Of a stretch of 64,000 nucleotides of DNA, positions 1-64,000 are shown piece by piece. The notes under the pieces were generated by a model. It was not told the origin of the DNA and made no database searches. It saw only the letters and a list, made by a program, of their open reading frames with translations. Position numbers and translations under genes: made by a program. Numbering within the stretch: the first letter of the stretch is position 1; each line of letters begins with the position of its first letter. Source of the stretch: Massilibacillus massiliensis. GTDB lineage: Bacteria > Bacillota > Negativicutes > FLKF01. The stretch spans positions 1,138,735 through 1,202,734 of the forward strand of contig NZ_LT575483.1 in the NCBI RefSeq assembly GCF_900086705.1, read 5' to 3'.

Positions 1-33
1 CATATAAGGTGCGGATCAGTGAAATTTTTTAAA

Positions 34-1404
34 TCATTGTGCTGATAAAGATTTTAATAGTGCCTGCCGTTGTTGTTTTACACTTGTCACGTTTTGCAGT
101 GAAGCTTCAATTGGCGTGATCTCTTTGCTGCTATTAGCATTGATAAACGATCCGACCAGCCTTTGTTCTTCTACTGCATAAAGGTCTTCCTGAAAACTCA
201 CGTAAAACTCATGCTTCTGATTAGAAATTCTTTTCGCAGTCATTTCTGGGATGATCATCCATTTACATCCTGCTTGTTTCGCTTTCGCGAATTCCTCTGA
301 CAAAGCCCCTCGCTGCCCCTCCGCAATCAAAAAACTCGGTAAACTGGTTCGCAAGACTGACGCATAGTTTTCTTCCATATAAAACTGATCTTCCGCAATC
401 TCCTTATCTATCTTCGTAACAAGCGGCGCAACGTAGACCATAGCCGTCTCGCCGCCGGCTACACCTTCATACCGATTGGCAATTTGCCTTTCCTCCAGAA
501 CGCCTGCTTGTTTCGCCTCTTCTCTCACATCATAATAATTTCGGATTGCAGAATCCAAATATACCGTAATCGAGTGACGTTTCTTATCAACATTTCGATT
601 GCGCCGCCAAACTTCTTGGCTGCCAAACTGCGCATATCCGCCCGAAATATTTTGCAATACATTTCTCACTGGATCGCCTTGTATCACAACCCTGGTCAAA
701 TTAATCTGACTGCCAAACTGATCTGCAAAGGCTTGATTGCCCACAGCGGGTGCGCCAAATGTAATCACTTCGAGCTGTGCGGGATCGACACCTAAACTAA
801 TAAGTCTCGCAGCTCCCAGTGTTGCTACCGCTCCGCCTAAGCTATGTCCAACCAGATACAATTTACGCTTACTGTCGCCTTTTAATACATCTGCAATATA
901 TTCGCCATAGGTTGCACCATCATCTTCTTCACTGAAAAAAGCAGTCTGCGTATACTTATGAAACCCACGATGCACCATTGGCTCTTTGCTGGTAAGATTT
1001 TGTTTTTTTGCTTGTTCAGCAAATTGCTCTGGTGTAGTTCCACCAAAATATATTTTGTTAAAATTGAGATCAATTGCAAGATCTTTAAAACTTTCTGTTC
1101 CGGTAATTGCTAAAATATAAATATCATGCTCCAATTCAAAAGCATCATTTTCAACAAAGTAAAATTTTGTATCAACACCATTTACAAATTTTTTATACGG
1201 CTTGATCTGCCAACCTTCTTCTAAGAGCTCGGTTCTTGCGATTTGACCGATGCGATCATTATAAGTAGCTAAACAAACAATTGCGTTGATATACTCTAAT
1301 TTCGCCTTCTGATACTCTTCTAAAATTCCGGCATATGCAACCGTATTCATAAAAAATACAAAGCATAGACATAGAAGAAGTGTCTTTTTAAGTACTCTTT
1401 GCAA
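34..1404 (-). CDS. Secreted class 3 lipase-like protein
   Basis: The protein has an N-terminal signal peptide (LLLCLCFVFF core, ending near AYAG) and the alpha/beta-hydrolase nucleophile elbow GHSLGG at about residue 190, typical of class 3 (fungal-type) lipases; upstream ITGTES and downstream ITFGAPAVGN strands fit the same fold. It should be an exported lipase or esterase acting in the periplasm or outside the cell. The C-terminal third, about 150 residues, is not part of the lipase core and I do not recognise it. I chose the third codon of the open frame, a TTG, because a GGAGGGGA Shine-Dalgarno lies six bases ahead of it and abuts the first TTG. About 456 residues. It stands alone on the minus strand. 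The substrate cannot be told from the sequence. Confidence 0.8.
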   Translation of the reverse strand: MQRVLKKTLLLCLCFVFFMNTVAYAGILEEYQKAKLEYINAIVCLATYNDRIGQIARTELLEEGWQIKPYKKFVNGVDTKFYFVENDAFELEHDIYILAITGTESFKDLAIDLNFNKIYFGGTTPEQFAEQAKKQNLTSKEPMVHRGFHKYTQTAFFSEEDDGATYGEYIADVLKGDSKRKLYLVGHSLGGAVATLGAARLISLGVDPAQLEVITFGAPAVGNQAFADQFGSQINLTRVVIQGDPVRNVLQNISGGYAQFGSQEVWRRNRNVDKKRHSITVYLDSAIRNYYDVREEAKQAGVLEERQIANRYEGVAGGETAMVYVAPLVTKIDKEIAEDQFYMEENYASVLRTSLPSFLIAEGQRGALSEEFAKAKQAGCKWMIIPEMTAKRISNQKHEFYVSFQEDLYAVEEQRLVGSFINANSSKEITPIEASLQNVTSVKQQRQALLKSLSAQ

Positions 1405-1568
1405 AACCAATCCCCTCCATTTGATCTGGCGATACGGTCCAATGATCAGCCAAAATCCTGCGTAGTAGGCTCACATTCTTTTGGCAAATGCCTCTGAACG
1501 AACCTGTTATGTATCTATTTATTATACGAGAAGATTCCGTTCTCTTCCAGTTCCAAATATTTCAATAT

Positions 1569-2810
1569 TTACTTATCTAATTTGATCAGCGACCAATCAT
1601 CCAGTAATTCACCATTTTGCTTAAATACTTGTACATACAAGACCCCATTGGCAATTTTTACGACAGAATAAGTTGGCATATCCGTAGCATTTGTGAAATA
1701 TGTATTCCATAGCTTGGTTCCAACACTTTCATAATACTTTGTTCCACTGCGTCCAACTGTACTATAAATGGTACCACCTTCCGCAACCCGCTGATCGTTT
1801 ACCATCGCAAACGTACGTGCATTCACATGATCATGTCCACTGAATACAACATCTACACCATATTGATCAAAAATTGGTACAAACTGCTTTGTGATGGATG
1901 CCGTTATTTGATCTGTACGATTTGGGTATACAGGACGATGTACAAATACAACTTTCCAACGTTTATTCGTAGCCGCCAAATCATTTTTGAGCCATATCTT
2001 TTGCAACTCCAGTGACGCCGGAATAAAGTTGCGTTCTTCCCCGAATTGACTATCTAAAATCACAAAATGCACATCACCATAGTCAAATGAATATACCTGC
2101 CCTTTTAAGCCTTCAGGGCCATTTTGCGGCAGCATAAATTGCTGTGTAAAAAAGGTCGGCATAGAGAATTTTCTTTCTGGTGTATACGTTTCATGATTCC
2201 CCACCACTGGAATGATTGGCAGTTTATTAGAAATACCCGAAATTCCAGCAAACCAGTTCTTCCATTCCTGATAAGTTTGACCATTATCAACCAAATCTCC
2301 CACATTCACAAAAAATGCGGCATCACGATTTTGAACATACGCATTCGTAAATGTCGATTTCCATACACTGTAGTCATTGCTTTGCGAATCACCAAACAAC
2401 AAAAATTTAAAATTGCTTTCTAAACTTTCTGTACGAAACATTCCCTCTGCATCCCAATTTTGACCATCACCAATTCTATATACATACCTCGTTCCCGGTT
2501 GTAAATTCTTTAAAGTTGTACTATGCATATAAACATTTCCTTGATCAGTAGCAAACAACGAAGTCTCTGCTTTTTGCATTTTTACCGTTGAAACTTCAAC
2601 CGCCGGCATATCCGCTTCACTATATTCCACATACAGCATATTACTTTCTTGATCCTGCGTTCGCCAAGTGATCGTCTGTGTTGTCTTTGCATCTTCGACC
2701 CAGGTAAGCGTAATATCTTCAACAACGCCATGTGCCAAACAAGATGACGTGATAAAGAGCATACATAGCACCAGAGCCATCCAAATACGATTCCACTCCA
2801 TCTTTTTCAT
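1569..2810 (-). CDS. Secreted purple-acid-phosphatase-like metallophosphoesterase
   Basis: A signal peptide is followed by an N-terminal fibronectin-III-like domain (about residues 30-125, with the typical YRIGDG turn of purple acid phosphatases) and a calcineurin-like phosphoesterase domain. The metal-binding signatures are present in order: FGDSQ, NVGDLVD, GNHE, VHRP and SGHDH. This fits a periplasmic or exported phosphatase that uses a two-metal centre to release phosphate from an unknown ester. Start is set by GGAGGG six bases upstream. 413 residues, the usual length for bacterial members. The neighbouring lipase lies 158 bases downstream and may or may not be cotranscribed. Confidence 0.85.
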   Translation of the reverse strand: MKKMEWNRIWMALVLCMLFITSSCLAHGVVEDITLTWVEDAKTTQTITWRTQDQESNMLYVEYSEADMPAVEVSTVKMQKAETSLFATDQGNVYMHSTTLKNLQPGTRYVYRIGDGQNWDAEGMFRTESLESNFKFLLFGDSQSNDYSVWKSTFTNAYVQNRDAAFFVNVGDLVDNGQTYQEWKNWFAGISGISNKLPIIPVVGNHETYTPERKFSMPTFFTQQFMLPQNGPEGLKGQVYSFDYGDVHFVILDSQFGEERNFIPASLELQKIWLKNDLAATNKRWKVVFVHRPVYPNRTDQITASITKQFVPIFDQYGVDVVFSGHDHVNARTFAMVNDQRVAEGGTIYSTVGRSGTKYYESVGTKLWNTYFTNATDMPTYSVVKIANGVLYVQVFKQNGELLDDWSLIKLDK

Positions 2811-2893
2811 TACGTTCCCTCCTCTAAAAGATTTTCTTATACAGTATCATATAATAAAATAATAAAAACACCAAGTTTTTAAGTCATTTTTAC

Positions 2894-2937
2894 AAAAAAG
2901 AAGAGAAATCCATCACTTCCATGATTTAAGATTTCTC
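2894..2937 (-). terminator. Intrinsic terminator overlapping the MATE stop codon
   Basis: An 8-bp stem GAGAAATC/GATTTCTC (2903-2910 and 2930-2937), read on the minus strand, is followed by a T-rich stretch. The upstream arm lies inside the last codons of the MATE gene, so the hairpin spans the stop codon. Confidence 0.6.
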
Positions 2938-4287
2938 CTCTAAATGAAAATATTTTCGCCTGATATACCATAACCGCACAAATAGTAAAACCGCACCAAC
3001 AACAATGCCCGCAATCAATCCAATCCAATAACCGTATGGACCAGCAGAAAAAAAGTTAGCAAATCCATACCCCAATGGCAATCCAACGATCCAAAATGAT
3101 ATTATCGCCAACATTAACGTGACTTTTACATCCTTATATCCTCTAAGCGCACCTTGCATTGGTGCATTTACAGCATCAGCCAATTGCAGAAAAATTGCAT
3201 AGACCAAAAATACCTGAATCAATTGGTCTACAGCAAGGTTATGTGTATATAAGGCTGAGATCTCAGCTTTATAAAATATCAATATACTTGCTAATGTCCC
3301 CGAAAATAGCAGTGAAATCAGCATGCCCATATTCGTATATTGCTTCGCATCTGTATACCGACCTGCGCCAACTTCAAAGCCAACTAAGATCGTTAAGGTC
3401 ATACTAATACTAAGCGGGATCATATAAACCATCGTAGTAAAATTAAGAGCTGCTTGATGTGCCGCAATGACTTCAGTTCCGTAAGCAGCCATAAATAATC
3501 CCACTGCACCAAAAATACTTTGTTCACAAAAAATTGCACTGCCAATCGGTATGCCAATGGCTAGCTGCTTTCGCAAATCTTTAAATGACACTGCAAAAAA
3601 TGTTGCAAATATCTTATATTCTTTAAAAGGTTTGCAATTACAAACCACAACAATATTAATGATCATTACCATCCAATAGGCAATTGCTGTTCCAACCCCA
3701 GCACCGATACCGCCAAGTTGCGGAAACCCAAACTTACCAAAGATGAAAAGATAATTCATTATAATATTAATAGGAACTGAGCAAACCGTAATCAACATTG
3801 TAACTCTGGTGTAGCCCAATGCATCAATGAAATTCCGCAGACTAGAACTAATAAAAATAGGACAAATCCCAAATGCTATAGCTTGGAAGAAACCTCTGGC
3901 AATTGTCTCTACTCTCGCATCAAGATTCATAAACCGCAAAACAGGATCAGCAAAAAGATAACCAAGTAAAACAACACAGATACCAATAATAATTGCTAAA
4001 TAAATTCCCTGTATTACGACAAAAGGAAGCTGCTCTTTCTTGCCTGCGCCGTATAATTGTGCAATCATTGGTGTTAATCCAGAAATGACACCCAAAATCC
4101 CGCCAAAAATCGGCATAAATAGATTCACTGCTATGGCAACACCAGCCAAATCATATGCACTAGCATTCCCTGCCATAACGGTATCAAAAAATCCAATCGA
4201 TATAATTGCCAATTGAGTAATAAAAACAGGGAACAGAACAATAACAACTTGTCTTAATTTTTCCTTATAAGTAAACGTTTGTCTCAT
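2926..4287 (-). CDS. MATE family efflux transporter
   Basis: 453 residues with about twelve hydrophobic segments arranged as two homologous halves and the typical MATE openings ([16 protein letters not shown] near residue 20, [11 protein letters not shown] near residue 75). Family members export cationic drugs or metabolites in exchange for Na+ or H+. The start codon overlaps the stop codon of the upstream SEC-C gene (ATGA), so the two are translationally coupled; no strong Shine-Dalgarno of its own is seen. Its substrate cannot be predicted. Confidence 0.9.
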
Positions 4288-5507
4288 GAAAAATCTTTAT
4301 CTATACAACATTTTTTATATTTTTTACCACTTCCACATGGACAAGGGTCATTTCTGCCAATGCTTGAAGAACGTGGTACAAATTTTACAACATTGTCTTT
4401 CGTTTTCTGCGATTGATATTTTTCCAAAAAGTTTCTTTTAACACCTGATAAATCCTGTGGACGGTTCCCTTTTAATACCCATTTATGTGTCGTATTGTTT
4501 AATTCAGCTAAAATAGCTCCTATATGCTGCACTTGTTCCAAGCTAGATAACTTTACGACAGTTTGTACATACCCGATCACCTCGTTCAATTCTTCATCAT
4601 TTAACATCATAATACATATTTCCCCGGCAATATTTTTTGCTTCATCCGGTGAAAGTGCTAATGTCTCCTCAAAGAATTTAATCAAAGCAAGATATGCTTC
4701 TGTCTCTTCGTAATATTCTAAATCTCCGGCTTGATAAACTTCATCATACGTAAATTCACAATACGCAATATCTTGACGAGCAATTTGCTCTTCAAATAAT
4801 GCCTCTGGATCCATTACCGTATAATAATACATCCCTACTTCTGTATTGATGATATTTCCCTGCCAACAGCCGGCATTGACCATGACACCCATAAAATCAA
4901 CGAAATCAATCTTTTTACTCTTTAATAGCTGATTTACACGTGCATGCAATTGATCATAAGGTAAATATCCATAATAATATAACAATCCTGTTGCTAAATG
5001 AATGATTTCATCGTTTGCAGTAATTTCTTTTTTTAACTTTGCATTATCCAGACTCGCATAAACCTCTAACAATTCATCCGGTAAATACCAAGCCTGCGCA
5101 TCATCATCGTGCATACCACTGAATAAGATCCCAATACTGCGCATATAGTCCATGCGGACATCATTCATATCAAGGACTGTGCTCAGACCTTGTTTTCTGC
5201 TCAAATGCGTCAAAATATTATACTGTTCAATCCCAATCGTAATCATCCACTTATGAGAAAACGCAACAATCTCCGGAACTAACGCCTCTGCCATCTCTTG
5301 TTTTTTTAACGTGCTAATCCCCTGCACGCATAAGTTATAACGAATATCATCTAATTCCGCTTTTGTTAAAGTACTAAGTGCCGCAAGCAGTGTACGTTTT
5401 TCCGGAACCTGATAACGCCATAAAATCTTTTTACGTTTTTCCATCTGTTTTGCAATCTCTATTTCTAAGTCATCCGCTACAATATCCTGTCCATTTTTTT
5501 CTGCCAT
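4284..5507 (-). CDS. SEC-C metal-binding domain protein
   Basis: The C-terminus carries the zinc-binding SEC-C motif [16 protein letters not shown], the same tail found in SecA and many unrelated proteins. A segment near residues 40-85 ([16 protein letters not shown], then KKQEMAEAL) resembles the small helical Rho-N/SAP fold that binds nucleic acid. The remaining 300 residues are helical and unassigned. 407 residues; start supported by a GAGGG site. It is the first gene of a two-gene unit with the MATE exporter through a 4-base overlap. The function is unknown; the SEC-C tail suggests a protein or RNA partner rather than catalysis. Confidence 0.8.
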
Positions 5508-5540
5508 ATGAATCCCTCACTTATTTAAAATCCTTTACAA

Positions 5541-5585
5541 AATAAAACCCTATTTGCAGACTCTGCCACAAATAGGGCTTTTTCA
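5541..5585 (-). terminator. Intrinsic terminator after the amidase gene
   Basis: Strong hairpin: arms CCCTATTTG (5548-5556) and CAAATAGGG (5569-5577), extended inward by GCAG/CTGC, with A-rich and T-rich tails on both sides. It lies downstream of the minus-strand amidase and could work in both directions. Confidence 0.75.
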
Positions 5586-5661
5586 TCCATCCTTCACTTA
5601 CTCTAAGTTTATAATAGATATTTCCCAATCGTCAAGTTATGTAGGCTAAATTATGTCAAAA

Positions 5662-6783
5662 TTACTCATACGAAAAATACCGATCCAGACCTCTGAAAAT
5701 TCCTGTTGCCGCTTTTTTTACGCCCGCAGCAGTCTGAAGGAATTTTCCCTCCTCTGGATTTGATATAAATGCCACTTCAACAAGTGTTGCTGGCATTTTC
5801 GTATGTTTTACCACGTAGAAATTACATGTACGCGTACTGCGATCAACCGTTCCTAACTGACTAATAACGCCCTCACGAACAAACTTGGCAAGGCGCTCAT
5901 CTCCATTTGTCTTCGGATAATAATAGGAAGACGTTCCTTTTACTTGTGCATTGACAAAAGCATCTAAATGAATACTAACAAATACATCTGCATTCGCACG
6001 ATTAGCGATATCCGCTCTCGCCTGCAATTCCTCTTTCGCAGAAGCATTCGCATAGGCAACATCCATATCGGCACTGCGTGTCATAATTACCTTCGCTCCA
6101 GCTCCTTCTAACATTTGTTTAAGTTCTAAACCGATTTCAAAGGTAATATCTTTTTCCTTGCTGCGATCAGGTCCGACAGCACCACTGTCACTGCCGCCAT
6201 GTCCGGGGTCAATCGCAATGATCTTATCCTTCAATCCCGGTACATCAAACAGTTTAATATTCTTTGTTACAACGGCATCCGCATCTGGTAATGTTGTTCC
6301 TGACGTACTTTCGGAAGCTGGCACAGTTGTATGTGTTTCCTCATGTGCAAGATTGCCAAAATCCATAACGATACGATTTGCTTTATCAGCCGCCGGATTT
6401 TCTTTTAAGGAAAAAATATCATACTGATCTTTTGATACATTGGCTTCTACGACGACGCGTACCGTTGATGCATCAAATTGACTTACTCTTACTTTGCCTA
6501 CCAAGCTACTATTGACCGCTGTCACCTTACCAACATCTGGGCTTAACCAAGCGCCCTTCATATCAATCGCAATCCTATTTGGATTCGATAAAACAAAGGT
6601 TTTATAATCTACAGGCCCGGATGTATCTAAAACCACTCGTACTTTATCACCACTGTTATAAATTCGAACTCCATCCACTCTCGCCAGTCCACTCACACGT
6701 TCACTGAAACCAGCGGCAAATCCCATCGCTGGACTCGCAATAAAACACACCAACACTAACCATAAAAGAATCGACTTGCGCAT
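5662..6783 (-). CDS. N-acetylmuramoyl-L-alanine amidase with AMIN domain
   Basis: After a signal peptide (residues 1-24) comes an AMIN domain (about 30-150) that anchors such enzymes to peptidoglycan, then an Amidase_3 catalytic domain (about 185-370). Zinc ligands are visible as His in DPGHGG, Glu in EKDITFE and His in SIHLD; the catalytic Glu is in LVEVAFIS. The enzyme cuts the amide bond between muramic acid and the stem peptide during cell separation or wall turnover, as AmiC-type enzymes do in diderm cells. 373 residues, start backed by GGAGGAG. Monocistronic with a clear terminator. Confidence 0.92.
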   Translation of the reverse strand: MRKSILLWLVLVCFIASPAMGFAAGFSERVSGLARVDGVRIYNSGDKVRVVLDTSGPVDYKTFVLSNPNRIAIDMKGAWLSPDVGKVTAVNSSLVGKVRVSQFDASTVRVVVEANVSKDQYDIFSLKENPAADKANRIVMDFGNLAHEETHTTVPASESTSGTTLPDADAVVTKNIKLFDVPGLKDKIIAIDPGHGGSDSGAVGPDRSKEKDITFEIGLELKQMLEGAGAKVIMTRSADMDVAYANASAKEELQARADIANRANADVFVSIHLDAFVNAQVKGTSSYYYPKTNGDERLAKFVREGVISQLGTVDRSTRTCNFYVVKHTKMPATLVEVAFISNPEEGKFLQTAAGVKKAATGIFRGLDRYFSYE

Positions 6784-7105
6784 CTTACTCCTCCAATTGT
6801 TGAGAATTATATCAATCGCGACTTAGTTCAAAATCGTGTATTATATTTTGAACTTTCGTCAAAAATATCCAAAATGTCGACTACATTAAATGACGATTTC
6901 AAAAGAGAAACCAGAGCAACAAATCCTCTTGGATATATGTATTTATTTGATAAAATAAAAAGGTTTACCCTTTATTATTATTTGTTTACACAAAAAACGC
7001 AAGCCTTTTCCCCCATATTCTTTCAAAAACTCACATTTTTTCTTCATTTGTTTTTTAGCGCTGATCCATGTATACTAAATTTATATTAACCTGTGGAGGA
7101 TTCCT
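6784..7105. promoter_or_regulatory. Divergent intergenic region with HAD promoter
   Basis: This 322-base gap separates the divergent amidase and HAD genes. A plausible sigma-70 promoter for the HAD gene is TTGTTT (7048-7053), 17 bases, TATACT (7071-7076), followed 20 bases later by GGAGG and the start. The -35 is poor, the -10 good. I see no gene or other structure in the rest, which is A+T-rich. Confidence 0.5.
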
Positions 7106-7813
7106 ATGATTAAACACGTATTATTCGATCTTGATGGTACACTGATTCATTTTGACCACATGCTTTTTGTTGAGAATTATGTAAAACTATTAAGTAAAAA
7201 ATTATCCCATATGACCGATCCCAGAGAGTTTGCTGCACAACTTCTCTCTGCTACAGGCTGTATGATCAAAAGTACGGATGGGACCAAAACCAATGCCGAT
7301 ATTTTTTGGGATTATTTTCATACCAATACCAATCTATCAAAAGAAAACTTAGACCCACTGATTGAAGATTTTTATGATAATGATTTTATGCAGTTAAAAG
7401 AAATGGTGACAGTTCCAGAAATTTTACCAATCATCGATAAAATAAAGAAAAAACATATAGCAATGACCATTGCCACCAATCCGGTTTTTCCATTAAAAGC
7501 TGTGAAAGCCCGCTTGCATTGGGCTGGTCTGCAGGATGTTGATTTTAAGCTTATTACCAGCTATGAAAACAGTCACTATTGCAAACCAAACCTACATTAT
7601 TTTGAGGAAATCGTTGACACCCTGAAAACGACGCCGACTGAATGCTTAATGATCGGCAATAATGTAACCGAGGACTTAATTGCTGGGAAAATCGGTATAA
7701 AAACATACCTTCTGACTGATCACCTGCTAAATCTCGACCAAAAAGAAATTCAAGCTGACTATATTGGTACAATCGCCGATTTGACCAAGGACATTGATAA
7801 AATATTATGTTAG
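7106..7813 (+). CDS. HAD-superfamily hydrolase
   Basis: 235 residues with the HAD signatures in order: FDLDGTL (nucleophile Asp near residue 8 and acid/base Asp two residues on), a Thr in IATNP (motif II), Lys in CKPN (motif III) and MIGNNVTEDL as motif IV. In motif IV the usual first Asp is Asn, with the acidic pair ED later, so metal binding may be slightly altered. These enzymes are small-molecule phosphatases acting in the cytoplasm; the substrate is unknown. Start supported by GGAGG seven bases upstream. It is a single gene with its own terminator. Confidence 0.85.
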   Translation: MIKHVLFDLDGTLIHFDHMLFVENYVKLLSKKLSHMTDPREFAAQLLSATGCMIKSTDGTKTNADIFWDYFHTNTNLSKENLDPLIEDFYDNDFMQLKEMVTVPEILPIIDKIKKKHIAMTIATNPVFPLKAVKARLHWAGLQDVDFKLITSYENSHYCKPNLHYFEEIVDTLKTTPTECLMIGNNVTEDLIAGKIGIKTYLLTDHLLNLDQKEIQADYIGTIADLTKDIDKILC

Positions 7814-7873
7814 ATGCCTTTAATCAACATTAAGGAACCAATTCGAAGACGTTCTACATGCTTTTCTTATACG

Positions 7874-7932
7874 AAAAAGAGTACATAAGCTTTCAAAGGT
7901 TAACCCTATTGAAAAGCTATGTGCTCTTTTTG
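7874..7932. terminator. Bidirectional terminator between convergent genes
   Basis: A long imperfect inverted repeat (AAAAAGAG...CTTTCAA against TTGAAAAG...CTCTTTTT, about 23 bases per arm) lies between the convergent HAD and metal-receptor genes, with A and T tails suiting termination in both directions. Confidence 0.7.
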
Positions 7933-7950
7933 TTATACATTTCCTTCATA

Positions 7951-8937
7951 TTATTTACGCTGATTTTTTGAAAGTAACAGCTTGACTTGAATATCCAACT
8001 GATTTTCTAGTGAAATAGGATCATTAGACCAAAAGTCATAACGATCAATCTCATAGAAGTGGTTGTTTTTTACTGCGGATAAATTTTTCCAGACTTGGCT
8101 TTCCATAATTTCAATCGTTTGTTTTGCGCCTCCCTCTTGCGGAGAAACTAATATAAACATATGATCTGCCGCATACTGGGGAAGCGTTTCTAACGACAGA
8201 TTGATTCCACCGTTTTTCCCAAGAATATATTGCTCGGCAGCCGCTGGCGGAGTAAATTGGAACGTTCTATATAAATTTCTGGCCCCTCTGCCATAATCTT
8301 GATTAATAACCCAAAGACCTTTACCCCAGATCTCATAAATAGCGACTGTTTCATCTTTGCCAATAACTCCAGCAATTTGCTCTCTGGCAAATTGTTCTTT
8401 AATTTCGAAATTTTTTATCCAGTCTTCTGCTTCTTTTTCTCTATCTAATATCACAGCGATTTCTCTAAGCTGATCATAAACATCTTTAGCCGACCATGGA
8501 ATCACCACTGTAGGGGCAATTTGAGAAAGTATTTCATAATTTTGTCCATCCATTGTAATGATTAAATCTGGATCTAAAGCCACAATACGTTCTACCGACT
8601 CTCCAACATCAGCAATACCCGCAATTTTATCTTGCAAAAAGGTGTATTTCATTTCTACAGAGCCAGCACCTACAGGCTTAACCCCCAAGGTCAATAAATA
8701 GCCCAAATAGTTCATCGCTACAATACGTTTTGGCTTCACAGGAATTTCAATTTCCCCCTGCAGCGTTTTGATTCTTTTCATTTCTGATCTTTCTACTGTT
8801 TTATCTTCATTTTCTATCTTATGCACATCTGCCATCGCACGCAATGAATCCACAACGCCACGGCTATATCCCACATAACATCCTAAGATGACAATCGTAA
8901 TTAAACTAAATATTAAAATTTTCTTTTTTCGAAACAT
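7951..8937 (-). CDS. Iron-complex ABC transporter substrate-binding protein (FecB/FepB-like)
   Basis: Helical-backbone metal receptor of the FecB/FhuD/BtuF class: the domain opens at about residue 55 with EIPVKPKRIVAMNYLG and has the interdomain helix region DPDLIITMDGQ. The N-terminus has a hydrophobic segment ending VILGC, compatible with a lipoprotein or a membrane anchor. The start is the sixth codon of the open frame, ATG, with GGAGG seven bases before it. It is the last gene of a four-gene importer operon (permease, permease, ATPase, binding protein). It would bind a ferric siderophore, heme or cobamide in the periplasm; context favours iron or heme. Confidence 0.88.
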   Translation of the reverse strand: MFRKKKILIFSLITIVILGCYVGYSRGVVDSLRAMADVHKIENEDKTVERSEMKRIKTLQGEIEIPVKPKRIVAMNYLGYLLTLGVKPVGAGSVEMKYTFLQDKIAGIADVGESVERIVALDPDLIITMDGQNYEILSQIAPTVVIPWSAKDVYDQLREIAVILDREKEAEDWIKNFEIKEQFAREQIAGVIGKDETVAIYEIWGKGLWVINQDYGRGARNLYRTFQFTPPAAAEQYILGKNGGINLSLETLPQYAADHMFILVSPQEGGAKQTIEIMESQVWKNLSAVKNNHFYEIDRYDFWSNDPISLENQLDIQVKLLLSKNQRK

Positions 8938-9022
8938 GATGATCCTCCACATGCGTAGTTCTACTTTTATTTAAAACACTTTCTTGCTATAAAAACAGAT
9001 CACCCCAGCATCTTATAGCAAT

Positions 9023-9814
9023 CTACGCCATTGACAATCCATAGGGTATACATAGCGGAACTCCTGTTCTCGGATCGGGGATAATATCTGCATCAATCCC
9101 AAAAATTTCGTGAAGGATCGCAGGCGTCATGACTTCTTTTGGAGATCCTTGATGCATGACTTTTCCTTTTTTTACAGCCACCATATGCTGCGCATAGCGA
9201 GCTGCATGATTTAAGTCATGCACGACCATCACGATAGTTCTGCCTTCTTCCTTGTTTAACCGACATAAAAGTTGCAACACCTCTAGCTGATGCGCCATAT
9301 CTAAAAAGCTTGTCGGCTCATCAAGAAACAAGATATCGGTCTGCTGTGCCAAAGCCATAGCAATCCATGCCCGTTGACGCTGCCCTCCCGATAAATGATC
9401 TAATTGAAAATCATAAAATTCCGTCATTCCGGTCACTTCAATCGCCCAGCTTATAATTTTTCTATCCTCTGCAGTAAGCGAACCAAAGCCTGTCTGGTTA
9501 GAAAATCGCCCATAACTAACTAATTCATACACTGTCATACCTTCAGGCGCCACCGGATTTTGAGGAAGTATTGCCAATTGTTTGGCTACTTCTTTCGTAG
9601 ATTTATGATGTATAGATTCGCCATCTAAAAAAACGCCGCCTCTTTTTGGTTTCACAATACGTGCCATAGTCTTAAGCATCGTAGATTTTCCTGAACCATT
9701 CGCACCTACTAAAACTGTAATCTTCCCTAAAGTTATATGTATATTTAAATTTTCAACAATAAGTCTATCCCCGTAGGAAATATCAAGCCGCTTTGCCTCA
9801 AATTCTTGTAACAT
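9023..9814 (-). CDS. Iron-complex ABC transporter ATP-binding protein (FecE/FhuC-like)
   Basis: 263 residues with Walker A (GANGSGKST, about residue 40), the ABC signature LSGGQRQRAW, Walker B (DILFLDEPT) and the switch His (VVHDLNHA). It hydrolyses ATP to drive import of a metal complex across the inner membrane with the two FecCD permeases just upstream, and lies 26 bases after the second permease. Standard length. Confidence 0.93.
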   Translation of the reverse strand: MLQEFEAKRLDISYGDRLIVENLNIHITLGKITVLVGANGSGKSTMLKTMARIVKPKRGGVFLDGESIHHKSTKEVAKQLAILPQNPVAPEGMTVYELVSYGRFSNQTGFGSLTAEDRKIISWAIEVTGMTEFYDFQLDHLSGGQRQRAWIAMALAQQTDILFLDEPTSFLDMAHQLEVLQLLCRLNKEEGRTIVMVVHDLNHAARYAQHMVAVKKGKVMHQGSPKEVMTPAILHEIFGIDADIIPDPRTGVPLCIPYGLSMA

Positions 9815-9840
9815 AGCTATGGCCTCCTTTCGTTTCTGTT

Positions 9841-10878
9841 CTATGAATGCTTGGATCTTGCTAGTAAATATAAGAAATACGGTGTACCAATCACTGCAAT
9901 TACAATACCTGTAGGTATTTCAGCCGGTTGAAAAAGAACACGCGCTACGATATCGGCGATGATAAATAAAAGACTTCCCACCAAGGCTGCGGCGGGTATA
10001 AGCAATTGATGCTGATTTCCTACCAATTGCCTTGCCAGATGAGGGCCAATTAATCCCACAAAGCCAATCGCGCCGCTAACAGCAGAACAAGCACTAGCCA
10101 AACCTACAGCTGCAGCCAGCAAAGCAAAGCGTTCTTTTTCCAAATCAAGACCTACGCCAACAGCAATTTGATCACCCAATCCTAATATATTGAGAACGCG
10201 CGCTTTATAAAATACAAATGGAATGAGTACGAGTAACCACGGCATCAGCGCTAAGATAAAACTCCAGTTACTCCCCCAAATACTGCCTGCTAGCCAAACT
10301 GAAATAAAATGATAATCGTTTGGATTCATACGAATTGTAAAGATAATCATAGCCGCAGATAGCCCTGCGGCCACAGCGATTCCAACCAAAACTAATGAAA
10401 CGCCTGATAATCCCTGATTTCGTTGGTAAGCTAAGATATAAATCATCCCGGCCGCCAAACTTGCACCTATAAAAGCGATAAAAGGTAATAAAAACACGGA
10501 TATACCCGCTTGGATTGGGTAAAAGCTAATAAACAAAACGACTGCCATTCCAGCCCCGGCATTAATGCCTAAAATTCCTGGATCAGCAAGTGGATTTCGT
10601 GATACCCCCTGTAAGATACATCCCGATAAAGACAAAGCCGCTCCTACAAATACCGCAATTACAATTCGAGGAAGACGTAAATCCAGCAATACCAAATTTT
10701 GCTTTGCCGTACCAAACCCCAAAAGTATTTCTAGCATCTCCCTAAAATTTAAGTGGATATACCCAATATTCATACTAATGATAAAAAATGTTATGACAAG
10801 CAGGGCTAATATAGCCAATACAGCATATCCTCGAAGCTGTTTAGCTCGCTCTGCAATAGGAATTGTCACTTCTTGCAT
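9841..10878 (-). CDS. FecCD-family iron-complex permease (second subunit)
   Basis: 345 residues, about ten membrane helices, with the FecCD hallmarks GCILQGVSRNPLADPGILG (near residue 85), GAIGFVGLIGPHLARQLVG (near 265) and an EIPTGI loop near the end. It pairs with the upstream permease to form the channel of a siderophore/heme/B12-type importer. Its ATG overlaps the stop of the upstream permease by one base (TAATG), so the two are translationally coupled. Confidence 0.92.
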   Translation of the reverse strand: MQEVTIPIAERAKQLRGYAVLAILALLVITFFIISMNIGYIHLNFREMLEILLGFGTAKQNLVLLDLRLPRIVIAVFVGAALSLSGCILQGVSRNPLADPGILGINAGAGMAVVLFISFYPIQAGISVFLLPFIAFIGASLAAGMIYILAYQRNQGLSGVSLVLVGIAVAAGLSAAMIIFTIRMNPNDYHFISVWLAGSIWGSNWSFILALMPWLLVLIPFVFYKARVLNILGLGDQIAVGVGLDLEKERFALLAAAVGLASACSAVSGAIGFVGLIGPHLARQLVGNQHQLLIPAAALVGSLLFIIADIVARVLFQPAEIPTGIVIAVIGTPYFLYLLARSKHS

Positions 10879-11918
10879 TACATGGCCCTCCTATGTCTGC
10901 GTGCTAAATAAAGAAAAAATGGAACGCCAAGGAAGGTTATAATCGCACCAATTGGTGTTTCGTTTGGTGGATTGACCATACGAGCCCCAATATCAGCAAA
11001 AATCATCAGTACACTTCCCAATATTGCTGAACATGGAATAATCGATCGATAATCGACGCCTACTAAATAACGGGCGATATGAGGAATCACAAGTCCAACA
11101 AACCCGATAGATCCAACAGTTGATACACTGGCACCGGCTAAAATCAATACCAAAATTCCTCCGCAGAACTTCACAGTAGTTACTTTCACACCTAGGCCGG
11201 CGGCCACTTCTTCGCCCAGACTAAGCAACGTAATAAAACGCGACAGTATAAGAGATCCTATAAGCCCAAGGATAATCCAAGGAAAAATAACTTTTATTTG
11301 TAGCCACTTGATCCCAGAGATTCCCCCAGCGTACCAAAATGCCAATTCTTGATCGATTCGATAATAAATCGCAATTCCTCCACTTAAAGCAATGAGTAAG
11401 GAAGCTACAGCAGTACCTGCCAAAGTCAGCCGCAATGGACTCAATCCTCCTCTAGCCATAGAACCGATGCCATATACAAGTCCCATACTAACGGCTGCAC
11501 CCATAAAAGAATATAAAATAAGATAGTTAAATGGTAAATTCTTAAAAAAAGCAAAACAAATCGCCAAAGCAAATCCTGCTCCGGCGTTAATACCTAACAG
11601 CCCGGGATCGGCTAAAGGATTGCGCGTCATGCCTTGCATGATAGCACCGGCTACAGCAAAAGCTGCTCCTACCAAAGCACTTGCTGCGACTCTAGGTAAA
11701 CGTAGTTCCTGAACAATCAAATGCGCATGTAATTCAGGGTTAAAATTGAAAATTGCGTTCCATACAGTGGACAGAGGAACTTTTACTGCTCCGATTGATA
11801 TGGACACCAACATGCCAAGTACCAAAGCGACAAAGCTACACGCCAAAACTATCAAAACCCGGTTCGGACATGCGCTTGCTTTTTCATTATTTGCTACAAT
11901 TTCTGAGCATCTATGCAT
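10878..11918 (-). CDS. FecCD-family iron-complex permease (first subunit)
   Basis: 346 residues, about ten membrane helices, with GAIMQGMTRNPLADPGLLG and GSIGFVGLVIPHIARYLVG, the conserved FecCD segments. First gene of the operon; GAGGAGG lies about ten bases before the ATG and a Fur-like box is 136 bases upstream of the start. The two permeases are related but clearly different, as expected for a heterodimer (FecC/FecD or FepD/FepG type). Confidence 0.92.
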   Translation of the reverse strand: MHRCSEIVANNEKASACPNRVLIVLACSFVALVLGMLVSISIGAVKVPLSTVWNAIFNFNPELHAHLIVQELRLPRVAASALVGAAFAVAGAIMQGMTRNPLADPGLLGINAGAGFALAICFAFFKNLPFNYLILYSFMGAAVSMGLVYGIGSMARGGLSPLRLTLAGTAVASLLIALSGGIAIYYRIDQELAFWYAGGISGIKWLQIKVIFPWIILGLIGSLILSRFITLLSLGEEVAAGLGVKVTTVKFCGGILVLILAGASVSTVGSIGFVGLVIPHIARYLVGVDYRSIIPCSAILGSVLMIFADIGARMVNPPNETPIGAIITFLGVPFFLYLARRHRRAM

Positions 11919-12053
11919 TCCTATGAAATCCTCCTCTGAAAATTACGACCAACAAAAGTATCAGTTTCGTATGTACGATAATACCTTTTAACTGATTCAT
12001 CACTTTCGTGCAATTGCAATATCTTAAACGAACGAAATAGTCCATTCTTTATT

Positions 12054-12072
12054 GATAACGAAAATCATTACC
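12054..12072 (-). promoter_or_regulatory. Fur-like box upstream of the FecCD operon
   Basis: The 19-mer GATAACGAAAATCATTACC matches the classical Fur consensus GATAATGATAATCATTATC at 16 of 19 positions. It lies between the TonB receptor terminator and the first permease, so the importer is expected to be iron-repressed. Confidence 0.7.
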
Positions 12073-12240
12073 GCTTGAAATTATAGTATAGATGATGAAA
12101 TCTTGTCAAGACACATCCATAGAAATCTCCTTCTGCGGATCGCTAAACAACGCCTTTAGGAATTTTTCTTCTTAAAAGAAGAGCTACTTATAAAATCGTA
12201 CACGTTAGGCAACGCTCGGCCTTGATCATAACGGATCTTT

Positions 12241-12287
12241 AAAATAAACAGGTACTGCTCTCATGAAATGATGAGCAATACCTGTTC
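12241..12287 (-). terminator. Terminator of the 12.3-14.2 kb TonB receptor gene
   Basis: Arms AACAGGTACTGCTCTCAT (12247-12264) and ATGAGCAATACCTGTT (12271-12286) pair almost fully, and a T-rich run follows on the minus strand. Confidence 0.75.
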
Positions 12288-12310
12288 AGCCTCCATTGTT
12301 ACTTATTTAG

Positions 12311-14233
12311 TTAAAATTGTTTTTCCACACCAATTACAAAGCTTCTTCCAGGCATCGGATATTTACCCGGTACTTTATAATATTCAGGCGAGGTTCCAAT
12401 GACTTCATACGCTTGATTTGTCAAATTATACCCTTTTAAATAAACTTGTGTATCTTTTGCAGCCCGATAACGGATATTCATATCTAGGGTAAAATATGAA
12501 TCAGAGGTATATGCTCTCTTATCGCGCCCTGTTCCAGACAGCATCGTTATTCCCGCATCCAATTTATCTTTGCTATATTGAATACCTAAAGAATATCCAT
12601 TTGGCCGGCTATTTAGAGGATCTAGAATATAATTATCTGTTCCCCCTTGTTGTTTTTCAATTTTTGAATAAGAATAACCTGCATTGACCTTCCATTGCTC
12701 AGATAATTTTCTTTGTAAATTGATCTCCATCCCCTGTCTCTTTTCACGATCCACATTCATCCACATTCCTTGACTACCGACGACTCCTGATTTCCATACA
12801 ATTGCATTTTCTAAATCACTACGGTAAATACTGGATTGCAGTGTAGTCTTATGATCTAATTTCATATCCAATCCCAGTGTAAATGTATCTGAAGACTCCG
12901 GTTTCAAATCTTTATTACCTAACCAACTTGGTGTATTTGCATATAGATCCAACAATCTTGGATTTCTGACGGCTTGTCCCCAGGATATATATACATTTGT
13001 ATCCGTTGCTACTTCTTTACTCAAAGATACATGAGAGGTAACCTCACCACCAAATGTGTCATGATGATCATAACGACTACCGAAGTTTAAGGACATATCA
13101 TCTTTTAATTTTAAATTATTTTCTATGAATACCGCTTTCGTAGTTGCATCAGCTTTCATATACTTTGAACTGTTAAAATCGTTAACCTTCTCTTGCCGAA
13201 TATCTGTACCACCGGTCATAGTATAGTTATCATTCAGTTGCCAACTTTGCTGCCATTCTGCACCATTTACTTTAAGATCATGCCACAAAATGCCGTACGG
13301 CCAATGTGCAGTTTCTTCACTGGTATTTTGATAAATTCGAAAGCTATTCGCATTATTTTTTTCTTTTCCCCATGAATAAGTCAATGCGACATTTAAATCT
13401 GAAACACGTCGGCGCTCATCCGGATTAGAAATTGTACCAGCATCTACATCTTTTAGTGCTAAACCATAGCCCCCGCGATCTTCCATACGTTCGATTGACA
13501 AAGAAAGTTCACTATCATCATCAAGCTGTTTATCGATACGCAACGTTTGATGCTCTTTATCAATTTCACTGGCTTTAAATTCTCTACTGTTTCCTGTTCG
13601 TGGGTTTTTATAGTCAAAATTACCTCTCGTTTGTTTATCATATGTAAATATATAACTTATATCATTATCAACACCTTCGGTCGTTAAAGCATAACGCCTT
13701 GAATTCCATGATCCAAATTCTGTTGTTGCCTTCGTAACATTTTCTTTTGCTTTTTTCGTAATAATATTGATGACACCACCAACTGCATCACTACCATACA
13801 AAGCTGAATTCGGTCCGCGCACAATTTCAATACGTTCAATATTTTCAATCGCAATATTATCAATATTCAGCCCATTAAAACTACCTGTAGTAGAATAATA
13901 TGCCCAAGTCATTTTTCTGCCATCTACTAGTACAAGAACTCTATCATCTCCATTAAGAATTGGAAAAGAAGCATAACTACTGGTTCCCATATTAACATTA
14001 TTCGCAGTTAATACGTCAGAAATCTTACTATATCCGCCTTTTTCAATCTCTTCATTTCCTATAACTGTAACATTCGCCGCAACTTCACTCTTTTTTACTG
14101 GAACACGAGTTGCGGTCACGACATATTCATCAAAATCAAATTCCTGTTCTTCAGCATACGCATCATTTGCTATTCCAAACGATATTGCACCGCAAATTAA
14201 AGTACACAGTAAGCCCTTGGTCTTCTTGTCCAT
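12311..14233 (-). CDS. TonB-dependent outer-membrane receptor (CirA/BtuB-like)
   Basis: 640 residues: signal peptide, a TonB-box region followed by FDEYVVTATRVPVKKSEV, a plug domain (about 45-155, with IERIEIVRGPNSALYGSDAVGGVINIITKK) and a 22-strand beta-barrel ending in an aromatic residue (VIGVEKQF). In the barrel, RNPRLLDLY...LKPES corresponds to the conserved block that in heme receptors carries FRAP and NPNL; the exact heme motif is not present. It moves an iron complex, heme or corrinoid across the outer membrane using TonB. It sits between the heme-degradation genes and the FecBCDE importer, so heme or a ferric complex is likely, but the ligand is not proven. Confidence 0.88.
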   Translation of the reverse strand: MDKKTKGLLCTLICGAISFGIANDAYAEEQEFDFDEYVVTATRVPVKKSEVAANVTVIGNEEIEKGGYSKISDVLTANNVNMGTSSYASFPILNGDDRVLVLVDGRKMTWAYYSTTGSFNGLNIDNIAIENIERIEIVRGPNSALYGSDAVGGVINIITKKAKENVTKATTEFGSWNSRRYALTTEGVDNDISYIFTYDKQTRGNFDYKNPRTGNSREFKASEIDKEHQTLRIDKQLDDDSELSLSIERMEDRGGYGLALKDVDAGTISNPDERRRVSDLNVALTYSWGKEKNNANSFRIYQNTSEETAHWPYGILWHDLKVNGAEWQQSWQLNDNYTMTGGTDIRQEKVNDFNSSKYMKADATTKAVFIENNLKLKDDMSLNFGSRYDHHDTFGGEVTSHVSLSKEVATDTNVYISWGQAVRNPRLLDLYANTPSWLGNKDLKPESSDTFTLGLDMKLDHKTTLQSSIYRSDLENAIVWKSGVVGSQGMWMNVDREKRQGMEINLQRKLSEQWKVNAGYSYSKIEKQQGGTDNYILDPLNSRPNGYSLGIQYSKDKLDAGITMLSGTGRDKRAYTSDSYFTLDMNIRYRAAKDTQVYLKGYNLTNQAYEVIGTSPEYYKVPGKYPMPGRSFVIGVEKQF

Positions 14234-14291
14234 GCAGTCATCTCCTTATATCTTTACTTTATTTTTAAGTAATAAGAATAAAAACGATATT

Positions 14292-14310
14292 GATAGTTAT
14301 TATCATTATC
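14292..14310 (-). promoter_or_regulatory. Fur-like box upstream of the TonB receptor gene
   Basis: GATAGTTATTATCATTATC matches the 19-base Fur consensus at 16 positions. It is 59 bases before the start codon, where a promoter would lie. Confidence 0.7.
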
Positions 14311-14488
14311 AATACTTTTGTTATGATACAAAAAAACCTTGGGCTTGTCAACTTTGAACGATCTTTCCTAAGTAAAAGAATCGGAAACTATAGCAGATCA
14401 TACTTTAATCTATAATGGCTTACCTATCTTTTCATTTTATTAAATCAATTGCGATTCCAGTTATCATTTTGCTATCGTCACTTCTATA

Positions 14489-14533
14489 CAAAAAAATGTT
14501 GTGGTCTGATTAAAATCAAGGCCACAACATTTT
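14489..14533 (-). terminator. Terminator of the heme-degradation operon
   Basis: Perfect 12-bp stem AAAATGTTGTGG/CCACAACATTTT (14493-14504 and 14522-14533), followed on the minus strand by a T run. It lies about 100 bases after the radical SAM gene. Confidence 0.8.
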
Positions 14534-14630
14534 ATACAACATGTTTATACGGCAGTGTATCACTGCGTCAAAAGCTGTATGTAAATATCTATATCAACGT
14601 TTACGTTATAATCTACTCTGCTATCCAGCA

Positions 14631-16106
14631 TTATGCCTTAGCAAACCCCGCTCCTATTGCCGGATGCCCTTCTGGCATATGTTGGATTTTGGGATGTAAT
14701 TTCATTGCCCCATCTTGTGCGGCAATTTTTTGCACAGCTAAACTTTTTTCCCCAGTTACTAAGATTTGAATACATTCTACCGTAGTCTGTGATAGATTGA
14801 CCTGCCAGAATTGACCAGCAAGCGTTAATTCATAAAGAATCCCGTTGTATTTTACAAGACCACGCTCTTCCCATAGTTTATATAGCCATTGCAACTCACT
14901 CAAGCGAGGTTCTGCCTGAATCAATCGTTGTAAGTCTAAGAAACCTTGCTCTAGCTGTCCCAAAACAGTATTTATGATTGGTTGCAATGGAGATTGTTCC
15001 ATCAGTACCATACATGGTTTTTTTTCTTCTTTTACCAATTTTTCATAAACGGGAAGCATTCTGTGCAGCATCGTTGTATAACCTCCGATACTACCTCCGG
15101 CACCGCAACCAAAAGGAAACATATCTCGCCCTTCTTTTGCCAAGATATTATAAAGACTTCGCTCTCTGTTATTACGCGTCCAATGACAGATGCTAAGACG
15201 TTTAAAAGCTCGTTTTGTCAAAAAGTCATGTGCAAAGGAAAACATTTCTGCCTGCCGTGCAGTATCAGCAGCCGGAGACATTTTCCCCGCTTGAATGCGC
15301 TTGTTCATTTCACTTTCTTCAAACACATTAAGCTGATATAAATCCATACCATCCACCGCTGATGCAGACAAAAGTTCCAAATCTTCTTTCCACAGCTTCA
15401 TATCTTGGTCAGGTAAACCGTAGATCAGATCAACAATCACTGCACATTGCTGATAAGCTTTTAATTCTGCCAATCTTTTTAGCACTGTTTCTTGATCGTC
15501 AATTCGTCCTAATTGGCGTCGAATATGCGTATGAAACGATTGTACACCCAAAGACATTCTATTGACACCATGCTTCATCCATATATCCATTTTTTCCGGC
15601 ACTAAATCGTAAATGCGTCCTTCCAACGTTAATTCATAATCATTAGCCAACGGTAAACAATCGTGAATGGTTTGTAACAGACGTTTTGCATTTTGTGGTG
15701 ATAAAGAGGTCGGCGTTCCACCCCCAATAAAAACTGCATGTATCAGACCATCTTTCATTTGCGGTACTGCGGCAGAAGCTTCTATTTCCTGTATTAAACA
15801 GTCAATATACTTATCTTCGATCGCTTGATTCGCAGCATTTTGAAAAAAATTACAATATAAACATCTAGTCTGACAGAAAGGAATATGAATATAAACGGAA
15901 CGAGGCGCCATCTGCTCGGGCACAGAAAACATGATTTTTTCCCATACACCTTGTGTTTGGTCTGCCTTTACCGGTCTCCCTGTCAAACCAGCATGAACTA
16001 CTCTTTTATGAGGAAATGCACCAGTCAGCGGATCGACATTTTGATAACCAAATTGTAATGCTGCTTCTTCCTTTGAAAGAGTCTGCATAATCGTCTCTAG
16101 TTTCAT
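14631..16106 (-). CDS. HutW/ChuW-like radical SAM heme-degrading enzyme
   Basis: 491 residues. The radical SAM cluster motif is CQTRCLYCNFF (C-x3-C-x2-C) near residue 80, preceded by VYIHIPF and followed by FIGGGTPTSL and SLGVQSFH, as in the HemN/HemW superfamily. The additional N-terminal segment, the flavodoxin partner and the iron-uptake setting favour the ChuW/HutW branch, which opens the heme ring anaerobically and releases iron without oxygen. The C-terminus ends in a small extra segment with PEGHPAIGAGF; a similar PTGHP is found in the flavodoxin. The start overlaps the flavodoxin stop by 4 bases. A HemN/HemW-type function is the alternative but fits the context less well. Confidence 0.82.
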   Translation of the reverse strand: MKLETIMQTLSKEEAALQFGYQNVDPLTGAFPHKRVVHAGLTGRPVKADQTQGVWEKIMFSVPEQMAPRSVYIHIPFCQTRCLYCNFFQNAANQAIEDKYIDCLIQEIEASAAVPQMKDGLIHAVFIGGGTPTSLSPQNAKRLLQTIHDCLPLANDYELTLEGRIYDLVPEKMDIWMKHGVNRMSLGVQSFHTHIRRQLGRIDDQETVLKRLAELKAYQQCAVIVDLIYGLPDQDMKLWKEDLELLSASAVDGMDLYQLNVFEESEMNKRIQAGKMSPAADTARQAEMFSFAHDFLTKRAFKRLSICHWTRNNRERSLYNILAKEGRDMFPFGCGAGGSIGGYTTMLHRMLPVYEKLVKEEKKPCMVLMEQSPLQPIINTVLGQLEQGFLDLQRLIQAEPRLSELQWLYKLWEERGLVKYNGILYELTLAGQFWQVNLSQTTVECIQILVTGEKSLAVQKIAAQDGAMKLHPKIQHMPEGHPAIGAGFAKA

Positions 16107-16630
16107 AAAGCAGAATTCTCCAATCGTTTTAATGTTTCAACGACAAAATTTCTAGCTGCTTGCAAATCTCTATCATCTGGATGCACCGATGCTCGTTCAT
16201 GCAGTTTTTCTCTTTCAGATGTCACAGCATGCGGATGTCCAGTCGGGAACATTTTTTTCATTTGCTCAATTAAATTCGGGTCAACTTTACCTTGACAAAT
16301 AAATGTATGAATCGGCATTGCATTAGACGGCAACAGTGCTATCGCGTTTTGCATACTTGATGTTGCATGCTCTGAATCCGGATCTGCACCAAGTGTAGCA
16401 AATAATGCAACTTTAGGATGATGTAATCTTTCTAATAATTTTTTTGACTGTGCATCAGCTGTTCCACGATCAACCCAAAAGCCTACAAAAACACAATCGT
16501 AAGCATCCAAATTTTCTGGGGCATCCGCCACTGACAGGCATGGTGTCTCATTAGGTAAAACGCTGCAAATTTCTTTGGCAATTTTCTCAGTATTGCCTGT
16601 TCTTGATGAGTATAAAACGATACAATTCAT
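16103..16630 (-). CDS. Flavodoxin partner of the heme-degradation enzyme
   Basis: 175 residues with the FMN phosphate loop YSSRTGNTEKIA at the N-terminus and the following strands YDCVFVGFWVDRG and VALFATLGA typical of flavodoxins. The C-terminal 40 residues (PTGHPHAVTSE... ASVHPDDRDL) extend beyond the flavodoxin core. It probably supplies electrons to the radical SAM enzyme with which it is translationally coupled, as in the HmuW/HmuF-type anaerobic heme systems of other bacteria. Shine-Dalgarno GGAGG precedes the ATG. Electron transfer role is inferred from context. Confidence 0.85.
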   Translation of the reverse strand: MNCIVLYSSRTGNTEKIAKEICSVLPNETPCLSVADAPENLDAYDCVFVGFWVDRGTADAQSKKLLERLHHPKVALFATLGADPDSEHATSSMQNAIALLPSNAMPIHTFICQGKVDPNLIEQMKKMFPTGHPHAVTSEREKLHERASVHPDDRDLQAARNFVVETLKRLENSAL

Positions 16631-16785
16631 AAATCATTCCTCCAAAAATTTAATTCATCTAAAGTATAACAAAATCCTTCTTTTCATATTGTCGGAAGCT
16701 TTGCCTGCACCACTCCCTTCATGGTTATAGATTCTAATTTTATTTATGCTATGCTCATAGCAAGCTGAACAATGTGTTCACCTGC

Positions 16786-17865
16786 CTATTTTTCATAAAG
16801 AAAAGCGGCTAATACACTCAATGCTTTTTCCATCTGAATACCAGGATTGACTGCAAATAAAGAATACGGGAGTTTATATATGCGTCTATTTTTCTGCAGC
16901 GTATTTAGTTTCTGCCATGGTGAATGCAGGAGTGATGTATTCTTTTGATTTTCCCCTCCACTCAAATGATGATCGACAAATAAAATAACATCAATTTGAA
17001 TTTCTGTAATCGTCTCAAAATCCAGCGGAGCATATGCTAATTTTTCATCTTTAATTGTGATTAAATCAAATACATTGACGCCGCCCAATCTTTTTACCAT
17101 ATCGCCAACAAAACTTGTAGAAAGTGCTGCATATAATTCGCCGTCAATAGACCAAACAACCAGCACTCTTGGCGAAGGTTGCTCACCAATTTGTTCAATT
17201 AATTGTTGTCGATGTTTTTCAATCACACCAATCTTTTTTTCCGCTATTTTTTCTGTGCCATTTAATTCACCATAAAAACATAATCCTTCCAAAACACTTG
17301 CATAATTAGAAAATGTTTGTAATATAGTTGGAATTCCTTTTCTTTCTAAAACAGCTGCTAATGATCGATATGTCGGAAATGCCATACCAATAACTAAATC
17401 TGGTTTCATCTCGACAATACGCTTAAGGTCAGGATTTTCCGGTATCCCTACTTCTGGAATATCCTTAACTTTATCTTCTAATATGGCCGGCAACCGATCA
17501 CTTGTCCCCCTGCCAATCGGCATACCGCCAGTTGCAACATACAATCCTAAATTAGATGAATTTAAAATAACCACCCGACGTGGATGACTTGGGATCTCAA
17601 CCAGTCTACCGGCACTATCCGTAACCATACGATTTTGAATATCGCCAGATTTATCTAACTGTCGTCTCGGCGAATTTCGCTTTTGAATCCGACTATCTCC
17701 CTTATGGTTTAAAAGCTGAATTGTCCCACATTTTGGGCACTTGATTTCGACCTTTTCTACGATTCCGCGAAACAACAAACTATTACAAAAAACACATCGG
17801 ACAGGACACAAATCCTCGTGAGACTCATGCCATATATCTTGCACAAGTCTATCATATCCCAACAC
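16786..17865 (-). CDS. Com-like zinc finger fused to a signal-less metal-receptor domain
   Basis: About 359 residues. Residues 20-50 hold CPVRCVFCNSLLFRG and VEIKCPKCG, a four-cysteine zinc ribbon (Cys 24, 27, 43, 46) that looks like the Com translational regulator of phage Mu, where the same spacing and the N-x-LLF block occur. From about residue 81 the protein is a FecB/BtuF-type helical-backbone metal receptor (TDSAGRLVEIPSHPRRVVIL, MKPDLVIGMAF). There is no signal peptide or lipobox, so the receptor part should stay in the cytoplasm. It heads the unit with the flavodoxin and radical SAM enzyme, behind a Fur-like box. The start is uncertain: a GTG at 17865 has GAGGGAG ten bases away, and an earlier GTG at 17874 abuts it. 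A cytoplasmic heme/iron-complex sensor or carrier acting on nucleic acid is a possible role, by inference only. Confidence 0.8.
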   Translation of the reverse strand: MLGYDRLVQDIWHESHEDLCPVRCVFCNSLLFRGIVEKVEIKCPKCGTIQLLNHKGDSRIQKRNSPRRQLDKSGDIQNRMVTDSAGRLVEIPSHPRRVVILNSSNLGLYVATGGMPIGRGTSDRLPAILEDKVKDIPEVGIPENPDLKRIVEMKPDLVIGMAFPTYRSLAAVLERKGIPTILQTFSNYASVLEGLCFYGELNGTEKIAEKKIGVIEKHRQQLIEQIGEQPSPRVLVVWSIDGELYAALSTSFVGDMVKRLGGVNVFDLITIKDEKLAYAPLDFETITEIQIDVILFVDHHLSGGENQKNTSLLHSPWQKLNTLQKNRRIYKLPYSLFAVNPGIQMEKALSVLAAFLYEK

Positions 17866-17898
17866 GCAAATCACTCTCCCTCATTTTTCCATTTTCGC

Positions 17899-17944
17899 AA
17901 AATAAAAAGAGCTCCATACATAACTTAATTACGTAATGAAGCTC
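17899..17944 (-). terminator. Terminator-like hairpin in the leader of the heme operon
   Basis: On the minus strand, GAGCTTCAT pairs with ATGGAGCTC (9 bp, one G-U) around an 18-base loop and is followed by TTTTTATTTT. It lies between the Fur-like box and the Com-fusion gene, about 35-80 bases before the start, so it is either an attenuator of this operon or a relic terminator. Confidence 0.6.
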
Positions 17945-18032
17945 CAGGCTTTCTTAAACATTACCGCAACCAACGAAGGATAGCAGTACTTTACTTTTTC
18001 TGATTTAATACACATCTTGTTTATAATATAGC

Positions 18033-18051
18033 GTAGATGAGAATCATTGTC
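18033..18051 (-). promoter_or_regulatory. Fur-like box upstream of the heme-degradation operon
   Basis: GTAGATGAGAATCATTGTC matches the Fur consensus at 14 of 19 positions, with the core GAGAATCATTGTC well kept. It lies after the terminator of the upstream receptor gene and about 160 bases before the first gene of the heme unit, giving a long leader. Confidence 0.6.
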
Positions 18052-18222
18052 AATATATTTTAGAATTGATGTTAAAATTCCTTACAGGTTATACCTATAT
18101 TCTAAAACATTTACCTTTAAGGAAGTTTTTATTTGCAGAAAATATTTAATGTATAAAATTAATTCTAAATTACAGATTCACCGTTGCACGACATAGTAGT
18201 TTTCACCTTTATCCTATCATCT

Positions 18223-18256
18223 AAAAAATCTGCCGCCTATAGTTAAGCAGCAGATT
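18223..18256 (-). terminator. Terminator of the siderophore receptor gene
   Basis: Stem AATCTGCTGC/GCGGCAGATT on the minus strand (plus-strand arms 18227-18236 and 18247-18256), followed by six T, 85 bases after the receptor stop codon. Confidence 0.75.
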
Positions 18257-18341
18257 AAAATTAGTATATTATATATGTTTGTCTTCTTAGCGCGATACAC
18301 ACCAAAATTCTGTGAAACCGATTTCTTGTTTATACATTGCC

Positions 18342-20504
18342 TTACCAATATCGTGTTGCTGTCAGAATGAGAGTTCGTTGCTCTCCCTGGAATGTCCGGG
18401 TGTTGTCAAAGGCAGAAGCTTCATAAAATTTATCAAATAAATTACGTACATTAAGCTGGTATTGCCAGTCCGTAGTGTTGTAACGGATCGAAGCATCGGC
18501 CAGCCAAACACCGTTGAGTTTCAGTGAATTGTCAGTATTATAACGAGAACCAATGTAGCGTACACCGATGCCAGCATTCCATCCAGACTGTATTTGCTTA
18601 TCTTTTGCTGTGTCCAGCCATAAAGCAGCCGTATGCTTTGAGACACCTGCCGTGCGCCTACCAATCGCAGCTGCATCGGTACTCTTCGTAATTTTATTGT
18701 CGAGTATCGTATAAGATGCAGTTAGTCGCAAATCTTTGAAAGCCACCATATTTGCCTCTAATTCCAATCCTTTTGATGCAATTTCGCCCGTTTGAATGCT
18801 AAAATTTGTATCTATAGGATCGGCTGTCAACACATTCTGCTGACGAAGATCAAAGAGTGCTACTGTAAAACGAGCATCCATATTTACTGGTTCGTATTGT
18901 ATACCTACTTCATATTGCTGTCCTGTAGTCGGTACAAATGGCTGACTACTGCGATCTCTCCCGGATTGGGGTTCGAAGGATTTCGCATAGCTGATATAGG
19001 GAGATAATTCTTTAGTTGCGTGATAGACAAGTCCGGCTCTTCCTGTAAAGGCATCCTGATCAATCTCAGTGATTGCTCCATTTTGAGGATTTACACCATT
19101 TTGTTTATACCAGTCTTTACGTCCGTTCAGCGTAGCCGACCACTTTTCACCAAAATCGATCTGATCCTGAAGATAGATACCGGTTTGCTTGACTTTGCCT
19201 TTGTAAGTTACAGCCGTTTCAGGAGCAAGCCACGATGTTCCATAATGCAAATCATCGAGATCAACAGCCGGAATGCTGCCGCCCGCACCGTACCGATTTG
19301 TAAGTTTCCCATGCCGATAGTCGATACCAACGATGGCCTGATGACTGATTGTGCCGTTTTTCCATTTTGCTTCTCCATAAGTATCCAGCTGATAGGATGT
19401 AGCAGTGTCATCATAGATAAGAGGATCAAACGTAACCGTGTGTTTATCGCTCTGAAGAGTGGCCCAATTCATATTATAAACGGTGTTAGTTTTACCATAG
19501 CGAAAGTTCTGATGAAAGGACCAGGTATCATCCAACCGATGATCCAAGAGATAGCCGTAATAATATTGTTCTCGTTGATACCCCGTATAACCGGGTTGTC
19601 CTAAAAACAACCTGCCGGAGCGTCCATAAAAATCACTGTTAGGACGGTAAAGAGAATTTCCTTCATCAGAACCTTTCATTTCATCCTTTAAATAATGGGT
19701 CTGAAAAGTAATGGTGGTATCCGGATCAATGTTCCAAGCCAAAGAAGGCGCAATAAACTTTCGTTTGAAGCTGCTATAGTCTACAGGCAAATCCTGCTCG
19801 CGAGTCAGCCCTGTCAATCGAAAAGTCAGATTGTCGTGCCCGTCAATTTTCCCGCCAATATCCAAAGCAACGCTGCGATAATCGTCATTGCCACCTTGTA
19901 TCTGTATCTCATTCACTTGGTCTGCTTTCGGGCGTTTGCTCACCAAATTAAACATTCCTCCGGGGGCATTGCTGCCATAGAGGGTTGAAGCTGGACCACG
20001 CAGTACTGCAACTTGTTCAAGCCCATATTGTTCAAAATCCCACAAGGCAAACTGATTTGTTACCAACTGCAAGCCATCAACACGTCTATCAACGTTAAAC
20101 CCTCTTACCAGGCTTGAATTCCATCGGTAATCGGTTCCTTGCTGGTTGGAAGTGACACCGGCATTGTATTCTAACGCCTGTGTAAGATTTGTCGCACCAC
20201 GGGCATCCATCTGTTCACGAGTAACAACACTAACGGACTGCGGTATATTGATAAGTGCTGCATTCGTCTTAGTGCCAACATTGTTGTATTTAGCGACATG
20301 ACCTTTGACGGGAGTTTCCTTATCCGCTGTAACCTCCATCCCCTCTAAAGTGAATTCAATCTGCGAGACAGCGGTCTCACGCACATCTACCTGAGGATCA
20401 TTTGCCTCCTCAGCAGCGGCAGCATATGGCCATTGCCAGATCAGACCACTGCCTACCAAGACATACAGCAGTCTTTTTCTGGTAAAAGATGATAGTTTTC
20501 TCAT
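18342..20504 (-). CDS. TonB-dependent siderophore receptor
   Basis: 720 residues. Signal peptide, TonB-box region (FTLEGMEVTADKE), plug domain with INIPQSVSVVTREQMDARGA and VAVLRGPASTLYGSNAPGG, and a long beta-barrel that ends with the aromatic RYW. The plug wording is that of the ferric-siderophore class (FhuA/FpvA/FoxA). It imports a ferric siderophore across the outer membrane with TonB energy. It is closely related to the receptor at 43.6 kb; shared blocks include YEVGIQYEP and GEIASKGLELEA. It is transcribed away from an AraC-type regulator with a Fur-like box between them, and has its own terminator. Confidence 0.92.
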   Translation of the reverse strand: MRKLSSFTRKRLLYVLVGSGLIWQWPYAAAAEEANDPQVDVRETAVSQIEFTLEGMEVTADKETPVKGHVAKYNNVGTKTNAALINIPQSVSVVTREQMDARGATNLTQALEYNAGVTSNQQGTDYRWNSSLVRGFNVDRRVDGLQLVTNQFALWDFEQYGLEQVAVLRGPASTLYGSNAPGGMFNLVSKRPKADQVNEIQIQGGNDDYRSVALDIGGKIDGHDNLTFRLTGLTREQDLPVDYSSFKRKFIAPSLAWNIDPDTTITFQTHYLKDEMKGSDEGNSLYRPNSDFYGRSGRLFLGQPGYTGYQREQYYYGYLLDHRLDDTWSFHQNFRYGKTNTVYNMNWATLQSDKHTVTFDPLIYDDTATSYQLDTYGEAKWKNGTISHQAIVGIDYRHGKLTNRYGAGGSIPAVDLDDLHYGTSWLAPETAVTYKGKVKQTGIYLQDQIDFGEKWSATLNGRKDWYKQNGVNPQNGAITEIDQDAFTGRAGLVYHATKELSPYISYAKSFEPQSGRDRSSQPFVPTTGQQYEVGIQYEPVNMDARFTVALFDLRQQNVLTADPIDTNFSIQTGEIASKGLELEANMVAFKDLRLTASYTILDNKITKSTDAAAIGRRTAGVSKHTAALWLDTAKDKQIQSGWNAGIGVRYIGSRYNTDNSLKLNGVWLADASIRYNTTDWQYQLNVRNLFDKFYEASAFDNTRTFQGEQRTLILTATRYW

Positions 20505-20724
20505 AGTTTTGACTCCTCATTCATCAGGGTGATTCTCATTGCTGGCCAAACAATGAAAATATATAATAAAAATACCTATTAAATTCACTAGTGACAGCTA
20601 GTTTTACTCGGTTTAACACGTGTAAAATTAACCTGGCACTATTATAGCAATGCTTTTTTACAGCGTCAATTGGCAGCAACAGTACTTCTTTCAGGGTATA
20701 AAAAGTCAATTAGCGCCCACAAAA

Positions 20725-20739
20725 TGAGAATTGTTATCA
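20725..20739. promoter_or_regulatory. Fur-like box between receptor and AraC regulator
   Basis: TGAGAATTGTTATCA matches the 7-1-7 Fur core TGATAATNATTATCA at 12 of the 14 specified bases. It lies in the divergent intergenic region (20505-20903) and could repress the receptor, the regulator or both. No other gene is seen in this gap. Confidence 0.65.
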
Positions 20740-20903
20740 TTTATTAAAGGATGAATAGGACTATTTTTGCGATTTAGAACCGTATTCTAGTGGTAATTGG
20801 CAGTATACTATCGGTTATTTAAAAACCTATTTCATGTTATAATACAGAGAAGATTTTCGTGAATTTAGCATCAAGGTCTCGCAATTTAGAAAGGAAGGTC
20901 ACC

Positions 20904-21887
20904 GTGACAACGAATGAATACTCGATGGGCAATGCAGAATTAGCCGCCCAGTTAGATTGCATAAAGATTGAGCAGAATAATGTTATTGAATATCGTTTAC
21001 CGCCAGAACATGGTGACAGTTGGCTCATGGAAGCACATCCTTCTCCCGGATTATTCGTTACCAACGCATTTATAACTTTGCTGAAACCTATGATCAGAGA
21101 ATATGATATTAGGCAAAAAGGGAGATGGCTGTGTGCTGTAGCAAGTGGTGTAATAACCATTTTCGAGCCCGGAAAGAAAGCACGGCGACTGAAACCTGGT
21201 ATTCATATGGTACAGACCGGAAGGCAACCATTTAAAATTGTATTTGATACGGAAGCACCAATTTGGTTTACCAGCATCTGGCTGTTTGATGAATGGATTG
21301 ATAACCATTTACGAGATAAGCCAACAGAAACATCTTACAACTTTACGGATTATGATAGCTGGCAGTTTCCCCAGTATAATACACCAGACATTGTACTGCT
21401 ATTTGAGCAGCTAAAATTTGCTTTAAGAATTGCTAGTGTACCATTATTATATTATGAGAACAAAATCGGCGAATTACTGTCATTGATTATAAGAAATATC
21501 CGTTATGAATGGTTTTGGAAAAGACAACTGAAAGAAGAACGCCGCCATTATGTCACATATCAAAATAAGAAATATATGCTTTTAGTCAAGGACGCGTTGG
21601 ATGAAAACCTGCTAAATCCTCCATCGACTAAGCAACTTACAGCCGTTGCCAATATGGGGGCAACCAAGCTGCGTCAGTGCTTTAAAAAAACCTTTGGAGT
21701 AACCATGGATGTATATGTGCGGCAAGAAAAAATGAAAGAAGCCATGCGGCTATTGTCAAAAGATGATTTGAGCATCAAAAATATAGCGACGGCAATTGGT
21801 TATAAAAACTGCAGTCAATTCATCGCCAGTTTCAAAAAAGTACATGGCTTTACGCCAAATCAATTTAGAAAGTTATTCGGTTTATAA
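20904..21887 (+). CDS. AraC family regulator (PchR-like)
   Basis: About 327 residues: an unassigned N-terminal sensing domain and a C-terminal AraC DNA-binding domain with two helix-turn-helix units (about 230-327; ATKLRQCFKKTFG and IATAIGYKNCSQFIASFKK). PchR-type regulators activate siderophore uptake genes when the cognate ferric siderophore is present, and this gene is divergent from a siderophore receptor. I start at the in-frame GTG at 20904 because AGGAAGG precedes it by a few bases; the open frame begins 15 codons earlier without such a site. Confidence 0.85.
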   Translation: MTTNEYSMGNAELAAQLDCIKIEQNNVIEYRLPPEHGDSWLMEAHPSPGLFVTNAFITLLKPMIREYDIRQKGRWLCAVASGVITIFEPGKKARRLKPGIHMVQTGRQPFKIVFDTEAPIWFTSIWLFDEWIDNHLRDKPTETSYNFTDYDSWQFPQYNTPDIVLLFEQLKFALRIASVPLLYYENKIGELLSLIIRNIRYEWFWKRQLKEERRHYVTYQNKKYMLLVKDALDENLLNPPSTKQLTAVANMGATKLRQCFKKTFGVTMDVYVRQEKMKEAMRLLSKDDLSIKNIATAIGYKNCSQFIASFKKVHGFTPNQFRKLFGL

Positions 21888-21891
21888 CCGA

Positions 21892-21953
21892 GCAAGACAA
21901 AGGGACGGTGGTTCTGTCTTTTTTAAGACATTTCCACCGTCCCTTTGTCTTGC
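21892..21953. repeat. REP-like palindrome 1 (GGGACGG type), also a terminator
   Basis: A perfect 20-bp inverted repeat begins GCAAGACAAAGGGACGG and closes with its complement at 21934-21953; an inner TGTCTT/AAGACA stem tops it. A T-rich tail follows. It sits between the convergent AraC and LivK-type genes and should terminate both. A diverged second copy is at 46240-46306. Confidence 0.75.
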
Positions 21954-22005
21954 TTCTTTTTATGGTTTTAATCAGGGAGATTCATAAATAAAAAACTTTC
22001 TTAAA

Positions 22006-23172
22006 TTACGGATTTACCGTTGCACGGTATAATTGTTTACCATCTTTAAATTCTATAATTGCAGCACCTTTTACGGCATCGTGTGTTTCATTTAAAGTCG
22101 TAGAGCCAGTGATTGCTTGATAATCCTTAGTTGCTGCCAAAGCTTCGCGAATTTTATTTGCCTCTGTGCTTTTTGCTCGTTCAATTGCATCCATCATAAC
22201 GTTCATCGCATCATAGCCAAGAACAGCCGGTGCATCTGGTTTTTGACCATATTCTTTCATATAAGCATCCACAAAAGCTTTAGATACTGGATTTGGATCA
22301 TCTACAGAATAATGATTCGTAAAGAATGTATTATTCAGCGCTTCACCGCCGGCAATCTCAACAAGTTTAGGAGAATCCCAGCCATCACCACCAACGATAG
22401 GCAGATTCAGCCCAATTTCACGTGCTTGTTTAATAATTTTGCCAACCTCTTCATAATAGCCAGGTACATAAATTACGTCTGCTCCCATCGTCTTAATCTT
22501 GGTTAAGATGGTTTTAAAGTCTTGGTCTTTTTGTAGATACGCTTCTTCACCTACAATTTCTCCACCTTTTTCAGTGTAAGCCTTTTTAAAGAAAGATGCC
22601 AAGCCTTTACTATAGTCACTGCTGTTATCAATTAACATCACAGTTTTTTTGAGTTTTAATTCATCCAAGACGAAATTTGCTCCAACAGTGCCTTGGAATG
22701 GGTCAATAAAACATACGCGGAACGTATAATCTTTTACTTTTCCGTCATCGCCTACCGTTACTTTAGGATTCGTTGCACCAACTGTAAGGAAAGGTATTTT
22801 ACTTGCTTCTGCTACACTAGAAGCTGCAATCGCACTGGAACTTGTAAAAATCCCCGTCACAGCAATCGCTTTATCCTGATTGATAATTTTTGTCATCGCA
22901 TTTGCTGATTCAGACGGTTCACTTTTGTTATCTGCAATTACAGTTGAAACTTGTTTACCAAGTACACCGCCTTTTGCGTTTTTCTCTTTGATCGCCAATT
23001 TGGCTCCATTTACAAGTGATGTACCATACGTAGCACTGCCCCCCGTCATTTCTGCAACCATACCAATTTTGATATCTTTCGCATCAGAGCCGCCACCACA
23101 ACCTGCTAATGCTGTTGCAGTCAAACAAGTACCAATAAAAATCGCTAAAAGTTTCTTCTTGCTAAAATTCAT
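22006..23172 (-). CDS. LivK-type amino acid ABC substrate-binding lipoprotein (paralogue 1)
   Basis: About 388 residues. A signal peptide ends in the lipobox LAGC followed by GGGS, then a periplasmic-binding fold of the Leu/Ile/Val class (KIGMVAEMTGGSATYG, MLIDNSSDYSKGLASFFKKAY). It should bind an amino acid or amide in the periplasm. It is very similar to its neighbour at 23471-24640. No permease or ATPase of the Liv type lies nearby, so it must use a transporter encoded elsewhere. The start is the tenth codon of the open frame, preceded by GAAGGGGG. It has its own promoter and a structured leader. Confidence 0.88.
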   Translation of the reverse strand: MNFSKKKLLAIFIGTCLTATALAGCGGGSDAKDIKIGMVAEMTGGSATYGTSLVNGAKLAIKEKNAKGGVLGKQVSTVIADNKSEPSESANAMTKIINQDKAIAVTGIFTSSSAIAASSVAEASKIPFLTVGATNPKVTVGDDGKVKDYTFRVCFIDPFQGTVGANFVLDELKLKKTVMLIDNSSDYSKGLASFFKKAYTEKGGEIVGEEAYLQKDQDFKTILTKIKTMGADVIYVPGYYEEVGKIIKQAREIGLNLPIVGGDGWDSPKLVEIAGGEALNNTFFTNHYSVDDPNPVSKAFVDAYMKEYGQKPDAPAVLGYDAMNVMMDAIERAKSTEANKIREALAATKDYQAITGSTTLNETHDAVKGAAIIEFKDGKQLYRATVNP

Positions 23173-23242
23173 AGTTACAATACCCCCTTCTATTTTCAAT
23201 GGATGACCATGCGTAGAATCCTCTTCTGCAAGATAGATTTAT

Positions 23243-23282
23243 AAAATAAAAAAGAGTCAAACCACAATCTATGGTTTGACTC
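23243..23282 (-). terminator. Leader terminator of LivK paralogue 1
   Basis: Stem GAGTCAAACC/GGTTTGACTC (plus-strand 23254-23263 and 23273-23282) with a minus-strand T run TTTTTTATTTT. It lies 70 bases ahead of the start codon and about 75 bases after the mapped promoter, so it can act as an attenuator. It may equally end read-through from paralogue 2. Confidence 0.65.
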
Positions 23283-23363
23283 TGAATAGCTTTCATTGCT
23301 ATTTTCGATGTCGAAAATAATCCTGCTGTTCTTATTTGATTATCTATCTCTTAGAATAATGTT

Positions 23364-23392
23364 ATTATAATCGATGTTTTTTTCTTATGCAA
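23364..23392 (-). promoter_or_regulatory. Promoter of LivK paralogue 1
   Basis: On the minus strand TTGCAT (23387-23392), exactly 17 bases, TATAAT (23364-23369). The transcript would start near 23357 and carry a leader of about 185 bases with hairpins ATTTTCGA/TCGAAAAT and AATAGC/GCTATT before the terminator stem. No known aptamer is recognised in it. Confidence 0.7.
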
Positions 23393-23470
23393 TACTTTTT
23401 TGTAAAATAGATGATGTATACAACGTACATTATACCTGTATGAAAATACACAGGAGCATGCAACATGCCT

Positions 23471-24640
23471 TTAAGGCTTTACACTCGTATTGAATACTTG
23501 CTTTCCATCTTTCATTTCAATAATCACTGCACTTTTCACCGCATCATGCGTCGCATTGATTGTCGTTTCACCACTAATTGCATCGAAATTGGTTGTTGCA
23601 GCCAGTGCTTCACGAATTTTTTCCGGTTCCGCACTGTTTGCTCTTTTCATCGCGTCAATCAGTACACGTGCCGCATCATATCCAAGTACAGCCAAAGCAT
23701 CTGGTTTTTGACCATATTCTTTGGTATAAGCCTCAACAAACGCTTTTGCTTTAGCATCATCTGCATCTACAGAATAATGATTTGTAAAATACGTTTGATT
23801 CAGTGCACGATTTCCGGCAATCTCCGCTAGTTTAGGAGAATCCCAACCATCGCCGCCAATCATCACCGCTTCAATCCCAAGCTCACGTGCCTGCTTTACA
23901 ATCTTCCCAACCTCTTCATAATAGCCAGGGATATAGATAACTTCTGCATTTAAGCTTTTTATCTTCGTTAATATGGTTTTAAAATCTTGATCTTTCTGTA
24001 AATAAGCTTCTTCACCTAAAATTTCTCCGCCTTTTGCCGTGTAAGCCTTTTTGAAGAAATCACCAAGCCCTTTACTATAATCACTGCTATTATCAATCAA
24101 CATAACCGCTTTTTTCAATTTTAAATGATCAAAAACAAAATTCGCAGCAACTGTACCTTGAAATGGATCAATAAAACATACGCGGAAAACATAGTCGTTC
24201 ACTTTGCCGGTTTTTTCATCCACTGTTACTTTTGGATTGGTCGCACCGGAAGCAAGATAAGGTACTTTCGCAGCTTCAGCGACACTTGCAGCAGCGATTG
24301 CATTCGAACTTGAGAATGTACCTGTAACCGCAACCACTTTATCCTGATTGATCAATTTTGTCATAGCATTTGCAGCTTCTGCTGGTTCAGATTTATTATC
24401 TGCCGCAACAGATTCTATTTGTTTGCCCAAAACGCCGCCATTCGCATTGGCTTCCTTAATTGCCAAATTTGCCCCGTTGGCAGATGATGTCCCCAATGTT
24501 GCAGCGCCGCCAGTCATCTCATTTAATAAACCGATTTTAATTTTATTAGAATCTCCGCCACCGCAACCAGACATTACGCTCATAAGCAGCAACGTCACCA
24601 TCATCCACATCCATACCGCTTTTTTACTTTTGTTTCTCAT
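23471..24640 (-). CDS. LivK-type amino acid ABC substrate-binding lipoprotein (paralogue 2)
   Basis: About 389 residues, with lipobox VMSGC followed by GGGDS and the same binding-protein fold as its neighbour (shared blocks include VCFIDPFQGTV and YLQKDQDFKTILTKIK). Start is the ninth codon, preceded by GAGGGGG. It is controlled by the tandem glycine riboswitch at 24858-25046, which points to glycine, or a compound tied to glycine supply, as ligand; Liv-type proteins otherwise bind branched-chain amino acids, amides or urea. No cognate membrane subunits are in the window. Confidence 0.88.
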   Translation of the reverse strand: MRNKSKKAVWMWMMVTLLLMSVMSGCGGGDSNKIKIGLLNEMTGGAATLGTSSANGANLAIKEANANGGVLGKQIESVAADNKSEPAEAANAMTKLINQDKVVAVTGTFSSSNAIAAASVAEAAKVPYLASGATNPKVTVDEKTGKVNDYVFRVCFIDPFQGTVAANFVFDHLKLKKAVMLIDNSSDYSKGLGDFFKKAYTAKGGEILGEEAYLQKDQDFKTILTKIKSLNAEVIYIPGYYEEVGKIVKQARELGIEAVMIGGDGWDSPKLAEIAGNRALNQTYFTNHYSVDADDAKAKAFVEAYTKEYGQKPDALAVLGYDAARVLIDAMKRANSAEPEKIREALAATTNFDAISGETTINATHDAVKSAVIIEMKDGKQVFNTSVKP

Positions 24641-24741
24641 AAATAAACGCCCCCTCTTTTCCAATCAAACCAACATTTTATCCTGCATTTCAGAAACAAT
24701 CCATTTGCAATTGAAACAAAGAAGGGTAGTTCACGCCTTAG

Positions 24742-24775
24742 AAATAAAAAGAGTCAAATCGTTTTGATTTGACTC
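24742..24775 (-). terminator. Terminator of the glycine riboswitch expression platform
   Basis: Stem GAGTCAAATC/GATTTGACTC on the minus strand (plus 24751-24760 and 24766-24775) followed by TTTTTATTTC. It comes about 85 bases after the second aptamer and 100 bases before the gene; its stem is nearly identical to the leader terminator of paralogue 1. Confidence 0.7.
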
Positions 24776-24857
24776 TGTATTTACTAAGAAACTTACGGCA
24801 AAATAATAGCACAAGAAATAAAGAATACATGCATCCTGTATACTTAATTGCTACCAT

Positions 24858-25046
24858 TTGTCTCTGTCCTTTTGCCTGAGAGATTTGCAAACAATTTTCA
24901 CTGTCTGTTTTCACCTTCGGCGACCCATTTAAGGGTACTCTCCAGAGTCCCGTCCATTTACGGTTCTACTCAAAAATTTTGAGTACCTGAGAGTGTTACT
25001 CCTTCGGTGGGCTAAATTGCCGCTCTTCCGTAGACTTCATCCGGTA
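24858..25046 (-). ncRNA. Tandem glycine riboswitch
   Basis: Read on the minus strand, two glycine aptamers follow each other. Aptamer I contains CACCGAAGGAGTAAC and ACTCTCAGGTA; aptamer II contains CGCCGAAGGTGAAAA and the diagnostic CTCTCAGGCAAAAGGACAG. These are the conserved GCCGAAGG and CTCAGG(C)AAAAGGAC blocks of the family. The RNA sits between a good promoter (25084-25112) and an intrinsic terminator (24742-24775) upstream of LivK paralogue 2. Most tandem glycine riboswitches are on-switches for glycine cleavage or export; here the target is a binding protein, so the direction of control is open. Confidence 0.92.
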
Positions 25047-25083
25047 TACATATGTAATTGTCTGAAACACTCGAATGAACACT

Positions 25084-25112
25084 ATTATAAAACAATGTTT
25101 ATTTTTTTGCAA
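25084..25112 (-). promoter_or_regulatory. Promoter of the riboswitch-controlled LivK gene
   Basis: Minus strand TTGCAA (25107-25112), 17 bases, TATAAT (25084-25089). Transcription would start about 30 bases before aptamer I. Confidence 0.75.
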
Positions 25113-25143
25113 TACTATCAACATAAAAAGATTTGATCCACAA

Positions 25144-25183
25144 AGAAAAATGCAATGATCTCAAAAATTGGATCATTGCATTT
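25144..25183 (-). terminator. Terminator of the amino acid ABC operon
   Basis: Stem AAATGCAATGATC/GATCATTGCATTT (25148-25160 and 25171-25183), then TTTCTTT on the minus strand. It is separated from the last gene by the 242-bp foldback element that abuts it exactly. Confidence 0.75.
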
Positions 25184-25425
25184 AAACTGTAGGCAAATCA
25201 TATATTTATGCTGATAACTTAGAAAATAACGAAATCCGTACCACTTATAAACTAGTACGAAGATAGGTTGCCGGTTGGTGAGAAGTGCTCAGATGCTAGG
25301 CACAGTAAGGGGATGTGAAGGAGTCGTACTTCTGTACGTCGACGAGCAGTACCTTGCTGTAACGACGCAGATGAGTGCTTATCGCCAACCCGCTGCCTAT
25401 CTGTCCATAGTTTATCAACACGCTG
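25184..25425 (-). repeat. Foldback element, copy A (about 242 bp)
   Basis: Nearly the same sequence occurs at 50515-50757. The ends are imperfect inverted repeats (AAACTGTAGGCAAA and TTTATCAACACGCTG), and the interior folds on itself: GATAGGTTGCCGGTTGG near the left pairs with CCAACCCGCTGCCTATC near the right, and GTCGTAC with GTACGTCGAC at the apex. It carries no open frame of note. It begins 8 bases after the stop codon of the minus-strand ATPase gene and ends flush against a terminator hairpin. Confidence 0.8.
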
Positions 25426-25432
25426 CACCTAT

Positions 25433-26194
25433 TTATAGCATATTTTTTAAAAATGCCTTTGTTCTTTCTTGCTTAGGATGCACAAAGATTTCTTCTGGCG
25501 TTCCTGCCTCAATGATATCGCCGTCCGCCATAAAAATTACTTTCTGTGCAACTTCTCGAGCAAATGCCATTTCATGTGTTACAACAATCATTGTCATATG
25601 CTCTTCAGCAAGTCTTCGCATTGCTTTTAATACCTCTCCTGTAAGTTCCGGATCGAGTGCCGAGGTCGGTTCATCAAATAACATAATTGCCGGATTCATC
25701 GCCAGTGCCCTGGCGATCGCAACACGTTGTTTCTGACCACCGGATAATCTGGATGGATAACAATCTTTTTTATCCAGCAAACCAACTTTTTTTAATAATT
25801 CCTCAGCAATCGGTACGATCTCTTCTCTCTTCATGCCCTTGACTAAAATCGGTGCTTCAATCAAATTTTCAAGCACCGTCATATGCGGAAATAAATTAAA
25901 ATGCTGAAATACCATTCCCATTTTTGCGCATATCGCACGAGATTTTAAATCATTTGCATATTGACATATGCCATCTACATCTTCTACCAAAGTCTCCCCC
26001 TGTACGATAATGGAGCCTTTGTCAATTGTCTCTAAACGATTCAAACAACGGAGCAATGTACTTTTCCCCGAACCGGAAGGCCCAATGATCGCCACGACCT
26101 CACCACGTTTAATTTCTAAATGAATCCCCTTCAGCACTTCTAATTTATGAAAACTTTTGTGAATATCTTTTAATTCAATCATTGCTTCATGCAT
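25433..26194 (-). CDS. Polar amino acid ABC transporter ATP-binding protein (GlnQ-like)
   Basis: 253 residues with Walker [10 protein letters not shown], signature [15 protein letters not shown], Walker [14 protein letters not shown] and the switch His in VVTHEMAFA. It powers amino acid import with the permease just upstream. The start is the tenth codon of the open frame because GGAGGG lies six bases before this ATG; it then begins 16 bases after the permease stop. The segment [20 protein letters not shown] is a short insertion often seen in variant members of this family. Confidence 0.92.
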
Positions 26195-26210
26195 GTCCTT
26201 CCCTCCTTCC

Positions 26211-26855
26211 TTACTCATCATATTTTGCGTAATGTGCCTCTAATTTATTGAAAATCCACGTTAATACAAAAGTCATAATTAAATAAAATACGCCCGCAAT
26301 CACAAATGGCGTCATATCAAATTCACGCTGCACAATCGTTCTGGCAACGCGCAGCAAATCGTTCATTGCTAAAATGTAAATCAACGATGTATCTTTTACG
26401 AGTGTAATCGTTTCATTGCTGATCGGCGGTAAAACACGTTTGATCATCTGTGGAATGATAATACGACGCATCGTTTGCACATACGTCATGCCCAAAGCTT
26501 TCGACGCCTCATATTGCCCGCGTTCAATCGATTGAATACCCGCTCGAAAAATTTCAGCAAAATACGCCGCATAATTTAGCGTAAAAGCCAATAACGCCGC
26601 TGCAAAATCAGGCAATAGAATGCCCAGAGAAGGCAATGCAAAATAAACAAATAATAATTGCAACATCAGCGGTGTTCCACGCATTAACCAAATATAAACC
26701 TCTACAAGAAAGCTGACCGGCCGCCAGCCAGAAATTCTAGCAAGTGCCAAAAGCAATCCGAGTGGCAGTGACAGCGCCAGCGTGATAAAAAATATCTGTA
26801 ATGTGACAACGATACCATCGAGCATCGGTACCACCATGCCAATGATTTTTTCCAT
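26211..26855 (-). CDS. Polar amino acid ABC transporter permease
   Basis: 214 residues, about five membrane helices, and the EAA-loop typical of this family ([22 protein letters not shown] near residue 140). It forms the channel, likely as a homodimer, for a polar or charged amino acid. It lies between the binding protein, 394 bases upstream across two repeats, and the ATPase. Confidence 0.9.
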
Positions 26856-26928
26856 GATAAAACTCCCTTTTAAAATTCAGTTTACCATCCCTTGAAACTT
26901 TACTGCGGTCTCCAAGGGTTTCGTTCCC

Positions 26929-27100
26929 GGCCTTTCCGGAAAAATACGTTCCGAAGGATGAAAAATTACCGACTTACGTTAAGAAATCCGTTTGTCTGAG
27001 CAAAGCGAGTTTACGGATTTTAGTAAGTCGGTAATTTTTCAAGTATTTTGGAGGTGTGAGGCCTAGCCTTTTTGGTTCTTTTGTGGCAATGACAAAAGGA
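26929..27100 (+). repeat. 172-bp repeat with invertible core, copy 1
   Basis: Shared with 56630-56802 in the same flank orientation. Left flank GGCCTTTCCGGAAAAATACG, 17-bp inverted arms GAAAAATTACCGACTTA (26960-26976) and its complement (27024-27040), then a right flank ending GGCAATGACAAAAGGA. The 47-bp core between the arms (26977-27023) is in the opposite orientation to the core of the second copy. Confidence 0.8.
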
Positions 27101-27146
27101 CGACCACCGATTTAACCCAATATACAGATTTTATAAATAAAATCAC

Positions 27147-27243
27147 AGACAATCAACAAAATAATGATTTAGTTCAATAGATAAAAACGATATCATTCCA
27201 CTTATCGCCGACCCGCGACCTATCTGTCCATAGTTTGTTTTAA
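27147..27243 (-). repeat. Foldback element, internally deleted copy C
   Basis: The right end (ACCTATCTGTCCATAGTTTG, 27214-27235 region) matches copies A and B, and the left portion (CATTCCACTTAT) matches their left side up to a CTTAT. The middle is missing, as if lost between the two CTTAT words. It lies 7 bases after the stop codon of the minus-strand binding-protein gene, the same placement as the full copies. Confidence 0.65.
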
Positions 27244-27249
27244 AAGGCA

Positions 27250-28035
27250 CTATTTTGTAATATCTTTCCCAAACCACGTTATAGAAATCTTCGCAGTCGT
27301 ACCGTCTTTTTTCATTTCATCCAATACTTTTTGAATTTCCCCTTGTAATGCAGTGTCATCTTTACGATAGCCAATACCAAAATCACCTACAGGACCAACT
27401 GCTTTTTCTAAAGCAATAAATTTATCCTTGTTTTTGCCCATGTAATAACGGCCTACAATTTCATCCGTAATAATCGCATCAACACGACCATTTTCTAAAT
27501 CCATCATCGCAGAAATACAATCCGGATATTTTTTTACCTCTTTAATCGCTGCTTTCATTTTTGCATCTGCTTCAAGATTTTCGTCCGCAGTGCTAGCACT
27601 CTGCATACCGATAACCTTGCCAGCTAGATCCTCTTCTCCCTGAATGGCTGAACCAACAGGAACGAAAATTAATTGCTTTGCTTCCATATACGGCGCACTA
27701 AACAGCATATTTTCTTTACGCTTTTCCGTAATATTTAACCCATTCCAAAGTACATCTATACGACCGCTTTTTAGTTCGGCTTCTTTACTGCTCCAGTCAA
27801 TTGCTTTGAATTCAACTTCTCTACCTAATCTTTTCGCAGCTTCTTTTGCCATATCGATATCAAAACCAACAATATTATTTTTCTCATCTTTAAAACCCAT
27901 TGGTGGAAAATTATCGTCAAATCCGACTACAATTTTTTTCTTAGCCGTATCTTGTTTTGCCGTATCACCACCGCAGCCAGCCATAAATGCAGCAGCCATT
28001 ATAACCAGTACGCACAACGCAATTAATTTCTTCAT
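27250..28035 (-). CDS. Polar amino acid ABC substrate-binding lipoprotein
   Basis: About 261 residues: signal peptide with lipobox MAGC, then an SBP_bac_3 fold (MGFKDEKNNIVGFDIDMAKEAAKRLG, LKSGRIDVLWNGLNITEKRK). It captures a polar amino acid in the periplasm for the permease and ATPase downstream. The start is the seventh codon of the open frame, with GAGGGA six bases before it. It is unusual only in that 394 bases of repeat material separate it from the permease gene. Confidence 0.92.
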   Translation of the reverse strand: MKKLIALCVLVIMAAAFMAGCGGDTAKQDTAKKKIVVGFDDNFPPMGFKDEKNNIVGFDIDMAKEAAKRLGREVEFKAIDWSSKEAELKSGRIDVLWNGLNITEKRKENMLFSAPYMEAKQLIFVPVGSAIQGEEDLAGKVIGMQSASTADENLEADAKMKAAIKEVKKYPDCISAMMDLENGRVDAIITDEIVGRYYMGKNKDKFIALEKAVGPVGDFGIGYRKDDTALQGEIQKVLDEMKKDGTTAKISITWFGKDITK

Positions 28036-28214
28036 TCCCAATCCCTCACTCACTTTTTTTATCCCTTACGGTATGTTATATTCTATTATACTTTAGTTCG
28101 CTAAAACATGAAACCTTTAAATTGTTGCATTTGTAAAAAAATAAAATGCATTTTCTCTATCTAGCTCGTTAAACCTCGTGATATTACTTCTACACGCATT
28201 ATTTTAAAACATTT

Positions 28215-29651
28215 TTATTTGATTAAATGAGCAATGATTCGAATTCCATTTTGAATTTCAGCCGGCGTTGCCGTAGCGAAACTGATTCTTACGTAACAAT
28301 CCGGGGCTTGGCGTGGAAAGAATGGCGCACCTTCCGTAATCAGCACCTGCCGTTTACGTGCTTCTTCAACCAATACTTGCGCAGATACGCCCATCGGCAA
28401 TACCAACCAAATGGATAAACCGCCCTGTGGTTTTATCACCTTCACAGTTCTTGGCATATAGGCATCTATCGCGGCAAGTGTTACATTAAATCGTTCCAAA
28501 TACATTGCCTTGATCTGTGCAATATGCGCATGCCAAATACCTTTTCGTAAATACAAGTCAAATGCTCTTTGTGTTAATCCCGAAGTAGAAATATCAGAGT
28601 TATGTTTTACCGATAACAGCCTACTGACCAAATGCTCCGGCATCATCAAAAACGCCAGCCGCAATCCAGGCATGAAAATTTTAGAAAAACTTTTCAAATA
28701 GATGACACGGTCATCTCGATCAATCGCCTTCAGCGGTGCCATCATCTCCTTGCCATAACTTAATGCGCTAATATAATCATCTTCAAGAATGATTGTATTA
28801 TAATACCGAGCCAGCCCCATCAAGCGATTTCGTTTAACCACAGAATAAGAAGCCCCCGTCGGATTTTGGATATTGGGCATAACATAGATTAGCTTGGGTC
28901 TGAATTTACGTAGTTTTTCCTCAAGTTCTTCAATTGCAATTCCATCTTCCTCCATACGGATCTCGATAATTTTAGCCCCCCGCGAACGAAATGCAGCAAT
29001 CGCCCCCGGATATGTGGGATTTTCCGTAAACACATAATCCCCATAATTCAAAAAAGCCTTGGCGACGATATCGATTCCTTGCTGTGCCCCTGAAATAATC
29101 TGCATTGTATTCGCTTCAGCCTTTACACCATTCTTTTTCAAATCCTTGGCAATTGATTCCCTCAATGGATAAAACCCTTGACTTTCTTGATAACTAAATG
29201 CATACCCTTGGTCACGGTCTAAAACTTCAATCAGCACTTTTTTAAATGCTTCTACCGATATCAAATCAGGATTTAAGGCAATACTGGCTAAGTTGATATA
29301 GGTTTCATCAAATTTTGGTGACAAGATTTCAATCGCATCAATTTCTTCTTCATCCTGTTTTTCGCAATCCTCTTGATCAACGACATCAGAAAGCTCCGCA
29401 ACATAGCTTCCACTGCCAGCTCTTGAAAAAATATAACCATTTTTCTCAAGAAGTTTATAAGCACTCATAACCGTTCCCGGGTTAATTGCTAAAAACTTGG
29501 CAAACTTTCTTACCGGTGGCAGTAAATACCCGTGCGACAACTTTCCGCTGATTATGTACTCTCGCAATTGGTCATACAGCTGCACATACAACGCTTCTTT
29601 TTTATCCTTTATTAATTGTATCGATACAAAATCAACAAATTCATCTTTCAT
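28215..29651 (-). CDS. pdxR: MocR/PdxR-type regulator (GntR domain plus aminotransferase fold)
   Basis: 478 residues: a winged-helix GntR domain (about 10-80, KEALYVQLYDQLREYIISGKL) and a class I aminotransferase-like domain (about 110-478) with the PLP-lysine region YLKSFSKIFMPGLRLAF. MocR proteins of this type sense PLP with the aminotransferase domain. It is transcribed divergently from pdxS-pdxT, the arrangement of PdxR, which activates PLP synthesis when PLP is scarce. The gene symbol rests on this context. Confidence 0.85.
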   Translation of the reverse strand: MKDEFVDFVSIQLIKDKKEALYVQLYDQLREYIISGKLSHGYLLPPVRKFAKFLAINPGTVMSAYKLLEKNGYIFSRAGSGSYVAELSDVVDQEDCEKQDEEEIDAIEILSPKFDETYINLASIALNPDLISVEAFKKVLIEVLDRDQGYAFSYQESQGFYPLRESIAKDLKKNGVKAEANTMQIISGAQQGIDIVAKAFLNYGDYVFTENPTYPGAIAAFRSRGAKIIEIRMEEDGIAIEELEEKLRKFRPKLIYVMPNIQNPTGASYSVVKRNRLMGLARYYNTIILEDDYISALSYGKEMMAPLKAIDRDDRVIYLKSFSKIFMPGLRLAFLMMPEHLVSRLLSVKHNSDISTSGLTQRAFDLYLRKGIWHAHIAQIKAMYLERFNVTLAAIDAYMPRTVKVIKPQGGLSIWLVLPMGVSAQVLVEEARKRQVLITEGAPFFPRQAPDCYVRISFATATPAEIQNGIRIIAHLIK

Positions 29652-29691
29652 CTTGTAATCTCCATTTTACTCTGCTAGAATAAGAAAAATT

Positions 29692-29724
29692 TTGTACCAA
29701 ACCACAAAAATCGTATCGGTACAA
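29692..29724. promoter_or_regulatory. Candidate PdxR operator
   Basis: In the 128-base divergent region TTGTACC (29692-29698) and GGTACAA (29718-29724) form an inverted repeat, and ATCGTATCGGTACAA recalls a further TTGTATCGATACAA inside the start of pdxR (near 29616-29632). Such spaced repeats are usual MocR binding sites. Confidence 0.45.
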
Positions 29725-29779
29725 TTTTATTTTAACAAATTTATTTTGATTCTACAATGTAAAGCGAGGTAATTTTCAC

Positions 29780-30658
29780 ATGGAAAACAGATATGAATTA
29801 AACAAAAATTTAGCACAAATGCTAAAAGGCGGCGTCATTATGGACGTTACCAACGTAGAGCAAGCAAAGATCGCCGAAGCAGCCGGTGCTGTTGCCGTTA
29901 TGGCACTTGAACGCGTCCCCGCCGACATCCGCAGAGAAGGCGGTGTCGCTCGCATGTCCGATCCGAAAATGATCCGCGCAATCAAAGAAGCGGTATCCAT
30001 TCCTGTAATGGCCAAAGCGAGAATCGGGCACTTTGTTGAAGCACAAATTCTCGAAGCCATCGGCATAGATTACATTGATGAAAGTGAAGTATTAACGCCG
30101 GCAGATGATGTTAACCATATCGACAAAACCGCCTTTAAAATTCCTTTTGTTTGTGGTGCAAGAAATCTTGGCGAAGCCTTACGCCGTATCGGTGAAGGTG
30201 CTTCCATGATTCGTACCAAAGGCGAAGCAGGAACTGGAAACGTAGTTGAAGCAGTTCGTCATATGCGCACGATGCTGCAGGATATGCGTCGTGTACAAAC
30301 AGCTTCGTCAATGGAACTCATGTCAATTGCCAAAGAATATGGTGCACCGTACGATTTAATCCAATATGTTCACGATAACGGTAAATTACCAGTCGTAAAT
30401 TTTGCAGCCGGTGGTATTGCAACACCTGCGGATGCGGCACTGATGATGCAGCTTGGCGTAGAAGGAGTATTTGTAGGCTCTGGAATCTTTAAATCCGGTG
30501 ATCCCGTAAAACGCGCTAAAGCAATCGTTGAAGCAACCACCTTTTACAATGAACCAGAAAAGCTTGCTAAAATCTCTGAAGATCTCGGCGAACCGATGGT
30601 AGGAATTGAAATCGACACCTTGCAAAAATCAGAATTACTTGCAAATAGAGGCTGGTAA
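29780..30658 (+). CDS. pdxS: Pyridoxal 5'-phosphate synthase, synthase subunit
   Basis: 292 residues, very well conserved: GGVIMDVTN with the substrate Asp, [14 protein letters not shown] with the Schiff-base Lys, [13 protein letters not shown], and the GEAGTG phosphate loop. PdxS makes PLP from ribose 5-phosphate, glyceraldehyde 3-phosphate and ammonia delivered by PdxT, in a 24-subunit cytoplasmic complex. pdxT follows after 5 bases. Confidence 0.97.
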
Positions 30659-30663
30659 GTATT

Positions 30664-31245
30664 ATGATTACCATTGGTGTTCTCGCGATACAGGGTGCAA
30701 TAACCGAGCATATAACTGCGCTTCATAAAACCGAAAATGTGAACGGCATCGCTGTCAAAACATTAGAAGAAATTGAACAAGTGGATGGATTGATTCTTCC
30801 CGGCGGAGAATCAACGGCAATGGCAAAAATCTTAACATATTTTCATCTGCTAGAACCACTTGCTGCTAAAATTCAAACAGGGTTTCCAGTTTGGGGAACA
30901 TGTGCCGGCATGATTTTGCTCGCCAAAAAAATTATTGACCAGGAAACGAACTATTTTAATGCGATGGATATCGTCGTAAAACGCAATGCTTACGGAGGGC
31001 AGCTCGACAGTTTTCAAACAGAACTTTCATTGCCTGCAATTGCCGGTCATCCCCTCCCTCTCGTATTTATTCGTGCACCTTATATCGAAAGTGCCGCTGA
31101 CACTGTAACGATCCTCGCCGAAGTAGATCATAAAATCGTCGCTGCCGAGCAACACAATATGCTCGTCACTGCCTTTCACCCAGAATTAACAGGAGATTTA
31201 TCGTTTCATCGATATTTTTGCAATAAGGTACAAAGCAATCTATAA
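30664..31245 (+). CDS. pdxT: Pyridoxal 5'-phosphate synthase, glutaminase subunit
   Basis: 193 residues, class I glutamine amidotransferase: LPGGESTAM, the nucleophile Cys in WGTCAGMILLAKK (about residue 79) and the His/Glu pair in AFHPEL near the end. It hydrolyses glutamine and passes ammonia to PdxS. Start 5 bases after the pdxS stop; same transcription unit. Confidence 0.96.
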   Translation: MITIGVLAIQGAITEHITALHKTENVNGIAVKTLEEIEQVDGLILPGGESTAMAKILTYFHLLEPLAAKIQTGFPVWGTCAGMILLAKKIIDQETNYFNAMDIVVKRNAYGGQLDSFQTELSLPAIAGHPLPLVFIRAPYIESAADTVTILAEVDHKIVAAEQHNMLVTAFHPELTGDLSFHRYFCNKVQSNL

Positions 31246-31310
31246 CCGCGATAAAATTTTTTTGATTGACAAGAATATAAACTCCGACTATACTTAGGTT
31301 CATAAAAGCA

Positions 31311-31348
31311 AAGATGCTACGAGAAATTTTTCTCATAGCATCTTTTTG
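31311..31348 (+). terminator. Terminator of pdxST
   Basis: Arms AGATGCTACGAGAAA (31312-31326) and TTTCTCATAGCATCT (31328-31342) followed by TTTTTG. A second long hairpin, ATTACAAAGCAAAA/TTTTGCTTTGTAAT at 31360-31411, follows with unknown role. Confidence 0.75.
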
Positions 31349-31440
31349 TTTTTTGTTTAATTACAAAGCAAAATTCAGTTATCGCTACCGCTTTGATTTT
31401 TGCTTTGTAATTCACAATCTATACTCCCTCGTATAAACGA

Positions 31441-31477
31441 AAAGAGCAATCACTACTGCCCAGTGATTGCTCTTTTC
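31441..31477 (-). terminator. Terminator of the pxp operon
   Basis: Stem GAGCAATCACT/AGTGATTGCTC with AAAA and TTTT tails, directly after the pxpC stop on the minus strand; may serve both directions. Confidence 0.8.
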
Positions 31478-31492
31478 ATTTATGTTCTGCTT

Positions 31493-32500
31493 TTACTTCT
31501 GTAGATAAAAGTTCACTGCTTGTTGGATTTTCTGCAAATAGGCGTCCCGTTGCAGATAAAGGTTCTCTGCCTCTTTCAACGACACTTCAGTGAATTGTAT
31601 CATACCGCCTGGACAAATTTGCGCAATAACTGCCAAATCGACATGGATTACTTGCGCAAATTTCGGATACCCGCCCGCCGTCTGCCGATCAGCAAGCAAG
31701 ATAATCGGATTGCCATCCGGCGGTGCTTGTACTGTCCCAAACGAAACAGCCTCTGAAATCATCTCTAGCGGAGAAATCAATTGCAAAGCTGCACCGTCCA
31801 GTCGATATCCCATACGATCTGAGGCTGGTGTGACAGCATAGGGCGTACGAAAAAATGCAGCAATCGATGTCTCTGTAAAAGATTCCATCTGATTTCCCCG
31901 CGTCACGCGCACTTGAATTGGTGCATCGCCCAAAGGAATATGCGTGGGTTCAAAAAACCAATACGTCGTAAGAAAGCCGCCCGTTACCGACGATTTACAG
32001 AGTACAGGTCTGAACTTCTCCATTTGCGTTTTTGTCTGCAACGTGACTAGCGTATCTTCGGCCAAGAGTGCACGTCCTTTAAATCCACCCAATTCCGCAC
32101 GCATATAGGTACTTTTACTGCCCATGACAACCGGAACATCAAAACCTCCAGCCACCGCAAGATAAGCACGCGCACCTGATTTTAACATACGAAAATGAAG
32201 AACACGATCTTTTTTTATGAGCACAGGCCGCCACATAGGCACCGGCTCACCGTCTATCGTAGGTGACAAATCACCACCTGTAATCGCGATTAACGTATCT
32301 TCTTGGAAAGCAAGTACAGGTCCCAGAAAACTAATTTCCAAAACGCCTTCATTCTCTTCATTATCTAATAAAATGTTCGCCATACGAAAAGCGTAGGGAT
32401 CCATCGCTCCGCTGGCAATGATTCCATGCTTTTGATAACCAATACGCCCCTTATCTTGGAGGGTCGTCAAAAGACCTGGGCTAATGACCTTTACCTGCAT
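31493..32500 (-). CDS. pxpC: 5-oxoprolinase subunit C (KipA family)
   Basis: 335 residues, family of KipA and the biotin-dependent carboxyltransferase fold; KVISPGLLTTLQDKGRIGYQ at the N-terminus and GGFDVPVVMGSKSTY are family hallmarks. With PxpA and PxpB it hydrolyses 5-oxoproline (pyroglutamate), using ATP, to L-glutamate in the cytoplasm. It overlaps pxpB by ten bases and is last in the operon. Confidence 0.92.
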   Translation of the reverse strand: MQVKVISPGLLTTLQDKGRIGYQKHGIIASGAMDPYAFRMANILLDNEENEGVLEISFLGPVLAFQEDTLIAITGGDLSPTIDGEPVPMWRPVLIKKDRVLHFRMLKSGARAYLAVAGGFDVPVVMGSKSTYMRAELGGFKGRALLAEDTLVTLQTKTQMEKFRPVLCKSSVTGGFLTTYWFFEPTHIPLGDAPIQVRVTRGNQMESFTETSIAAFFRTPYAVTPASDRMGYRLDGAALQLISPLEMISEAVSFGTVQAPPDGNPIILLADRQTAGGYPKFAQVIHVDLAVIAQICPGGMIQFTEVSLKEAENLYLQRDAYLQKIQQAVNFYLQK

Positions 32501-33243
32501 TTTTTAGCCCCCTTTACCGCTTCATATTCCGCTTTGTTTATCGGCTTAAACTTCACAATATTTCCAGCCTCTAATAATGTGGGAGGATTCTGTTCCGGGC
32601 AAAACAGCTCCACCGGCGTACGCCCAATAAGCTGCCATCCCCCCGGCGTTTCAATGGGATATGCACCTGTTTGACTTCCGGCAATTCCCACACTGCCTAT
32701 CGGTATCGCCAATCTTGGCGACGAACGCCGTGGTGTAGCGATTTTCTCTGACATACCGCCAAGGAACGGAAATCCCGGCGCAAAACCAATCATATAGACC
32801 AAATATGCCCCACTGCTGTGAATCTCAATTACTTCTTCAACCGACAATTGATTGTACTGAGCAACAAAGGCGAGATCCGGTCCAAATTCTCCGCCATAAC
32901 AAACTGGAACCTCCACTACTTTCCCTGTCTCTTGCCGATTCATATCTAAATTTGCAAGCATCGATTCAAGTAATTTGATCATTTTACAGTAAGATACCGG
33001 CATACTGCTCTCTTCTATTTCAATAGGCAATGTATGCACCAATACAGGATCATAAAAAATCGTCACATTTTTATAAGCAGAACTATATTCTATCATCCCC
33101 TTAAAAGGGTGATTTTCTAAATAATGCACCAATGCCATCACTTTGCGATTGACTTCCGGATGAATAGATTTACCAAACTCAATCATAATTGCATTTTCAC
33201 CCAGCGGATAGAACTCTACTTGCAAGTCTTTTGCTTTTCCCAC
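32491..33243 (-). CDS. pxpB: 5-oxoprolinase subunit B (KipI family)
   Basis: About 250 residues, allophanate-hydrolase subunit 1 fold: YPLGENAIMIEFG near the start, PVCYGGEFGPDL, and FAPGFPFLGGM with PRRSSPRLAIPIGSVGIAG, all diagnostic. It acts as a complex with PxpC in 5-oxoproline hydrolysis; the KipI homologue of Bacillus also inhibits a sporulation kinase. I prefer the GTG at 33243 (GAGGT seven bases ahead) to the GTG three codons earlier. Confidence 0.92.
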   Translation of the reverse strand: MGKAKDLQVEFYPLGENAIMIEFGKSIHPEVNRKVMALVHYLENHPFKGMIEYSSAYKNVTIFYDPVLVHTLPIEIEESSMPVSYCKMIKLLESMLANLDMNRQETGKVVEVPVCYGGEFGPDLAFVAQYNQLSVEEVIEIHSSGAYLVYMIGFAPGFPFLGGMSEKIATPRRSSPRLAIPIGSVGIAGSQTGAYPIETPGGWQLIGRTPVELFCPEQNPPTLLEAGNIVKFKPINKAEYEAVKGAKKCR

Positions 33244-33268
33244 ACTTTTCACCTCGTATTACGCAGTT

Positions 33269-34060
33269 TTATAAAACGCCATACTGTTCATCACGAACAT
33301 CTGTAATAAACATGTGCCCAGGTGCATGGGTAATCATGAGATCTGGTTTTACATGCATTGCTGCTGCCTGCGGCGTTACACCACAAGCCCAAAAAACAGG
33401 AACTTCTCCGGGGTTTATCGTTACCGGATCTCCAAAGTCAGGTTTGAAAACATCGGCAATTCCAATGCTGGCAGGATTGCCAATATGCACCGGCGCGCCG
33501 TGAACGGAAGGGAAACGAGAAGTGACCTGTACCGCACGAACAACATCTTTCTCCGGAATCGGGCGCATACTGACAACCATCGGCCCTGAAAAACGTCCGG
33601 CTTTCGTACATGCTATATTGGTTTTGAACATAGGAACATTACAATTTTCTTCAATATGGCGAACAGAAATTCCATTGTTCATCATAGGAAACTCAAAAGT
33701 AAAACTACAGCCGAGCAAAAAAGCAACCATATCATCTTCCCAATATCGTTTGATATCCGTCACTTCCTCTACCATTTCTCCATGACGGTAAATACGATAT
33801 TTAGGAATATCGGTACGTAGATCGGCTGCCGGAGCAACCATCGCCGGGACTGGCGAGCCCGGCTCTGTTACATCAATTAAAGGACATGGTTTAGGATTTC
33901 TCTGACAAAATAAAAGAAAATCGAAAGCTAGCTCTTTTTTCATAATCGCTAAATTCGCCTGCGTATACCCTCTGGCCATGCCGGAAGTGGGTTTTAACCA
34001 CGCATTGTTACGAATCATTAACCGTGCCGCTTCAGGACTTAAATTCAAAATATCTCCCAT
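33269..34060 (-). CDS. DUF1445 putative hydro-lyase (YcsI family)
   Basis: 263 residues. Family hallmarks are SGMARGYTQANLAI, FLLFCQRNPKPCPLIDVTEPG and VFWACGVTPQAA. Homologues are called putative hydro-lyases and include a mammalian D-glutamate cyclase domain, which makes or opens 5-oxo-D-proline. It lies inside the pxp cluster, as ycsI does in Bacillus subtilis (ycsF-ycsG-ycsI-kipI-kipA), so a role in handling 5-oxo-D-proline or D-glutamate alongside PxpABC is reasonable. GAGGAG precedes the start. Confidence 0.85.
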   Translation of the reverse strand: MGDILNLSPEAARLMIRNNAWLKPTSGMARGYTQANLAIMKKELAFDFLLFCQRNPKPCPLIDVTEPGSPVPAMVAPAADLRTDIPKYRIYRHGEMVEEVTDIKRYWEDDMVAFLLGCSFTFEFPMMNNGISVRHIEENCNVPMFKTNIACTKAGRFSGPMVVSMRPIPEKDVVRAVQVTSRFPSVHGAPVHIGNPASIGIADVFKPDFGDPVTINPGEVPVFWACGVTPQAAAMHVKPDLMITHAPGHMFITDVRDEQYGVL

Positions 34061-34114
34061 GAACTATCAACTCCTCAATTTTAAAACTTACTCTATCTAT
34101 TTTAAAAACATCGT

Positions 34115-34885
34115 TTAAAGAATTTTACTACCAAAAGCCTGTACGGTGATTCCCTCTCGCTCCAGTGTTTCATGAATTTGCTTTGCAAACGCAATCGCAT
34201 GTGCACCATCACCGTGAATGCAAACTGTATCTGCTTTGATTGTGAGATCTTCTCCCGGAAGCGTTTTCACTCTGCTTTCCTTTACCATGCGTACAACTTG
34301 CATGACAGCTGCATCTGCATCTGTTATCATCGCATTCGCCATTTTACGCGGCGTCAGTGTACCATCCAACTGGTATGTACGATCTGCAAAAACCTCTTGT
34401 GCTGTTTTTAAACCAATTTTTTCACCAGCTTTAATGAATGCACTGCAAGACAACCCAAATAAAATTAACTCCGGATCTACTTTATAAATCGCTTCCGCAA
34501 TTGCTTCTGCAAGCGCCGGTTTCTTTGCCGCCATGTTATATAAAGCGCCATGAGGTTTCACATGCTGCATTCTTACACCTTCCGCCTTCACAAATCCATA
34601 TAATGCGCCTACTTGATACACCATCATATCATAAGCTTCTTGCGGGGAAATCGCCATCTCACGACGACCAAAGCCATTCAAATCCGGCAGACCTGGATGC
34701 GCACCGATTGCTACATGCTGTGCAATTGCCGCCTGCACAGTTTTTCGCATTACACTTGGATCACCGGCGTGAAAACCACAAGCAATATTAGCAGATGTAA
34801 TGAACGGTAAAATTTTTTCATCACCGCCAATTGTATATGCACCAAAACTCTCCCCTAGATCACAATTTAAGTCAATTGTATACAT
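34115..34885 (-). CDS. pxpA: 5-oxoprolinase subunit A (LamB/YcsF family)
   Basis: 256 residues: [12 protein letters not shown] at the N-terminus, [12 protein letters not shown] and [10 protein letters not shown] are the conserved metal/substrate blocks of the LamB/YcsF family. With PxpBC it converts 5-oxoproline to glutamate. First gene of the operon, preceded by GAGGTG and by a leader with promoter and terminator-like hairpin. No transporter gene is included in this cluster. Confidence 0.93.
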
Positions 34886-34919
34886 TTATGTTCACCTCAT
34901 TTATTGCGCATCAACAGAC

Positions 34920-34960
34920 AAAAAAAGCTCCGAGTAAAGTCATCTTCACCCGAAGCCGCT
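34920..34960 (-). terminator. Attenuator-like hairpin in the pxpA leader
   Basis: On the minus strand GCTTCGGGT pairs with ACTCGGAGC (two G-U pairs) around GAAGATGACTTT and is followed by TTTTTTT. It is about 40-75 bases ahead of the pxpA start and within about 80 bases after the promoter. An overlapping GAAGC/GCTTC hairpin could compete with it, the layout of a transcription attenuator. No known riboswitch or T-box motif was recognised. Confidence 0.6.
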
Positions 34961-35004
34961 CTGCTTCAACAATTCATTCCCAGTATTCTACTGTGAATAC
35001 CCTA

Positions 35005-35033
35005 ATAGTAGCACTGCAGAAAGTCCTTGTCAA
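35005..35033 (-). promoter_or_regulatory. Promoter of the pxp operon
   Basis: Minus strand TTGACA (35028-35033), 17 bases, TACTAT (35005-35010): a consensus -35 with good spacing. Transcription would start near 34998, giving a leader of about 115 bases. Confidence 0.75.
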
Positions 35034-35117
35034 TGTATATTCCACCTTGTTTTTACAGTCTTACTTATAAAAACAATGTCTTTATGATAAATAACCTTAA
35101 TTTATATTGTGCCGCTA

Positions 35118-36335
35118 TTACTCATATCGTAAAGCTTCTATTGGGTCTAAAAGTGCTGCTTTTCTCGCAGGATAAATCCCAAAGAAAAGTCCGATTCCCA
35201 CTGAAAAACCAAAAGACACAAGGATCGGCATCATCGTAATTACAGTCGTAAATCCGGCAACTTTAGAGATTGCCAGCGAGGAAGCACATCCAAGAACGAT
35301 TCCAATCAGACCGCCGACCACACCAATTACAATCGATTCAATCAAAAATTGCAGCATAATATTCTGATACGTTGCACCAAGCGCTTTACGAATCCCAATT
35401 TCCCGCGTTCTTTCCGTAACTGACACCATCATGATATTCATGATACCAATACCGCCGACCAGCAGGGAAATTGCTGCTATACTCCCAAGCAACAAGGTAA
35501 TCATCGTTGTCGTCTCTGTCATTGTTTCCATAAGACTGGTTAAATTACGTACCGTGAAATCATCTTCTTTTTCACCAACAATCTTATGTCGTTGGCGCAA
35601 TAAAGTGGTGATTTCATCTTGTACTTGATCCATAACCTCTGCATTCGATACCTGGATGTTAATAGACTGTACGTAAGTAATACCAATTAATCTCTCCTGC
35701 GCTGTTGTAAGCGGAACAATGACCACGTCATCCTGGTCTTGCCCCATAGAAGACTGCCCTTTGCTATCAAGAACTCCAACTACTTGGTACGGTGTATTGT
35801 TGATCCGGATATTTTTCCCGGTTGGATTTACCTCTCCAAATAAGTTTTCCGCTACCGTAGAACCGATCACCGCCACACGGTTCCGCGAATTAATATCCTG
35901 CGTTGTGATAAAATTGCCGCTGCCAACACTCAAACTGCGAATTGCCATATATTCAGGCGTTACGCCTTGTACACTTGTCTTCCAGTTTTGGTTTCCTGCT
36001 ACGATCTGATAGGAACTGCTCACAGTTGGTGATACATAATCAATATTTTTGATTTCTTTATCGATCGCTTCAGCATCCCCAAATTTTAACGTAATGTCAC
36101 TGCCGGCCGCAGACCGCGGACCACCTTTAGCCGAAGCCGATCCCGGTGAAATAATCAACATATTGCTGCCAAGACTGGAAATAGAAGTTTGGATTTCCTG
36201 CCGTACCCCCATCCCGATTGAAACCATTGCAATGACAGCACCAACGCCGATAATAATCCCTAACATCGTTAAAATAGACCGCATTTTGTTGGAGATCAGC
36301 GCAGAAAAAGCGATCCTTACACTTTCCCTAAACAT
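35118..36335 (-). CDS. MacB-type ABC transporter permease
   Basis: About 405 residues: one N-terminal membrane helix (MRSILTMLGIIIGVGAVIAM), a large periplasmic MacB-PCD domain (about 45-265) and three C-terminal helices in an FtsX fold (IGIMNIMMVSVTERTREIG, ending with DPIEALRYE). Together with the ATPase it makes a mechanotransmission pump that drives efflux through MacA and TolC. I start at the ATG at 36335, with GGAGG nine bases upstream; it overlaps the ATPase stop by 8 bases. Confidence 0.92.
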   Translation of the reverse strand: MFRESVRIAFSALISNKMRSILTMLGIIIGVGAVIAMVSIGMGVRQEIQTSISSLGSNMLIISPGSASAKGGPRSAAGSDITLKFGDAEAIDKEIKNIDYVSPTVSSSYQIVAGNQNWKTSVQGVTPEYMAIRSLSVGSGNFITTQDINSRNRVAVIGSTVAENLFGEVNPTGKNIRINNTPYQVVGVLDSKGQSSMGQDQDDVVIVPLTTAQERLIGITYVQSINIQVSNAEVMDQVQDEITTLLRQRHKIVGEKEDDFTVRNLTSLMETMTETTTMITLLLGSIAAISLLVGGIGIMNIMMVSVTERTREIGIRKALGATYQNIMLQFLIESIVIGVVGGLIGIVLGCASSLAISKVAGFTTVITMMPILVSFGFSVGIGLFFGIYPARKAALLDPIEALRYE

Positions 36336-37032
36336 GAGCAACGCCCTCCTCCGGCTGGCTGATTTCATCCCGTACCAACTTGCCATCCCGTACCATCAAC
36401 TGGCGTTGCGCATACTCTGCAATATCCGGTTCATGCGTTACAAGAATAATCGTTTTTCCCTCTTTATGCAACTGACCAAATAACCCCATAATTTCGATAC
36501 TCGATTTCGTATCAAGATTCCCGGTTGGTTCGTCGGCCATCAAAATTCTTGGATCATTGACAAGCGCACGAGCAATCGCTACCCTTTGCCGCTGTCCGCC
36601 AGATAATTCATTTGGCAAATGATCTTTTCTCTCTCCCAGTCCGACTGACTCAAGCAGCGCTGCCGCCCGTTCAGTACGCTCTTTCTTATTTACACCTGCA
36701 TAAATGAGCGGTAAAGCTACGTTTTCTAAAGCACTGATTCTCGACAATAAGTTAAAGTTCTGAAACACAAAACCAATTTTTTTGTTGCGTGTAATCGCCA
36801 GCTTATCATCACTGAGCTGTGCAACTTCCTCGCCATCGAGAATGTAAGACCCCGTTGTCGGTCGGTCTAAACAGCCTAAAATATTCATCAACGTTGATTT
36901 ACCCGAACCAGACGGTCCCATGATGGCTGCAAACTGTCCTTTTTTTATATGCAAATCAATCCCCGCAAGCGCCGCCACAGTTGAGTCTCCGACATTATAA
37001 ATTTTCTTTACATCAGAAAGACGAATTGTCAT
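36328..37032 (-). CDS. MacB-type ABC transporter ATP-binding protein
   Basis: 234 residues with Walker [16 protein letters not shown], signature [15 protein letters not shown], Walker B ILMADEPTGNLD and switch His LVTHEPDIA, the LolD/MacB class. In Proteobacteria MacB carries this domain fused to the permease; here, as in other Firmicutes, it is a separate gene. Lies 15 bases after the adaptor gene. Confidence 0.94.
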   Translation of the reverse strand: MTIRLSDVKKIYNVGDSTVAALAGIDLHIKKGQFAAIMGPSGSGKSTLMNILGCLDRPTTGSYILDGEEVAQLSDDKLAITRNKKIGFVFQNFNLLSRISALENVALPLIYAGVNKKERTERAAALLESVGLGERKDHLPNELSGGQRQRVAIARALVNDPRILMADEPTGNLDTKSSIEIMGLFGQLHKEGKTIILVTHEPDIAEYAQRQLMVRDGKLVRDEISQPEEGVAHV

Positions 37033-37047
37033 ACTAGATTCTCCTTC

Positions 37048-38145
37048 CTATCTTGGCGGTGGCCCGCCTTGATCCTTTGACGAGCTGCTGCTTTTTGAAG
37101 TTGATTTTGTATACGAAATAGACAATGTATCGCCTTCACTAAGTCCATCCGTTATCTCCACTTTATCATCACTGTATAACCCAATCGTTACGCTTCTGTT
37201 CTCTGTAGTTCCATCTGGATGTGCCAGCACAACATACTGTCCGTCATTATTCGTCTTTAATGCAGAAAGCGGAATCATGAGCGCGCCTTCTTTTTCAGCC
37301 GTATGGATGTTAACTCTGGCCGTCATGGCTGGTTTTAATAAATTTTCCGGATCATCAATATCCAGTGTCACACTATAATAAATAACCGTCGTCGTAGAAG
37401 TACTGCTGGACCAAGTACTGCCTACATCTGTTTGTGATATATTCGATACGGTTGCAGTAAACGTTCTGCCACTATAAGCATCTACTGTAAAGGTTGCTTT
37501 TTGACCAATTTTCACCTTGCCGATATCTGTTTCATCGACTTTTGCATTAATTTGTTTCGTTGACATATCGGCAACTGTCATAATCACAGTTGGGGACGTT
37601 ACGCCTGCTGTAATCATCGTTCCTGCAATTTTAGGCTCACCGATCACAACCCCATCCATCGGCGAAACGATAATCGTATCATTTACATCCGATTGAACAC
37701 CTGCATACGTTAATACAGCAGTTTGATAGGATAGCAACGCATCTTCTAAATCCGCATCGGATTTTGCTCCAATAGAATTTAAATATTGTAATCTTTTATA
37801 TTTTGCTTCTGTATTCGTCACTTTATATTTCGCCTGATCAAGCTGCGTCTGTAACGTGGTGCTGTCTAATACAGCGACTGTCTGCCCAGCTTTTACAACG
37901 TCATTTTCTTTAAACATTACTTCTTTTAACCGCGCCGTAACTTTAGAACTGATTTCTACCGAATTTAAAGGTTTAATCGTTCCCGTCGCAGACACAGTAG
38001 AAGTTATTTTTCCTCGTTCAACCACTGCTGTTTGTGTCACTGTTGGCTGAACCGTCTGCTTCGCGCTGTAATAATAGTACCCACCGCCAATGCACGCCGC
38101 AATTACAACAAAAACAACAATCCACTTGATTTTTTTTTCTTGCAT
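37048..38145 (-). CDS. MacA-like periplasmic adaptor protein
   Basis: 365 residues: an N-terminal membrane anchor, a barrel-sandwich (lipoyl-like) domain split around a short helical hairpin (about 50-170, TARLKEVMFKENDVVKAGQ and IVSPMDGVVIGEPKIAG), then beta-barrel and membrane-proximal domains (MTARVNIHT, LKTNNDGQYVV). The tail is Ser/Lys-rich. It links the MacB pump to TolC across the periplasm. Two bases separate it from tolC. Confidence 0.92.
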   Translation of the reverse strand: MQEKKIKWIVVFVVIAACIGGGYYYYSAKQTVQPTVTQTAVVERGKITSTVSATGTIKPLNSVEISSKVTARLKEVMFKENDVVKAGQTVAVLDSTTLQTQLDQAKYKVTNTEAKYKRLQYLNSIGAKSDADLEDALLSYQTAVLTYAGVQSDVNDTIIVSPMDGVVIGEPKIAGTMITAGVTSPTVIMTVADMSTKQINAKVDETDIGKVKIGQKATFTVDAYSGRTFTATVSNISQTDVGSTWSSSTSTTTVIYYSVTLDIDDPENLLKPAMTARVNIHTAEKEGALMIPLSALKTNNDGQYVVLAHPDGTTENRSVTIGLYSDDKVEITDGLSEGDTLSISYTKSTSKSSSSSKDQGGPPPR

Positions 38146-38147
38146 AG

Positions 38148-39419
38148 TTATTCTCCTTTACTCATGCCCATTGCATTTTCTAGTTTTGCTTTATATGTTG
38201 CATAGTCATATTGTGCTTGAATATAATTTGTTTTTGCCGTAGTTAACGCCAACTGTGCATCAATCACATCCAACATAAGTCCTTCTCCAGCTCTATATTT
38301 TTCCTTTGCAATAAAATAATCTTCTTCCGCCTTATGAATGGCAACCTGTGTACTATTAAATCTCTTCTCTGCTTCGCGCATACTCAGATAATTTTCACGT
38401 ACTTCTAAATCAATCGCATCGGCTTGTTTTTCAAAATTTAGCTGTGCTTGCTCTACAGCAATTTGTGCCTGCTTTATATTTGACTCTGTCACATTGCTGT
38501 CAAAAAGATTCCAGCTCGCAGAAACTCCGGCCGCTAACGTATGATTATCATCACTTGGCAGCACTTGTTTTTGCCAGCTATTTTCAACGGATAAATTTAC
38601 CGTTGGCTTTTTATCACTTTTCGCAATTTTGACATCTTTTTCTGCCTGCTCTATTGCAATTTGATATTTCATTAAATCTTTACGATTGTCTTTTGCATAA
38701 GAAATACAATCCATAAGCGAAGAATCAAAGTTTTGATACCCTGCATCGTCAATTAACTCGACTGGTTCTTCACCTTTTAGTTTTATAATATTTTTCAAGG
38801 TGCTTACAGCAACATCATACGTATTTTGCGACTTGATTAAGGTTTGCTGCGCATTGACAAGCTCCACTTCCGAACGAAGTAAGTCTACCTTTGGGGAACT
38901 GCCTGCATCATATAATTGTTGTACATTATTTAAATGTTCCTGATAATTATTTACCGTCTCTGTATCTACATCAACGACCTTTTTGGCTTCTAAAATATCA
39001 TAATAGGCAGTTATCGTCGATAAAATTGTATTTTCCTCTGTTCTCGCAAGCCCCAGCTCAGCAGAAGTAATTTCCTCTTGCGCCTTTTCTATTTTTAACT
39101 CATTTTTGCCGCCAGTATAGAGTGGCATACTCATCGTTATTCTGTTACTATTCCCCCGAGAAGACCCATTATTATTTATATCGGAAAAGCTAAAGCTGCT
39201 GTTTGCTGAAATGGAAGGTTTTTTCTGCCCTTTTGCTCCATCTAAAGCAACTTTCGCATTTTCTCCATCCTTCTGCGCGATTTTAATATCATAATTATTG
39301 GTAAGTGCCATATCAATGGCCTGATCCAAAGATAAATCAGCACAAAATCCAGCCGACGTATTCAGTAAAAAATAACTCGCCGTTACCGCCATAACTTTGC
39401 GCAAAGACTCTTTTTTCAT
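38148..39419 (-). CDS. TolC family outer-membrane efflux protein
   Basis: 423 residues with a signal peptide, two repeats of the TolC helical hairpin (LSLDQAIDMALTNNYDIKIAQ near residue 30, then about 215-420) and long alternating Q/A/E-rich helices. It forms the outer-membrane channel of the pump encoded downstream, so this operon is a complete TolC-MacA-MacB machine and evidence for an outer membrane. AGGAG precedes the start. The exported substrate is unknown. Confidence 0.92.
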   Translation of the reverse strand: MKKESLRKVMAVTASYFLLNTSAGFCADLSLDQAIDMALTNNYDIKIAQKDGENAKVALDGAKGQKKPSISANSSFSFSDINNNGSSRGNSNRITMSMPLYTGGKNELKIEKAQEEITSAELGLARTEENTILSTITAYYDILEAKKVVDVDTETVNNYQEHLNNVQQLYDAGSSPKVDLLRSEVELVNAQQTLIKSQNTYDVAVSTLKNIIKLKGEEPVELIDDAGYQNFDSSLMDCISYAKDNRKDLMKYQIAIEQAEKDVKIAKSDKKPTVNLSVENSWQKQVLPSDDNHTLAAGVSASWNLFDSNVTESNIKQAQIAVEQAQLNFEKQADAIDLEVRENYLSMREAEKRFNSTQVAIHKAEEDYFIAKEKYRAGEGLMLDVIDAQLALTTAKTNYIQAQYDYATYKAKLENAMGMSKGE

Positions 39420-39723
39420 CTAGCACACTCCTCTGCCGTTCCTTCTGATAAAATTGATTACTTCATTATAAAAGTTCTTTCTTTGAAAAATATTTGTTTT
39501 TGATAGAAATTCTCAAATTATTCTAGTTTTCCATCCATTGTTCATAACGCATTGCTATACATAATTTTACACCTTTATTCTAAAGGGAAAAACACGTTTC
39601 GACATAGTTTTTTTCCTCTGCCTTTCAGATTGGAAGAAAGGTATCTTATTACTTATGTTGAACTATGTAAAATACACGAACTATAACGCACGCACATGCA
39701 CAAAAAGGTAGGTTAACAAAATC
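39420..39723. promoter_or_regulatory. Divergent tolC/recQ intergenic region
   Basis: A 304-base gap. A plausible recQ promoter is TTGAAC (39658-39663), 18 bases, TATAAC (39682-39687). Nothing else stands out apart from short A+T-rich runs. Confidence 0.45.
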
Positions 39724-41835
39724 ATGTTACAACAAGCACTTCAATTATTAAAACGTTTTTATGGATATAATGAATTTCGACCCGGGCAGGAAAAAATCAT
39801 TCTAAGCTTGCTCGAAGGCAAAGATACTGTTGCGATTATGCCAACCGGAGCCGGAAAATCCATTTGCTTTCAAATCCCTGCACTGCTGCTTCCTGGCGTA
39901 ACCCTTGTCATATCACCGTTGATTTCTTTAATGAAGGATCAGGTAGATGCGCTAAACATGCAAGGTATTCCTGCTACCTATATCAACAGTTCCCTCACAT
40001 CAGCAGAACTCAGCCGCCGCCTTTATGACATCGGCAGCAATCATTATAAACTTATCTATATTGCCCCAGAACGTCTATCGACAGAGGCTTTTCAATCCAT
40101 TCTAAATAAACTCACCGTGAGTATGGTAGCCGTAGATGAAGCGCACTGTCTCTCACAATGGGGACATGATTTTAGGCCAAGCTATCAAGCCATCTTCCCA
40201 TTTATTAATACCTTGCCGACCAAACCTCTGATCAGCGCTTTTACTGCCACGGCAACGCTCGAAGTAAAAGAAGATATTCATACATTGCTCGGCCTGCATC
40301 GACCAGAAATTTACGTTACTGGTTTTGATCGTCCAAATTTATATTTTAGCATTCTTCGAGGTGAAAACAAACAAAAATTTATTTTGAACTATATCAAAAA
40401 TCATGCAGACCAATCCGGCATCATTTATGCGGCCACACGTAAAGATGTGGATGGTCTATATGAACTGCTCCTCAATAAAGGTTATCAAGCTGGGCATTAT
40501 CATGCTGGCCTTCGCGATGACGAACGCATCCACCAGCAAGAACAATTTCTGTATGACAAAATTCAAGTTATGGTTGCCACCAATGCATTTGGTATGGGTA
40601 TTGATAAATCCAATGTCCGCTTTGTCATCCATTACAACATGCCAAAAAATATGGAAGCTTATTATCAAGAAGCCGGACGCAGCGGGCGTGACGGTGAACC
40701 AGGTGAATGTATCTTACTATTCAGCTCCCAAGACATCATGCTGCAGAAATTTCTCATTGATAAATCCGTAGAAAATCCTGATCGTAAACAGCATGAACTG
40801 GGCAAATTGCAAGCTATGGTTGACTATTGTCATACACCAAACTGCCTTCGCCAATACATTCTGCAGTATTTTGGTGAAACGAGCGCCAAAAATGAATGCG
40901 ACCACTGCAGCAACTGTAAAAACGACAGTGAACTGATCGACATCACCATTGATGCACAGAAAGTATTTTCTTGCGTATATCGCCTGCGTGAACGGTTCGG
41001 CGTGACAATGATTGCCGATGTGCTGAAAGGCTCTAAAAATAAGAAAGTCCTGCAATTCAAATTTGATCAACTTCCTACCTATGGTTTGTTCTCAAATCGC
41101 AGTGTAGATGAAATTAAATCTTTAATTCAGCGTCTTACTGCAACACAATATCTGGCACTTACCGAAAGTGAATACCCTGTAGTAAAATTAACGGAAACAG
41201 CCTTTGCCGTCTTAAAAAATGAAGCAAGCGTTTGGCAAAAAGTTGTTAAAACACATAAAGCACAAGCGGATGACACGGTTTTTACTGCGTTGCGTAAACT
41301 TCGCAGAACAATTGCCGAAGAAGAGAATATTCCACCGTATCTCGTATTTGCCGATAGTACCTTGCGGGAAATGTCTGCGCAATTGCCAAGAACAATGGAT
41401 GACCTACAGCAAATCAAAGGTATCGGAGAAGTAAAACAAAAAAAATATGGCGCGCAGTTTTTAAATTTACTCAAAGAATTTGCACCTAGCGCACCACCGG
41501 AAACCAAAGAAAAAAAAGTACAACCTGAAAAAAAATCCGACAAACAGCCTACCCATCTAATCACCTTGCAAATGTTTGCTGATGGCCTATCCCTAGAAGA
41601 AATTGGCCAAACACGTGACTTAAAACCTGTAACCTTGCAGAACCACCTTGTAAAAGCTGCCGAAGAAGGTCATCCCGTAGATTGGGATCGCTTAATCCCC
41701 GCGGGTCAAGAATCACGCATAATCGCCGTGATCGATGAGCTCGGCACTGATAAACTTCGTCCAATTAAAGATGCCTTACCAGAAGAAATCGGTTATGACA
41801 CCATTAAAGCAGTTATTGCAAAGCATTTTTCTTAA
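39724..41835 (+). CDS. recQ: RecQ family ATP-dependent DNA helicase
   Basis: 703 residues: helicase motifs MPTGAGKSICFQ (I), DEAHCLSQWGHDFRPSY (II with the RecQ aromatic loop), SAFTATAT (III) and QEAGRSGRDG (VI); RecQ zinc site with CLRQYIL...CDHCSNC (about 385-400); winged-helix RQC region; HRDC domain (about 510-585, with DLQQIKGIGEVKQKKYG); and a C-terminal helix-turn-helix module (about 615-700, LSLEEIGQTRDLKPVTLQNHL). It unwinds DNA 3' to 5' in recombination and fork repair. Length and order are those of Firmicute RecQ. Confidence 0.95.
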   Translation: MLQQALQLLKRFYGYNEFRPGQEKIILSLLEGKDTVAIMPTGAGKSICFQIPALLLPGVTLVISPLISLMKDQVDALNMQGIPATYINSSLTSAELSRRLYDIGSNHYKLIYIAPERLSTEAFQSILNKLTVSMVAVDEAHCLSQWGHDFRPSYQAIFPFINTLPTKPLISAFTATATLEVKEDIHTLLGLHRPEIYVTGFDRPNLYFSILRGENKQKFILNYIKNHADQSGIIYAATRKDVDGLYELLLNKGYQAGHYHAGLRDDERIHQQEQFLYDKIQVMVATNAFGMGIDKSNVRFVIHYNMPKNMEAYYQEAGRSGRDGEPGECILLFSSQDIMLQKFLIDKSVENPDRKQHELGKLQAMVDYCHTPNCLRQYILQYFGETSAKNECDHCSNCKNDSELIDITIDAQKVFSCVYRLRERFGVTMIADVLKGSKNKKVLQFKFDQLPTYGLFSNRSVDEIKSLIQRLTATQYLALTESEYPVVKLTETAFAVLKNEASVWQKVVKTHKAQADDTVFTALRKLRRTIAEEENIPPYLVFADSTLREMSAQLPRTMDDLQQIKGIGEVKQKKYGAQFLNLLKEFAPSAPPETKEKKVQPEKKSDKQPTHLITLQMFADGLSLEEIGQTRDLKPVTLQNHLVKAAEEGHPVDWDRLIPAGQESRIIAVIDELGTDKLRPIKDALPEEIGYDTIKAVIAKHFS

Positions 41836-42016
41836 GCCTTTTTACATCGGATACCATCTTGACGTTTAGATCATACTATAAAAGTTTCTAAAATGATTAT
41901 TATTTTCAAAAATTAACCAAATGACTTTCTGCTTTTGCATAAGTATGATAAGCTAATAAGAGAAATTGGCATGAAAATACTGTGAGCCATACAAAAGGAA
42001 AAAGGAGCCGTCAAGC

Positions 42017-43147
42017 ATGCAGACATTTAAAGATTTACAAAAAAGAATACTGGAAACATCGGCGTTAGGCCACGCAAACGATTTTTCCGTAAAAAATCTA
42101 TTCGAAGATTTTGATAAAAGTGAATTAAATTGTCTTTTCACGCCTGAACGTCATCCGGTATTCTGGAATTTCGATGCCTGCGTAACCAAGGCAAACCAAA
42201 CTGGTTTAAAAATCTCCAAAGATGTCCATTCGTGTATGCAATCACTACACCGCAAAAAAAATCTTGCATATGCACTCATTGCCCCAGCGTTTATTGGGCA
42301 ATTTAGCGATCAAGTCACCCCCGGAATGCTACGCAGTGCTTTTAAACAAATGGGTTTTGATGGTATGGTCGAGGTTGCTGTTTTCGCCGACATTCTAACC
42401 TTGAAAGAAGCACTGGAGTTTGATCAAAATATTATTTCCGAAAAAGATTATCAATTAACCAGCTGCTGTTGCCCAATGTGGATTGCCATGATCCGCAAAA
42501 TATACAGCGAGCTGATGCCGCACGTGCCTGCGACTGTATCACCGATGATCGCCGCAGGACGTACGGTGAAAATTCTTCACCCCGATGCCCTAACCGTCTT
42601 CATCGGCCCTTGCATCGCAAAAAAAGCAGAAGCAAGAGAGCCTGATCTCCAAGGCGCCATTGACCATGTGCTGACATTTCAGGAAACCCAAGAATTATTT
42701 GATCTGTTGAAAGTAGATTTAACACTTTTCAACGCCAACGAGAAAGAAAACTCTTCTAAAGCCGGGCGAATTTACGCACGGGTCGGTGGTGTCAGCGAAG
42801 CGGTAAGCAATACGGTTGAGCGCCTCAATCCCAACCGAGAAATTGCCATCAAAACACGTCAAGCAGACGGTGTAATCAACTGCAAAGCCATGATCAACGA
42901 ACTCATGTCCGGTCAGATAACAGCCAACTTCTTTGAAGGCATGGGCTGCATAGGCGGCTGTGTCGGTGGTCCCAAATCGATTCTTGACAAAGCGATCGCC
43001 AAAGATCATATCAACACCTACGGCGAAAAAGCCCTTTATCCAACACCAATCGATAACCCTTACGTCATTGAACTGCTGCACCGCCTAGGTTTTGACACCC
43101 CTGAAAGTCTGATTGAAGATAATAAATTTTTCACCCGAAAATTTTAA
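42017..43147 (+). CDS. Stand-alone [FeFe]-hydrogenase-like catalytic domain protein
   Basis: 376 residues made almost only of the hydrogenase large-subunit C-terminal domain. The three H-cluster signatures are recognisable but divergent: L1 LTSCCCPMWIAM, L2 IGPCIAKKAEA (usually MPC-x2-K-x2-E) and L3 FFEGMGCIGGCVGGP (usually ending in GGGxP). All cluster cysteines appear present. There are no N-terminal ferredoxin domains and no nearby partner or maturase genes. It could be a minimal hydrogenase of the poorly known group B/D type, or a redox sensor. AAAGGAG precedes the start. Monocistronic with a terminator. Confidence 0.82.
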   Translation: MQTFKDLQKRILETSALGHANDFSVKNLFEDFDKSELNCLFTPERHPVFWNFDACVTKANQTGLKISKDVHSCMQSLHRKKNLAYALIAPAFIGQFSDQVTPGMLRSAFKQMGFDGMVEVAVFADILTLKEALEFDQNIISEKDYQLTSCCCPMWIAMIRKIYSELMPHVPATVSPMIAAGRTVKILHPDALTVFIGPCIAKKAEAREPDLQGAIDHVLTFQETQELFDLLKVDLTLFNANEKENSSKAGRIYARVGGVSEAVSNTVERLNPNREIAIKTRQADGVINCKAMINELMSGQITANFFEGMGCIGGCVGGPKSILDKAIAKDHINTYGEKALYPTPIDNPYVIELLHRLGFDTPESLIEDNKFFTRKF

Positions 43148-43186
43148 AATTTAAATATACGTTACTTTCTAAACTCGTTGAAAAGC

Positions 43187-43230
43187 AAAAAGTTTAAGAT
43201 GGCTGCATAAGCCTCTTAAACTTTTTTATT
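43187..43230 (+). terminator. Terminator of the hydrogenase-like gene
   Basis: Stem AAAAAGTTTAAGA (43187-43199) with TCTTAAACTTTTT (43214-43226), extended by GGCT/AGCC inside, followed by a T run. Confidence 0.8.
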
Positions 43231-43327
43231 TTTGTGTATGTATGGGATTTCTTCGTATAGTCATAGCTATAACAACTCCAACCTTTTCATTAAAAAGTAT
43301 AATTCCTGTGGTAAGTATATGTCATTT

Positions 43328-43342
43328 TGAGAATGATTGTCA
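43328..43342 (+). promoter_or_regulatory. Fur-like box (distal) upstream of the third TonB receptor
   Basis: TGAGAATGATTGTCA matches the 7-1-7 Fur core at 12 of 14 specified bases, 70 bases ahead of the promoter. A 268-base leader and promoter region precedes the gene; no other gene is seen in it. Confidence 0.6.
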
Positions 43343-43411
43343 ATAATCTATGTTGAAAATCACTTTTAATGATAGTACTGTTTATACTTCGTATAAGATT
43401 ATGGGTAATAA

Positions 43412-43441
43412 TTGACATTGATTATCATTATCCTGTATACT
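43412..43441 (+). promoter_or_regulatory. Fur-controlled promoter of the third TonB receptor
   Basis: TTGACA (43412-43417), 18 bases, TATACT (43436-43441). A Fur-like 19-mer (43414-43432, GACATTGATTATCATTATC, 16 of 19 matches) covers the spacer, so bound Fur would block RNA polymerase directly. Confidence 0.8.
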
Positions 43442-43588
43442 TTCTTTTATAAGTAAAACAAGTTGAATTCTTGGCGATTACCATGAATGTCCGTTTTGCT
43501 GGCTTGGTCATTACAAGTATGCCGGGACAAGCAGACTTTTCAGCGTGAGCTAGGAAGCATATATCTTTAAAGGAGTATGAGGAACCGC

Positions 43589-45778
43589 ATGAAAAAAAGA
43601 ACACTAAGTCCAACAAAAAAAAGATTGCTGTACGCTTTAATCGGCAGCAGTTTTTTTTGGCAATCCCCAGTCTACGCTGCTGACGAAACTGCGCAGCCAC
43701 CGTCCGAACAGGAAGTTCAGGAAACAGCGGCAGTCGATGATGCATCGCAGCATGAATTCACTTTGGAAGGCATGGAAATCACAGCCCTAAAAGAAAAAAA
43801 AGCAAAAGAAGATAAAGCTGATACCGGCTATGTTGCCAAACGCAGCTCTGTCTCTACCAAGACCGACACACCACTCAACGAAACGGCGCAGTCTATCAGC
43901 GTAGTTACCCGTGAGCAGATGGAAGCACGCGCCGTGCAAACCCTCGATGAGGCCGTTGCCTATACACCGGGTATCACCCCTACTACTTCTGGAAAAGACG
44001 CACGTGGTTACAGCTATATAAGCATTCGCGGACTTAGCGACGGCACCTATTCAACCTTTACTGATGGTCTGAGAAACGCATCCGGAATTTTTATCACAAC
44101 CAATACTGACCCTTATGCGTTTGACCGTATTGAAATTCTACGGGGACCTGCTTCCATTCTTTATGGCGCCAACAGTCCCGGGGGGCTCATCAATCAAGTG
44201 ACCAAGCTGCCACCTGAACAGGAACTGCACGAACTTCAAATGCAAGTCGGCAATAACGCAAATAAAAGCCTCGCCCTTGATTTTGGCGGACCGGCAACTG
44301 ATGACGGCAAACTGTTCTTTCGTCTGACAACGCGAACGCAGGATCAGGATTTAGAACGCGATCACAGCAGCGCCAATAGCATCTTTGTTGCGCCGGCACT
44401 CACTTGGAAACCAAATGATGACACAAAATTCACCGTCTTATCTACCTATCAAAAAAATAAAGTTAAAGGTGTTACAGTTTCACGAGAAATTTTTTCACCA
44501 ACAAATCCTCTATACGGATTACCAAGTACATCATATTTCGGCGAACCGGACTACGATCATTACGAACGAGAGCAAAAACAGATCGGCTATATTTTTGAAC
44601 ATAAATTTGACGATGTATGGTCGGTAACGCAGACCGCTCGTCACACCGATATTAACCTAGAGTATAGATACGTAGAAAAAGGCATGCTTAGTAGCGACGG
44701 ACGAACGCTAACGCGCGGCGCATATGACATGCCGGAATTTCTACGTTCTAATAGCATCGATACGCATTTTCAGGCCAAATGGACAACCGGGTCGTGGTCG
44801 CATACGAGTTTAGTAGGGTTTGATTATCTGCAGACTAACTATAATTCCCGCATATTAACTGGCGATGCGCCCAACCTTGATATAAGAAAATTTAACTATG
44901 GTCAAGTGGTACCCGCACCGACTAATCTTTATTCTGCTACTGTAGCTCATATCCGCCAGCGTGGTTTATATCTACAGGATCAGGCAAAATTAGGAGAACG
45001 TTGGGTGTTTTTAATGGGCGGTCGACGCGATTGGTATGAAGATGATTCAAGCGGTATTAAACAGACAGCCAATACCAGTCGAGCCGGCATCGTGTATCAC
45101 GCGACCAACGAACTATCCCCTTATATCAGCTATGCAGAATCCTTCGAAGGACAATCTGAAAAGGATCGTTACAATAAACCGTTTGACCCGACCACCGGAA
45201 CCCAATACGAAGTTGGTGTCCAATACGAACCGGTCGGAAGCAATGCTCGGTTCACCGCCGCTGTATTTGATCTGCGCCGGCAAAATATGTTGACCCCTGA
45301 CCCATTGAACGAAGTGATTTCCGGCCCTAAATATAAGGTACAAACCGGAGAGGTCGCATCAAAAGGACTGGAACTGGAAGCACAGTTGACACCGGTGAAA
45401 GGGCTGAATGTGATCGCAGCCTATACTTATCTGGATAATAAAACAACGAAGAGTAATACAGTGGGAGAAATCGGCAAACGCACAGTCGGAGTTCCCAAAC
45501 ATGTTGCTTCGCTCTGGACCGACTACACGATACAGGAAGGCAAAATGAAAGGGCTTGGCTTTGGTGCCGGTCTGCGTTATATCGGCTCACGGTATAATAG
45601 TGCCAACGATTTCAAACATTCAGGCGTAGTCGTAACCGATGCGATGATTCGCTATGATTTAGACGAATGGCGGCTGGCACTCAACGTCCGCAACGTCTTT
45701 GATAAGTTTTATGATGTCGGCACCGGTTTTGCCGGTGAAGGTCGTACTGTACTGTTAACAGCTACGCATAAATGGTAA
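43589..45778 (+). CDS. TonB-dependent siderophore receptor
   Basis: About 729 residues: signal peptide (KRLLYALIGSSFFW), TonB-box region (EFTLEGMEITALKEKK), plug (ETAQSISVVTREQMEARAV, IEILRGPASILYGANSPGG) and a 22-strand barrel that ends LLTATHKW. It is a paralogue of the receptor at 18.3-20.5 kb, sharing even the signal-peptide wording, but the two are clearly diverged and have different neighbours. It imports a ferric siderophore. Start chosen at the ATG at 43589 with AGGA five bases ahead; the earlier ATG at 43577 abuts its Shine-Dalgarno. Confidence 0.92.
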   Translation: MKKRTLSPTKKRLLYALIGSSFFWQSPVYAADETAQPPSEQEVQETAAVDDASQHEFTLEGMEITALKEKKAKEDKADTGYVAKRSSVSTKTDTPLNETAQSISVVTREQMEARAVQTLDEAVAYTPGITPTTSGKDARGYSYISIRGLSDGTYSTFTDGLRNASGIFITTNTDPYAFDRIEILRGPASILYGANSPGGLINQVTKLPPEQELHELQMQVGNNANKSLALDFGGPATDDGKLFFRLTTRTQDQDLERDHSSANSIFVAPALTWKPNDDTKFTVLSTYQKNKVKGVTVSREIFSPTNPLYGLPSTSYFGEPDYDHYEREQKQIGYIFEHKFDDVWSVTQTARHTDINLEYRYVEKGMLSSDGRTLTRGAYDMPEFLRSNSIDTHFQAKWTTGSWSHTSLVGFDYLQTNYNSRILTGDAPNLDIRKFNYGQVVPAPTNLYSATVAHIRQRGLYLQDQAKLGERWVFLMGGRRDWYEDDSSGIKQTANTSRAGIVYHATNELSPYISYAESFEGQSEKDRYNKPFDPTTGTQYEVGVQYEPVGSNARFTAAVFDLRRQNMLTPDPLNEVISGPKYKVQTGEVASKGLELEAQLTPVKGLNVIAAYTYLDNKTTKSNTVGEIGKRTVGVPKHVASLWTDYTIQEGKMKGLGFGAGLRYIGSRYNSANDFKHSGVVVTDAMIRYDLDEWRLALNVRNVFDKFYDVGTGFAGEGRTVLLTATHKW

Positions 45779-45860
45779 GAAAAAACGCCGTTATTGCCTT
45801 CAAAATTTTGCGATAATAGAATATCCCATTGCCCCTATTTACATAACAACTCGTACAAAA

Positions 45861-45899
45861 GAGAGAAAAAACGCAACCATCGCTGGCTGCGTTTTTTTC
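45861..45899. terminator. Bidirectional terminator
   Basis: Stem AAAAAACGCAACC/GGCTGCGTTTTTT between the receptor (+) and the 32-residue gene (-); A and T tails allow termination of both. Confidence 0.75.
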
Positions 45900-45998
45900 T
45901 TATTCAGATTTAGTTGATGAAACTGCTGGAGTCGGTTCAACTTTCTTTATTTGCTTTTTCTTCTTTTTTTCCTTGTTCTTTGGGCTTTTATCTCCCAT
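45900..45998 (-). CDS. Small lysine-rich protein (MGDKSPK type)
   Basis: A 32-residue frame starting MGDKSPKNKEKKKKK and ending in a Pro/Ser/Thr tail. AGGAG lies nine bases before the ATG and a strong terminator follows the stop at once. I recall this short lysine-rich opening from small hypothetical proteins in many unrelated bacteria, so I consider it a real gene. Strong positive charge suggests binding to RNA, DNA or ribosomes, but the function is unknown. Confidence 0.65.
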   Translation of the reverse strand: MGDKSPKNKEKKKKKQIKKVEPTPAVSSTKSE

Positions 45999-46239
45999 AT
46001 CGAACATCTCCTTTTTGTAACAATGAACTATGTTTAGTATAGCATAGTTTATCCACAAACGATGTTATTCATATATGCACATCGCATGATAACGCATGCG
46101 CTAGACAGTTGAAGTATGCTACCGGCTAGTTACCCCTAAAATAGCTTACGATTTCATCGGATTAGTCCGATATAAGGTGCTATTTGGAAAAAACTTATAT
46201 ATTCTTGTCTAAAATTAATTTTCTGAGTAAGACGAAGGT
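45999..46239. other. Intergenic stretch with small hairpins only
   Basis: About 240 bases before the REP-like palindrome. ACTATG...CATAGT (near 46028-46049) and ATCGGATTAGTCCGAT (near 46157-46172) are short inverted repeats. No gene or promoter of quality was seen. Confidence 0.4.
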
Positions 46240-46306
46240 AAGACGAAGGGACGGTGGTTCTGTCTTCTCTTTTCTTTTAAGACACTTCCTCCGTCCCCTT
46301 GTCATG
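46240..46306. repeat. REP-like palindrome 2 (GGGACGG type)
   Basis: Diverged copy of the palindrome at 21892-21953: AAGACGAAGGGACGGTGG against CCTCCGTCCCCTTGTC, with the same TTCTGTCTT...AAGACA interior. It lies just after the stop codon of the last PTS-operon gene and may terminate it. Confidence 0.65.
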
Positions 46307-46318
46307 CCCTTGCAAGAA

Positions 46319-47683
46319 TCAAGCAAGTTTCCCTTTGATTTCTTCAGCAAATTGTTCCAGCAGCCCTAAATCATCTAACACCCCTAAAATTGTATACTTA
46401 GGCCGAACTTCCTTGGCGAAACGAATAGAGTCAATTGCCTCTTCTAAGGTTATTCCGATATCCTGTGGTTTTGATGGAGCATTTACATTTTCTAAAAGAG
46501 CACTTATTTCCTCAGACGACGGAACATGATCTAAAATATTTTGAATTTCAGGCCACGCCTCTTCCAATTTTTGAATTCGTTGAATTCGCTTCTCAGTTGA
46601 ATATCTTTTATCACTTTGTATTTCCTCTATTAATTCCTCTGCAATATTATGAAAATATTTTCTCGTCTTTTCCTCCCATTTAGCCTCATCAAAGATTTGT
46701 GCCTGATCCATTGCCTTTTTAAAATCGATCTTTTGTATCGCTAGTTTTTTATATAAATCTGTGATCAATGTCGTAGCAACACCAACCTGAACGCCATGGG
46801 GTGCTATTTTTTTATTTTGCTCTAGCGCTATCATTTCCCAGCAATGTGATAGATGATGTTCAGATCCTGAGGCAGGTCTAGAATTTCCGATAAAGCTCAT
46901 CGCAATTCCGGTTAACACCAGCCCTTCCATGATGTGCTGAATCGCTTTAGCGTCACGTGCTTGTATTTTTTTAATATTGTCTTTACAGATTCGTACGGAT
47001 TTATATACCATCTCATAAATTACGTCACAATAATACTCATCGTTAACGATACGACTAATTTTCCAATCGCTCAGAGCAGAATACTTTCCCATTAGATCAC
47101 TCCAGCCAGCCATAATCATCGACAAAGGAGCCTCTTTCAGCACATTCACATCACCAATAATTGCCTTAGGACAAGCCGAATTATACGATATTTTTAAGTT
47201 GCCAATTACTAGCGCTGCATGCTGGGAAGCGAAACCATCAACGGATGGGGCTGTAGCGACTACAATATTATCAATCCCCACCTTATAGCTCACAAATTTT
47301 CCAAGATCATTTAGCACCCCTGCCCCCACTGTTACGATTACATCAAAGTCACGTTCACAATGAATGACAAGATCACCGACCATTTTTTCATCAGGAACAA
47401 TTCGTCCATTGATTATATATTTTTTATAGGCAAACTGCTCTCTCCGTAATACATCTGCTACTTTCTTAGCCGCAATATCCCAAGTGATTGAATCTGAAAT
47501 CAGCAGTGCTTTTTTATAACCTAATTCTCTTAAAACTTCTGCAGTTTTTTCGATAGCACCTGGTTCGATCATCACTTTCTCCATACAAATCTTATGCGAT
47601 TTTCCGCATTGACACTCTAACGCTTTCCCTAATAAATCTGATAGAGAAAGCTGATCTATCGTTTCTAAAGTCAATTTCATCAT
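46319..47683 (-). CDS. sn-glycerol-1-phosphate dehydrogenase-like protein (AraM family)
   Basis: 454 residues, iron-containing alcohol dehydrogenase superfamily, AraM/EgsA branch: VGAGVLNDLGKFVSYK (NAD site), ATAPSVDGFASQHAAL and AGWSDLMGKYSALSDW are its hallmarks, with metal-binding His in SGSEHHLSHCWE. AraM reduces dihydroxyacetone phosphate to sn-glycerol 1-phosphate; members in sugar operons may act on other polyol phosphates. It is last in an operon with a mannose-family PTS, 24 bases after IID, so it may oxidise the phosphorylated product of that PTS. The N-terminal 40 residues with CQCGKSH are typical of the longer members. Confidence 0.82.
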   Translation of the reverse strand: MMKLTLETIDQLSLSDLLGKALECQCGKSHKICMEKVMIEPGAIEKTAEVLRELGYKKALLISDSITWDIAAKKVADVLRREQFAYKKYIINGRIVPDEKMVGDLVIHCERDFDVIVTVGAGVLNDLGKFVSYKVGIDNIVVATAPSVDGFASQHAALVIGNLKISYNSACPKAIIGDVNVLKEAPLSMIMAGWSDLMGKYSALSDWKISRIVNDEYYCDVIYEMVYKSVRICKDNIKKIQARDAKAIQHIMEGLVLTGIAMSFIGNSRPASGSEHHLSHCWEMIALEQNKKIAPHGVQVGVATTLITDLYKKLAIQKIDFKKAMDQAQIFDEAKWEEKTRKYFHNIAEELIEEIQSDKRYSTEKRIQRIQKLEEAWPEIQNILDHVPSSEEISALLENVNAPSKPQDIGITLEEAIDSIRFAKEVRPKYTILGVLDDLGLLEQFAEEIKGKLA

Positions 47684-47707
47684 AAACGCCTCCCTAATGT
47701 ATCTGCA

Positions 47708-48526
47708 TTAAAATATTCCAAGCGCCCCGGTAACCGCACCAAATAGAATCAATAGTCCCATCAATTTAATTGGGGATACACCGGAACGAACCAATTTTAG
47801 AACAACCAATGTTAAGATCAACGGGATCAATCCAGGCATAAGTTTGTCCAGTAAATCCGTTTGTAAGTTAAACATTGTTCCACTGCCTAAATCATAATTT
47901 AAAGCAAATTGGAGTGGAATGAACCTGCCAACTAAGCCACCCATGACTAACGTACCTAATATAGAAGCGGCTTCTATTACTCGATTTATTTTACCGCCAG
48001 ACATAATTTCCTCTACAGCCATTCGTCCATATTTATAGCCATTCATCCATAAACTAAACGAAATTGAAGTCATAATAATGAATTGTGCAAGGACGAAAAT
48101 AATTGGGCCAGCAATATTATTATTATTCGTAATACCGATACAGATTGCCAGCATAATTGGTGTAATAACACCTTGTGTCAATGTATCACCGATCCCAGCG
48201 ATCGGCCCCATTAAGCCTGTTTTGATTCCATTAAACGCCTGATCGTTAATCGGCTTACCATTCGCTCGCTCTTCTTCCATCGCTACCGTTACGCCATGGA
48301 TGACAGATCCACAAATAGGTTCTGTGTTAAAGAAGGATAAATGCCGCTTGATGCCTGCTTTCTGTTCCTCTTTATTTTTATATAATTTCTTTATAATCGG
48401 CAGCATGGAATGTGCAAATGCAGTCGCCTGCAAGCGTTCATAATTATAATTGGATTGCGCAAACATAAACCAATTGAACCAGGATTTTATAACATCATGT
48501 TTGGACAGTTTGATTTGTTCCATCAT
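47708..48526 (-). CDS. PTS mannose/fructose/sorbose family IID component
   Basis: 272 residues; ERLQATAFAHSMLPIIKKLY near residue 35, NTEPICGSVIHGVTVAMEEERA and GLMGPIAGIGDTLTQG are IID hallmarks, with the membrane part towards the C-terminus. With IIC it forms the membrane channel. Its ATG overlaps the IIC stop (TAATG). Confidence 0.93.
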   Translation of the reverse strand: MMEQIKLSKHDVIKSWFNWFMFAQSNYNYERLQATAFAHSMLPIIKKLYKNKEEQKAGIKRHLSFFNTEPICGSVIHGVTVAMEEERANGKPINDQAFNGIKTGLMGPIAGIGDTLTQGVITPIMLAICIGITNNNNIAGPIIFVLAQFIIMTSISFSLWMNGYKYGRMAVEEIMSGGKINRVIEAASILGTLVMGGLVGRFIPLQFALNYDLGSGTMFNLQTDLLDKLMPGLIPLILTLVVLKLVRSGVSPIKLMGLLILFGAVTGALGIF

Positions 48527-49302
48527 TACATTCCTCCTGCATCTGTATGATTGCTTAAATTATGCTTTATTCCACTGATCGTCAAGGCAATAACTGCACC
48601 AATTATAGAAATAATGATAATATCCATATTAAAATGAACTGCTAATATAATTCCAAGGACAAAGAAAGGCATGGTAAACGAATTACCAATCAATTTTAAA
48701 TTCATTGCAATTCCTAATGCCGGCAAAGTTGCTCCAATAACATTAAAGACATGTAAAACATTTGGCGTTAGAACATTCAACATACCGTTAACTGCATTAG
48801 GGCCATAATACACAACTAAAGTAGCTGGGATAAAACTTACAGCAAATAATAAAATTTGTGGTGGTACAACATTAATAAATGCCACCATATTAAGATTGCC
48901 TTTTTCCACTTCTCGATCAGCCCAATGGACAAAAAATGAATTTACCGTCATTTTTGCAATCCATAGCACAGTTGCAATGGTACCTAATGGAACTGATATT
49001 GCCATAGCTGTGCTGACATCTAAATTTGATATGAGCGCTAAACCAGTCCCTACATAACCAGCAAAAGAAGGATCCCCCATTTGTGCCCCTCCGGCTGAGA
49101 TAAAACCAAGATAAATAACATTAATCCCAGCACCAATCAATGCACCTTCTAATGGGTTTCCAAGAATAATACCAGTAATAAAGCCTGCTAACAAGGGTCT
49201 ATTTAATGTAAAAAAACCAACATATGTACACCATGGACTCCATGAAAGATAGTAGAAAAATCCAATTAAAGCAGCTTGGAATAAGGTCACTTCCATTTGC
49301 AT
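48526..49302 (-). CDS. PTS mannose/fructose/sorbose family IIC component
   Basis: 258 residues, about seven membrane helices; RPLLAGFITGIILGNPLEGALIGA near residue 35 and GGAQMGDPSFAGYVGTGLAL are the conserved IIC segments. Works with IID as the sugar channel. 19 bases after IIB. Confidence 0.93.
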   Translation of the reverse strand: MQMEVTLFQAALIGFFYYLSWSPWCTYVGFFTLNRPLLAGFITGIILGNPLEGALIGAGINVIYLGFISAGGAQMGDPSFAGYVGTGLALISNLDVSTAMAISVPLGTIATVLWIAKMTVNSFFVHWADREVEKGNLNMVAFINVVPPQILLFAVSFIPATLVVYYGPNAVNGMLNVLTPNVLHVFNVIGATLPALGIAMNLKLIGNSFTMPFFVLGIILAVHFNMDIIIISIIGAVIALTISGIKHNLSNHTDAGGM

Positions 49303-49321
49303 TGTAACTCCCCCTTAAAAT

Positions 49322-49795
49322 TTATATGAGCGTTTTAATATCGATGGGTGATGAATCCGGTACAATCTGTACATAAACTTGAACTCCAATATCTAATAAT
49401 CTTTTAAAACAAGCTTTCTCATCTTCAGAAATCGATATATTACGATACAACTGCTTGCGCCCTTGAATTGCACCAATCCCCCCCAAATTTAACCGTTTAA
49501 TTTCGACACCATTTTCAATTAACGTTTCTACCGTTTTTGGGGTTTTTACCAGAATGATTACACGTTCCCCATGATCTTCTTCCTTTAAAATATTACTTGC
49601 ATCAGCAATCGTGTGAATTCCAATTTTAAATGCATTTGGCGCTGCCATTTTTAATATTTTTACCATGAAATCATCTTGCGCTACTTCATCATCCACAACA
49701 ATGATTCTATTCGCCTTTGTAATTTTCGACCAAGCTGTAACAACTTGACCATGAATTAATCGATCATCAATTCTTGCTAATACGATATTTAACAT
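49322..49795 (-). CDS. PTS mannose/fructose/sorbose family IIB component
   Basis: 157 residues; IDDRLIHGQVVTAWSK contains the phosphorylated His (about residue 15), and VVDDEVAQDDF follows as usual. It passes phosphate from IIA to the sugar during uptake. Confidence 0.94.
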   Translation of the reverse strand: MLNIVLARIDDRLIHGQVVTAWSKITKANRIIVVDDEVAQDDFMVKILKMAAPNAFKIGIHTIADASNILKEEDHGERVIILVKTPKTVETLIENGVEIKRLNLGGIGAIQGRKQLYRNISISEDEKACFKRLLDIGVQVYVQIVPDSSPIDIKTLI

Positions 49796-49833
49796 TCAAA
49801 ACACTCCGTTACCTTAATTTTTATGATTCAAAG

Positions 49834-50241
49834 TCACATGCGTTCTATTTCCGTGAACAACTCTTTAATTGCCTCAGCGCCAACTTCCATACAGTGCTCT
49901 GTTAACTGATCCAATCCATAGGTCCCACGCATCGTCAAGGCTTCCAACAACATAGGAAAACTTACCCCTGAAATGCACCTGAATTTGTTTTTGATTTGTG
50001 CACTTGCTATAGCCATCACATTATACGGACTAGCCCCAAACAGATCAACAAATACAAGAACACCATCTCCTGCATCTATTTCCTCAATTTCCTGTTGTAC
50101 TTTCCGACCAAAGGCTGTAATATCATCACCACGGTTGAGACCAATCGACAAACAATTTTTCAACTCGCCGACAATCAAAGAAGCACTCTTTAACATACCT
50201 GTACCAAAATCTTCATGCGTTAATACTAAGATACTAATCAT
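49834..50241 (-). CDS. PTS mannose family IIA component
   Basis: 135 residues; LTHEDFGTGMLKSA carries the phospho-His (about residue 9), and VLVFVDLFGASPYNVMA is the second family block. It takes phosphate from HPr. First gene of the operon, 49 bases from the sigma-54-type promoter; GGAGGTG precedes its start. Confidence 0.94.
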   Translation of the reverse strand: MISILVLTHEDFGTGMLKSASLIVGELKNCLSIGLNRGDDITAFGRKVQQEIEEIDAGDGVLVFVDLFGASPYNVMAIASAQIKNKFRCISGVSFPMLLEALTMRGTYGLDQLTEHCMEVGAEAIKELFTEIERM

Positions 50242-50289
50242 GTGTTCACCTCCTTTTGGTTCTTGTATTTATTTACGCTATAGAATATT

Positions 50290-50304
50290 GCAAAAGTTAT
50301 GCCA
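50290..50304 (-). promoter_or_regulatory. Sigma-54 (-24/-12) promoter of the PTS operon
   Basis: Minus strand TGGCATAACTTTTGC: GG and GC elements spaced by exactly ten bases, as in TGGCAC-N5-TTGC. Fits control by the LevR-type activator encoded upstream. Confidence 0.82.
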
Positions 50305-50420
50305 ATACACGTTTCAATGTGTATCACAATACGTAAAGTCCGTCCAACATCAACTACCGCTATATCTCTTTTAAAATTTATTTCAAGTTTATTATTTTTT
50401 AATAAAAATAAGCTATATAT

Positions 50421-50482
50421 GATCCGTATACCTAATGCGTATTGCGATGCGTATCACATCCGTATCAAGATCCGTATCGCAA
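50421..50482 (-). promoter_or_regulatory. Iteron-like upstream activating sequence
   Basis: On the minus strand five units of the form (G/A/T)ATACG(G/C)AT follow each other about every 12 bases across 62 bases. It lies 120-180 bases ahead of the -24/-12 promoter, the right distance for an enhancer site. Further GTAT words lie nearer the promoter (near 50311-50337). Likely binding site of the LevR-type activator. Confidence 0.65.
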
Positions 50483-50489
50483 TAAAAAA

Positions 50490-50514
50490 AATGTCGCATT
50501 GTTCATGCGACACC
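50490..50514. repeat. Left direct repeat: duplicated terminator hairpin
   Basis: AATGTCGCATTGTTCATGCG plus ACACC, 25 bases, containing stem TGTCGCAT/ATGCGACA. On its left is a run of A, so for minus-strand levR transcripts this copy has the T tail of a terminator. Identical to 50758-50782. Confidence 0.85.
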
Positions 50515-50757
50515 CAGACTGTAGACAAATCATATATTTATGTTGATAACTTAGAAAAAACCGAAATTCGTTCCACTTATAAACTAGTACGAAGATAGGT
50601 TGCCGGTTGGTGAGAAGTACTCAGATGCTAGGCGCAGCAAGGGGTTGTGAAGGAGTCGTACTTCTGTACGTCGACGAGCAGCACCTTGCTGTAACAACGC
50701 AGATGAGTGCTTATCGCCAGCCCGCAACCTATCTGTCCATAGTTTGTCTACACACTG
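50515..50757 (-). mobile_element. Foldback element, copy B (243 bp) between 25-bp direct repeats
   Basis: Terminal inverted repeats CAGACTGTAGACAAA and TTTGTCTACACACTG (13 of 15 bases match). The interior folds along its whole length and is nearly identical to copy A at 25184-25425. It has no transposase, so if mobile it depends on one in trans, as MITEs do. The 25-bp direct repeats at both ends look like a target duplication. Confidence 0.75.
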
Positions 50758-50782
50758 AATGTCGCATTGTTCATGCGACACC
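50758..50782. repeat. Right direct repeat: duplicated terminator hairpin
   Basis: Identical 25 bases to 50490-50514, here followed by CTTTTTATT on the plus strand. It lacks a T run for the minus-strand levR transcript, so the original bidirectional terminator seems to have been split by the element. Confidence 0.85.
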
Positions 50783-50797
50783 TTTTTATTGCGATCA

Positions 50798-53500
50798 TTA
50801 TTTTTTCGTACCATTTAAATTGAAATGTAGTAACAGCATTTCTACAATATAAGCAAGTTCAGTATCCGGTATAGAAACACCAAATACTTCTTCTGCTAAG
50901 GTAAAACGTTCTCTAACGATTTGAAACAATTCACTTTTTTCCTGCTTGATTAAATCAAAATTATTGTATGGAAGCGGTTCTTTTCGAATAACACGTTCTA
51001 ACATGCAAGCACAGTGAAAAAAGAATTTTAAGCTGATGGTATCGTCTATTTCTTGATGATACGTTTTCATAATATCATGAAAGATTTCTTCTAATATCTT
51101 GCAAGCCTTTTGAACATTTAAAAACACAAGAATATTTTCCATCATTGCGACCACACGGCTTGAAAAAGGTTTTATAGACAGCTGAAGCTCATGATCACTA
51201 AATTTTATGGCTGAACGATCTTCTTCTACCTTAACACGTTCACCAATAAATGTACTCATTGTAATAACACTCTCTTCAACCTTATCCAATGTCATATTCG
51301 GCATCATAGCCTTTCTTGCTGCTTCTATTACCATCGGGGTACTCACCATACGAATCATACGCGTTGCAATGCCTGTTCGTTTTGTAATAATTTCAGGAAA
51401 AGTCGTCAATGATCCCATATCTACCAGAAATAAAACACCATTTCCTTGGTCAATCTGCTGCACAAGTTCAATCGCCGATTGCAGTATATCTTCAACTTTC
51501 GCTTCCATAGGCATATCTAGTGCATAAATGCAATCATACCCTAATAACGTTTTAGCAACTTCCACCATATTACTTGCAGTAGAATTTCCATGTGCCATAA
51601 CAAGTACTTGCACCATTCCACACTCTTTGACCTGCATGGAATGAAGAAATACTGCAATGAACGCCGTTTCATCATCCGGAATTTGCATGTTTAATACTTT
51701 TTCAATTCTTGATTTAATTTTTTTTGCAACAGCATATTCCTCAGGATATTTGTTACTCAACTTAACGATATCCGGATAGATTGTAATATTTCCTTGCCTA
51801 ATACGTTCAACTAAAGTTTCCATATGCAATGCTAAACCATAAATAACCTTTGTATCAACGCTATGTCCAAATAAGTGCAGAGCACAGCCAAATTCCTCTT
51901 CTATAATATTCACAATATCAGGCGTAGCGAGCTTAGATAGTATTTCTTGATCTATTTTTACATTATGAATCCTTGCTTTTGTCATTGTTTGATGCATACG
52001 CGTTTGTATCTTAGAATTGATATTTTCTTTTATTTCCGCAATTGAACGACCTTCGCTATACAATTTTTGGGCATTTTCTAAAATAAATTCATAAAAATCT
52101 TCACCAATTTGATATTCATCAAACAGTAATATATCGTTTAAATTTTCCTTTAAGCTAGTTTCATTTCCACTAAAGGTAATTGTCCCATAATCATTTAAAT
52201 TAAAATTCTGCATGATTTCTTTGCGTTTTTCATCCATTGCGAAAAAGCCTTCTCTAAGTTGTTCGGTCAGTTGAGATAATTTAATCTGTATTTCACCTTT
52301 TTTTGCTGTAACATATTCAATAAAAGCATTCGCACAAAGCAATTGAATATCATTACGCAATTGTCCGATATTTCCTTGACATTTATAAATTAATAAAACT
52401 TTTAATACTTCTTTTGATACTGTCAAAGGAACTTTTATTTTCATAGATTCTTCACGAAAAAATTGACAAATTAACAGCATTCTTATTTTTAAGGGGCGAT
52501 CATTTACCCCTGGAAGATTAATAATAAGCGGGATGCGTCGTAAAAAAGTGCTCAATACAGCTGCTTGCGGAGTTTCCGTCGTAGCTGCAATAATCAATAC
52601 ATTTGCTGAGCGAACACTCTCCGTTTCACCTAATCTTCGATATGACCCACGGTCAATTAAGGAAAATAACATTTCTTGGCCTTCCGGTGGCAATCGATGA
52701 ATCTCATCTAAAAATAAAATTCCACCATTGGCCTGATCAACCAGTCCCTTTTTTTCTCGATCCGCACCAGTATAAGCACCTCTTACATGTCCGAACAAGT
52801 GTGAAAGCAACAGCTGCTTATTTTCCGCATAATCTGCGCAATTAAAAATAATGTATGGTGCATGCACTGGCAGCTTACCAATCTGCACAGCATAACGGTA
52901 CATAACACCGGCAAATGTTGTTTTTCCACTTCCGGTAGGCCCAATGAGCAAGGTATGTAAACCATGTGGTGGATATAGGATTGCCGCCTTTGCTTGCTTT
53001 ATTTGTACTTGTAAATCATCATGCGCTCCAATAAGATTTTCAAAAACACCAGAATCAAAATTTTTATTTTGATTCTGGTGCTTATTTGCATCTTCTATCC
53101 CACTACGAATCAAGCGATTCGAGATAACACTAATCTTCGGCTCTTCGCTCAACCCTTCTGGCATAATTGAAGTTTTTAGATCAGAAAAACTTTTATATAT
53201 TACAGATTCTAAACGACAATGATACGTTGTTTCTAATACTGAAACCGCCAGATAAAATACTGGTTTTCCTGTTATTTTGATCGCTTGTCTCTCTTTAACT
53301 AATATATTTAATTCTTTGCTTACATTATTTCGAATCAAGCAGAGAGATTTGGCGATATTGTTTGCTGAAAATCCAATTGTTCTTTCCGCTGTAGGAATTT
53401 GCTTTACCAAAGATTCCGTTGCTTGGAACAAAAATTTAAAAACTTTATCTTTCCTAGTTTCCGTATTTGTTGAAGTTTCACTATCATATCGCAATGTCAT
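50798..53500 (-). CDS. LevR-type sigma-54-dependent PTS activator
   Basis: About 900 residues: N-terminal winged-helix region, sigma-54 AAA+ domain (about 165-400; Walker A GPTGSGKTT, GAYTGA loop for sigma-54 contact, Walker B GGILFLDEIHRLP), a PRD domain (about 440-550), an EIIA-Man-like domain (about 570-700, VLVMAHGNSTASNMVEVA with its His) and a second PRD near the C-terminus. It activates the adjacent mannose-family PTS with RNA polymerase-sigma-54, and PTS phosphorylation of the PRD and EIIA domains tunes it by sugar supply. The start is the ATG at 53500, with GGGAGAGG ahead; the open frame runs 25 codons further upstream. Confidence 0.93.
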   Translation of the reverse strand: MTLRYDSETSTNTETRKDKVFKFLFQATESLVKQIPTAERTIGFSANNIAKSLCLIRNNVSKELNILVKERQAIKITGKPVFYLAVSVLETTYHCRLESVIYKSFSDLKTSIMPEGLSEEPKISVISNRLIRSGIEDANKHQNQNKNFDSGVFENLIGAHDDLQVQIKQAKAAILYPPHGLHTLLIGPTGSGKTTFAGVMYRYAVQIGKLPVHAPYIIFNCADYAENKQLLLSHLFGHVRGAYTGADREKKGLVDQANGGILFLDEIHRLPPEGQEMLFSLIDRGSYRRLGETESVRSANVLIIAATTETPQAAVLSTFLRRIPLIINLPGVNDRPLKIRMLLICQFFREESMKIKVPLTVSKEVLKVLLIYKCQGNIGQLRNDIQLLCANAFIEYVTAKKGEIQIKLSQLTEQLREGFFAMDEKRKEIMQNFNLNDYGTITFSGNETSLKENLNDILLFDEYQIGEDFYEFILENAQKLYSEGRSIAEIKENINSKIQTRMHQTMTKARIHNVKIDQEILSKLATPDIVNIIEEEFGCALHLFGHSVDTKVIYGLALHMETLVERIRQGNITIYPDIVKLSNKYPEEYAVAKKIKSRIEKVLNMQIPDDETAFIAVFLHSMQVKECGMVQVLVMAHGNSTASNMVEVAKTLLGYDCIYALDMPMEAKVEDILQSAIELVQQIDQGNGVLFLVDMGSLTTFPEIITKRTGIATRMIRMVSTPMVIEAARKAMMPNMTLDKVEESVITMSTFIGERVKVEEDRSAIKFSDHELQLSIKPFSSRVVAMMENILVFLNVQKACKILEEIFHDIMKTYHQEIDDTISLKFFFHCACMLERVIRKEPLPYNNFDLIKQEKSELFQIVRERFTLAEEVFGVSIPDTELAYIVEMLLLHFNLNGTKK

Positions 53501-53643
53501 TATGCCTCTCCCTCTTATATAAAAATTACTCAATGATGCACTATTTACGATAGAAAATATCGAACTCCTGCACAATCAGACAAAATATCCAAAAGCTGTG
53601 AATAACATTTGATCCATTTTAGATGTCCTTTCTTTTTAGGCGC

Positions 53644-53729
53644 AAAAAAGACAGCTCGAAAATTCAAACTGTCTGGATTGGTAATATTATGCTAAAATAA
53701 AGATCGGACTAGCTGTAAACTAGTCCGAT
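53644..53729. other. Two strong hairpins between levR and a small ORF
   Basis: AGACAG...CTGTCT (near 53649-53673) and ATCGGACTAG/CTAGTCCGAT (53703-53712, 53720-53729). On the minus strand both are followed by T-rich runs and could end transcripts from the PII side before levR. The second lies 12 bases ahead of the Shine-Dalgarno of the small ORF on the plus strand. Confidence 0.5.
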
Positions 53730-53753
53730 AAATCGAATACAGGAGGTGATACC

Positions 53754-53846
53754 TTGAAGTTTCGTTTCACACTTGACATCGAAGGAACGGTACTTATTAA
53801 GGTAATGGCACTTTTGGCTTTTACCCTTAAAGTGCTGTTCACCTGA
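53754..53846 (+). CDS. Candidate 30-residue hydrophobic small protein
   Basis: TTG start after AGGAGGTGAT, a full match to the 16S anti-Shine-Dalgarno, then 30 codons: MKFRFTLDIEG, a hydrophobic stretch TVLIKVMALLAFTLKVLF, and stop. A hairpin with T tail follows (53859-53890). The size and profile suit a membrane-inserting peptide such as a type I toxin or a leader peptide. I do not recognise the family; it could be a chance frame. Confidence 0.45.
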   Translation: MKFRFTLDIEGTVLIKVMALLAFTLKVLFT

Positions 53847-53858
53847 TGTATTCAACCG

Positions 53859-53890
53859 AAACGTCCTGTTCGCAGCAGGGCGTTTTTGGT
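53859..53890 (+). terminator. Terminator after the small ORF
   Basis: AAACGTCCTG/CAGGGCGTTTTT stem with T tail, 13 bases after the small ORF stop codon. Confidence 0.65.
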
Positions 53891-54067
53891 TTATATAGTA
53901 TATGCATATCCTCAATAGGCTATGCTTTACACTTACATTTTATAATACATATTATGCATAGTCAATCATGTGTTACACGTTTAGCAATTTTAGCTTTTAC
54001 TAAATCCCAAATACGAATAGGTTCCCTTTGAAAGACGAAGGGAGGTGATTGAATAACAAATTTACCT

Positions 54068-54427
54068 TCAAGAATTGTCTACAATAGCAGCTTTGCCTCG
54101 TTCACCGGTACGAATTTTTACGGCGTCTGCTACATCATAAACGAAGATTTTTCCATCACCGATATGACCGGTGCAGCAGGCTTTTTTTGCAGCCTCTAAT
54201 ACATCCTCTACTGGTACTTCACAAATCACAATTTCCACTTTAATTTTAGGGCTTAAGCTGACTTCTACAGTTTTGCCGCGATAAACTTCTTTATGCCCTT
54301 TGGATAAGCCACAGCCATATACATGGCTTACTGTCATACCAGTAACACCAATCATATTCATTGCTTCTTTCAGCTCTTCTAATTTTTCTGGACGTGTGAT
54401 AATATCAACTTTTGTAATCTTGCACAT
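54068..54427 (-). CDS. PII-family nitrogen regulator with altered T-loop
   Basis: 119 residues with the PII fold: ITKVDIITRPEKLEELKEAM, GMTVSHVYGCG, the B-loop TGHIGDGKIFV and the C-terminal IRTGERG. ATP, ADP and 2-oxoglutarate binding parts look intact. The T-loop reads YRGKTVEVSLSPK where classical GlnB has YRGAEYxVxFxPK, so the uridylylated Tyr is replaced by Val. It is not next to amtB or glnA. It probably signals nitrogen/energy state by ligand binding alone, to a target not seen here. GGAGG precedes the start. Confidence 0.92.
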   Translation of the reverse strand: MCKITKVDIITRPEKLEELKEAMNMIGVTGMTVSHVYGCGLSKGHKEVYRGKTVEVSLSPKIKVEIVICEVPVEDVLEAAKKACCTGHIGDGKIFVYDVADAVKIRTGERGKAAIVDNS

Positions 54428-54500
54428 AATAAAACGCCTCCTTAAAATTTATCTTTATCATTACATTTGGCCTTTATCGTAGGTAAACAACCTGCTTTGC

Positions 54501-54556
54501 AATAAATAAAAGGCTTACCCAAGCAGATTTGAATAAAACACTACTTAGATAAGCCT
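54501..54556 (-). terminator. Terminator between the secreted-protein and PII genes
   Basis: AGGCTTA/TAAGCCT arms with an inner AAGTAG/CTGCTT pairing, followed by TTTTATTTATT on the minus strand. It would end the transcript of the gene at 54700-55593. Confidence 0.65.
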
Positions 54557-54699
54557 CTTTGCTCATGTAAACAAAATTTATTTATTTTTTTATAAAATCG
54601 CCCTAAAGTGTAACATTAGCTAAACTTAATATAGCATTTATCATGAATAAATGCAAGTCTTTTACAAGACCGACACTAGGCGAATGATAAATAATAGTT

Positions 54700-55593
54700 T
54701 TATATTTTTGCTGAAACAATTGGCGCATCCGCTTTTTGTTCCACAGCTTTTTCCTTCACTTCTTTAGGAATTTGAATTGGTTTTACTTGATCAAATTTTG
54801 AATACTGACATTGCACCAATACCTTCATACTGCCGAAAATAGTTTTTAACTGTGCTTTATCTTTTTCAGGAATATTGGCTTTTTCATTAATGGCTAAAAT
54901 ACTTCTTTGCATAATTTCTGATAAGTCCATATTCACCTGACTCACACGTTTTGTTTTTTTATCGATATGGACTGTATAGGTCATATCAGGGAAGTCCTTA
55001 AAAATAGTTTCCACGAAATTCAAATAATTTTTAGCGTCCGGACCACTTTGCAGCAAGATATTTTCTGTCATTTCTCTCAAAACATCTGCATCTAAGGTAA
55101 GACTAACTTCTTTGTCCGTATCTGTTTCAGATAAAACAACTGCCTTTTTTACGACTTTCATATAAGCAGTCATATCATATGGAGAAACCGCTCTTTCTGT
55201 TATGTATGGCAAAACTTGTTTTATGTATTTTCCCTCAACCTCGGTATAAGTGATCAATTGACGATCTACTTCCTCCATATATTGGGTCATACTTGTTTTC
55301 ATCGTACGCTTTTCTGGATCTGTCATCACAAATTGCGACTCATTTTTATACCGCATTGGCTGTAATTCAATATCACTGCTATTATTAACTGCCATATTCA
55401 TTAGCGATGTTTGAACATCAATTGCAATCTCTGTATGATAATTTTTTAACTTGGCCATGTTTTCATAAACAGATTGCATATACTCCATTGCCTCTGCTTC
55501 TTGTCCTGGCTGCTCCGCTGCAAACGCTGCGTTTGTAAAGCTAGTCATACTTAGCAAAACTGCAAATAACATATAAAAAAAGATTTTTCTCAT
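54700..55593 (-). CDS. Secreted protein of unknown function (LolA-like/DUF6612-like)
   Basis: About 297 residues with a signal peptide ending AAFA-AEQ. The rest alternates beta strands and repeats such as MAKLKNYHTEIAIDVQT, YKNESQFVMTDPEKRTMKT and MTYTVHIDKKTKRVSQVNMDL, the pattern of LolA/LppX-like half-barrel proteins that bind lipids, including the DUF6612 group. That assignment is by pattern only. The start is the sixth codon of the open frame, with GGAGGG in front. No neighbours suggest a task. Confidence 0.65.
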   Translation of the reverse strand: MRKIFFYMLFAVLLSMTSFTNAAFAAEQPGQEAEAMEYMQSVYENMAKLKNYHTEIAIDVQTSLMNMAVNNSSDIELQPMRYKNESQFVMTDPEKRTMKTSMTQYMEEVDRQLITYTEVEGKYIKQVLPYITERAVSPYDMTAYMKVVKKAVVLSETDTDKEVSLTLDADVLREMTENILLQSGPDAKNYLNFVETIFKDFPDMTYTVHIDKKTKRVSQVNMDLSEIMQRSILAINEKANIPEKDKAQLKTIFGSMKVLVQCQYSKFDQVKPIQIPKEVKEKAVEQKADAPIVSAKI

Positions 55594-55777
55594 ATTCACC
55601 CTCCTCAAAACCTATTGATTTAATTCGCGATAAATCATAAATCCCCTGCCAGTTTTATACTTTCGCTCTGACAATCCATAGTGAATTCCAGCAGAACTGT
55701 GCACGACTGATTTGCTGCGCAGGGTAAATTTTTTGGGGAACATATTAGATCTGCGCCAAACGGATAAATATTTACAC

Positions 55778-55819
55778 TAAAAAAGCTGCCACAAAAAGAA
55801 TGGTTCTTCCTCTGACAGC
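55778..55819 (-). terminator. Terminator of the nitroreductase gene
   Basis: GCTGTCA/TGGCAGC stem on the minus strand followed by TTTTTTAG, 16 bases after the stop codon. Confidence 0.7.
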
Positions 55820-55834
55820 CGCCGTTCGTATAAT

Positions 55835-56395
55835 TTATTTAATAATTTGCACGAGATTTTCTTTCGATAAAGTTCCAATTGTAGATCGTGTCGTTTTGTA
55901 ACCAAAGACCCCTACACTCATCGGTATGTATCCGCTCTTAATGCCAAGTTCTCCTGCTAGATCTTTTCCTTCATCTGTATCAAACATACATTTTAAAGAA
56001 TAATTCCAACAAGCCCCGATTCCCATTTTATCAGCAACCAGCATCATATTGCCAAATGTAGCATGTGCTGCATTTTGTGTTTCTTCATCGTCCGTTTTAC
56101 CAGAAATAATAATTAAAGTTGGCGCATTAAATAAAAAGTTTAAATTTTCTTCATTATAAAGAAGTTCTAATTTACCCTTTCCATTTTGAAAGAAAAGTTT
56201 TCCACAAAGTTCATTAATCTTATTTAAAACATCTGCATTTTGAACGATGGTAAAATTCCATTCTTGATTATTAATCATATTGGACACAAATTTACCAGCT
56301 TCAATAATATCCGTTAATTCGCTATCTCGAATTTGTTTAGAATCAAAATTACGGGAATTGCGCCTCATCAAACCATTTCTTAATAATTCGTTCAT
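55835..56395 (-). CDS. Nitroreductase family protein
   Basis: 186 residues with the FMN-binding opening RRNSRNFDSKQIRDSEL, the central NAAHATFGNMMLVADKMGIGACW and a C-terminal PMSVGVFGYKTTRS block. These dimeric flavoproteins use NAD(P)H to reduce nitro compounds, quinones or other electron acceptors. Substrate unknown. GGAG precedes the start. Confidence 0.88.
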   Translation of the reverse strand: MNELLRNGLMRRNSRNFDSKQIRDSELTDIIEAGKFVSNMINNQEWNFTIVQNADVLNKINELCGKLFFQNGKGKLELLYNEENLNFLFNAPTLIIISGKTDDEETQNAAHATFGNMMLVADKMGIGACWNYSLKCMFDTDEGKDLAGELGIKSGYIPMSVGVFGYKTTRSTIGTLSKENLVQIIK

Positions 56396-56629
56396 TTATA
56401 TTCTCCGTTCTAAGTACGAGTATAATAGATATTTATATTATACTCTAAATCAGAAATGAAAAAAACTTTTATTTCTAATTTTTTTGCTCATTTTTACAAA
56501 TTCAGACAAAATATAAGGTTTTTGTCCGAATTTATTCCACTTAGATAAATATAATACGAAACGATTCGCCGCTAAAAATTAGAGAAATTTTAAACTAAGA
56601 TTACATAACCTCATCTTGAGCTTTGGTTT

Positions 56630-56802
56630 GGCCTTTTCCGGAAAAATACGTTCCGAAGGATGAAAAAATACCGACTTGCTAAAATCTGTAAACTCACTTC
56701 GTTCAAACAAACAGATTTCTTAACGCAAGCCGGTATTTTTTCAAGTTTTTTGGAGGTTTATGGCCTAGACTTTTTGATCCTTTTGTGGCAATGACAAAAG
56801 GA
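56630..56802 (+). repeat. 172-bp repeat with invertible core, copy 2
   Basis: Same flanks as 26929-27100 (GGCCTTTTCCGGAAAAATAC at left, GGCAATGACAAAAGGA at right) and inverted arms around TACCGACTT. The core between the arms (about 56678-56729) reads as the reverse complement of the core of copy 1. It lies downstream of the gntP-like gene and upstream of the nitroreductase gene; the rest of the 456-base gap is A+T-rich with no gene seen. Confidence 0.8.
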
Positions 56803-56851
56803 TATCTACGCCCTTACAGACAATCTGCAGATTATCTGCTCATAACTTATC

Positions 56852-58192
56852 TTATAAAACTGCCGCTAATAGTAATGTTGTACTAATCGCAACTACAGAT
56901 GCGATGCAAGTTGCAAGGGTATAAGATTTCAACGCGCCAACCACTGTTAAACCAAAATACTCTTTTACAATCCAAAAACCGGAATCTGTAACATGGGAGA
57001 AACAAATCGCACCAGAACCAACCGCGAGGGCAACAAGAGCCGGATCAAGACCTGGATGCTGTGCCAGCACTGGTGTTACAATACCCACGGCCGTCATCAT
57101 GGCAACGGTTGCGGAACCAACAGAGAAACGCATAATTGCGGCAACAATCCAAGCTAGAATCAATGGGCTAAGTGCAAGACTTGCCAATACTTTACCAAGT
57201 TCTACCCCAAGACCGCTGTCTAGCAATACACGATTAAATGCACCGCCAGCACCGATAACCAATAAGATTCCGGCAACAGGACCAAAACATTCATCGGTAA
57301 ATTTCAGAATTTGTTTCATGTCAAAACCACGTGCTAGACCAAGAGACCAATATGCAAAAAATGCGGAAATAAGAAGTGCAGTAATCGGATTCCCAATAAA
57401 GTTTACCAATGGTGCCATGGAAGAATCTTTTAAAGCACTTAAATCAAAGATTGTCTTTGCAACCATGATAAGCATTGGTAATAATACCGTAAACAAAGTG
57501 ATCCCAAAACCAGGTAATTTATCATCAGAAATACGTTCTTCTTCTGGTTTATTCAATGCAGGCAGATCAACTTCAATATTATCTTTGATGAATCTTGTCC
57601 AAATTGGACCGCCAACAATTGCTGCAGGAATACAAACCAACATACCAAGCATAATGACCTTACCAATATCGGCATTTAAAGAAGCTGATATTGCCATCGC
57701 TGCAGGATGCGGTGGCAGCATGCAATGTACAATCTGTAAAGATACCCCCATTGGAATACCGATTCTTACAATCGACATCCCAGTTGCTCTGGCAACACTG
57801 ATAACCAATGGAATTAAAAGTACAAAACCAACTTGGAAAAATACTGGTATCCCAGTAATAAAACCAACAACCATCATCGCCCAGCTCGCACGTTCTTTTC
57901 CCAGTGCGTTGATGAGTGTACGCGCCAGACGTTCGGCACCACCAGATGTTTCAAGCATTTTACCCAAAATGCTCCCCAACCCGAGAACCGTAGCTAGAAA
58001 ACCAAGTGTACCGCCCATACCAGCTTCAATCGAAGCACAGATTTTAGCAAGTGGCATACCTGTCATAATGCCGACAAACATACACGCAATAATCAGACTA
58101 AGAAAAGCGTGCAGCCGTACTTTCATAATTAAAAAAACAACTAATGCAATTGCCGCAATTAAGGTCAATACTAAAAATGTAGTAGTCCCCAC
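56852..58192 (-). CDS. GntP family sugar-acid permease
   Basis: 446 residues, about twelve membrane helices, with GSILGKMLETSGGAERLARTL near residue 70 and HVTDSGFWIVKEYFGL near residue 400, diagnostic of GntP. Members import gluconate and related sugar acids with H+. It is the last gene of the sugar-acid operon, 35 bases after the aldolase. GTG start after GGAGAG. Confidence 0.93.
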   Translation of the reverse strand: MGTTTFLVLTLIAAIALVVFLIMKVRLHAFLSLIIACMFVGIMTGMPLAKICASIEAGMGGTLGFLATVLGLGSILGKMLETSGGAERLARTLINALGKERASWAMMVVGFITGIPVFFQVGFVLLIPLVISVARATGMSIVRIGIPMGVSLQIVHCMLPPHPAAMAISASLNADIGKVIMLGMLVCIPAAIVGGPIWTRFIKDNIEVDLPALNKPEEERISDDKLPGFGITLFTVLLPMLIMVAKTIFDLSALKDSSMAPLVNFIGNPITALLISAFFAYWSLGLARGFDMKQILKFTDECFGPVAGILLVIGAGGAFNRVLLDSGLGVELGKVLASLALSPLILAWIVAAIMRFSVGSATVAMMTAVGIVTPVLAQHPGLDPALVALAVGSGAICFSHVTDSGFWIVKEYFGLTVVGALKSYTLATCIASVVAISTTLLLAAVL

Positions 58193-58226
58193 TTAACTCT
58201 CTCCTTTAAAATAAACGCTTATTTAT

Positions 58227-59075
58227 CTAATTCTCTTTAAGCATTTTAATATAATTTTTTACTGTTTCTGACATGGTTTGCTGCGCTGCCTTGAGCATCG
58301 TTTCAAACCGCGTATTTTTCTCCGTATGAGATTCTAAAAAATCTCTTGCTTCTCGAACCGCACCTGTGGATATTTCCGTATTCACATTGATTTTGCGAAC
58401 ACCTAGAGAAACTGCTTTTTTAATCGCTTCCGCTGGAATGCCGGAGCAGCCATGTAAAACCACGGGTATACCAATGGCTGTACTAATTTGTGAAAGCCGT
58501 TCAAAATCAAGTTCCGGTGTTCCTTTATAAATTCCATGCGCATTGCCGATTGCAACTGCCAGTGCATCAATTCCGGTACCAGTTACATATTGCGTGGATG
58601 CACTTACACTCGTATATCCTTTTTCCAGTTCAAAGCCTTTTTCACTCGTGCCATCTTCATTATTCATATATCCGAGCTCACCTTCAACGCTAACACCAAT
58701 TGCATGCGCTATATCAACAATTTTTCTCGTGTTGCTGATATTTTCTGCTAATGGCAGATAGGATCCATCGTACATAACAGAAGTAAACCCACAGCGAATC
58801 GCCCGCATAACAGTAGAAAATTCTTTGGCATGATCGAGGTGTAAAACCACAGGAATACTACTCGTAGAACAAAGTTTCTTTACAATTGCCGCAATCACCT
58901 CAATAGGCGCATGCGATATATATCCTTCGCCAAAAGAAATGATCACTGGCTCATTTAATTCCTGCGATGCGTCAATAACGGCGAGTATAGACTCCAAGTT
59001 ATAAACATTAAATGATCCAACAGCACTTTTATGGTCTTCAGCATATTTTAAAATTGTTTTAAGGTTAACAAGCAT
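58227..59075 (-). CDS. Class II (FBA-type) ketose-bisphosphate aldolase
   Basis: 282 residues, zinc aldolase of the FbaA/GatY/KbaY family: SFNVYNLESILAVIDA, the Asp/His pair in VVLHLDHAKEF, VEGELGYM, ALAVAIGNAHGIY and VVLHGCSGIPAEAI (metal His). It cleaves a ketose phosphate to DHAP plus an aldehyde. With the neighbouring kinase and tartronate semialdehyde reductase, the likely substrate is a phosphorylated keto sugar acid rather than a hexose bisphosphate, analogous to IolJ in inositol breakdown. Confidence 0.88.
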   Translation of the reverse strand: MLVNLKTILKYAEDHKSAVGSFNVYNLESILAVIDASQELNEPVIISFGEGYISHAPIEVIAAIVKKLCSTSSIPVVLHLDHAKEFSTVMRAIRCGFTSVMYDGSYLPLAENISNTRKIVDIAHAIGVSVEGELGYMNNEDGTSEKGFELEKGYTSVSASTQYVTGTGIDALAVAIGNAHGIYKGTPELDFERLSQISTAIGIPVVLHGCSGIPAEAIKKAVSLGVRKINVNTEISTGAVREARDFLESHTEKNTRFETMLKAAQQTMSETVKNYIKMLKEN

Positions 59076-59092
59076 GATGTTTTCCTGCTTTC

Positions 59093-60517
59093 TTATTTAT
59101 CATTTAACATGTCAACAACTTCACGAAGCGTAGTCACCGCACCAACATTTCCTGGGAATATAATGTACGGCAGATTTGGGAACTTGCTTTCTAAGCCAGT
59201 TTGCCATACCGGAATTCCAGGCTTCACTTGCCCCATAACATTTGCTTTTTTCACTGCAAGCCCTTTTGTTCCAACGTCACTAGAAGTAATGCCGCCCTTG
59301 GCAATTAAGAAACTTGGCTGAATGCCGAGTCTTGATACGATACTGGTAATTGCTTCAGAAATCTTTACTGATACTTTTAAAGATTCTTCTTGACTGCCTA
59401 CGTCTAAACGTTTGCGACCTGTGTATACTGTAACAGTTTGCCCATTTTTAATGCATTCTTCCGTTACGCTGATAATACGATTTAATTCCATTTCTAGTTT
59501 TTCTGGTTCCAACACAAGTAAATGATTGAATTCAATGAACTTTACATACTCGCATTTTTGCAATTCTGCCAATTGTTCTGTCGTTTTCTTCACATGAGAA
59601 CCAACGATGACAAGACCGCCATTTTTATTATCTTTTGCTACAAGCTCTGGTTTTTGTAACAGATCTTTGTCACTCACACCACCAATTACCTTCGTAAATG
59701 CCGCCGCAGTTCTAAACATAAATGTTTTGCCATGCGTCATTGCTTGAATAAGTGCAATTGCAAATACTTTTACATCTACATAATCGACAGCATTCACGAT
59801 CACTTTATTAAAATCTTTCACTGCCAATAGTTGTTTCGTAATACCATCTATATCAAAACTTCTAATACTATCTAACGAAATACAAGTCGTATCAACTGCT
59901 TTATATTCACCTTTTGTTTTTTCTTCCACATATTTTGTTAAATCCGATGATTTATACATAAAAGTTTTATCGTTTGCAAATTCTGTTTCACCCGCTGGTG
60001 TCAAATATTCGCCTTCTTGTACATAATGCACGTTGCCGATGGTGAAGCGTCCACCTTCTTTAAAGAATGGCATCAATACTTCGCCGTCAATTTTTTCGCC
60101 GGCATTTTCTTCTACTACCGATTTTAACGTTTGTGTTTCAAGTGGGAAATGCCCACGAAGTGTTGAATCACTGCGGCTGATGATCATAAATTCTTTGCCT
60201 GTTTTCTTCGCCTCTGCAGCAATGCGGTTTGCCATTTCCGTATGTGCTTTTTTTGTTTCATCCGCTGAAAAAGCTCTGGAATTTGTTAAAATAAAAAACA
60301 TCGAGTTGTTTTCAGCAAATCCCGCTGCAATACTTTCTTCTGACCAATCCGTATACACAGATATATCATGCACAGTTTGCACGCCAGTTGGATCATCATC
60401 TAAAACCACAATCTTTTTATTGAAACTTTTTAATGCTTCTGCTAGTTTTTTATCTACCATTTTTTCATCAATGGATCTGATTTCTTCAAATACCTGTGTC
60501 TTTAATACTTTTGCCAT
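59093..60517 (-). CDS. DUF1537 sugar-acid kinase
   Basis: 474 residues with the two DUF1537 domains: VVLDDDPTGVQTVHDI near residue 35, FMIISRSDSTLRGHFP near 115, and the C-terminal nucleotide site LIAKGGITSSDVG with VFPGNVG-like IIFPGNVGAVTTL. The family (OtnK, DtnK and others) phosphorylates four-carbon and related acid sugars. The usual partners OtnC and PdxA2 are absent; an FBA-type aldolase is found instead, 17 bases downstream, so the substrate may be a longer keto acid. Confidence 0.88.
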   Translation of the reverse strand: MAKVLKTQVFEEIRSIDEKMVDKKLAEALKSFNKKIVVLDDDPTGVQTVHDISVYTDWSEESIAAGFAENNSMFFILTNSRAFSADETKKAHTEMANRIAAEAKKTGKEFMIISRSDSTLRGHFPLETQTLKSVVEENAGEKIDGEVLMPFFKEGGRFTIGNVHYVQEGEYLTPAGETEFANDKTFMYKSSDLTKYVEEKTKGEYKAVDTTCISLDSIRSFDIDGITKQLLAVKDFNKVIVNAVDYVDVKVFAIALIQAMTHGKTFMFRTAAAFTKVIGGVSDKDLLQKPELVAKDNKNGGLVIVGSHVKKTTEQLAELQKCEYVKFIEFNHLLVLEPEKLEMELNRIISVTEECIKNGQTVTVYTGRKRLDVGSQEESLKVSVKISEAITSIVSRLGIQPSFLIAKGGITSSDVGTKGLAVKKANVMGQVKPGIPVWQTGLESKFPNLPYIIFPGNVGAVTTLREVVDMLNDK

Positions 60518-60701
60518 ATTCTTTTACTCCTCTGCTTATATTCATATCTTTTTCTCATTTTATAAGAAAGAAGTAAAAAATAAGGCTTAACTATTTTCTA
60601 CTTCTTTCCATTATCATAAATATCTTTGCTTTTGGGGTAATTCATCTTTTTGCTAGTAATAAATATCTCTAAAACTTTTTACTTACTAAGATCTGAATAA
60701 A

Positions 60702-61601
60702 TTATTTAGAAGAACCTGCCTTTACTTCTACACCGGCTACTTTTTCATAGAATTGAACAATTCCGCTATGGTCGTCCATAATGTGACCATCTGCTTTTAA
60801 GCTATGCATAATTTGCTTTAATTGACTTGTAAGAATTAAAGGAACATCAAGGCTTTGCGCTGTATCCATGACGTTGGTAATATCTTTTAAATTAATGGCA
60901 AGTGTTCCGCCTGGTTTAAAGTTACGGCTTACCATCATAGGTGCTTTTGCATCTAATACAACACTGCCGGCAAGACCGCCGCGGATTGCTTGGTAGACTT
61001 TTTCTGGATCAGCTCCAGCTTTTTGTGCAAGTACGAGTGCTTCAGCCACTGCCGCGATATTTAAGTTCACAATGATCTGGTTTGCTAATTTTGCAACTGA
61101 ACCACTGCCATTACCACCTACAACAGTAATAGATTTACCCATTGCCAAGAAAACGTCTTTCATTTTTTCAACAACAGCTTCGTCTCCGCCAATCATATAA
61201 GCAAGCGTTGCATTGACTGCGCCAGGTTCTCCACCACTTACAGGTGAATCAAGGAATGGACAATCATATTTTGCTGCCATTGCTGCAAATTCTTTAGATG
61301 CAACTGGCGATACAGAGCTCATATCTACAATGGTTGTACCAGGTTTTACACCTGCTAAAATCCCATCTTCAGCTTCCAATAAAGATTTAACAATCGCTGC
61401 ATTAGGTACAATCGTAATGACAATCTCACTGTCAGCTGCAAGCTCTTTTGGTGAAGCGGCTGATTTTGCGCCAGCTTCAACTAATACTTCAACTGCTTTT
61501 GCACTGATATCATAAACTGTAATATCAATACCCGCTTTTAATAAATTGAGTGCCATAGGTCTACCCATAATTCCTAATCCAATAAAACCAACTCTTGACA
61601 T
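60702..61601 (-). CDS. garR: 2-hydroxy-3-oxopropionate (tartronate semialdehyde) reductase
   Basis: 299 residues, beta-hydroxyacid dehydrogenase family: GFIGLGIMGRPMALNLLKAG (NAD loop), DSPVSGGEPGA, KLANQIIVNLNIAA with the catalytic Lys, and YQAIRGGLAGSVVLDAKAP, which is nearly the wording of Escherichia coli GarR. It reduces tartronate semialdehyde to D-glycerate with NAD(P)H. It is first in the operon, 184 bases ahead of the kinase. Related L-threonate dehydrogenases are less similar to these blocks. Confidence 0.88.
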   Translation of the reverse strand: MSRVGFIGLGIMGRPMALNLLKAGIDITVYDISAKAVEVLVEAGAKSAASPKELAADSEIVITIVPNAAIVKSLLEAEDGILAGVKPGTTIVDMSSVSPVASKEFAAMAAKYDCPFLDSPVSGGEPGAVNATLAYMIGGDEAVVEKMKDVFLAMGKSITVVGGNGSGSVAKLANQIIVNLNIAAVAEALVLAQKAGADPEKVYQAIRGGLAGSVVLDAKAPMMVSRNFKPGGTLAINLKDITNVMDTAQSLDVPLILTSQLKQIMHSLKADGHIMDDHSGIVQFYEKVAGVEVKAGSSK

Positions 61602-61730
61602 GTGAAAACCTCCTCTTAATAATTAGGCTATTTATAACAAACATGCAGCAAAAAATAGCGTATTTTGAAAATATTCAGACAACTATTCTGCCCTATGTTT
61701 TATTATCTATACATAAATTTCGTTTCACTA

Positions 61731-61746
61731 GAATGTAACATACTAC
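61731..61746. promoter_or_regulatory. GntR-regulator operator 1
   Basis: GAATGTAACATACTAC, a variant of the site below, 130 bases ahead of garR. Confidence 0.6.
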
Positions 61747-61760
61747 TATGGTTTTAACCT

Positions 61761-61776
61761 GTATGTAGCATACTAC
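61761..61776. promoter_or_regulatory. GntR-regulator operator 2
   Basis: GTATGTAGCATACTAC, containing the palindrome GTATG-TAG-CATAC. The same 16 bases recur ahead of the regulator gene. Sites 1 and 2 are 30 bases apart, about three helical turns. Confidence 0.72.
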
Positions 61777-61824
61777 TCACAATAAATAAAAACTGCGTAG
61801 ATAGACAAACCAATTTTTATTTTC

Positions 61825-62496
61825 TTAATCTAAATTACAATGCTTCATCACTTCTATGGTATTTTGCATATGCCGTTCAAACGATGCATATGCACGATCT
61901 TCATCGCCACTTTTAATCGTTTCAAACAACGCTTCATGTTCTTTGATCGCAATACGCATGCGTTCACCTTGCTTAAGTGAATTCACAATTGCTTTCTCAA
62001 TCCGCGAGCGAAGCATATGAATCATATTGATAAAATATTCATTTTTAGTAAAATCAACAATCAAGCCATGAAAATCAACATCAGCCTGCATAAAGTCATA
62101 ATAACGATGCTCATTATCAACAGCTTCCGCTTCCAGCTTTAAACAGGTGTTTAAAAGCAGCACAACTTCTTTCGCCGCCGGTGTATCAATATTTCTTGTC
62201 AAACATCTGACACTATAACCTTCAATCGCGACCCTTGCTTCAATCAGCTTTTTGACATCCTCAAACAACAATGGTTTAATCATAAACCCTCGATTGTTAT
62301 AAATCTCCAGCATATTCTCATGCCGTAATTGAAGCACAGCCTCTCTCACCGGGGTTCTTGAAATGTTAAGCTGCGTGGCAAACATTTGCTCAGAATAGAT
62401 TTCACCAGTTTTCAGCTCACCGTTAATGATCGCCTTTTTTAAATACTGATAAACTTGATCTTTCAAAGACACTCTCTGTAAAATGTTTCCCGCCAT
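61825..62496 (-). CDS. FCD-type GntR family regulator of the sugar-acid operon
   Basis: 223 residues: N-terminal GntR winged helix (about 10-75; NISRTPVREAVLQLRHENMLEI is the typical recognition segment) and a C-terminal all-helical FCD ligand domain (about 85-215) with the metal-binding Asp/His pattern (DVDFHGLIVDFTKN, AIKEHEALFETIKSGD). It lies upstream of garR on the same strand, and its own promoter region and that of garR share an operator, so it probably represses both until a pathway sugar acid binds. Confidence 0.9.
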   Translation of the reverse strand: MAGNILQRVSLKDQVYQYLKKAIINGELKTGEIYSEQMFATQLNISRTPVREAVLQLRHENMLEIYNNRGFMIKPLLFEDVKKLIEARVAIEGYSVRCLTRNIDTPAAKEVVLLLNTCLKLEAEAVDNEHRYYDFMQADVDFHGLIVDFTKNEYFINMIHMLRSRIEKAIVNSLKQGERMRIAIKEHEALFETIKSGDEDRAYASFERHMQNTIEVMKHCNLD

Positions 62497-62549
62497 ATTT
62501 TGCTATAACCTCTGTATATTTACTTAAATTTTATAAAATTTTCGTTCTC

Positions 62550-62565
62550 GTATGTAGCATACTAC
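62550..62565. promoter_or_regulatory. GntR-regulator operator 3 (autoregulation)
   Basis: GTATGTAGCATACTAC, identical to operator 2, 54 bases ahead of the regulator start codon. Confidence 0.72.
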
Positions 62566-62653
62566 GCCTTAATATGCCTTGTCAATATTGCGGAACAAGT
62601 TATTTTTTTCTCTAACTTACCCCGACTTAATTTATGGAAAACCATGAAGATTT

Positions 62654-63157
62654 TTAACGATTATCGACTTTATCCATACCAACTAAATCATGTTGTTTAA
62701 AGCGTTCCCAAGCAAGCTCTTCATATTTTGTTCCTGCTTTACCATAATTGCAATAAGGATCAATCGAAATACCGCCGCGTGGTAAAAATTTCCCCCATAC
62801 CTCGATATATTTAGGATCCATTAGGCGAATCAAATCTTTCATGATAATATTCACGACATCTTCATGAAAATCTCCATGATTTCTAAAACTCACCAAATAA
62901 AGTTTCAATGATTTACTTTCTACCATTTTGATAGTCGGGATATAGCTGATGTAGATTGTCGCAAAATCAGGTTGCCCAGTCATTGGACAAAGGCTGGTAA
63001 ATTCCGGACAGTTAAATTTAACCCAATAGTCGTTGTCAGGGTGTTTATTATCAAATGCCTCTAAGACTTCCGGCTGATATTCATATTGATAATCAACGCC
63101 TTTCTTTCCCAATAAAGTAATATCTTGCATTTCTCTTGCATGTCTTTTTTCTATCAT
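62654..63157 (-). CDS. queF: NADPH-dependent preQ0 reductase
   Basis: 167 residues, short type I Que[19 protein letters not shown] with the catalytic Cys and Asp, [19 protein letters not shown] for NADPH binding and [13 protein letters not shown]. It reduces 7-cyano-7-deazaguanine (preQ0) to preQ1 in queuosine tRNA modification. It stands alone; queC, queD and queE are not in the window. AGGAG precedes the start. Confidence 0.95.
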
Positions 63158-63350
63158 ATTGCACTCCTGTCTCGTTTTCCGTTTTGTATGATTATTGTAT
63201 CATGTACAACAATATTCAACAATATTCAGTGAAACTGCTATTAAAATTCTGTTAATATTTCATTCATCCTTTACTTTTCTCTATATTTTTTCAGTTTATC
63301 GTCGTAAAATGAAGGTACAGAGCAATATTTTCTATGAAAGGCTGGGACAT

Positions 63351-63956
63351 ATGATGAATTGTGCAAATTGTAAAACACATAACTGCTACAAAGCGGGGCA
63401 AAACTGTACGAGAACTACAGTAGAGGAATGTAAAGATCTCTACACCGAAGAAGACAAAAAGATCATGAGGGTCGCCGCAGATGTTGAGGGCAACCATTAT
63501 ATGCAAATCACACGTTTAGAGGAAACTATGATTTTCGCTAAAGAATACGGAGCAAAAACAATTGGGCTTGCCTTTTGTATCGGGCTTGCAAATGAAGCAA
63601 AATTGATTCAAATGTATTTAGAAAAAGAATTTAAAATTCACTCTGTATGCTGCAAAGTTTGTGGCGTAGCGAAAACGAATTTTGATTTAACACAGATTAA
63701 AGCCGGTACAAGGGAAACGATGTGTAACCCCAAAATGCAGGCAAATATATTAGCACAACAAAAAACTGAACTGAATTTTACGATCGGTCTTTGTGTAGGC
63801 CATGATATGCTGTTTAATGCGGCATCTACAGTACCGACTTCTTGTATTATCACGAAAGATCGTTTATTAGGTCACAATCCCGTTGCCGCGATCAGTACAC
63901 GTTATTGGCGTAGAAAATTAGGAATTCAGGGGGAAATCACATTACAAGACGATTAA
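63351..63956 (+). CDS. DUF1847 cysteine-rich protein
   Basis: About 201 residues. N-terminal MNCANCKTHNCYKAGQNC is a cysteine-rich metal-binding block typical of DUF1847, followed by MRVAADVEGNHYMQITRLEE, AKTIGLAFCIGLANEA, CCKVCGVAK and IGLCVGHDMLF. The family is uncharacterised; many cysteines in these positions suggest a metal or Fe-S site. I start at one of the two adjacent ATGs at 63351/63354; the open frame continues 52 codons upstream with a different, unsupported sequence. It is divergent from queF. Confidence 0.8.
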   Translation: MMNCANCKTHNCYKAGQNCTRTTVEECKDLYTEEDKKIMRVAADVEGNHYMQITRLEETMIFAKEYGAKTIGLAFCIGLANEAKLIQMYLEKEFKIHSVCCKVCGVAKTNFDLTQIKAGTRETMCNPKMQANILAQQKTELNFTIGLCVGHDMLFNAASTVPTSCIITKDRLLGHNPVAAISTRYWRRKLGIQGEITLQDD

Positions 63957-63984
63957 CCTTGTCTAAAGATCTTAGGGCGTGTCT

Positions 63985-64000
63985 GAAAATAGCATACTAC
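63985..64000. promoter_or_regulatory. Possible GntR-regulator operator 4 at the window edge
   Basis: GAAAATAGCATACTAC matches operator 2 at 12 of 16 positions and is cut off by the end of the window. It may control a gene further to the right. Confidence 0.4.

What the first reader, a model, noticed from the sequence alone, without database searches (positions are those of the whole stretch)
16786..17874. Com-like zinc finger fused to a cytoplasmic-looking metal-receptor domain at the head of a heme-degradation operon
Seen: a four-cysteine block CPVRCVFCNSLLFRG/VEIKCPKCG followed in the same frame by a full FecB/BtuF-type receptor domain, with no signal peptide. Known: the cysteine block has the spacing and wording of phage Mu Com, an RNA-binding translational regulator; FecB/BtuF domains normally work in the periplasm and bind heme, siderophores or cobamides. 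Inference: the protein could be a cytoplasmic heme or iron-complex receptor that controls mRNA or DNA, or hands heme to the radical SAM enzyme two genes downstream. I know of no described protein with this combination.
Basis: partly seen in the sequence, partly recalled or inferred. Interest (0 to 1): 0.85.

Follow-up and report, generated by a model that had tools for sequence, protein, structure and literature searches.

The report
Heme receptor fused to RNA-binding switch
A bacterial gene joins the RNA-binding finger of a phage regulator to a heme-receptor domain that stays inside the cell, and its own mRNA leader carries the RNA site that phage Com proteins bind, laid over a transcription stop signal, so it is probably a heme-sensing RNA switch for heme-uptake genes, a kind of regulator not described before in anything I could find.

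Summary
The fusion is real. One unbroken frame, best start GTG 17865 (359 aa), holds a Com zinc finger (Pfam PF10122, above its cut-off) and a FecB/IsdE-type receptor domain. It has no signal peptide. Ten other Negativicutes genomes (Pelosinus, Anaerospora, Sporomusa, Propionispora and others) keep the same architecture, nine have a shorter Com-receptor form, and many have a stand-alone Com gene at the head of heme operons.

Upstream of these genes is a conserved leader, in the window at 17901-17956 (-): a tandem GAGNNCC-N2-4-GAGNNCC site overlapping the 5' arm of an intrinsic terminator. A published SELEX experiment gave that motif for RNA bound by Com (PMC6483171). The exact SELEX motif lies upstream of 15 of 20 Com-receptor genes (shuffles 0.03%). 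All 20 of 380 class genomes with a strong leader also encode a Com finger (p = 5e-29). Nearly all leaders precede Com, heme-receptor, TonB/ExbB or TonB-dependent-receptor genes.

Best explanation: a cytoplasmic regulator whose Com finger binds the leader RNA and prevents termination, with the receptor domain sensing heme. RNA binding is strongly supported, antitermination likely, heme plausible, the sign of its effect unknown. I found no prior description.

The parts
16786..17865 (-). Com-receptor fusion protein (359 aa): Com zinc finger, 41-residue linker, FecB/IsdE-type receptor domain; no signal peptide
17698..17802 (-). Com zinc finger, residues 22-56, C24/C27/C43/C46
   Evidence: PF10122 24.6 bits; invariant cysteines in 45 Com fingers; four-stranded model, pLDDT about 90 in residues 21-50
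16876..17574 (-). FecB/BtuF/IsdE-type receptor domain, residues 98-330; H299 aligns with the heme-iron ligand His229 of IsdE
   Evidence: PF01497 72.3 bits; best PDB profile hit IsdE 2q8p E 2.8e-22; fold matches; H299 invariant in 20 of 20 Com-receptors
17938..17953 (-). Com RNA operator GAAAGCC-UG-GAGCUUC (tandem motif; small hairpin AAGC/GCUU)
   Evidence: CM R1 hit 49.8 bits, E 6e-11; matches the native mom site pattern GAAUGCC-UGC-GAGCAUC
17908..17945 (-). Intrinsic terminator stem-loop whose 5' arm is the second half of the operator
   Evidence: RNAfold of the 56-nt leader -18.3 kcal/mol; conserved stem with compensatory changes in relatives
17901..17907 (-). U-rich tail of the leader terminator
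18025..18053 (-). Promoter TTGACA-17-TATATT (11 of 12 matches) overlapping a Fur-box-like ATGATTCTCAT
   Evidence: consensus match only
17876..17882 (-). Ribosome-binding site GAGGGAG before GTG 17865
   Evidence: read from the sequence
16103..16630 (-). Flavodoxin, BilS/HmuF-like, second gene of the unit
   Evidence: PF12641 186.8 bits; BilS 120.7 bits, below cut-off
14631..16106 (-). ChuW/HutW anaerobic heme-degradation radical SAM enzyme, overlaps the flavodoxin gene by 4 bases
   Evidence: TIGR04107 495.7 bits

Best explanation
The protein is a cytoplasmic, ligand-responsive RNA-binding regulator of heme genes. The Com finger binds a tandem GAGNNCC-type hairpin in the leader RNA of its own operon and, elsewhere in the genome, of a TonB-dependent-receptor/ExbB/ExbD/TonB operon. 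The second half of the operator is the 5' arm of an intrinsic terminator, so operator hairpin and terminator exclude each other; Com binding should therefore block termination and let RNA polymerase read into the genes. The fused IsdE-like domain, which lost its signal peptide, senses heme (or a heme product) in the cytoplasm and tunes the finger. Initiation is probably under iron/Fur control and read-through under heme control. Shown by sequence: fusion, conservation, loss of the signal peptide, operator-terminator overlap, regulon, genome-level co-occurrence. Inferred: RNA binding by this protein, antitermination as the direction, heme as ligand, and the sign of the heme effect.
For: Conserved fusion in 11 genomes, shorter fusion in 9. 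Leader found in 49 copies; operator stem 99.5% paired with double compensatory changes, terminator stem 98.4% with 17 double-changed cells. Published SELEX motif for Com, NGAGNNCC(N)2-3GAGNNCCNN, read after the leader was found; the exact motif is upstream of 15/20 Com-receptor genes, shuffle rate 0.0003; of 261 other genes 20 have it, all heme-receptor, TonB or TBDR genes. CM search of 380 genomes: strong leaders in 20, all with Com; Fisher p 5e-29. Targets are Com, receptor, TonB, ExbB and TBDR genes. Own genome: two leaders, this one and one before TBDR-ExbB-ExbD-TonB, both of the rarer GAAAGCC/GAGCUUC subtype, and one Com gene. Phage com genes show the same motif just before the downstream methyltransferase. 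Outside the class, stand-alone Com genes before acyl-CoA operons also carry operator-terminator leaders. IsdE is the best solved relative of the receptor domain and its heme His is invariant.
Against: No binding, transcription or heme data. The leader model was seeded from Com loci with a fixed regular expression, which limits what the covariation counts can show. The window's operator deviates from the strict SELEX consensus (it fits the native mom site), and the genes of G304, G313, G080 and S080 also lack the exact motif. The operator stem is short and weak (-2.8 kcal/mol alone) against a strong terminator. The second heme ligand of IsdE (Met78) is not conserved. Weak leader-like hits before flavodoxin genes occur in genomes without a detectable Com (G064-G066). 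Stand-alone Com genes show that regulation can work without a fused receptor.
Confidence: 0.7

Rival explanations
1. Same RNA target, different output: the Com finger acts on translation as Mu Com does, or holds the terminator closed (attenuator) with heme releasing it.
For: Mu Com activates translation by binding a hairpin next to an inhibitory structure (PMC6483171). The sign of ligand control cannot be read from sequence.
Against: In the leaders the structure that shares bases with the operator is a terminator with a U tract, not a structure over the start codon. Com needs the GA and CC bases accessible in the loop, which is incompatible with the terminator.
Confidence: 0.17
2. Cytoplasmic heme carrier that passes heme to the HmuF-like flavodoxin or HutW; the zinc finger is for protein contact.
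For: Gene order receptor-flavodoxin-HutW in the window and four relatives (G304, G074, G073, G078), and all three genes within 5 kb in G313; an IsdE-like domain.
Against: HmuF already traffics heme to HmuW. Com alone occurs in the same operon place in G287. Shorter fusions are divergently transcribed from the heme operon like regulators. The leader operator is not explained.
Confidence: 0.07
3. DNA-binding transcription factor: the finger binds the operator as DNA.
For: Some Com proteins are annotated as DNA-binding (own knowledge; one paper uses that name); divergent layout in the shorter-fusion genomes.
Against: Com specificity was measured on RNA; the conserved site is downstream of the promoter and joined to a terminator, and paired changes keep RNA pairing.
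Confidence: 0.04
4. A periplasmic binding protein with a misread N-terminus.
For: The receptor family is normally periplasmic; in four genomes the fusion gene directly precedes a FecC permease gene.
Against: No hydrophobic segment in 20 of 20; the finger is conserved in every copy; those four operons also encode a signal-bearing receptor.
Confidence: 0.02

Closest known systems
Phage Mu Com (PF10122), translational activator of mom
   Same: CxxC-x15-CxxC zinc finger with the same invariant residues as phage Com proteins; operator with tandem GA(G/A)NNCC halves around a short hairpin
   Different: Chromosomal, fused to a receptor domain, operator lies on an intrinsic terminator in heme operon leaders rather than by a start codon; no phage genes around
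IsdE/HtsA/BtuF-type substrate-binding proteins (PF01497)
   Same: Fold and sequence; IsdE heme histidine conserved
   Different: No signal peptide or lipobox; carries an RNA-binding finger; not next to a permease gene in the window
Btr/YbbB of Bacillus (AraC domain plus FecB-like receptor, cytoplasmic)
   Same: A FecB-like receptor used as a cytoplasmic ligand sensor fused to a nucleic-acid-binding domain (the C-terminal part of the Btr model matches the window's FecB; function from own knowledge)
   Different: Btr binds DNA through AraC helix-turn-helix; here a Com finger and an RNA operator
BglG/LicT-RAT antitermination
   Same: Short protein-binding hairpin that overlaps the 5' arm of an intrinsic terminator (architecture from own knowledge)
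   Different: Unrelated protein fold, no PTS-controlled PRD domains, different RNA motif

Membership tests
Com (PF10122) | Cys4 zinc ribbon above the curated cut-off | tested here: met
   24.6 bits against 22.9; cysteines invariant
Com (PF10122) | Operator of the SELEX type near the controlled gene | tested here: met
   Exact motif upstream of 15/20 fusion genes; own copy of the mom type
Com (PF10122) | Small stand-alone phage protein of about 62 residues | tested here: not met
   359-residue chromosomal fusion; stand-alone forms of 52-105 residues exist in relatives
Com (PF10122) | Binds RNA and activates translation | not testable with these tools
   needs protein
FecB/IsdE ABC-importer receptor | Peripla_BP_2 domain | tested here: met
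   72.3 bits
FecB/IsdE ABC-importer receptor | Signal peptide or lipobox | tested here: not met
   hydropathy 1.2 or less against 1.92 or more in true receptors
IsdE heme receptor | Met78 and His229 heme-iron ligands | tested here: inconclusive
   His conserved in 20/20, Met not
RAT-type antitermination | Protein site overlaps the 5' arm of an intrinsic terminator | tested here: met
RAT-type antitermination | BglG/LicT co-antiterminator protein domain | tested here: not met
   Pfam finds only Com and Peripla_BP_2 above cut-off
Btr-type regulator | AraC helix-turn-helix fused to a FecB-like domain | tested here: not met
   no HTH in the protein

The most novel reading that the evidence does not exclude
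A new class of chromosomal RNA regulators: Com-type zinc fingers that prevent intrinsic termination at tandem GAGNNCC leaders, here fused to a cytoplasmic heme receptor, giving a heme-sensing transcription antiterminator that controls heme import and anaerobic heme breakdown; the wider class also serves other operons (fatty-acid genes outside the class).
Probability: 0.55. Interest if true: 0.92.

Novelty: new variant of a known kind. Interest (0 to 1): 0.86.

Why it matters
Com has been known as a phage Mu oddity with one target. This places Com fingers as chromosomal regulators of a leader-RNA regulon across at least 10 families, with an operator that matches an independent SELEX result, and suggests antitermination as their usual mode. 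It gives a heme-sensing mechanism for anaerobes outside the known DNA-binding sensors, shows a transport receptor turned into a cytoplasmic sensor, and yields a small, directly testable protein-RNA-ligand system.

Tried and rejected
Single-sequence scan of genome contigs found nothing; the profile scan gave named hosts. Rfam has no family for the leader: the window's only hit is a glycine riboswitch, and two relatives give no hit at the leader up to E 0.5. No Com structure in the PDB and no significant fold match for the finger model. A single origin of longer and shorter fusions is neither shown nor rejected (p-AU 0.19). No relative on plasmids. AlphaFold of the full protein with 11 sequences is only moderate (pLDDT 72.6, finger and linker poor), so no contact between finger and receptor can be claimed. 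A literature query for Btr gave nothing usable.

Full report
Observation. The frame 16786..17874(-) is intact and codes for a Com-type zinc finger followed by a FecB/BtuF-type receptor domain. The better start is GTG 17865, giving 359 residues. In the whole 4.0 Mb genome this is the only Com finger.

Conservation of the fusion. A search of 380 genomes of the class found full-length homologues in ten others, at 61-66% identity in G304, G313, G074, G073 and G078 and 41-51% in G292, G079, G298, G092 and G080. All keep the four cysteines. A second form with a shorter linker and a truncated receptor N-terminus is found in nine genomes; in eight of them (all but G080) it is transcribed away from, or lies at a contig end beside, heme/TonB genes, and the heme operon there has its own signal-bearing receptor where it can be seen. 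Neither form has a hydrophobic N-terminal segment, while all 15 signal-bearing paralogues do. A frameshift, a misassembly or an exported protein is therefore not credible.

Stand-alone Com genes. The Com survey found 52-105-residue Com proteins directly upstream of heme-receptor genes (gaps 0-41 bases in G081, G095, G135, G136, G294), of tonB or exbB, and in G287 of a FecC permease at the place where G079, G298, G092 and G292 have the fusion. Com and the receptor are thus neighbours, fused, or Com alone, in the same operon context.

The leader. Upstream of these genes lies a conserved element: AGAGAGCC-N2-4-GAGCUCCGU, a loop, then ACGGAGYUUUUU. It usually follows a promoter with a Fur-box-like sequence. 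The second half of the tandem site is the 5' arm of an intrinsic terminator. In 49 copies (alignment A2) a small operator hairpin pairs in 99.5% of cells and has compensatory changes in two of its four pairs; the slid controls reach at most 53%. The terminator stem pairs in 98.4% with 17 doubly changed cells. Operator and terminator cannot form together. In the window the element is at 17901-17956(-), GAAAGCC-UG-GAGCUUC followed by the terminator (49.8 bits; -18.3 kcal/mol), between a TTGACA-17-TATATT promoter at 18053-18025 and the start codon. It is not in Rfam.

Match to published Com specificity. After the element had been found, the literature was read: SELEX with a Mu-like Com gave NGAGNNCC(N)2-3GAGNNCCNN, and the native mom site is GAAUGCCUGCGAGCAUCCC; Com reads CC(N)2-3GAG in the loop of a hairpin and the GA is protected (PMC6483171). 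The leader consensus GAGAGCC-N2-GAGCUCC fits this motif, and the window's copy resembles the native mom site. With the published motif as the query, 15 of 20 fusion genes have it within 250 bases upstream, shuffles give 0.03%, and of 261 other genes in the same loci 20 have it, all heme-receptor, TonB or TonB-receptor genes. Two Com phages carry a similar motif just before the methyltransferase gene that follows com.

Regulon and co-occurrence. The covariance model R1 was run on all 380 genomes. Strong matches (E below 1e-4) occur in 20 genomes from 10 families, and all 20 are among the 25 with a Com finger over the Pfam cut-off (Fisher p 5e-29; related genomes are not independent, so the count of families is the safer figure). 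Nearly all strong leaders precede fusion, Com, receptor, TonB, ExbB or TonB-receptor genes. The window's genome has two: this one, and one before a TonB-receptor-ExbB-ExbD-TonB operon; both are of the same GAAAGCC/GAGCUUC subtype. In other classes of the phylum, stand-alone Com genes next to acyl-CoA operons have similar operator-terminator leaders with GAGCCCC arms, so the pairing of Com and terminator leader is wider than heme.

Ligand. IsdE, a heme receptor, is the best solved relative by profile (E 2.8e-22); its heme ligand His229 aligns with H299, which is invariant in all 20 Com-receptor proteins, while Met78 is not kept (the IsdE ligand numbers are from own knowledge). With HutW and a BilS/HmuF-like flavodoxin downstream, heme or a heme product is the likely signal. 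This is inference.

Mechanism. The simplest reading: iron limitation opens the promoter; RNA polymerase makes the operator before the terminator; Com bound to the operator hairpin keeps GAGCUUC out of the terminator; transcription goes on into the fusion gene, the flavodoxin and hutW, and in trans into the TonB-receptor operon. The receptor domain makes this depend on heme in the cytoplasm. RNA binding at the leader I hold at about 0.85, antitermination at about 0.7, heme as ligand at about 0.6; the sign of the heme effect is open. A heme-carrier role is less likely because HmuF already carries heme to HmuW (PMC10404700), but it is not excluded as a second role.

Limits. Leader seeds came from Com loci by a regular expression, so the covariation counts lean on that choice; the SELEX-motif test and the genome-wide search are the less dependent tests. 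The AlphaFold model of the full protein is moderate, and the finger alone gives a confident core (residues 21-50) without a significant PDB match. Literature coverage is open-access only.

Noticed in passing
L147-L158, L165-L169 (other classes of the phylum): Stand-alone Com fingers between sigma-54 activator-like genes and acetyl-CoA acetyltransferase/acyl-CoA dehydrogenase-like operons, most with GAGAGCC-N3-GAGCCCC terminator leaders: Com antitermination may be a general regulatory class. Gene names here are read from sequence, not searched.
   Followed up: partly
L136 (G064), L137 (G065), L138 (G066), L095 11683-11743 (G096): Weak leaders GAAAGUC-UUU-GAACUUC (G064-G066) or GAAAGCC-UUU-GAGCUUC (G096) before flavodoxin-like genes, paired changes in the operator stem; no Com gene detected in G064-G066.
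   Followed up: partly
window 24854-24955 (-): Glycine riboswitch (RF00504, 64.6 bits) upstream of two tandem branched-chain-amino-acid-type receptor genes (22006-24664).
   Followed up: no
L032 10591-15381, L033 13724-18505, L132: Unusually long (about 1600 residues) TonB-dependent-receptor-like ORFs next to the Com-receptor or HutW genes in G304 and G313.
   Followed up: no
window 7951-14233 (-): TonB receptor plus FecC, FecC, FecE and FecB-type genes follow hutW; the TonB receptor gene has a Fur-box-like promoter but no Com leader.
   Followed up: partly

Follow-up and report, generated by a model that had tools for sequence, protein, structure and literature searches.

A non-autonomous foldback element (MITE) of 243 bp, at 50515-50757 of the 64,000-nucleotide stretch of DNA that was analysed (the window), lies between two identical copies of a terminator stem-loop. 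It is very probably a member of the ISEfa7-like group of the IS1182 family, whose transposase targets stem-loops, usually intrinsic terminators. Duplication of a whole hairpin, which in the literature searched appears solely as a hypothetical pathway, is seen here at insertions and by comparison with empty sites.

The element, delimited by its sequence, copies and fold and with no strand assigned, begins with the terminal inverted repeat CAGACTGTAGACAAA (50515-50529, plus strand), which is identical to the end of the ISEfa7-like and G015 insertion sequences (ISs) of the IS1182 family, and closes with TTTGTCTACACACTG (50743-50757, minus strand); with the right end reversed, the two match at 13 of 15 positions. 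Imperfect 15-base terminal inverted repeats, as proposed by a sequence-only reading of this DNA, are thus confirmed, and so are the two identical 25-base copies of a terminator hairpin, as the direct repeat AATGTCGCATTGTTCATGCGACACC (25 bp; no strand assigned) occupies 50490-50514 and 50758-50782 and is exact at 25 of 25 positions. An A run precedes the left copy and is kept with it, while a T run follows the right copy; the U run for leftward transcripts is therefore retained by the left copy and that for rightward ones by the right copy. The outer flanks ATCGCAATAAAAA and TTTTTATTGCGAT (50476-50488 and 50783-50795, no strand assigned) form an exact inverted repeat (I5), and when joined to one copy of the direct repeat they give a single long bidirectional terminator, ATCGCAATAAAAAAAATGTCGCATTGTTCATGCGACACCTTTTTATTGCGAT, of which they are the left and right outer arms. 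The suspicion that one bidirectional terminator had been split, with the A run on the left and the T run on the right, therefore held.

The 320 nt around the element fold at -145.4 kcal/mol, far more stably than their dinucleotide shuffles (z = -12.6). Only short overlapping open reading frames (ORFs; 81-99 aa) are found in the element stretch, which carries no gene, and a search of Rfam gave no match to the element or its core. Being short, non-coding and multi-copy, with terminal inverted repeats and a target duplication, the element has the traits of a MITE. Chance is ruled out as the source of the arrangement: no exact 25-base repeat would be expected over a distance of 500 bp, and the element recurs at least 40 times in the genome with other flanking hairpins.

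The right hairpin is abutted by the 3′ side of the upstream neighbour, a LevR-like sigma-54 activator ORF (50798-53575, minus strand; named from sequence), and the element separates this regulator gene from its PTS operon. Directly beside the element are a sigma-54-like promoter, TGGCATAACTTTTGC (50290-50304, minus strand), and CGTAT repeats (50425-50478), the latter probably sites at which the LevR-like regulator acts as an activator. The window also holds a glycine riboswitch (Rfam RF00504) at 24854-24955 on the minus strand.

The genome that contains the window (4.0 Mb, 98% complete) harbours at least 40 copies of the element at 83-100% identity, a lower bound since 40 of 110 candidates were scored; shorter, internally deleted copies with the same ends (L034, L035, L037, L038 and L045) are also present there. 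About 20 copies were found in G001, which belongs to another family of the same class, probably the Negativicutes. Different copies are flanked by different terminator hairpins, yet left and right match within a copy, in line with the sequence-only reading. Among the 14 two-ended copies from the own genome and G001, the left and right hairpins match each other in seven, a score equalled by none of the 182 cross-pairs, and a predicted hairpin, weak in a few cases, abuts at least one end in 13. For example, AAATAAGTCGCACAATGTGCGACTTATTT stands on both sides of L002 (29/29), while the older copies L029 and L038 have kept two hairpins with arms that changed together. In the other half of the two-ended copies, a matching pair of hairpins is no longer seen, which speaks against the main reading. 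In L006, L005 and L080, the flanking stems are identical or almost identical and the loops strongly different, by more than the divergence of the elements would suggest.

Within the element, an inner foldback region (50591-50738, plus strand) has dispersed copies in the own genome. It includes a core of 85 nt (CAGATGCTAGGC..GGAGTCGTACnnnnGTACGTCGA..CAACGACGCAGATG; 50622-50706, plus strand), a structured, class-wide repeat with paired (compensatory) changes in both arms. The model of this core, R1, has no Rfam family; its matches within the class extend to 78 of 300 genomes, spread over 40 of 97 genera, often with other ends. Such breadth, which includes rRNA spacers and other flanking stems, is what would be expected if the element were an ERIC-like repeat that had spread in some other way, its IS1182-like ends being incidental. 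This origin is nevertheless unlikely, since it is the ends, not the core, that abut the duplicated hairpins in the own genome and G001, and since copies without most of the core (L034, L037 and L038) keep their ends beside hairpins. The rRNA-associated cores are located in the 16S-23S rRNA spacer or close to it, immediately 5′ of the 23S rRNA gene (L077, L081, L070, L253 and L259-L261, in G004, G023, G126, G146 and G082). A second dispersed repeat, of about 105-117 nt with at least 40 matches and a terminal CTGCCGCATT..AATGCGGCAG hairpin, is fused to the left end and core of the element in about 20 composite copies (L043, L016, L021, L064 and others; G000:C6:1717170-1717378).

Assignment of the MITE to the ISEfa7-like group of IS1182 is based on its ends. 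The left end is identical at 15 of 15 positions to that of an autonomous member: in G015, CAGACTGTAGACAAA recurs without change on the upstream side of a 495-aa transposase, whose domains DDE_Tnp_1_6 (PF13751), DUF772 (PF05598) and DDE_Tnp_1 place it in the IS1182 family. The same end bounds IS1182-family transposase genes in Sporomusa malonica, and the copies on Enterococcus plasmids that PGAP names ISEfa7 have ends that are exactly CAGACTGTAGACAAA. Judging from this position, a DDE transposase of the DUF772/DDE_Tnp_1_6 type, as in ISEfa7, would act on these ends; ISEfa7 itself is an autonomous IS of 1.54 kb, whereas the window element is without a gene. Three insertions in G015, read from contig ends with the pairing of ends inferred from the repeats, are flanked by exact repeats of 41, 33 and 33 bp, each one whole terminator. 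A scan of named genomes with the G015 protein yielded 80 loci in Bacillota, including Sporomusa malonica, Desulfosporosinus hippei, Chakrabartyella piscis and Clostridiales CCNA10. Further IS1182 copies in the genomes studied, with ends GGGGCTGTCGC or GGCCACTGAAA, showed no repeat of a whole hairpin and fall on a branch of their own in the transposase tree. Because it includes a few long ORFs that were probably chosen in error (L286, L195 and L227), this tree serves only to show the separation of other IS1182 groups. Three more elements in G015 (L151, L152 and L153), with end CAGACTGTCGACAAA, adjoin terminator hairpins and share a different start (..GTGGGACGTTTTTTACACGAAGAGTTGAAGAAGGGA).

A transposase with matching ends, for which the sequence-only reading had asked, was therefore located in IS1182-family ISs of G015, Sporomusa malonica and Enterococcus (ISEfa7), and not in the own genome, where none with these ends was found in an assembly 98% complete. 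The only IS1182 gene of that genome, L032 (G000:C6:3770160-3771509), has an intact ORF, but an IS256-type element truncates its right end; it was rejected as the partner, as it shows 27% identity to the G015 transposase and has a different left end. Because the repeats of L001 and L002 are exact, suggesting recent movement, the transposase that moved the window copy has probably been lost or acted from another replicon.

A transposase normally leaves target-site duplications of one fixed length, which serve as its signature. In 41 distinct IS1182-type insertions, for which the ends were fixed at CAG...CTG before the direct repeats were read, the repeats range from 20 to 64 bp (median 29; 35 exact) and each coincides with a stem-loop, which excludes a fixed stagger. 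For 36 of the 41, the repeat folds end to end with an unpaired tail at neither end; thus the length of the duplication is that of the stem-loop. At least six uninterrupted Watson-Crick pairs run from the repeat ends in 29 of 41; among 8200 windows drawn at random from these loci, 5 show this. In about half of the duplications, the longest stem that can form reaches 1-5 pairs beyond the repeat, so that the cut would fall close to the outermost pair but not at it every time. Palindromic targets, as expected for the IS1182 family, were found in the 41 insertions and in the element copies alike. Nine autonomous copies have no exact duplication: one (L176) has a near-copy, and eight lie between two different hairpins, presumably through recombination between copies. 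In L214 and L217, the two hairpin copies share their stems and carry reverse-complementary loops (AGAT versus ATCT), a difference that may hint at how the gap is filled during repair.

Two empty sites prove that one hairpin is duplicated. In Streptococcus phage Javan87, an IS of this group lies between two copies of AACCGCTCTCTTAATCGAGGGCGGTT, and Javan90 is identical to it (580/580) minus the IS and one hairpin copy. Likewise, an ISEfa7-like copy in Enterococcus raffinosus p1_Er676 is flanked by a 21-bp hairpin repeat, TGGTATATCCATCGGATATGC, while the E. raffinosus plasmid pF162_2_1 has a single hairpin at the site that is filled in p1_Er676; in this hairpin duplication the ISEfa7-like insertion resembles the window element. 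An empty site for phiJH1301-3 was looked for and not found, and the S. suis pgmA terminator, tried as another, gave just partial matches to one side of the joined query. Insertion of a non-autonomous element with a long target duplication, the core of the sequence-only reading, is thus supported by matching flanks, related ISs and empty sites; the step from one hairpin to two is shown for relatives of the element and not for this copy, for whose site no empty version was found.

The same evidence bears on whether the hairpins were doubled before the element arrived, by tandem duplication or gene conversion of the terminator, a different element being inserted later between the copies. As short palindromes, terminator hairpins tend to rearrange, and the like stems and unlike loops of L006, L005 and L080 would suit such a history; it is scarcely credible, however, given that dozens of unrelated loci show the same layout around different hairpins and that the empty sites have a single hairpin. 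No tandem hairpins without an element were seen at orthologous sites.

Stem-loops, often terminators, are also the targets of IS1272 and TnSha1 (IS1182 family, Staphylococcus), by structure and not by sequence (PMC5678879, PMC4923244). The published outcome there is replacement or deletion of the stem-loop without target duplication, IS1272 replacing it (Wan et al. 2017; PMC5678879) and the terminators that are targets of IS1272/TnSha1 losing part of the target (Furi et al.; PMC4923244), whereas here the stem-loop is duplicated whole. A replacement of this kind, in which the element supplants a hairpin and the flanking hairpins are unrelated neighbours, has in its favour these reports from the same family and the separate IS1182 branch that is without whole-hairpin repeats. 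It is very improbable for the window element, as this and 41 autonomous insertions each lie between identical hairpins, and the two empty sites, which carry one hairpin, refute it for the group. Loss of the stem-loop as in IS1272 was not seen, the duplication being exact here and at the empty/filled pairs.

Group IIC introns, which are ribozyme retroelements, likewise insert at intrinsic terminators and are not known to make a target duplication; the window element shares terminator insertion with them but is without intron features. REP-targeting insertion sequences (PMC1525189) show a similar link of insertion to short intergenic palindromes, but those palindromes are repeats of related sequence, whereas the terminators here are unrelated. 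The outcome at the window element is exactly that of pathway (b) of Wan et al. 2017 (PMC5678879), in which 3′ ends join 5′ feet and the stem-loop is duplicated; there it is a hypothetical alternative in the model figure, whereas here it is met at 41 loci and two empty sites. No paper documenting this whole-hairpin duplicating mode was found in the literature searched, outside which lie ISfinder and the main reviews. In those sources, IS1182 members are listed with long, variable repeats.

Ends of this type also enclose cargo. In G035 and G016, transposase-less elements with the left end CAGACTGTAGACAAA carry a Thoeris pair, ThsA with a macro domain and the TIR-like ThsB, identified in G035 by PADLOC (E = 1e-130 and 1e-114, respectively) and recognised in G016 by sequence likeness. 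The G035 element (L154, G035:C46:16489-18713; 2225 bp) has both ends and lies within a duplicated 21-bp terminator hairpin. In its G016 counterpart (L160, G016:C1:1290530 onward) the left end is present and the right end was not found within the 3 kb read. An empty site for the Thoeris element was sought within its genus, where the flanks are not conserved, and none was found.

In the simplest account of insertion by the ISEfa7-like transposase, two element 3′ ends would be joined to the 5′ feet of the stem-loop, one per strand, and repair synthesis would then copy the stem-loop, leaving a whole hairpin on each side. The transposase would recognise an extruded cruciform or a folded strand, and the positions of strand transfer would be set at the stem-loop feet. 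Neither neighbouring gene would lose its terminator, such that duplication of the hairpin may spare termination of both neighbours.

More broadly, it seems reasonably likely that a widespread branch of DDE transposases, in Bacillota and in phages and plasmids, reads DNA shape rather than sequence and cuts at the feet of extruded stem-loops, so that the length of the duplication is set by the hairpin and an intact terminator hairpin is left on each side, with non-autonomous derivatives, and even a Thoeris pair, travelling on these ends. As the duplication here varies between 20 and 64 bp in step with the stem-loop, structure-guided DDE transposition becomes directly testable. Such targeting would account for how elements of this kind can accumulate in dozens of copies with no gene deprived of its terminator, and ends of this type bring a phage-defence pair into terminators.
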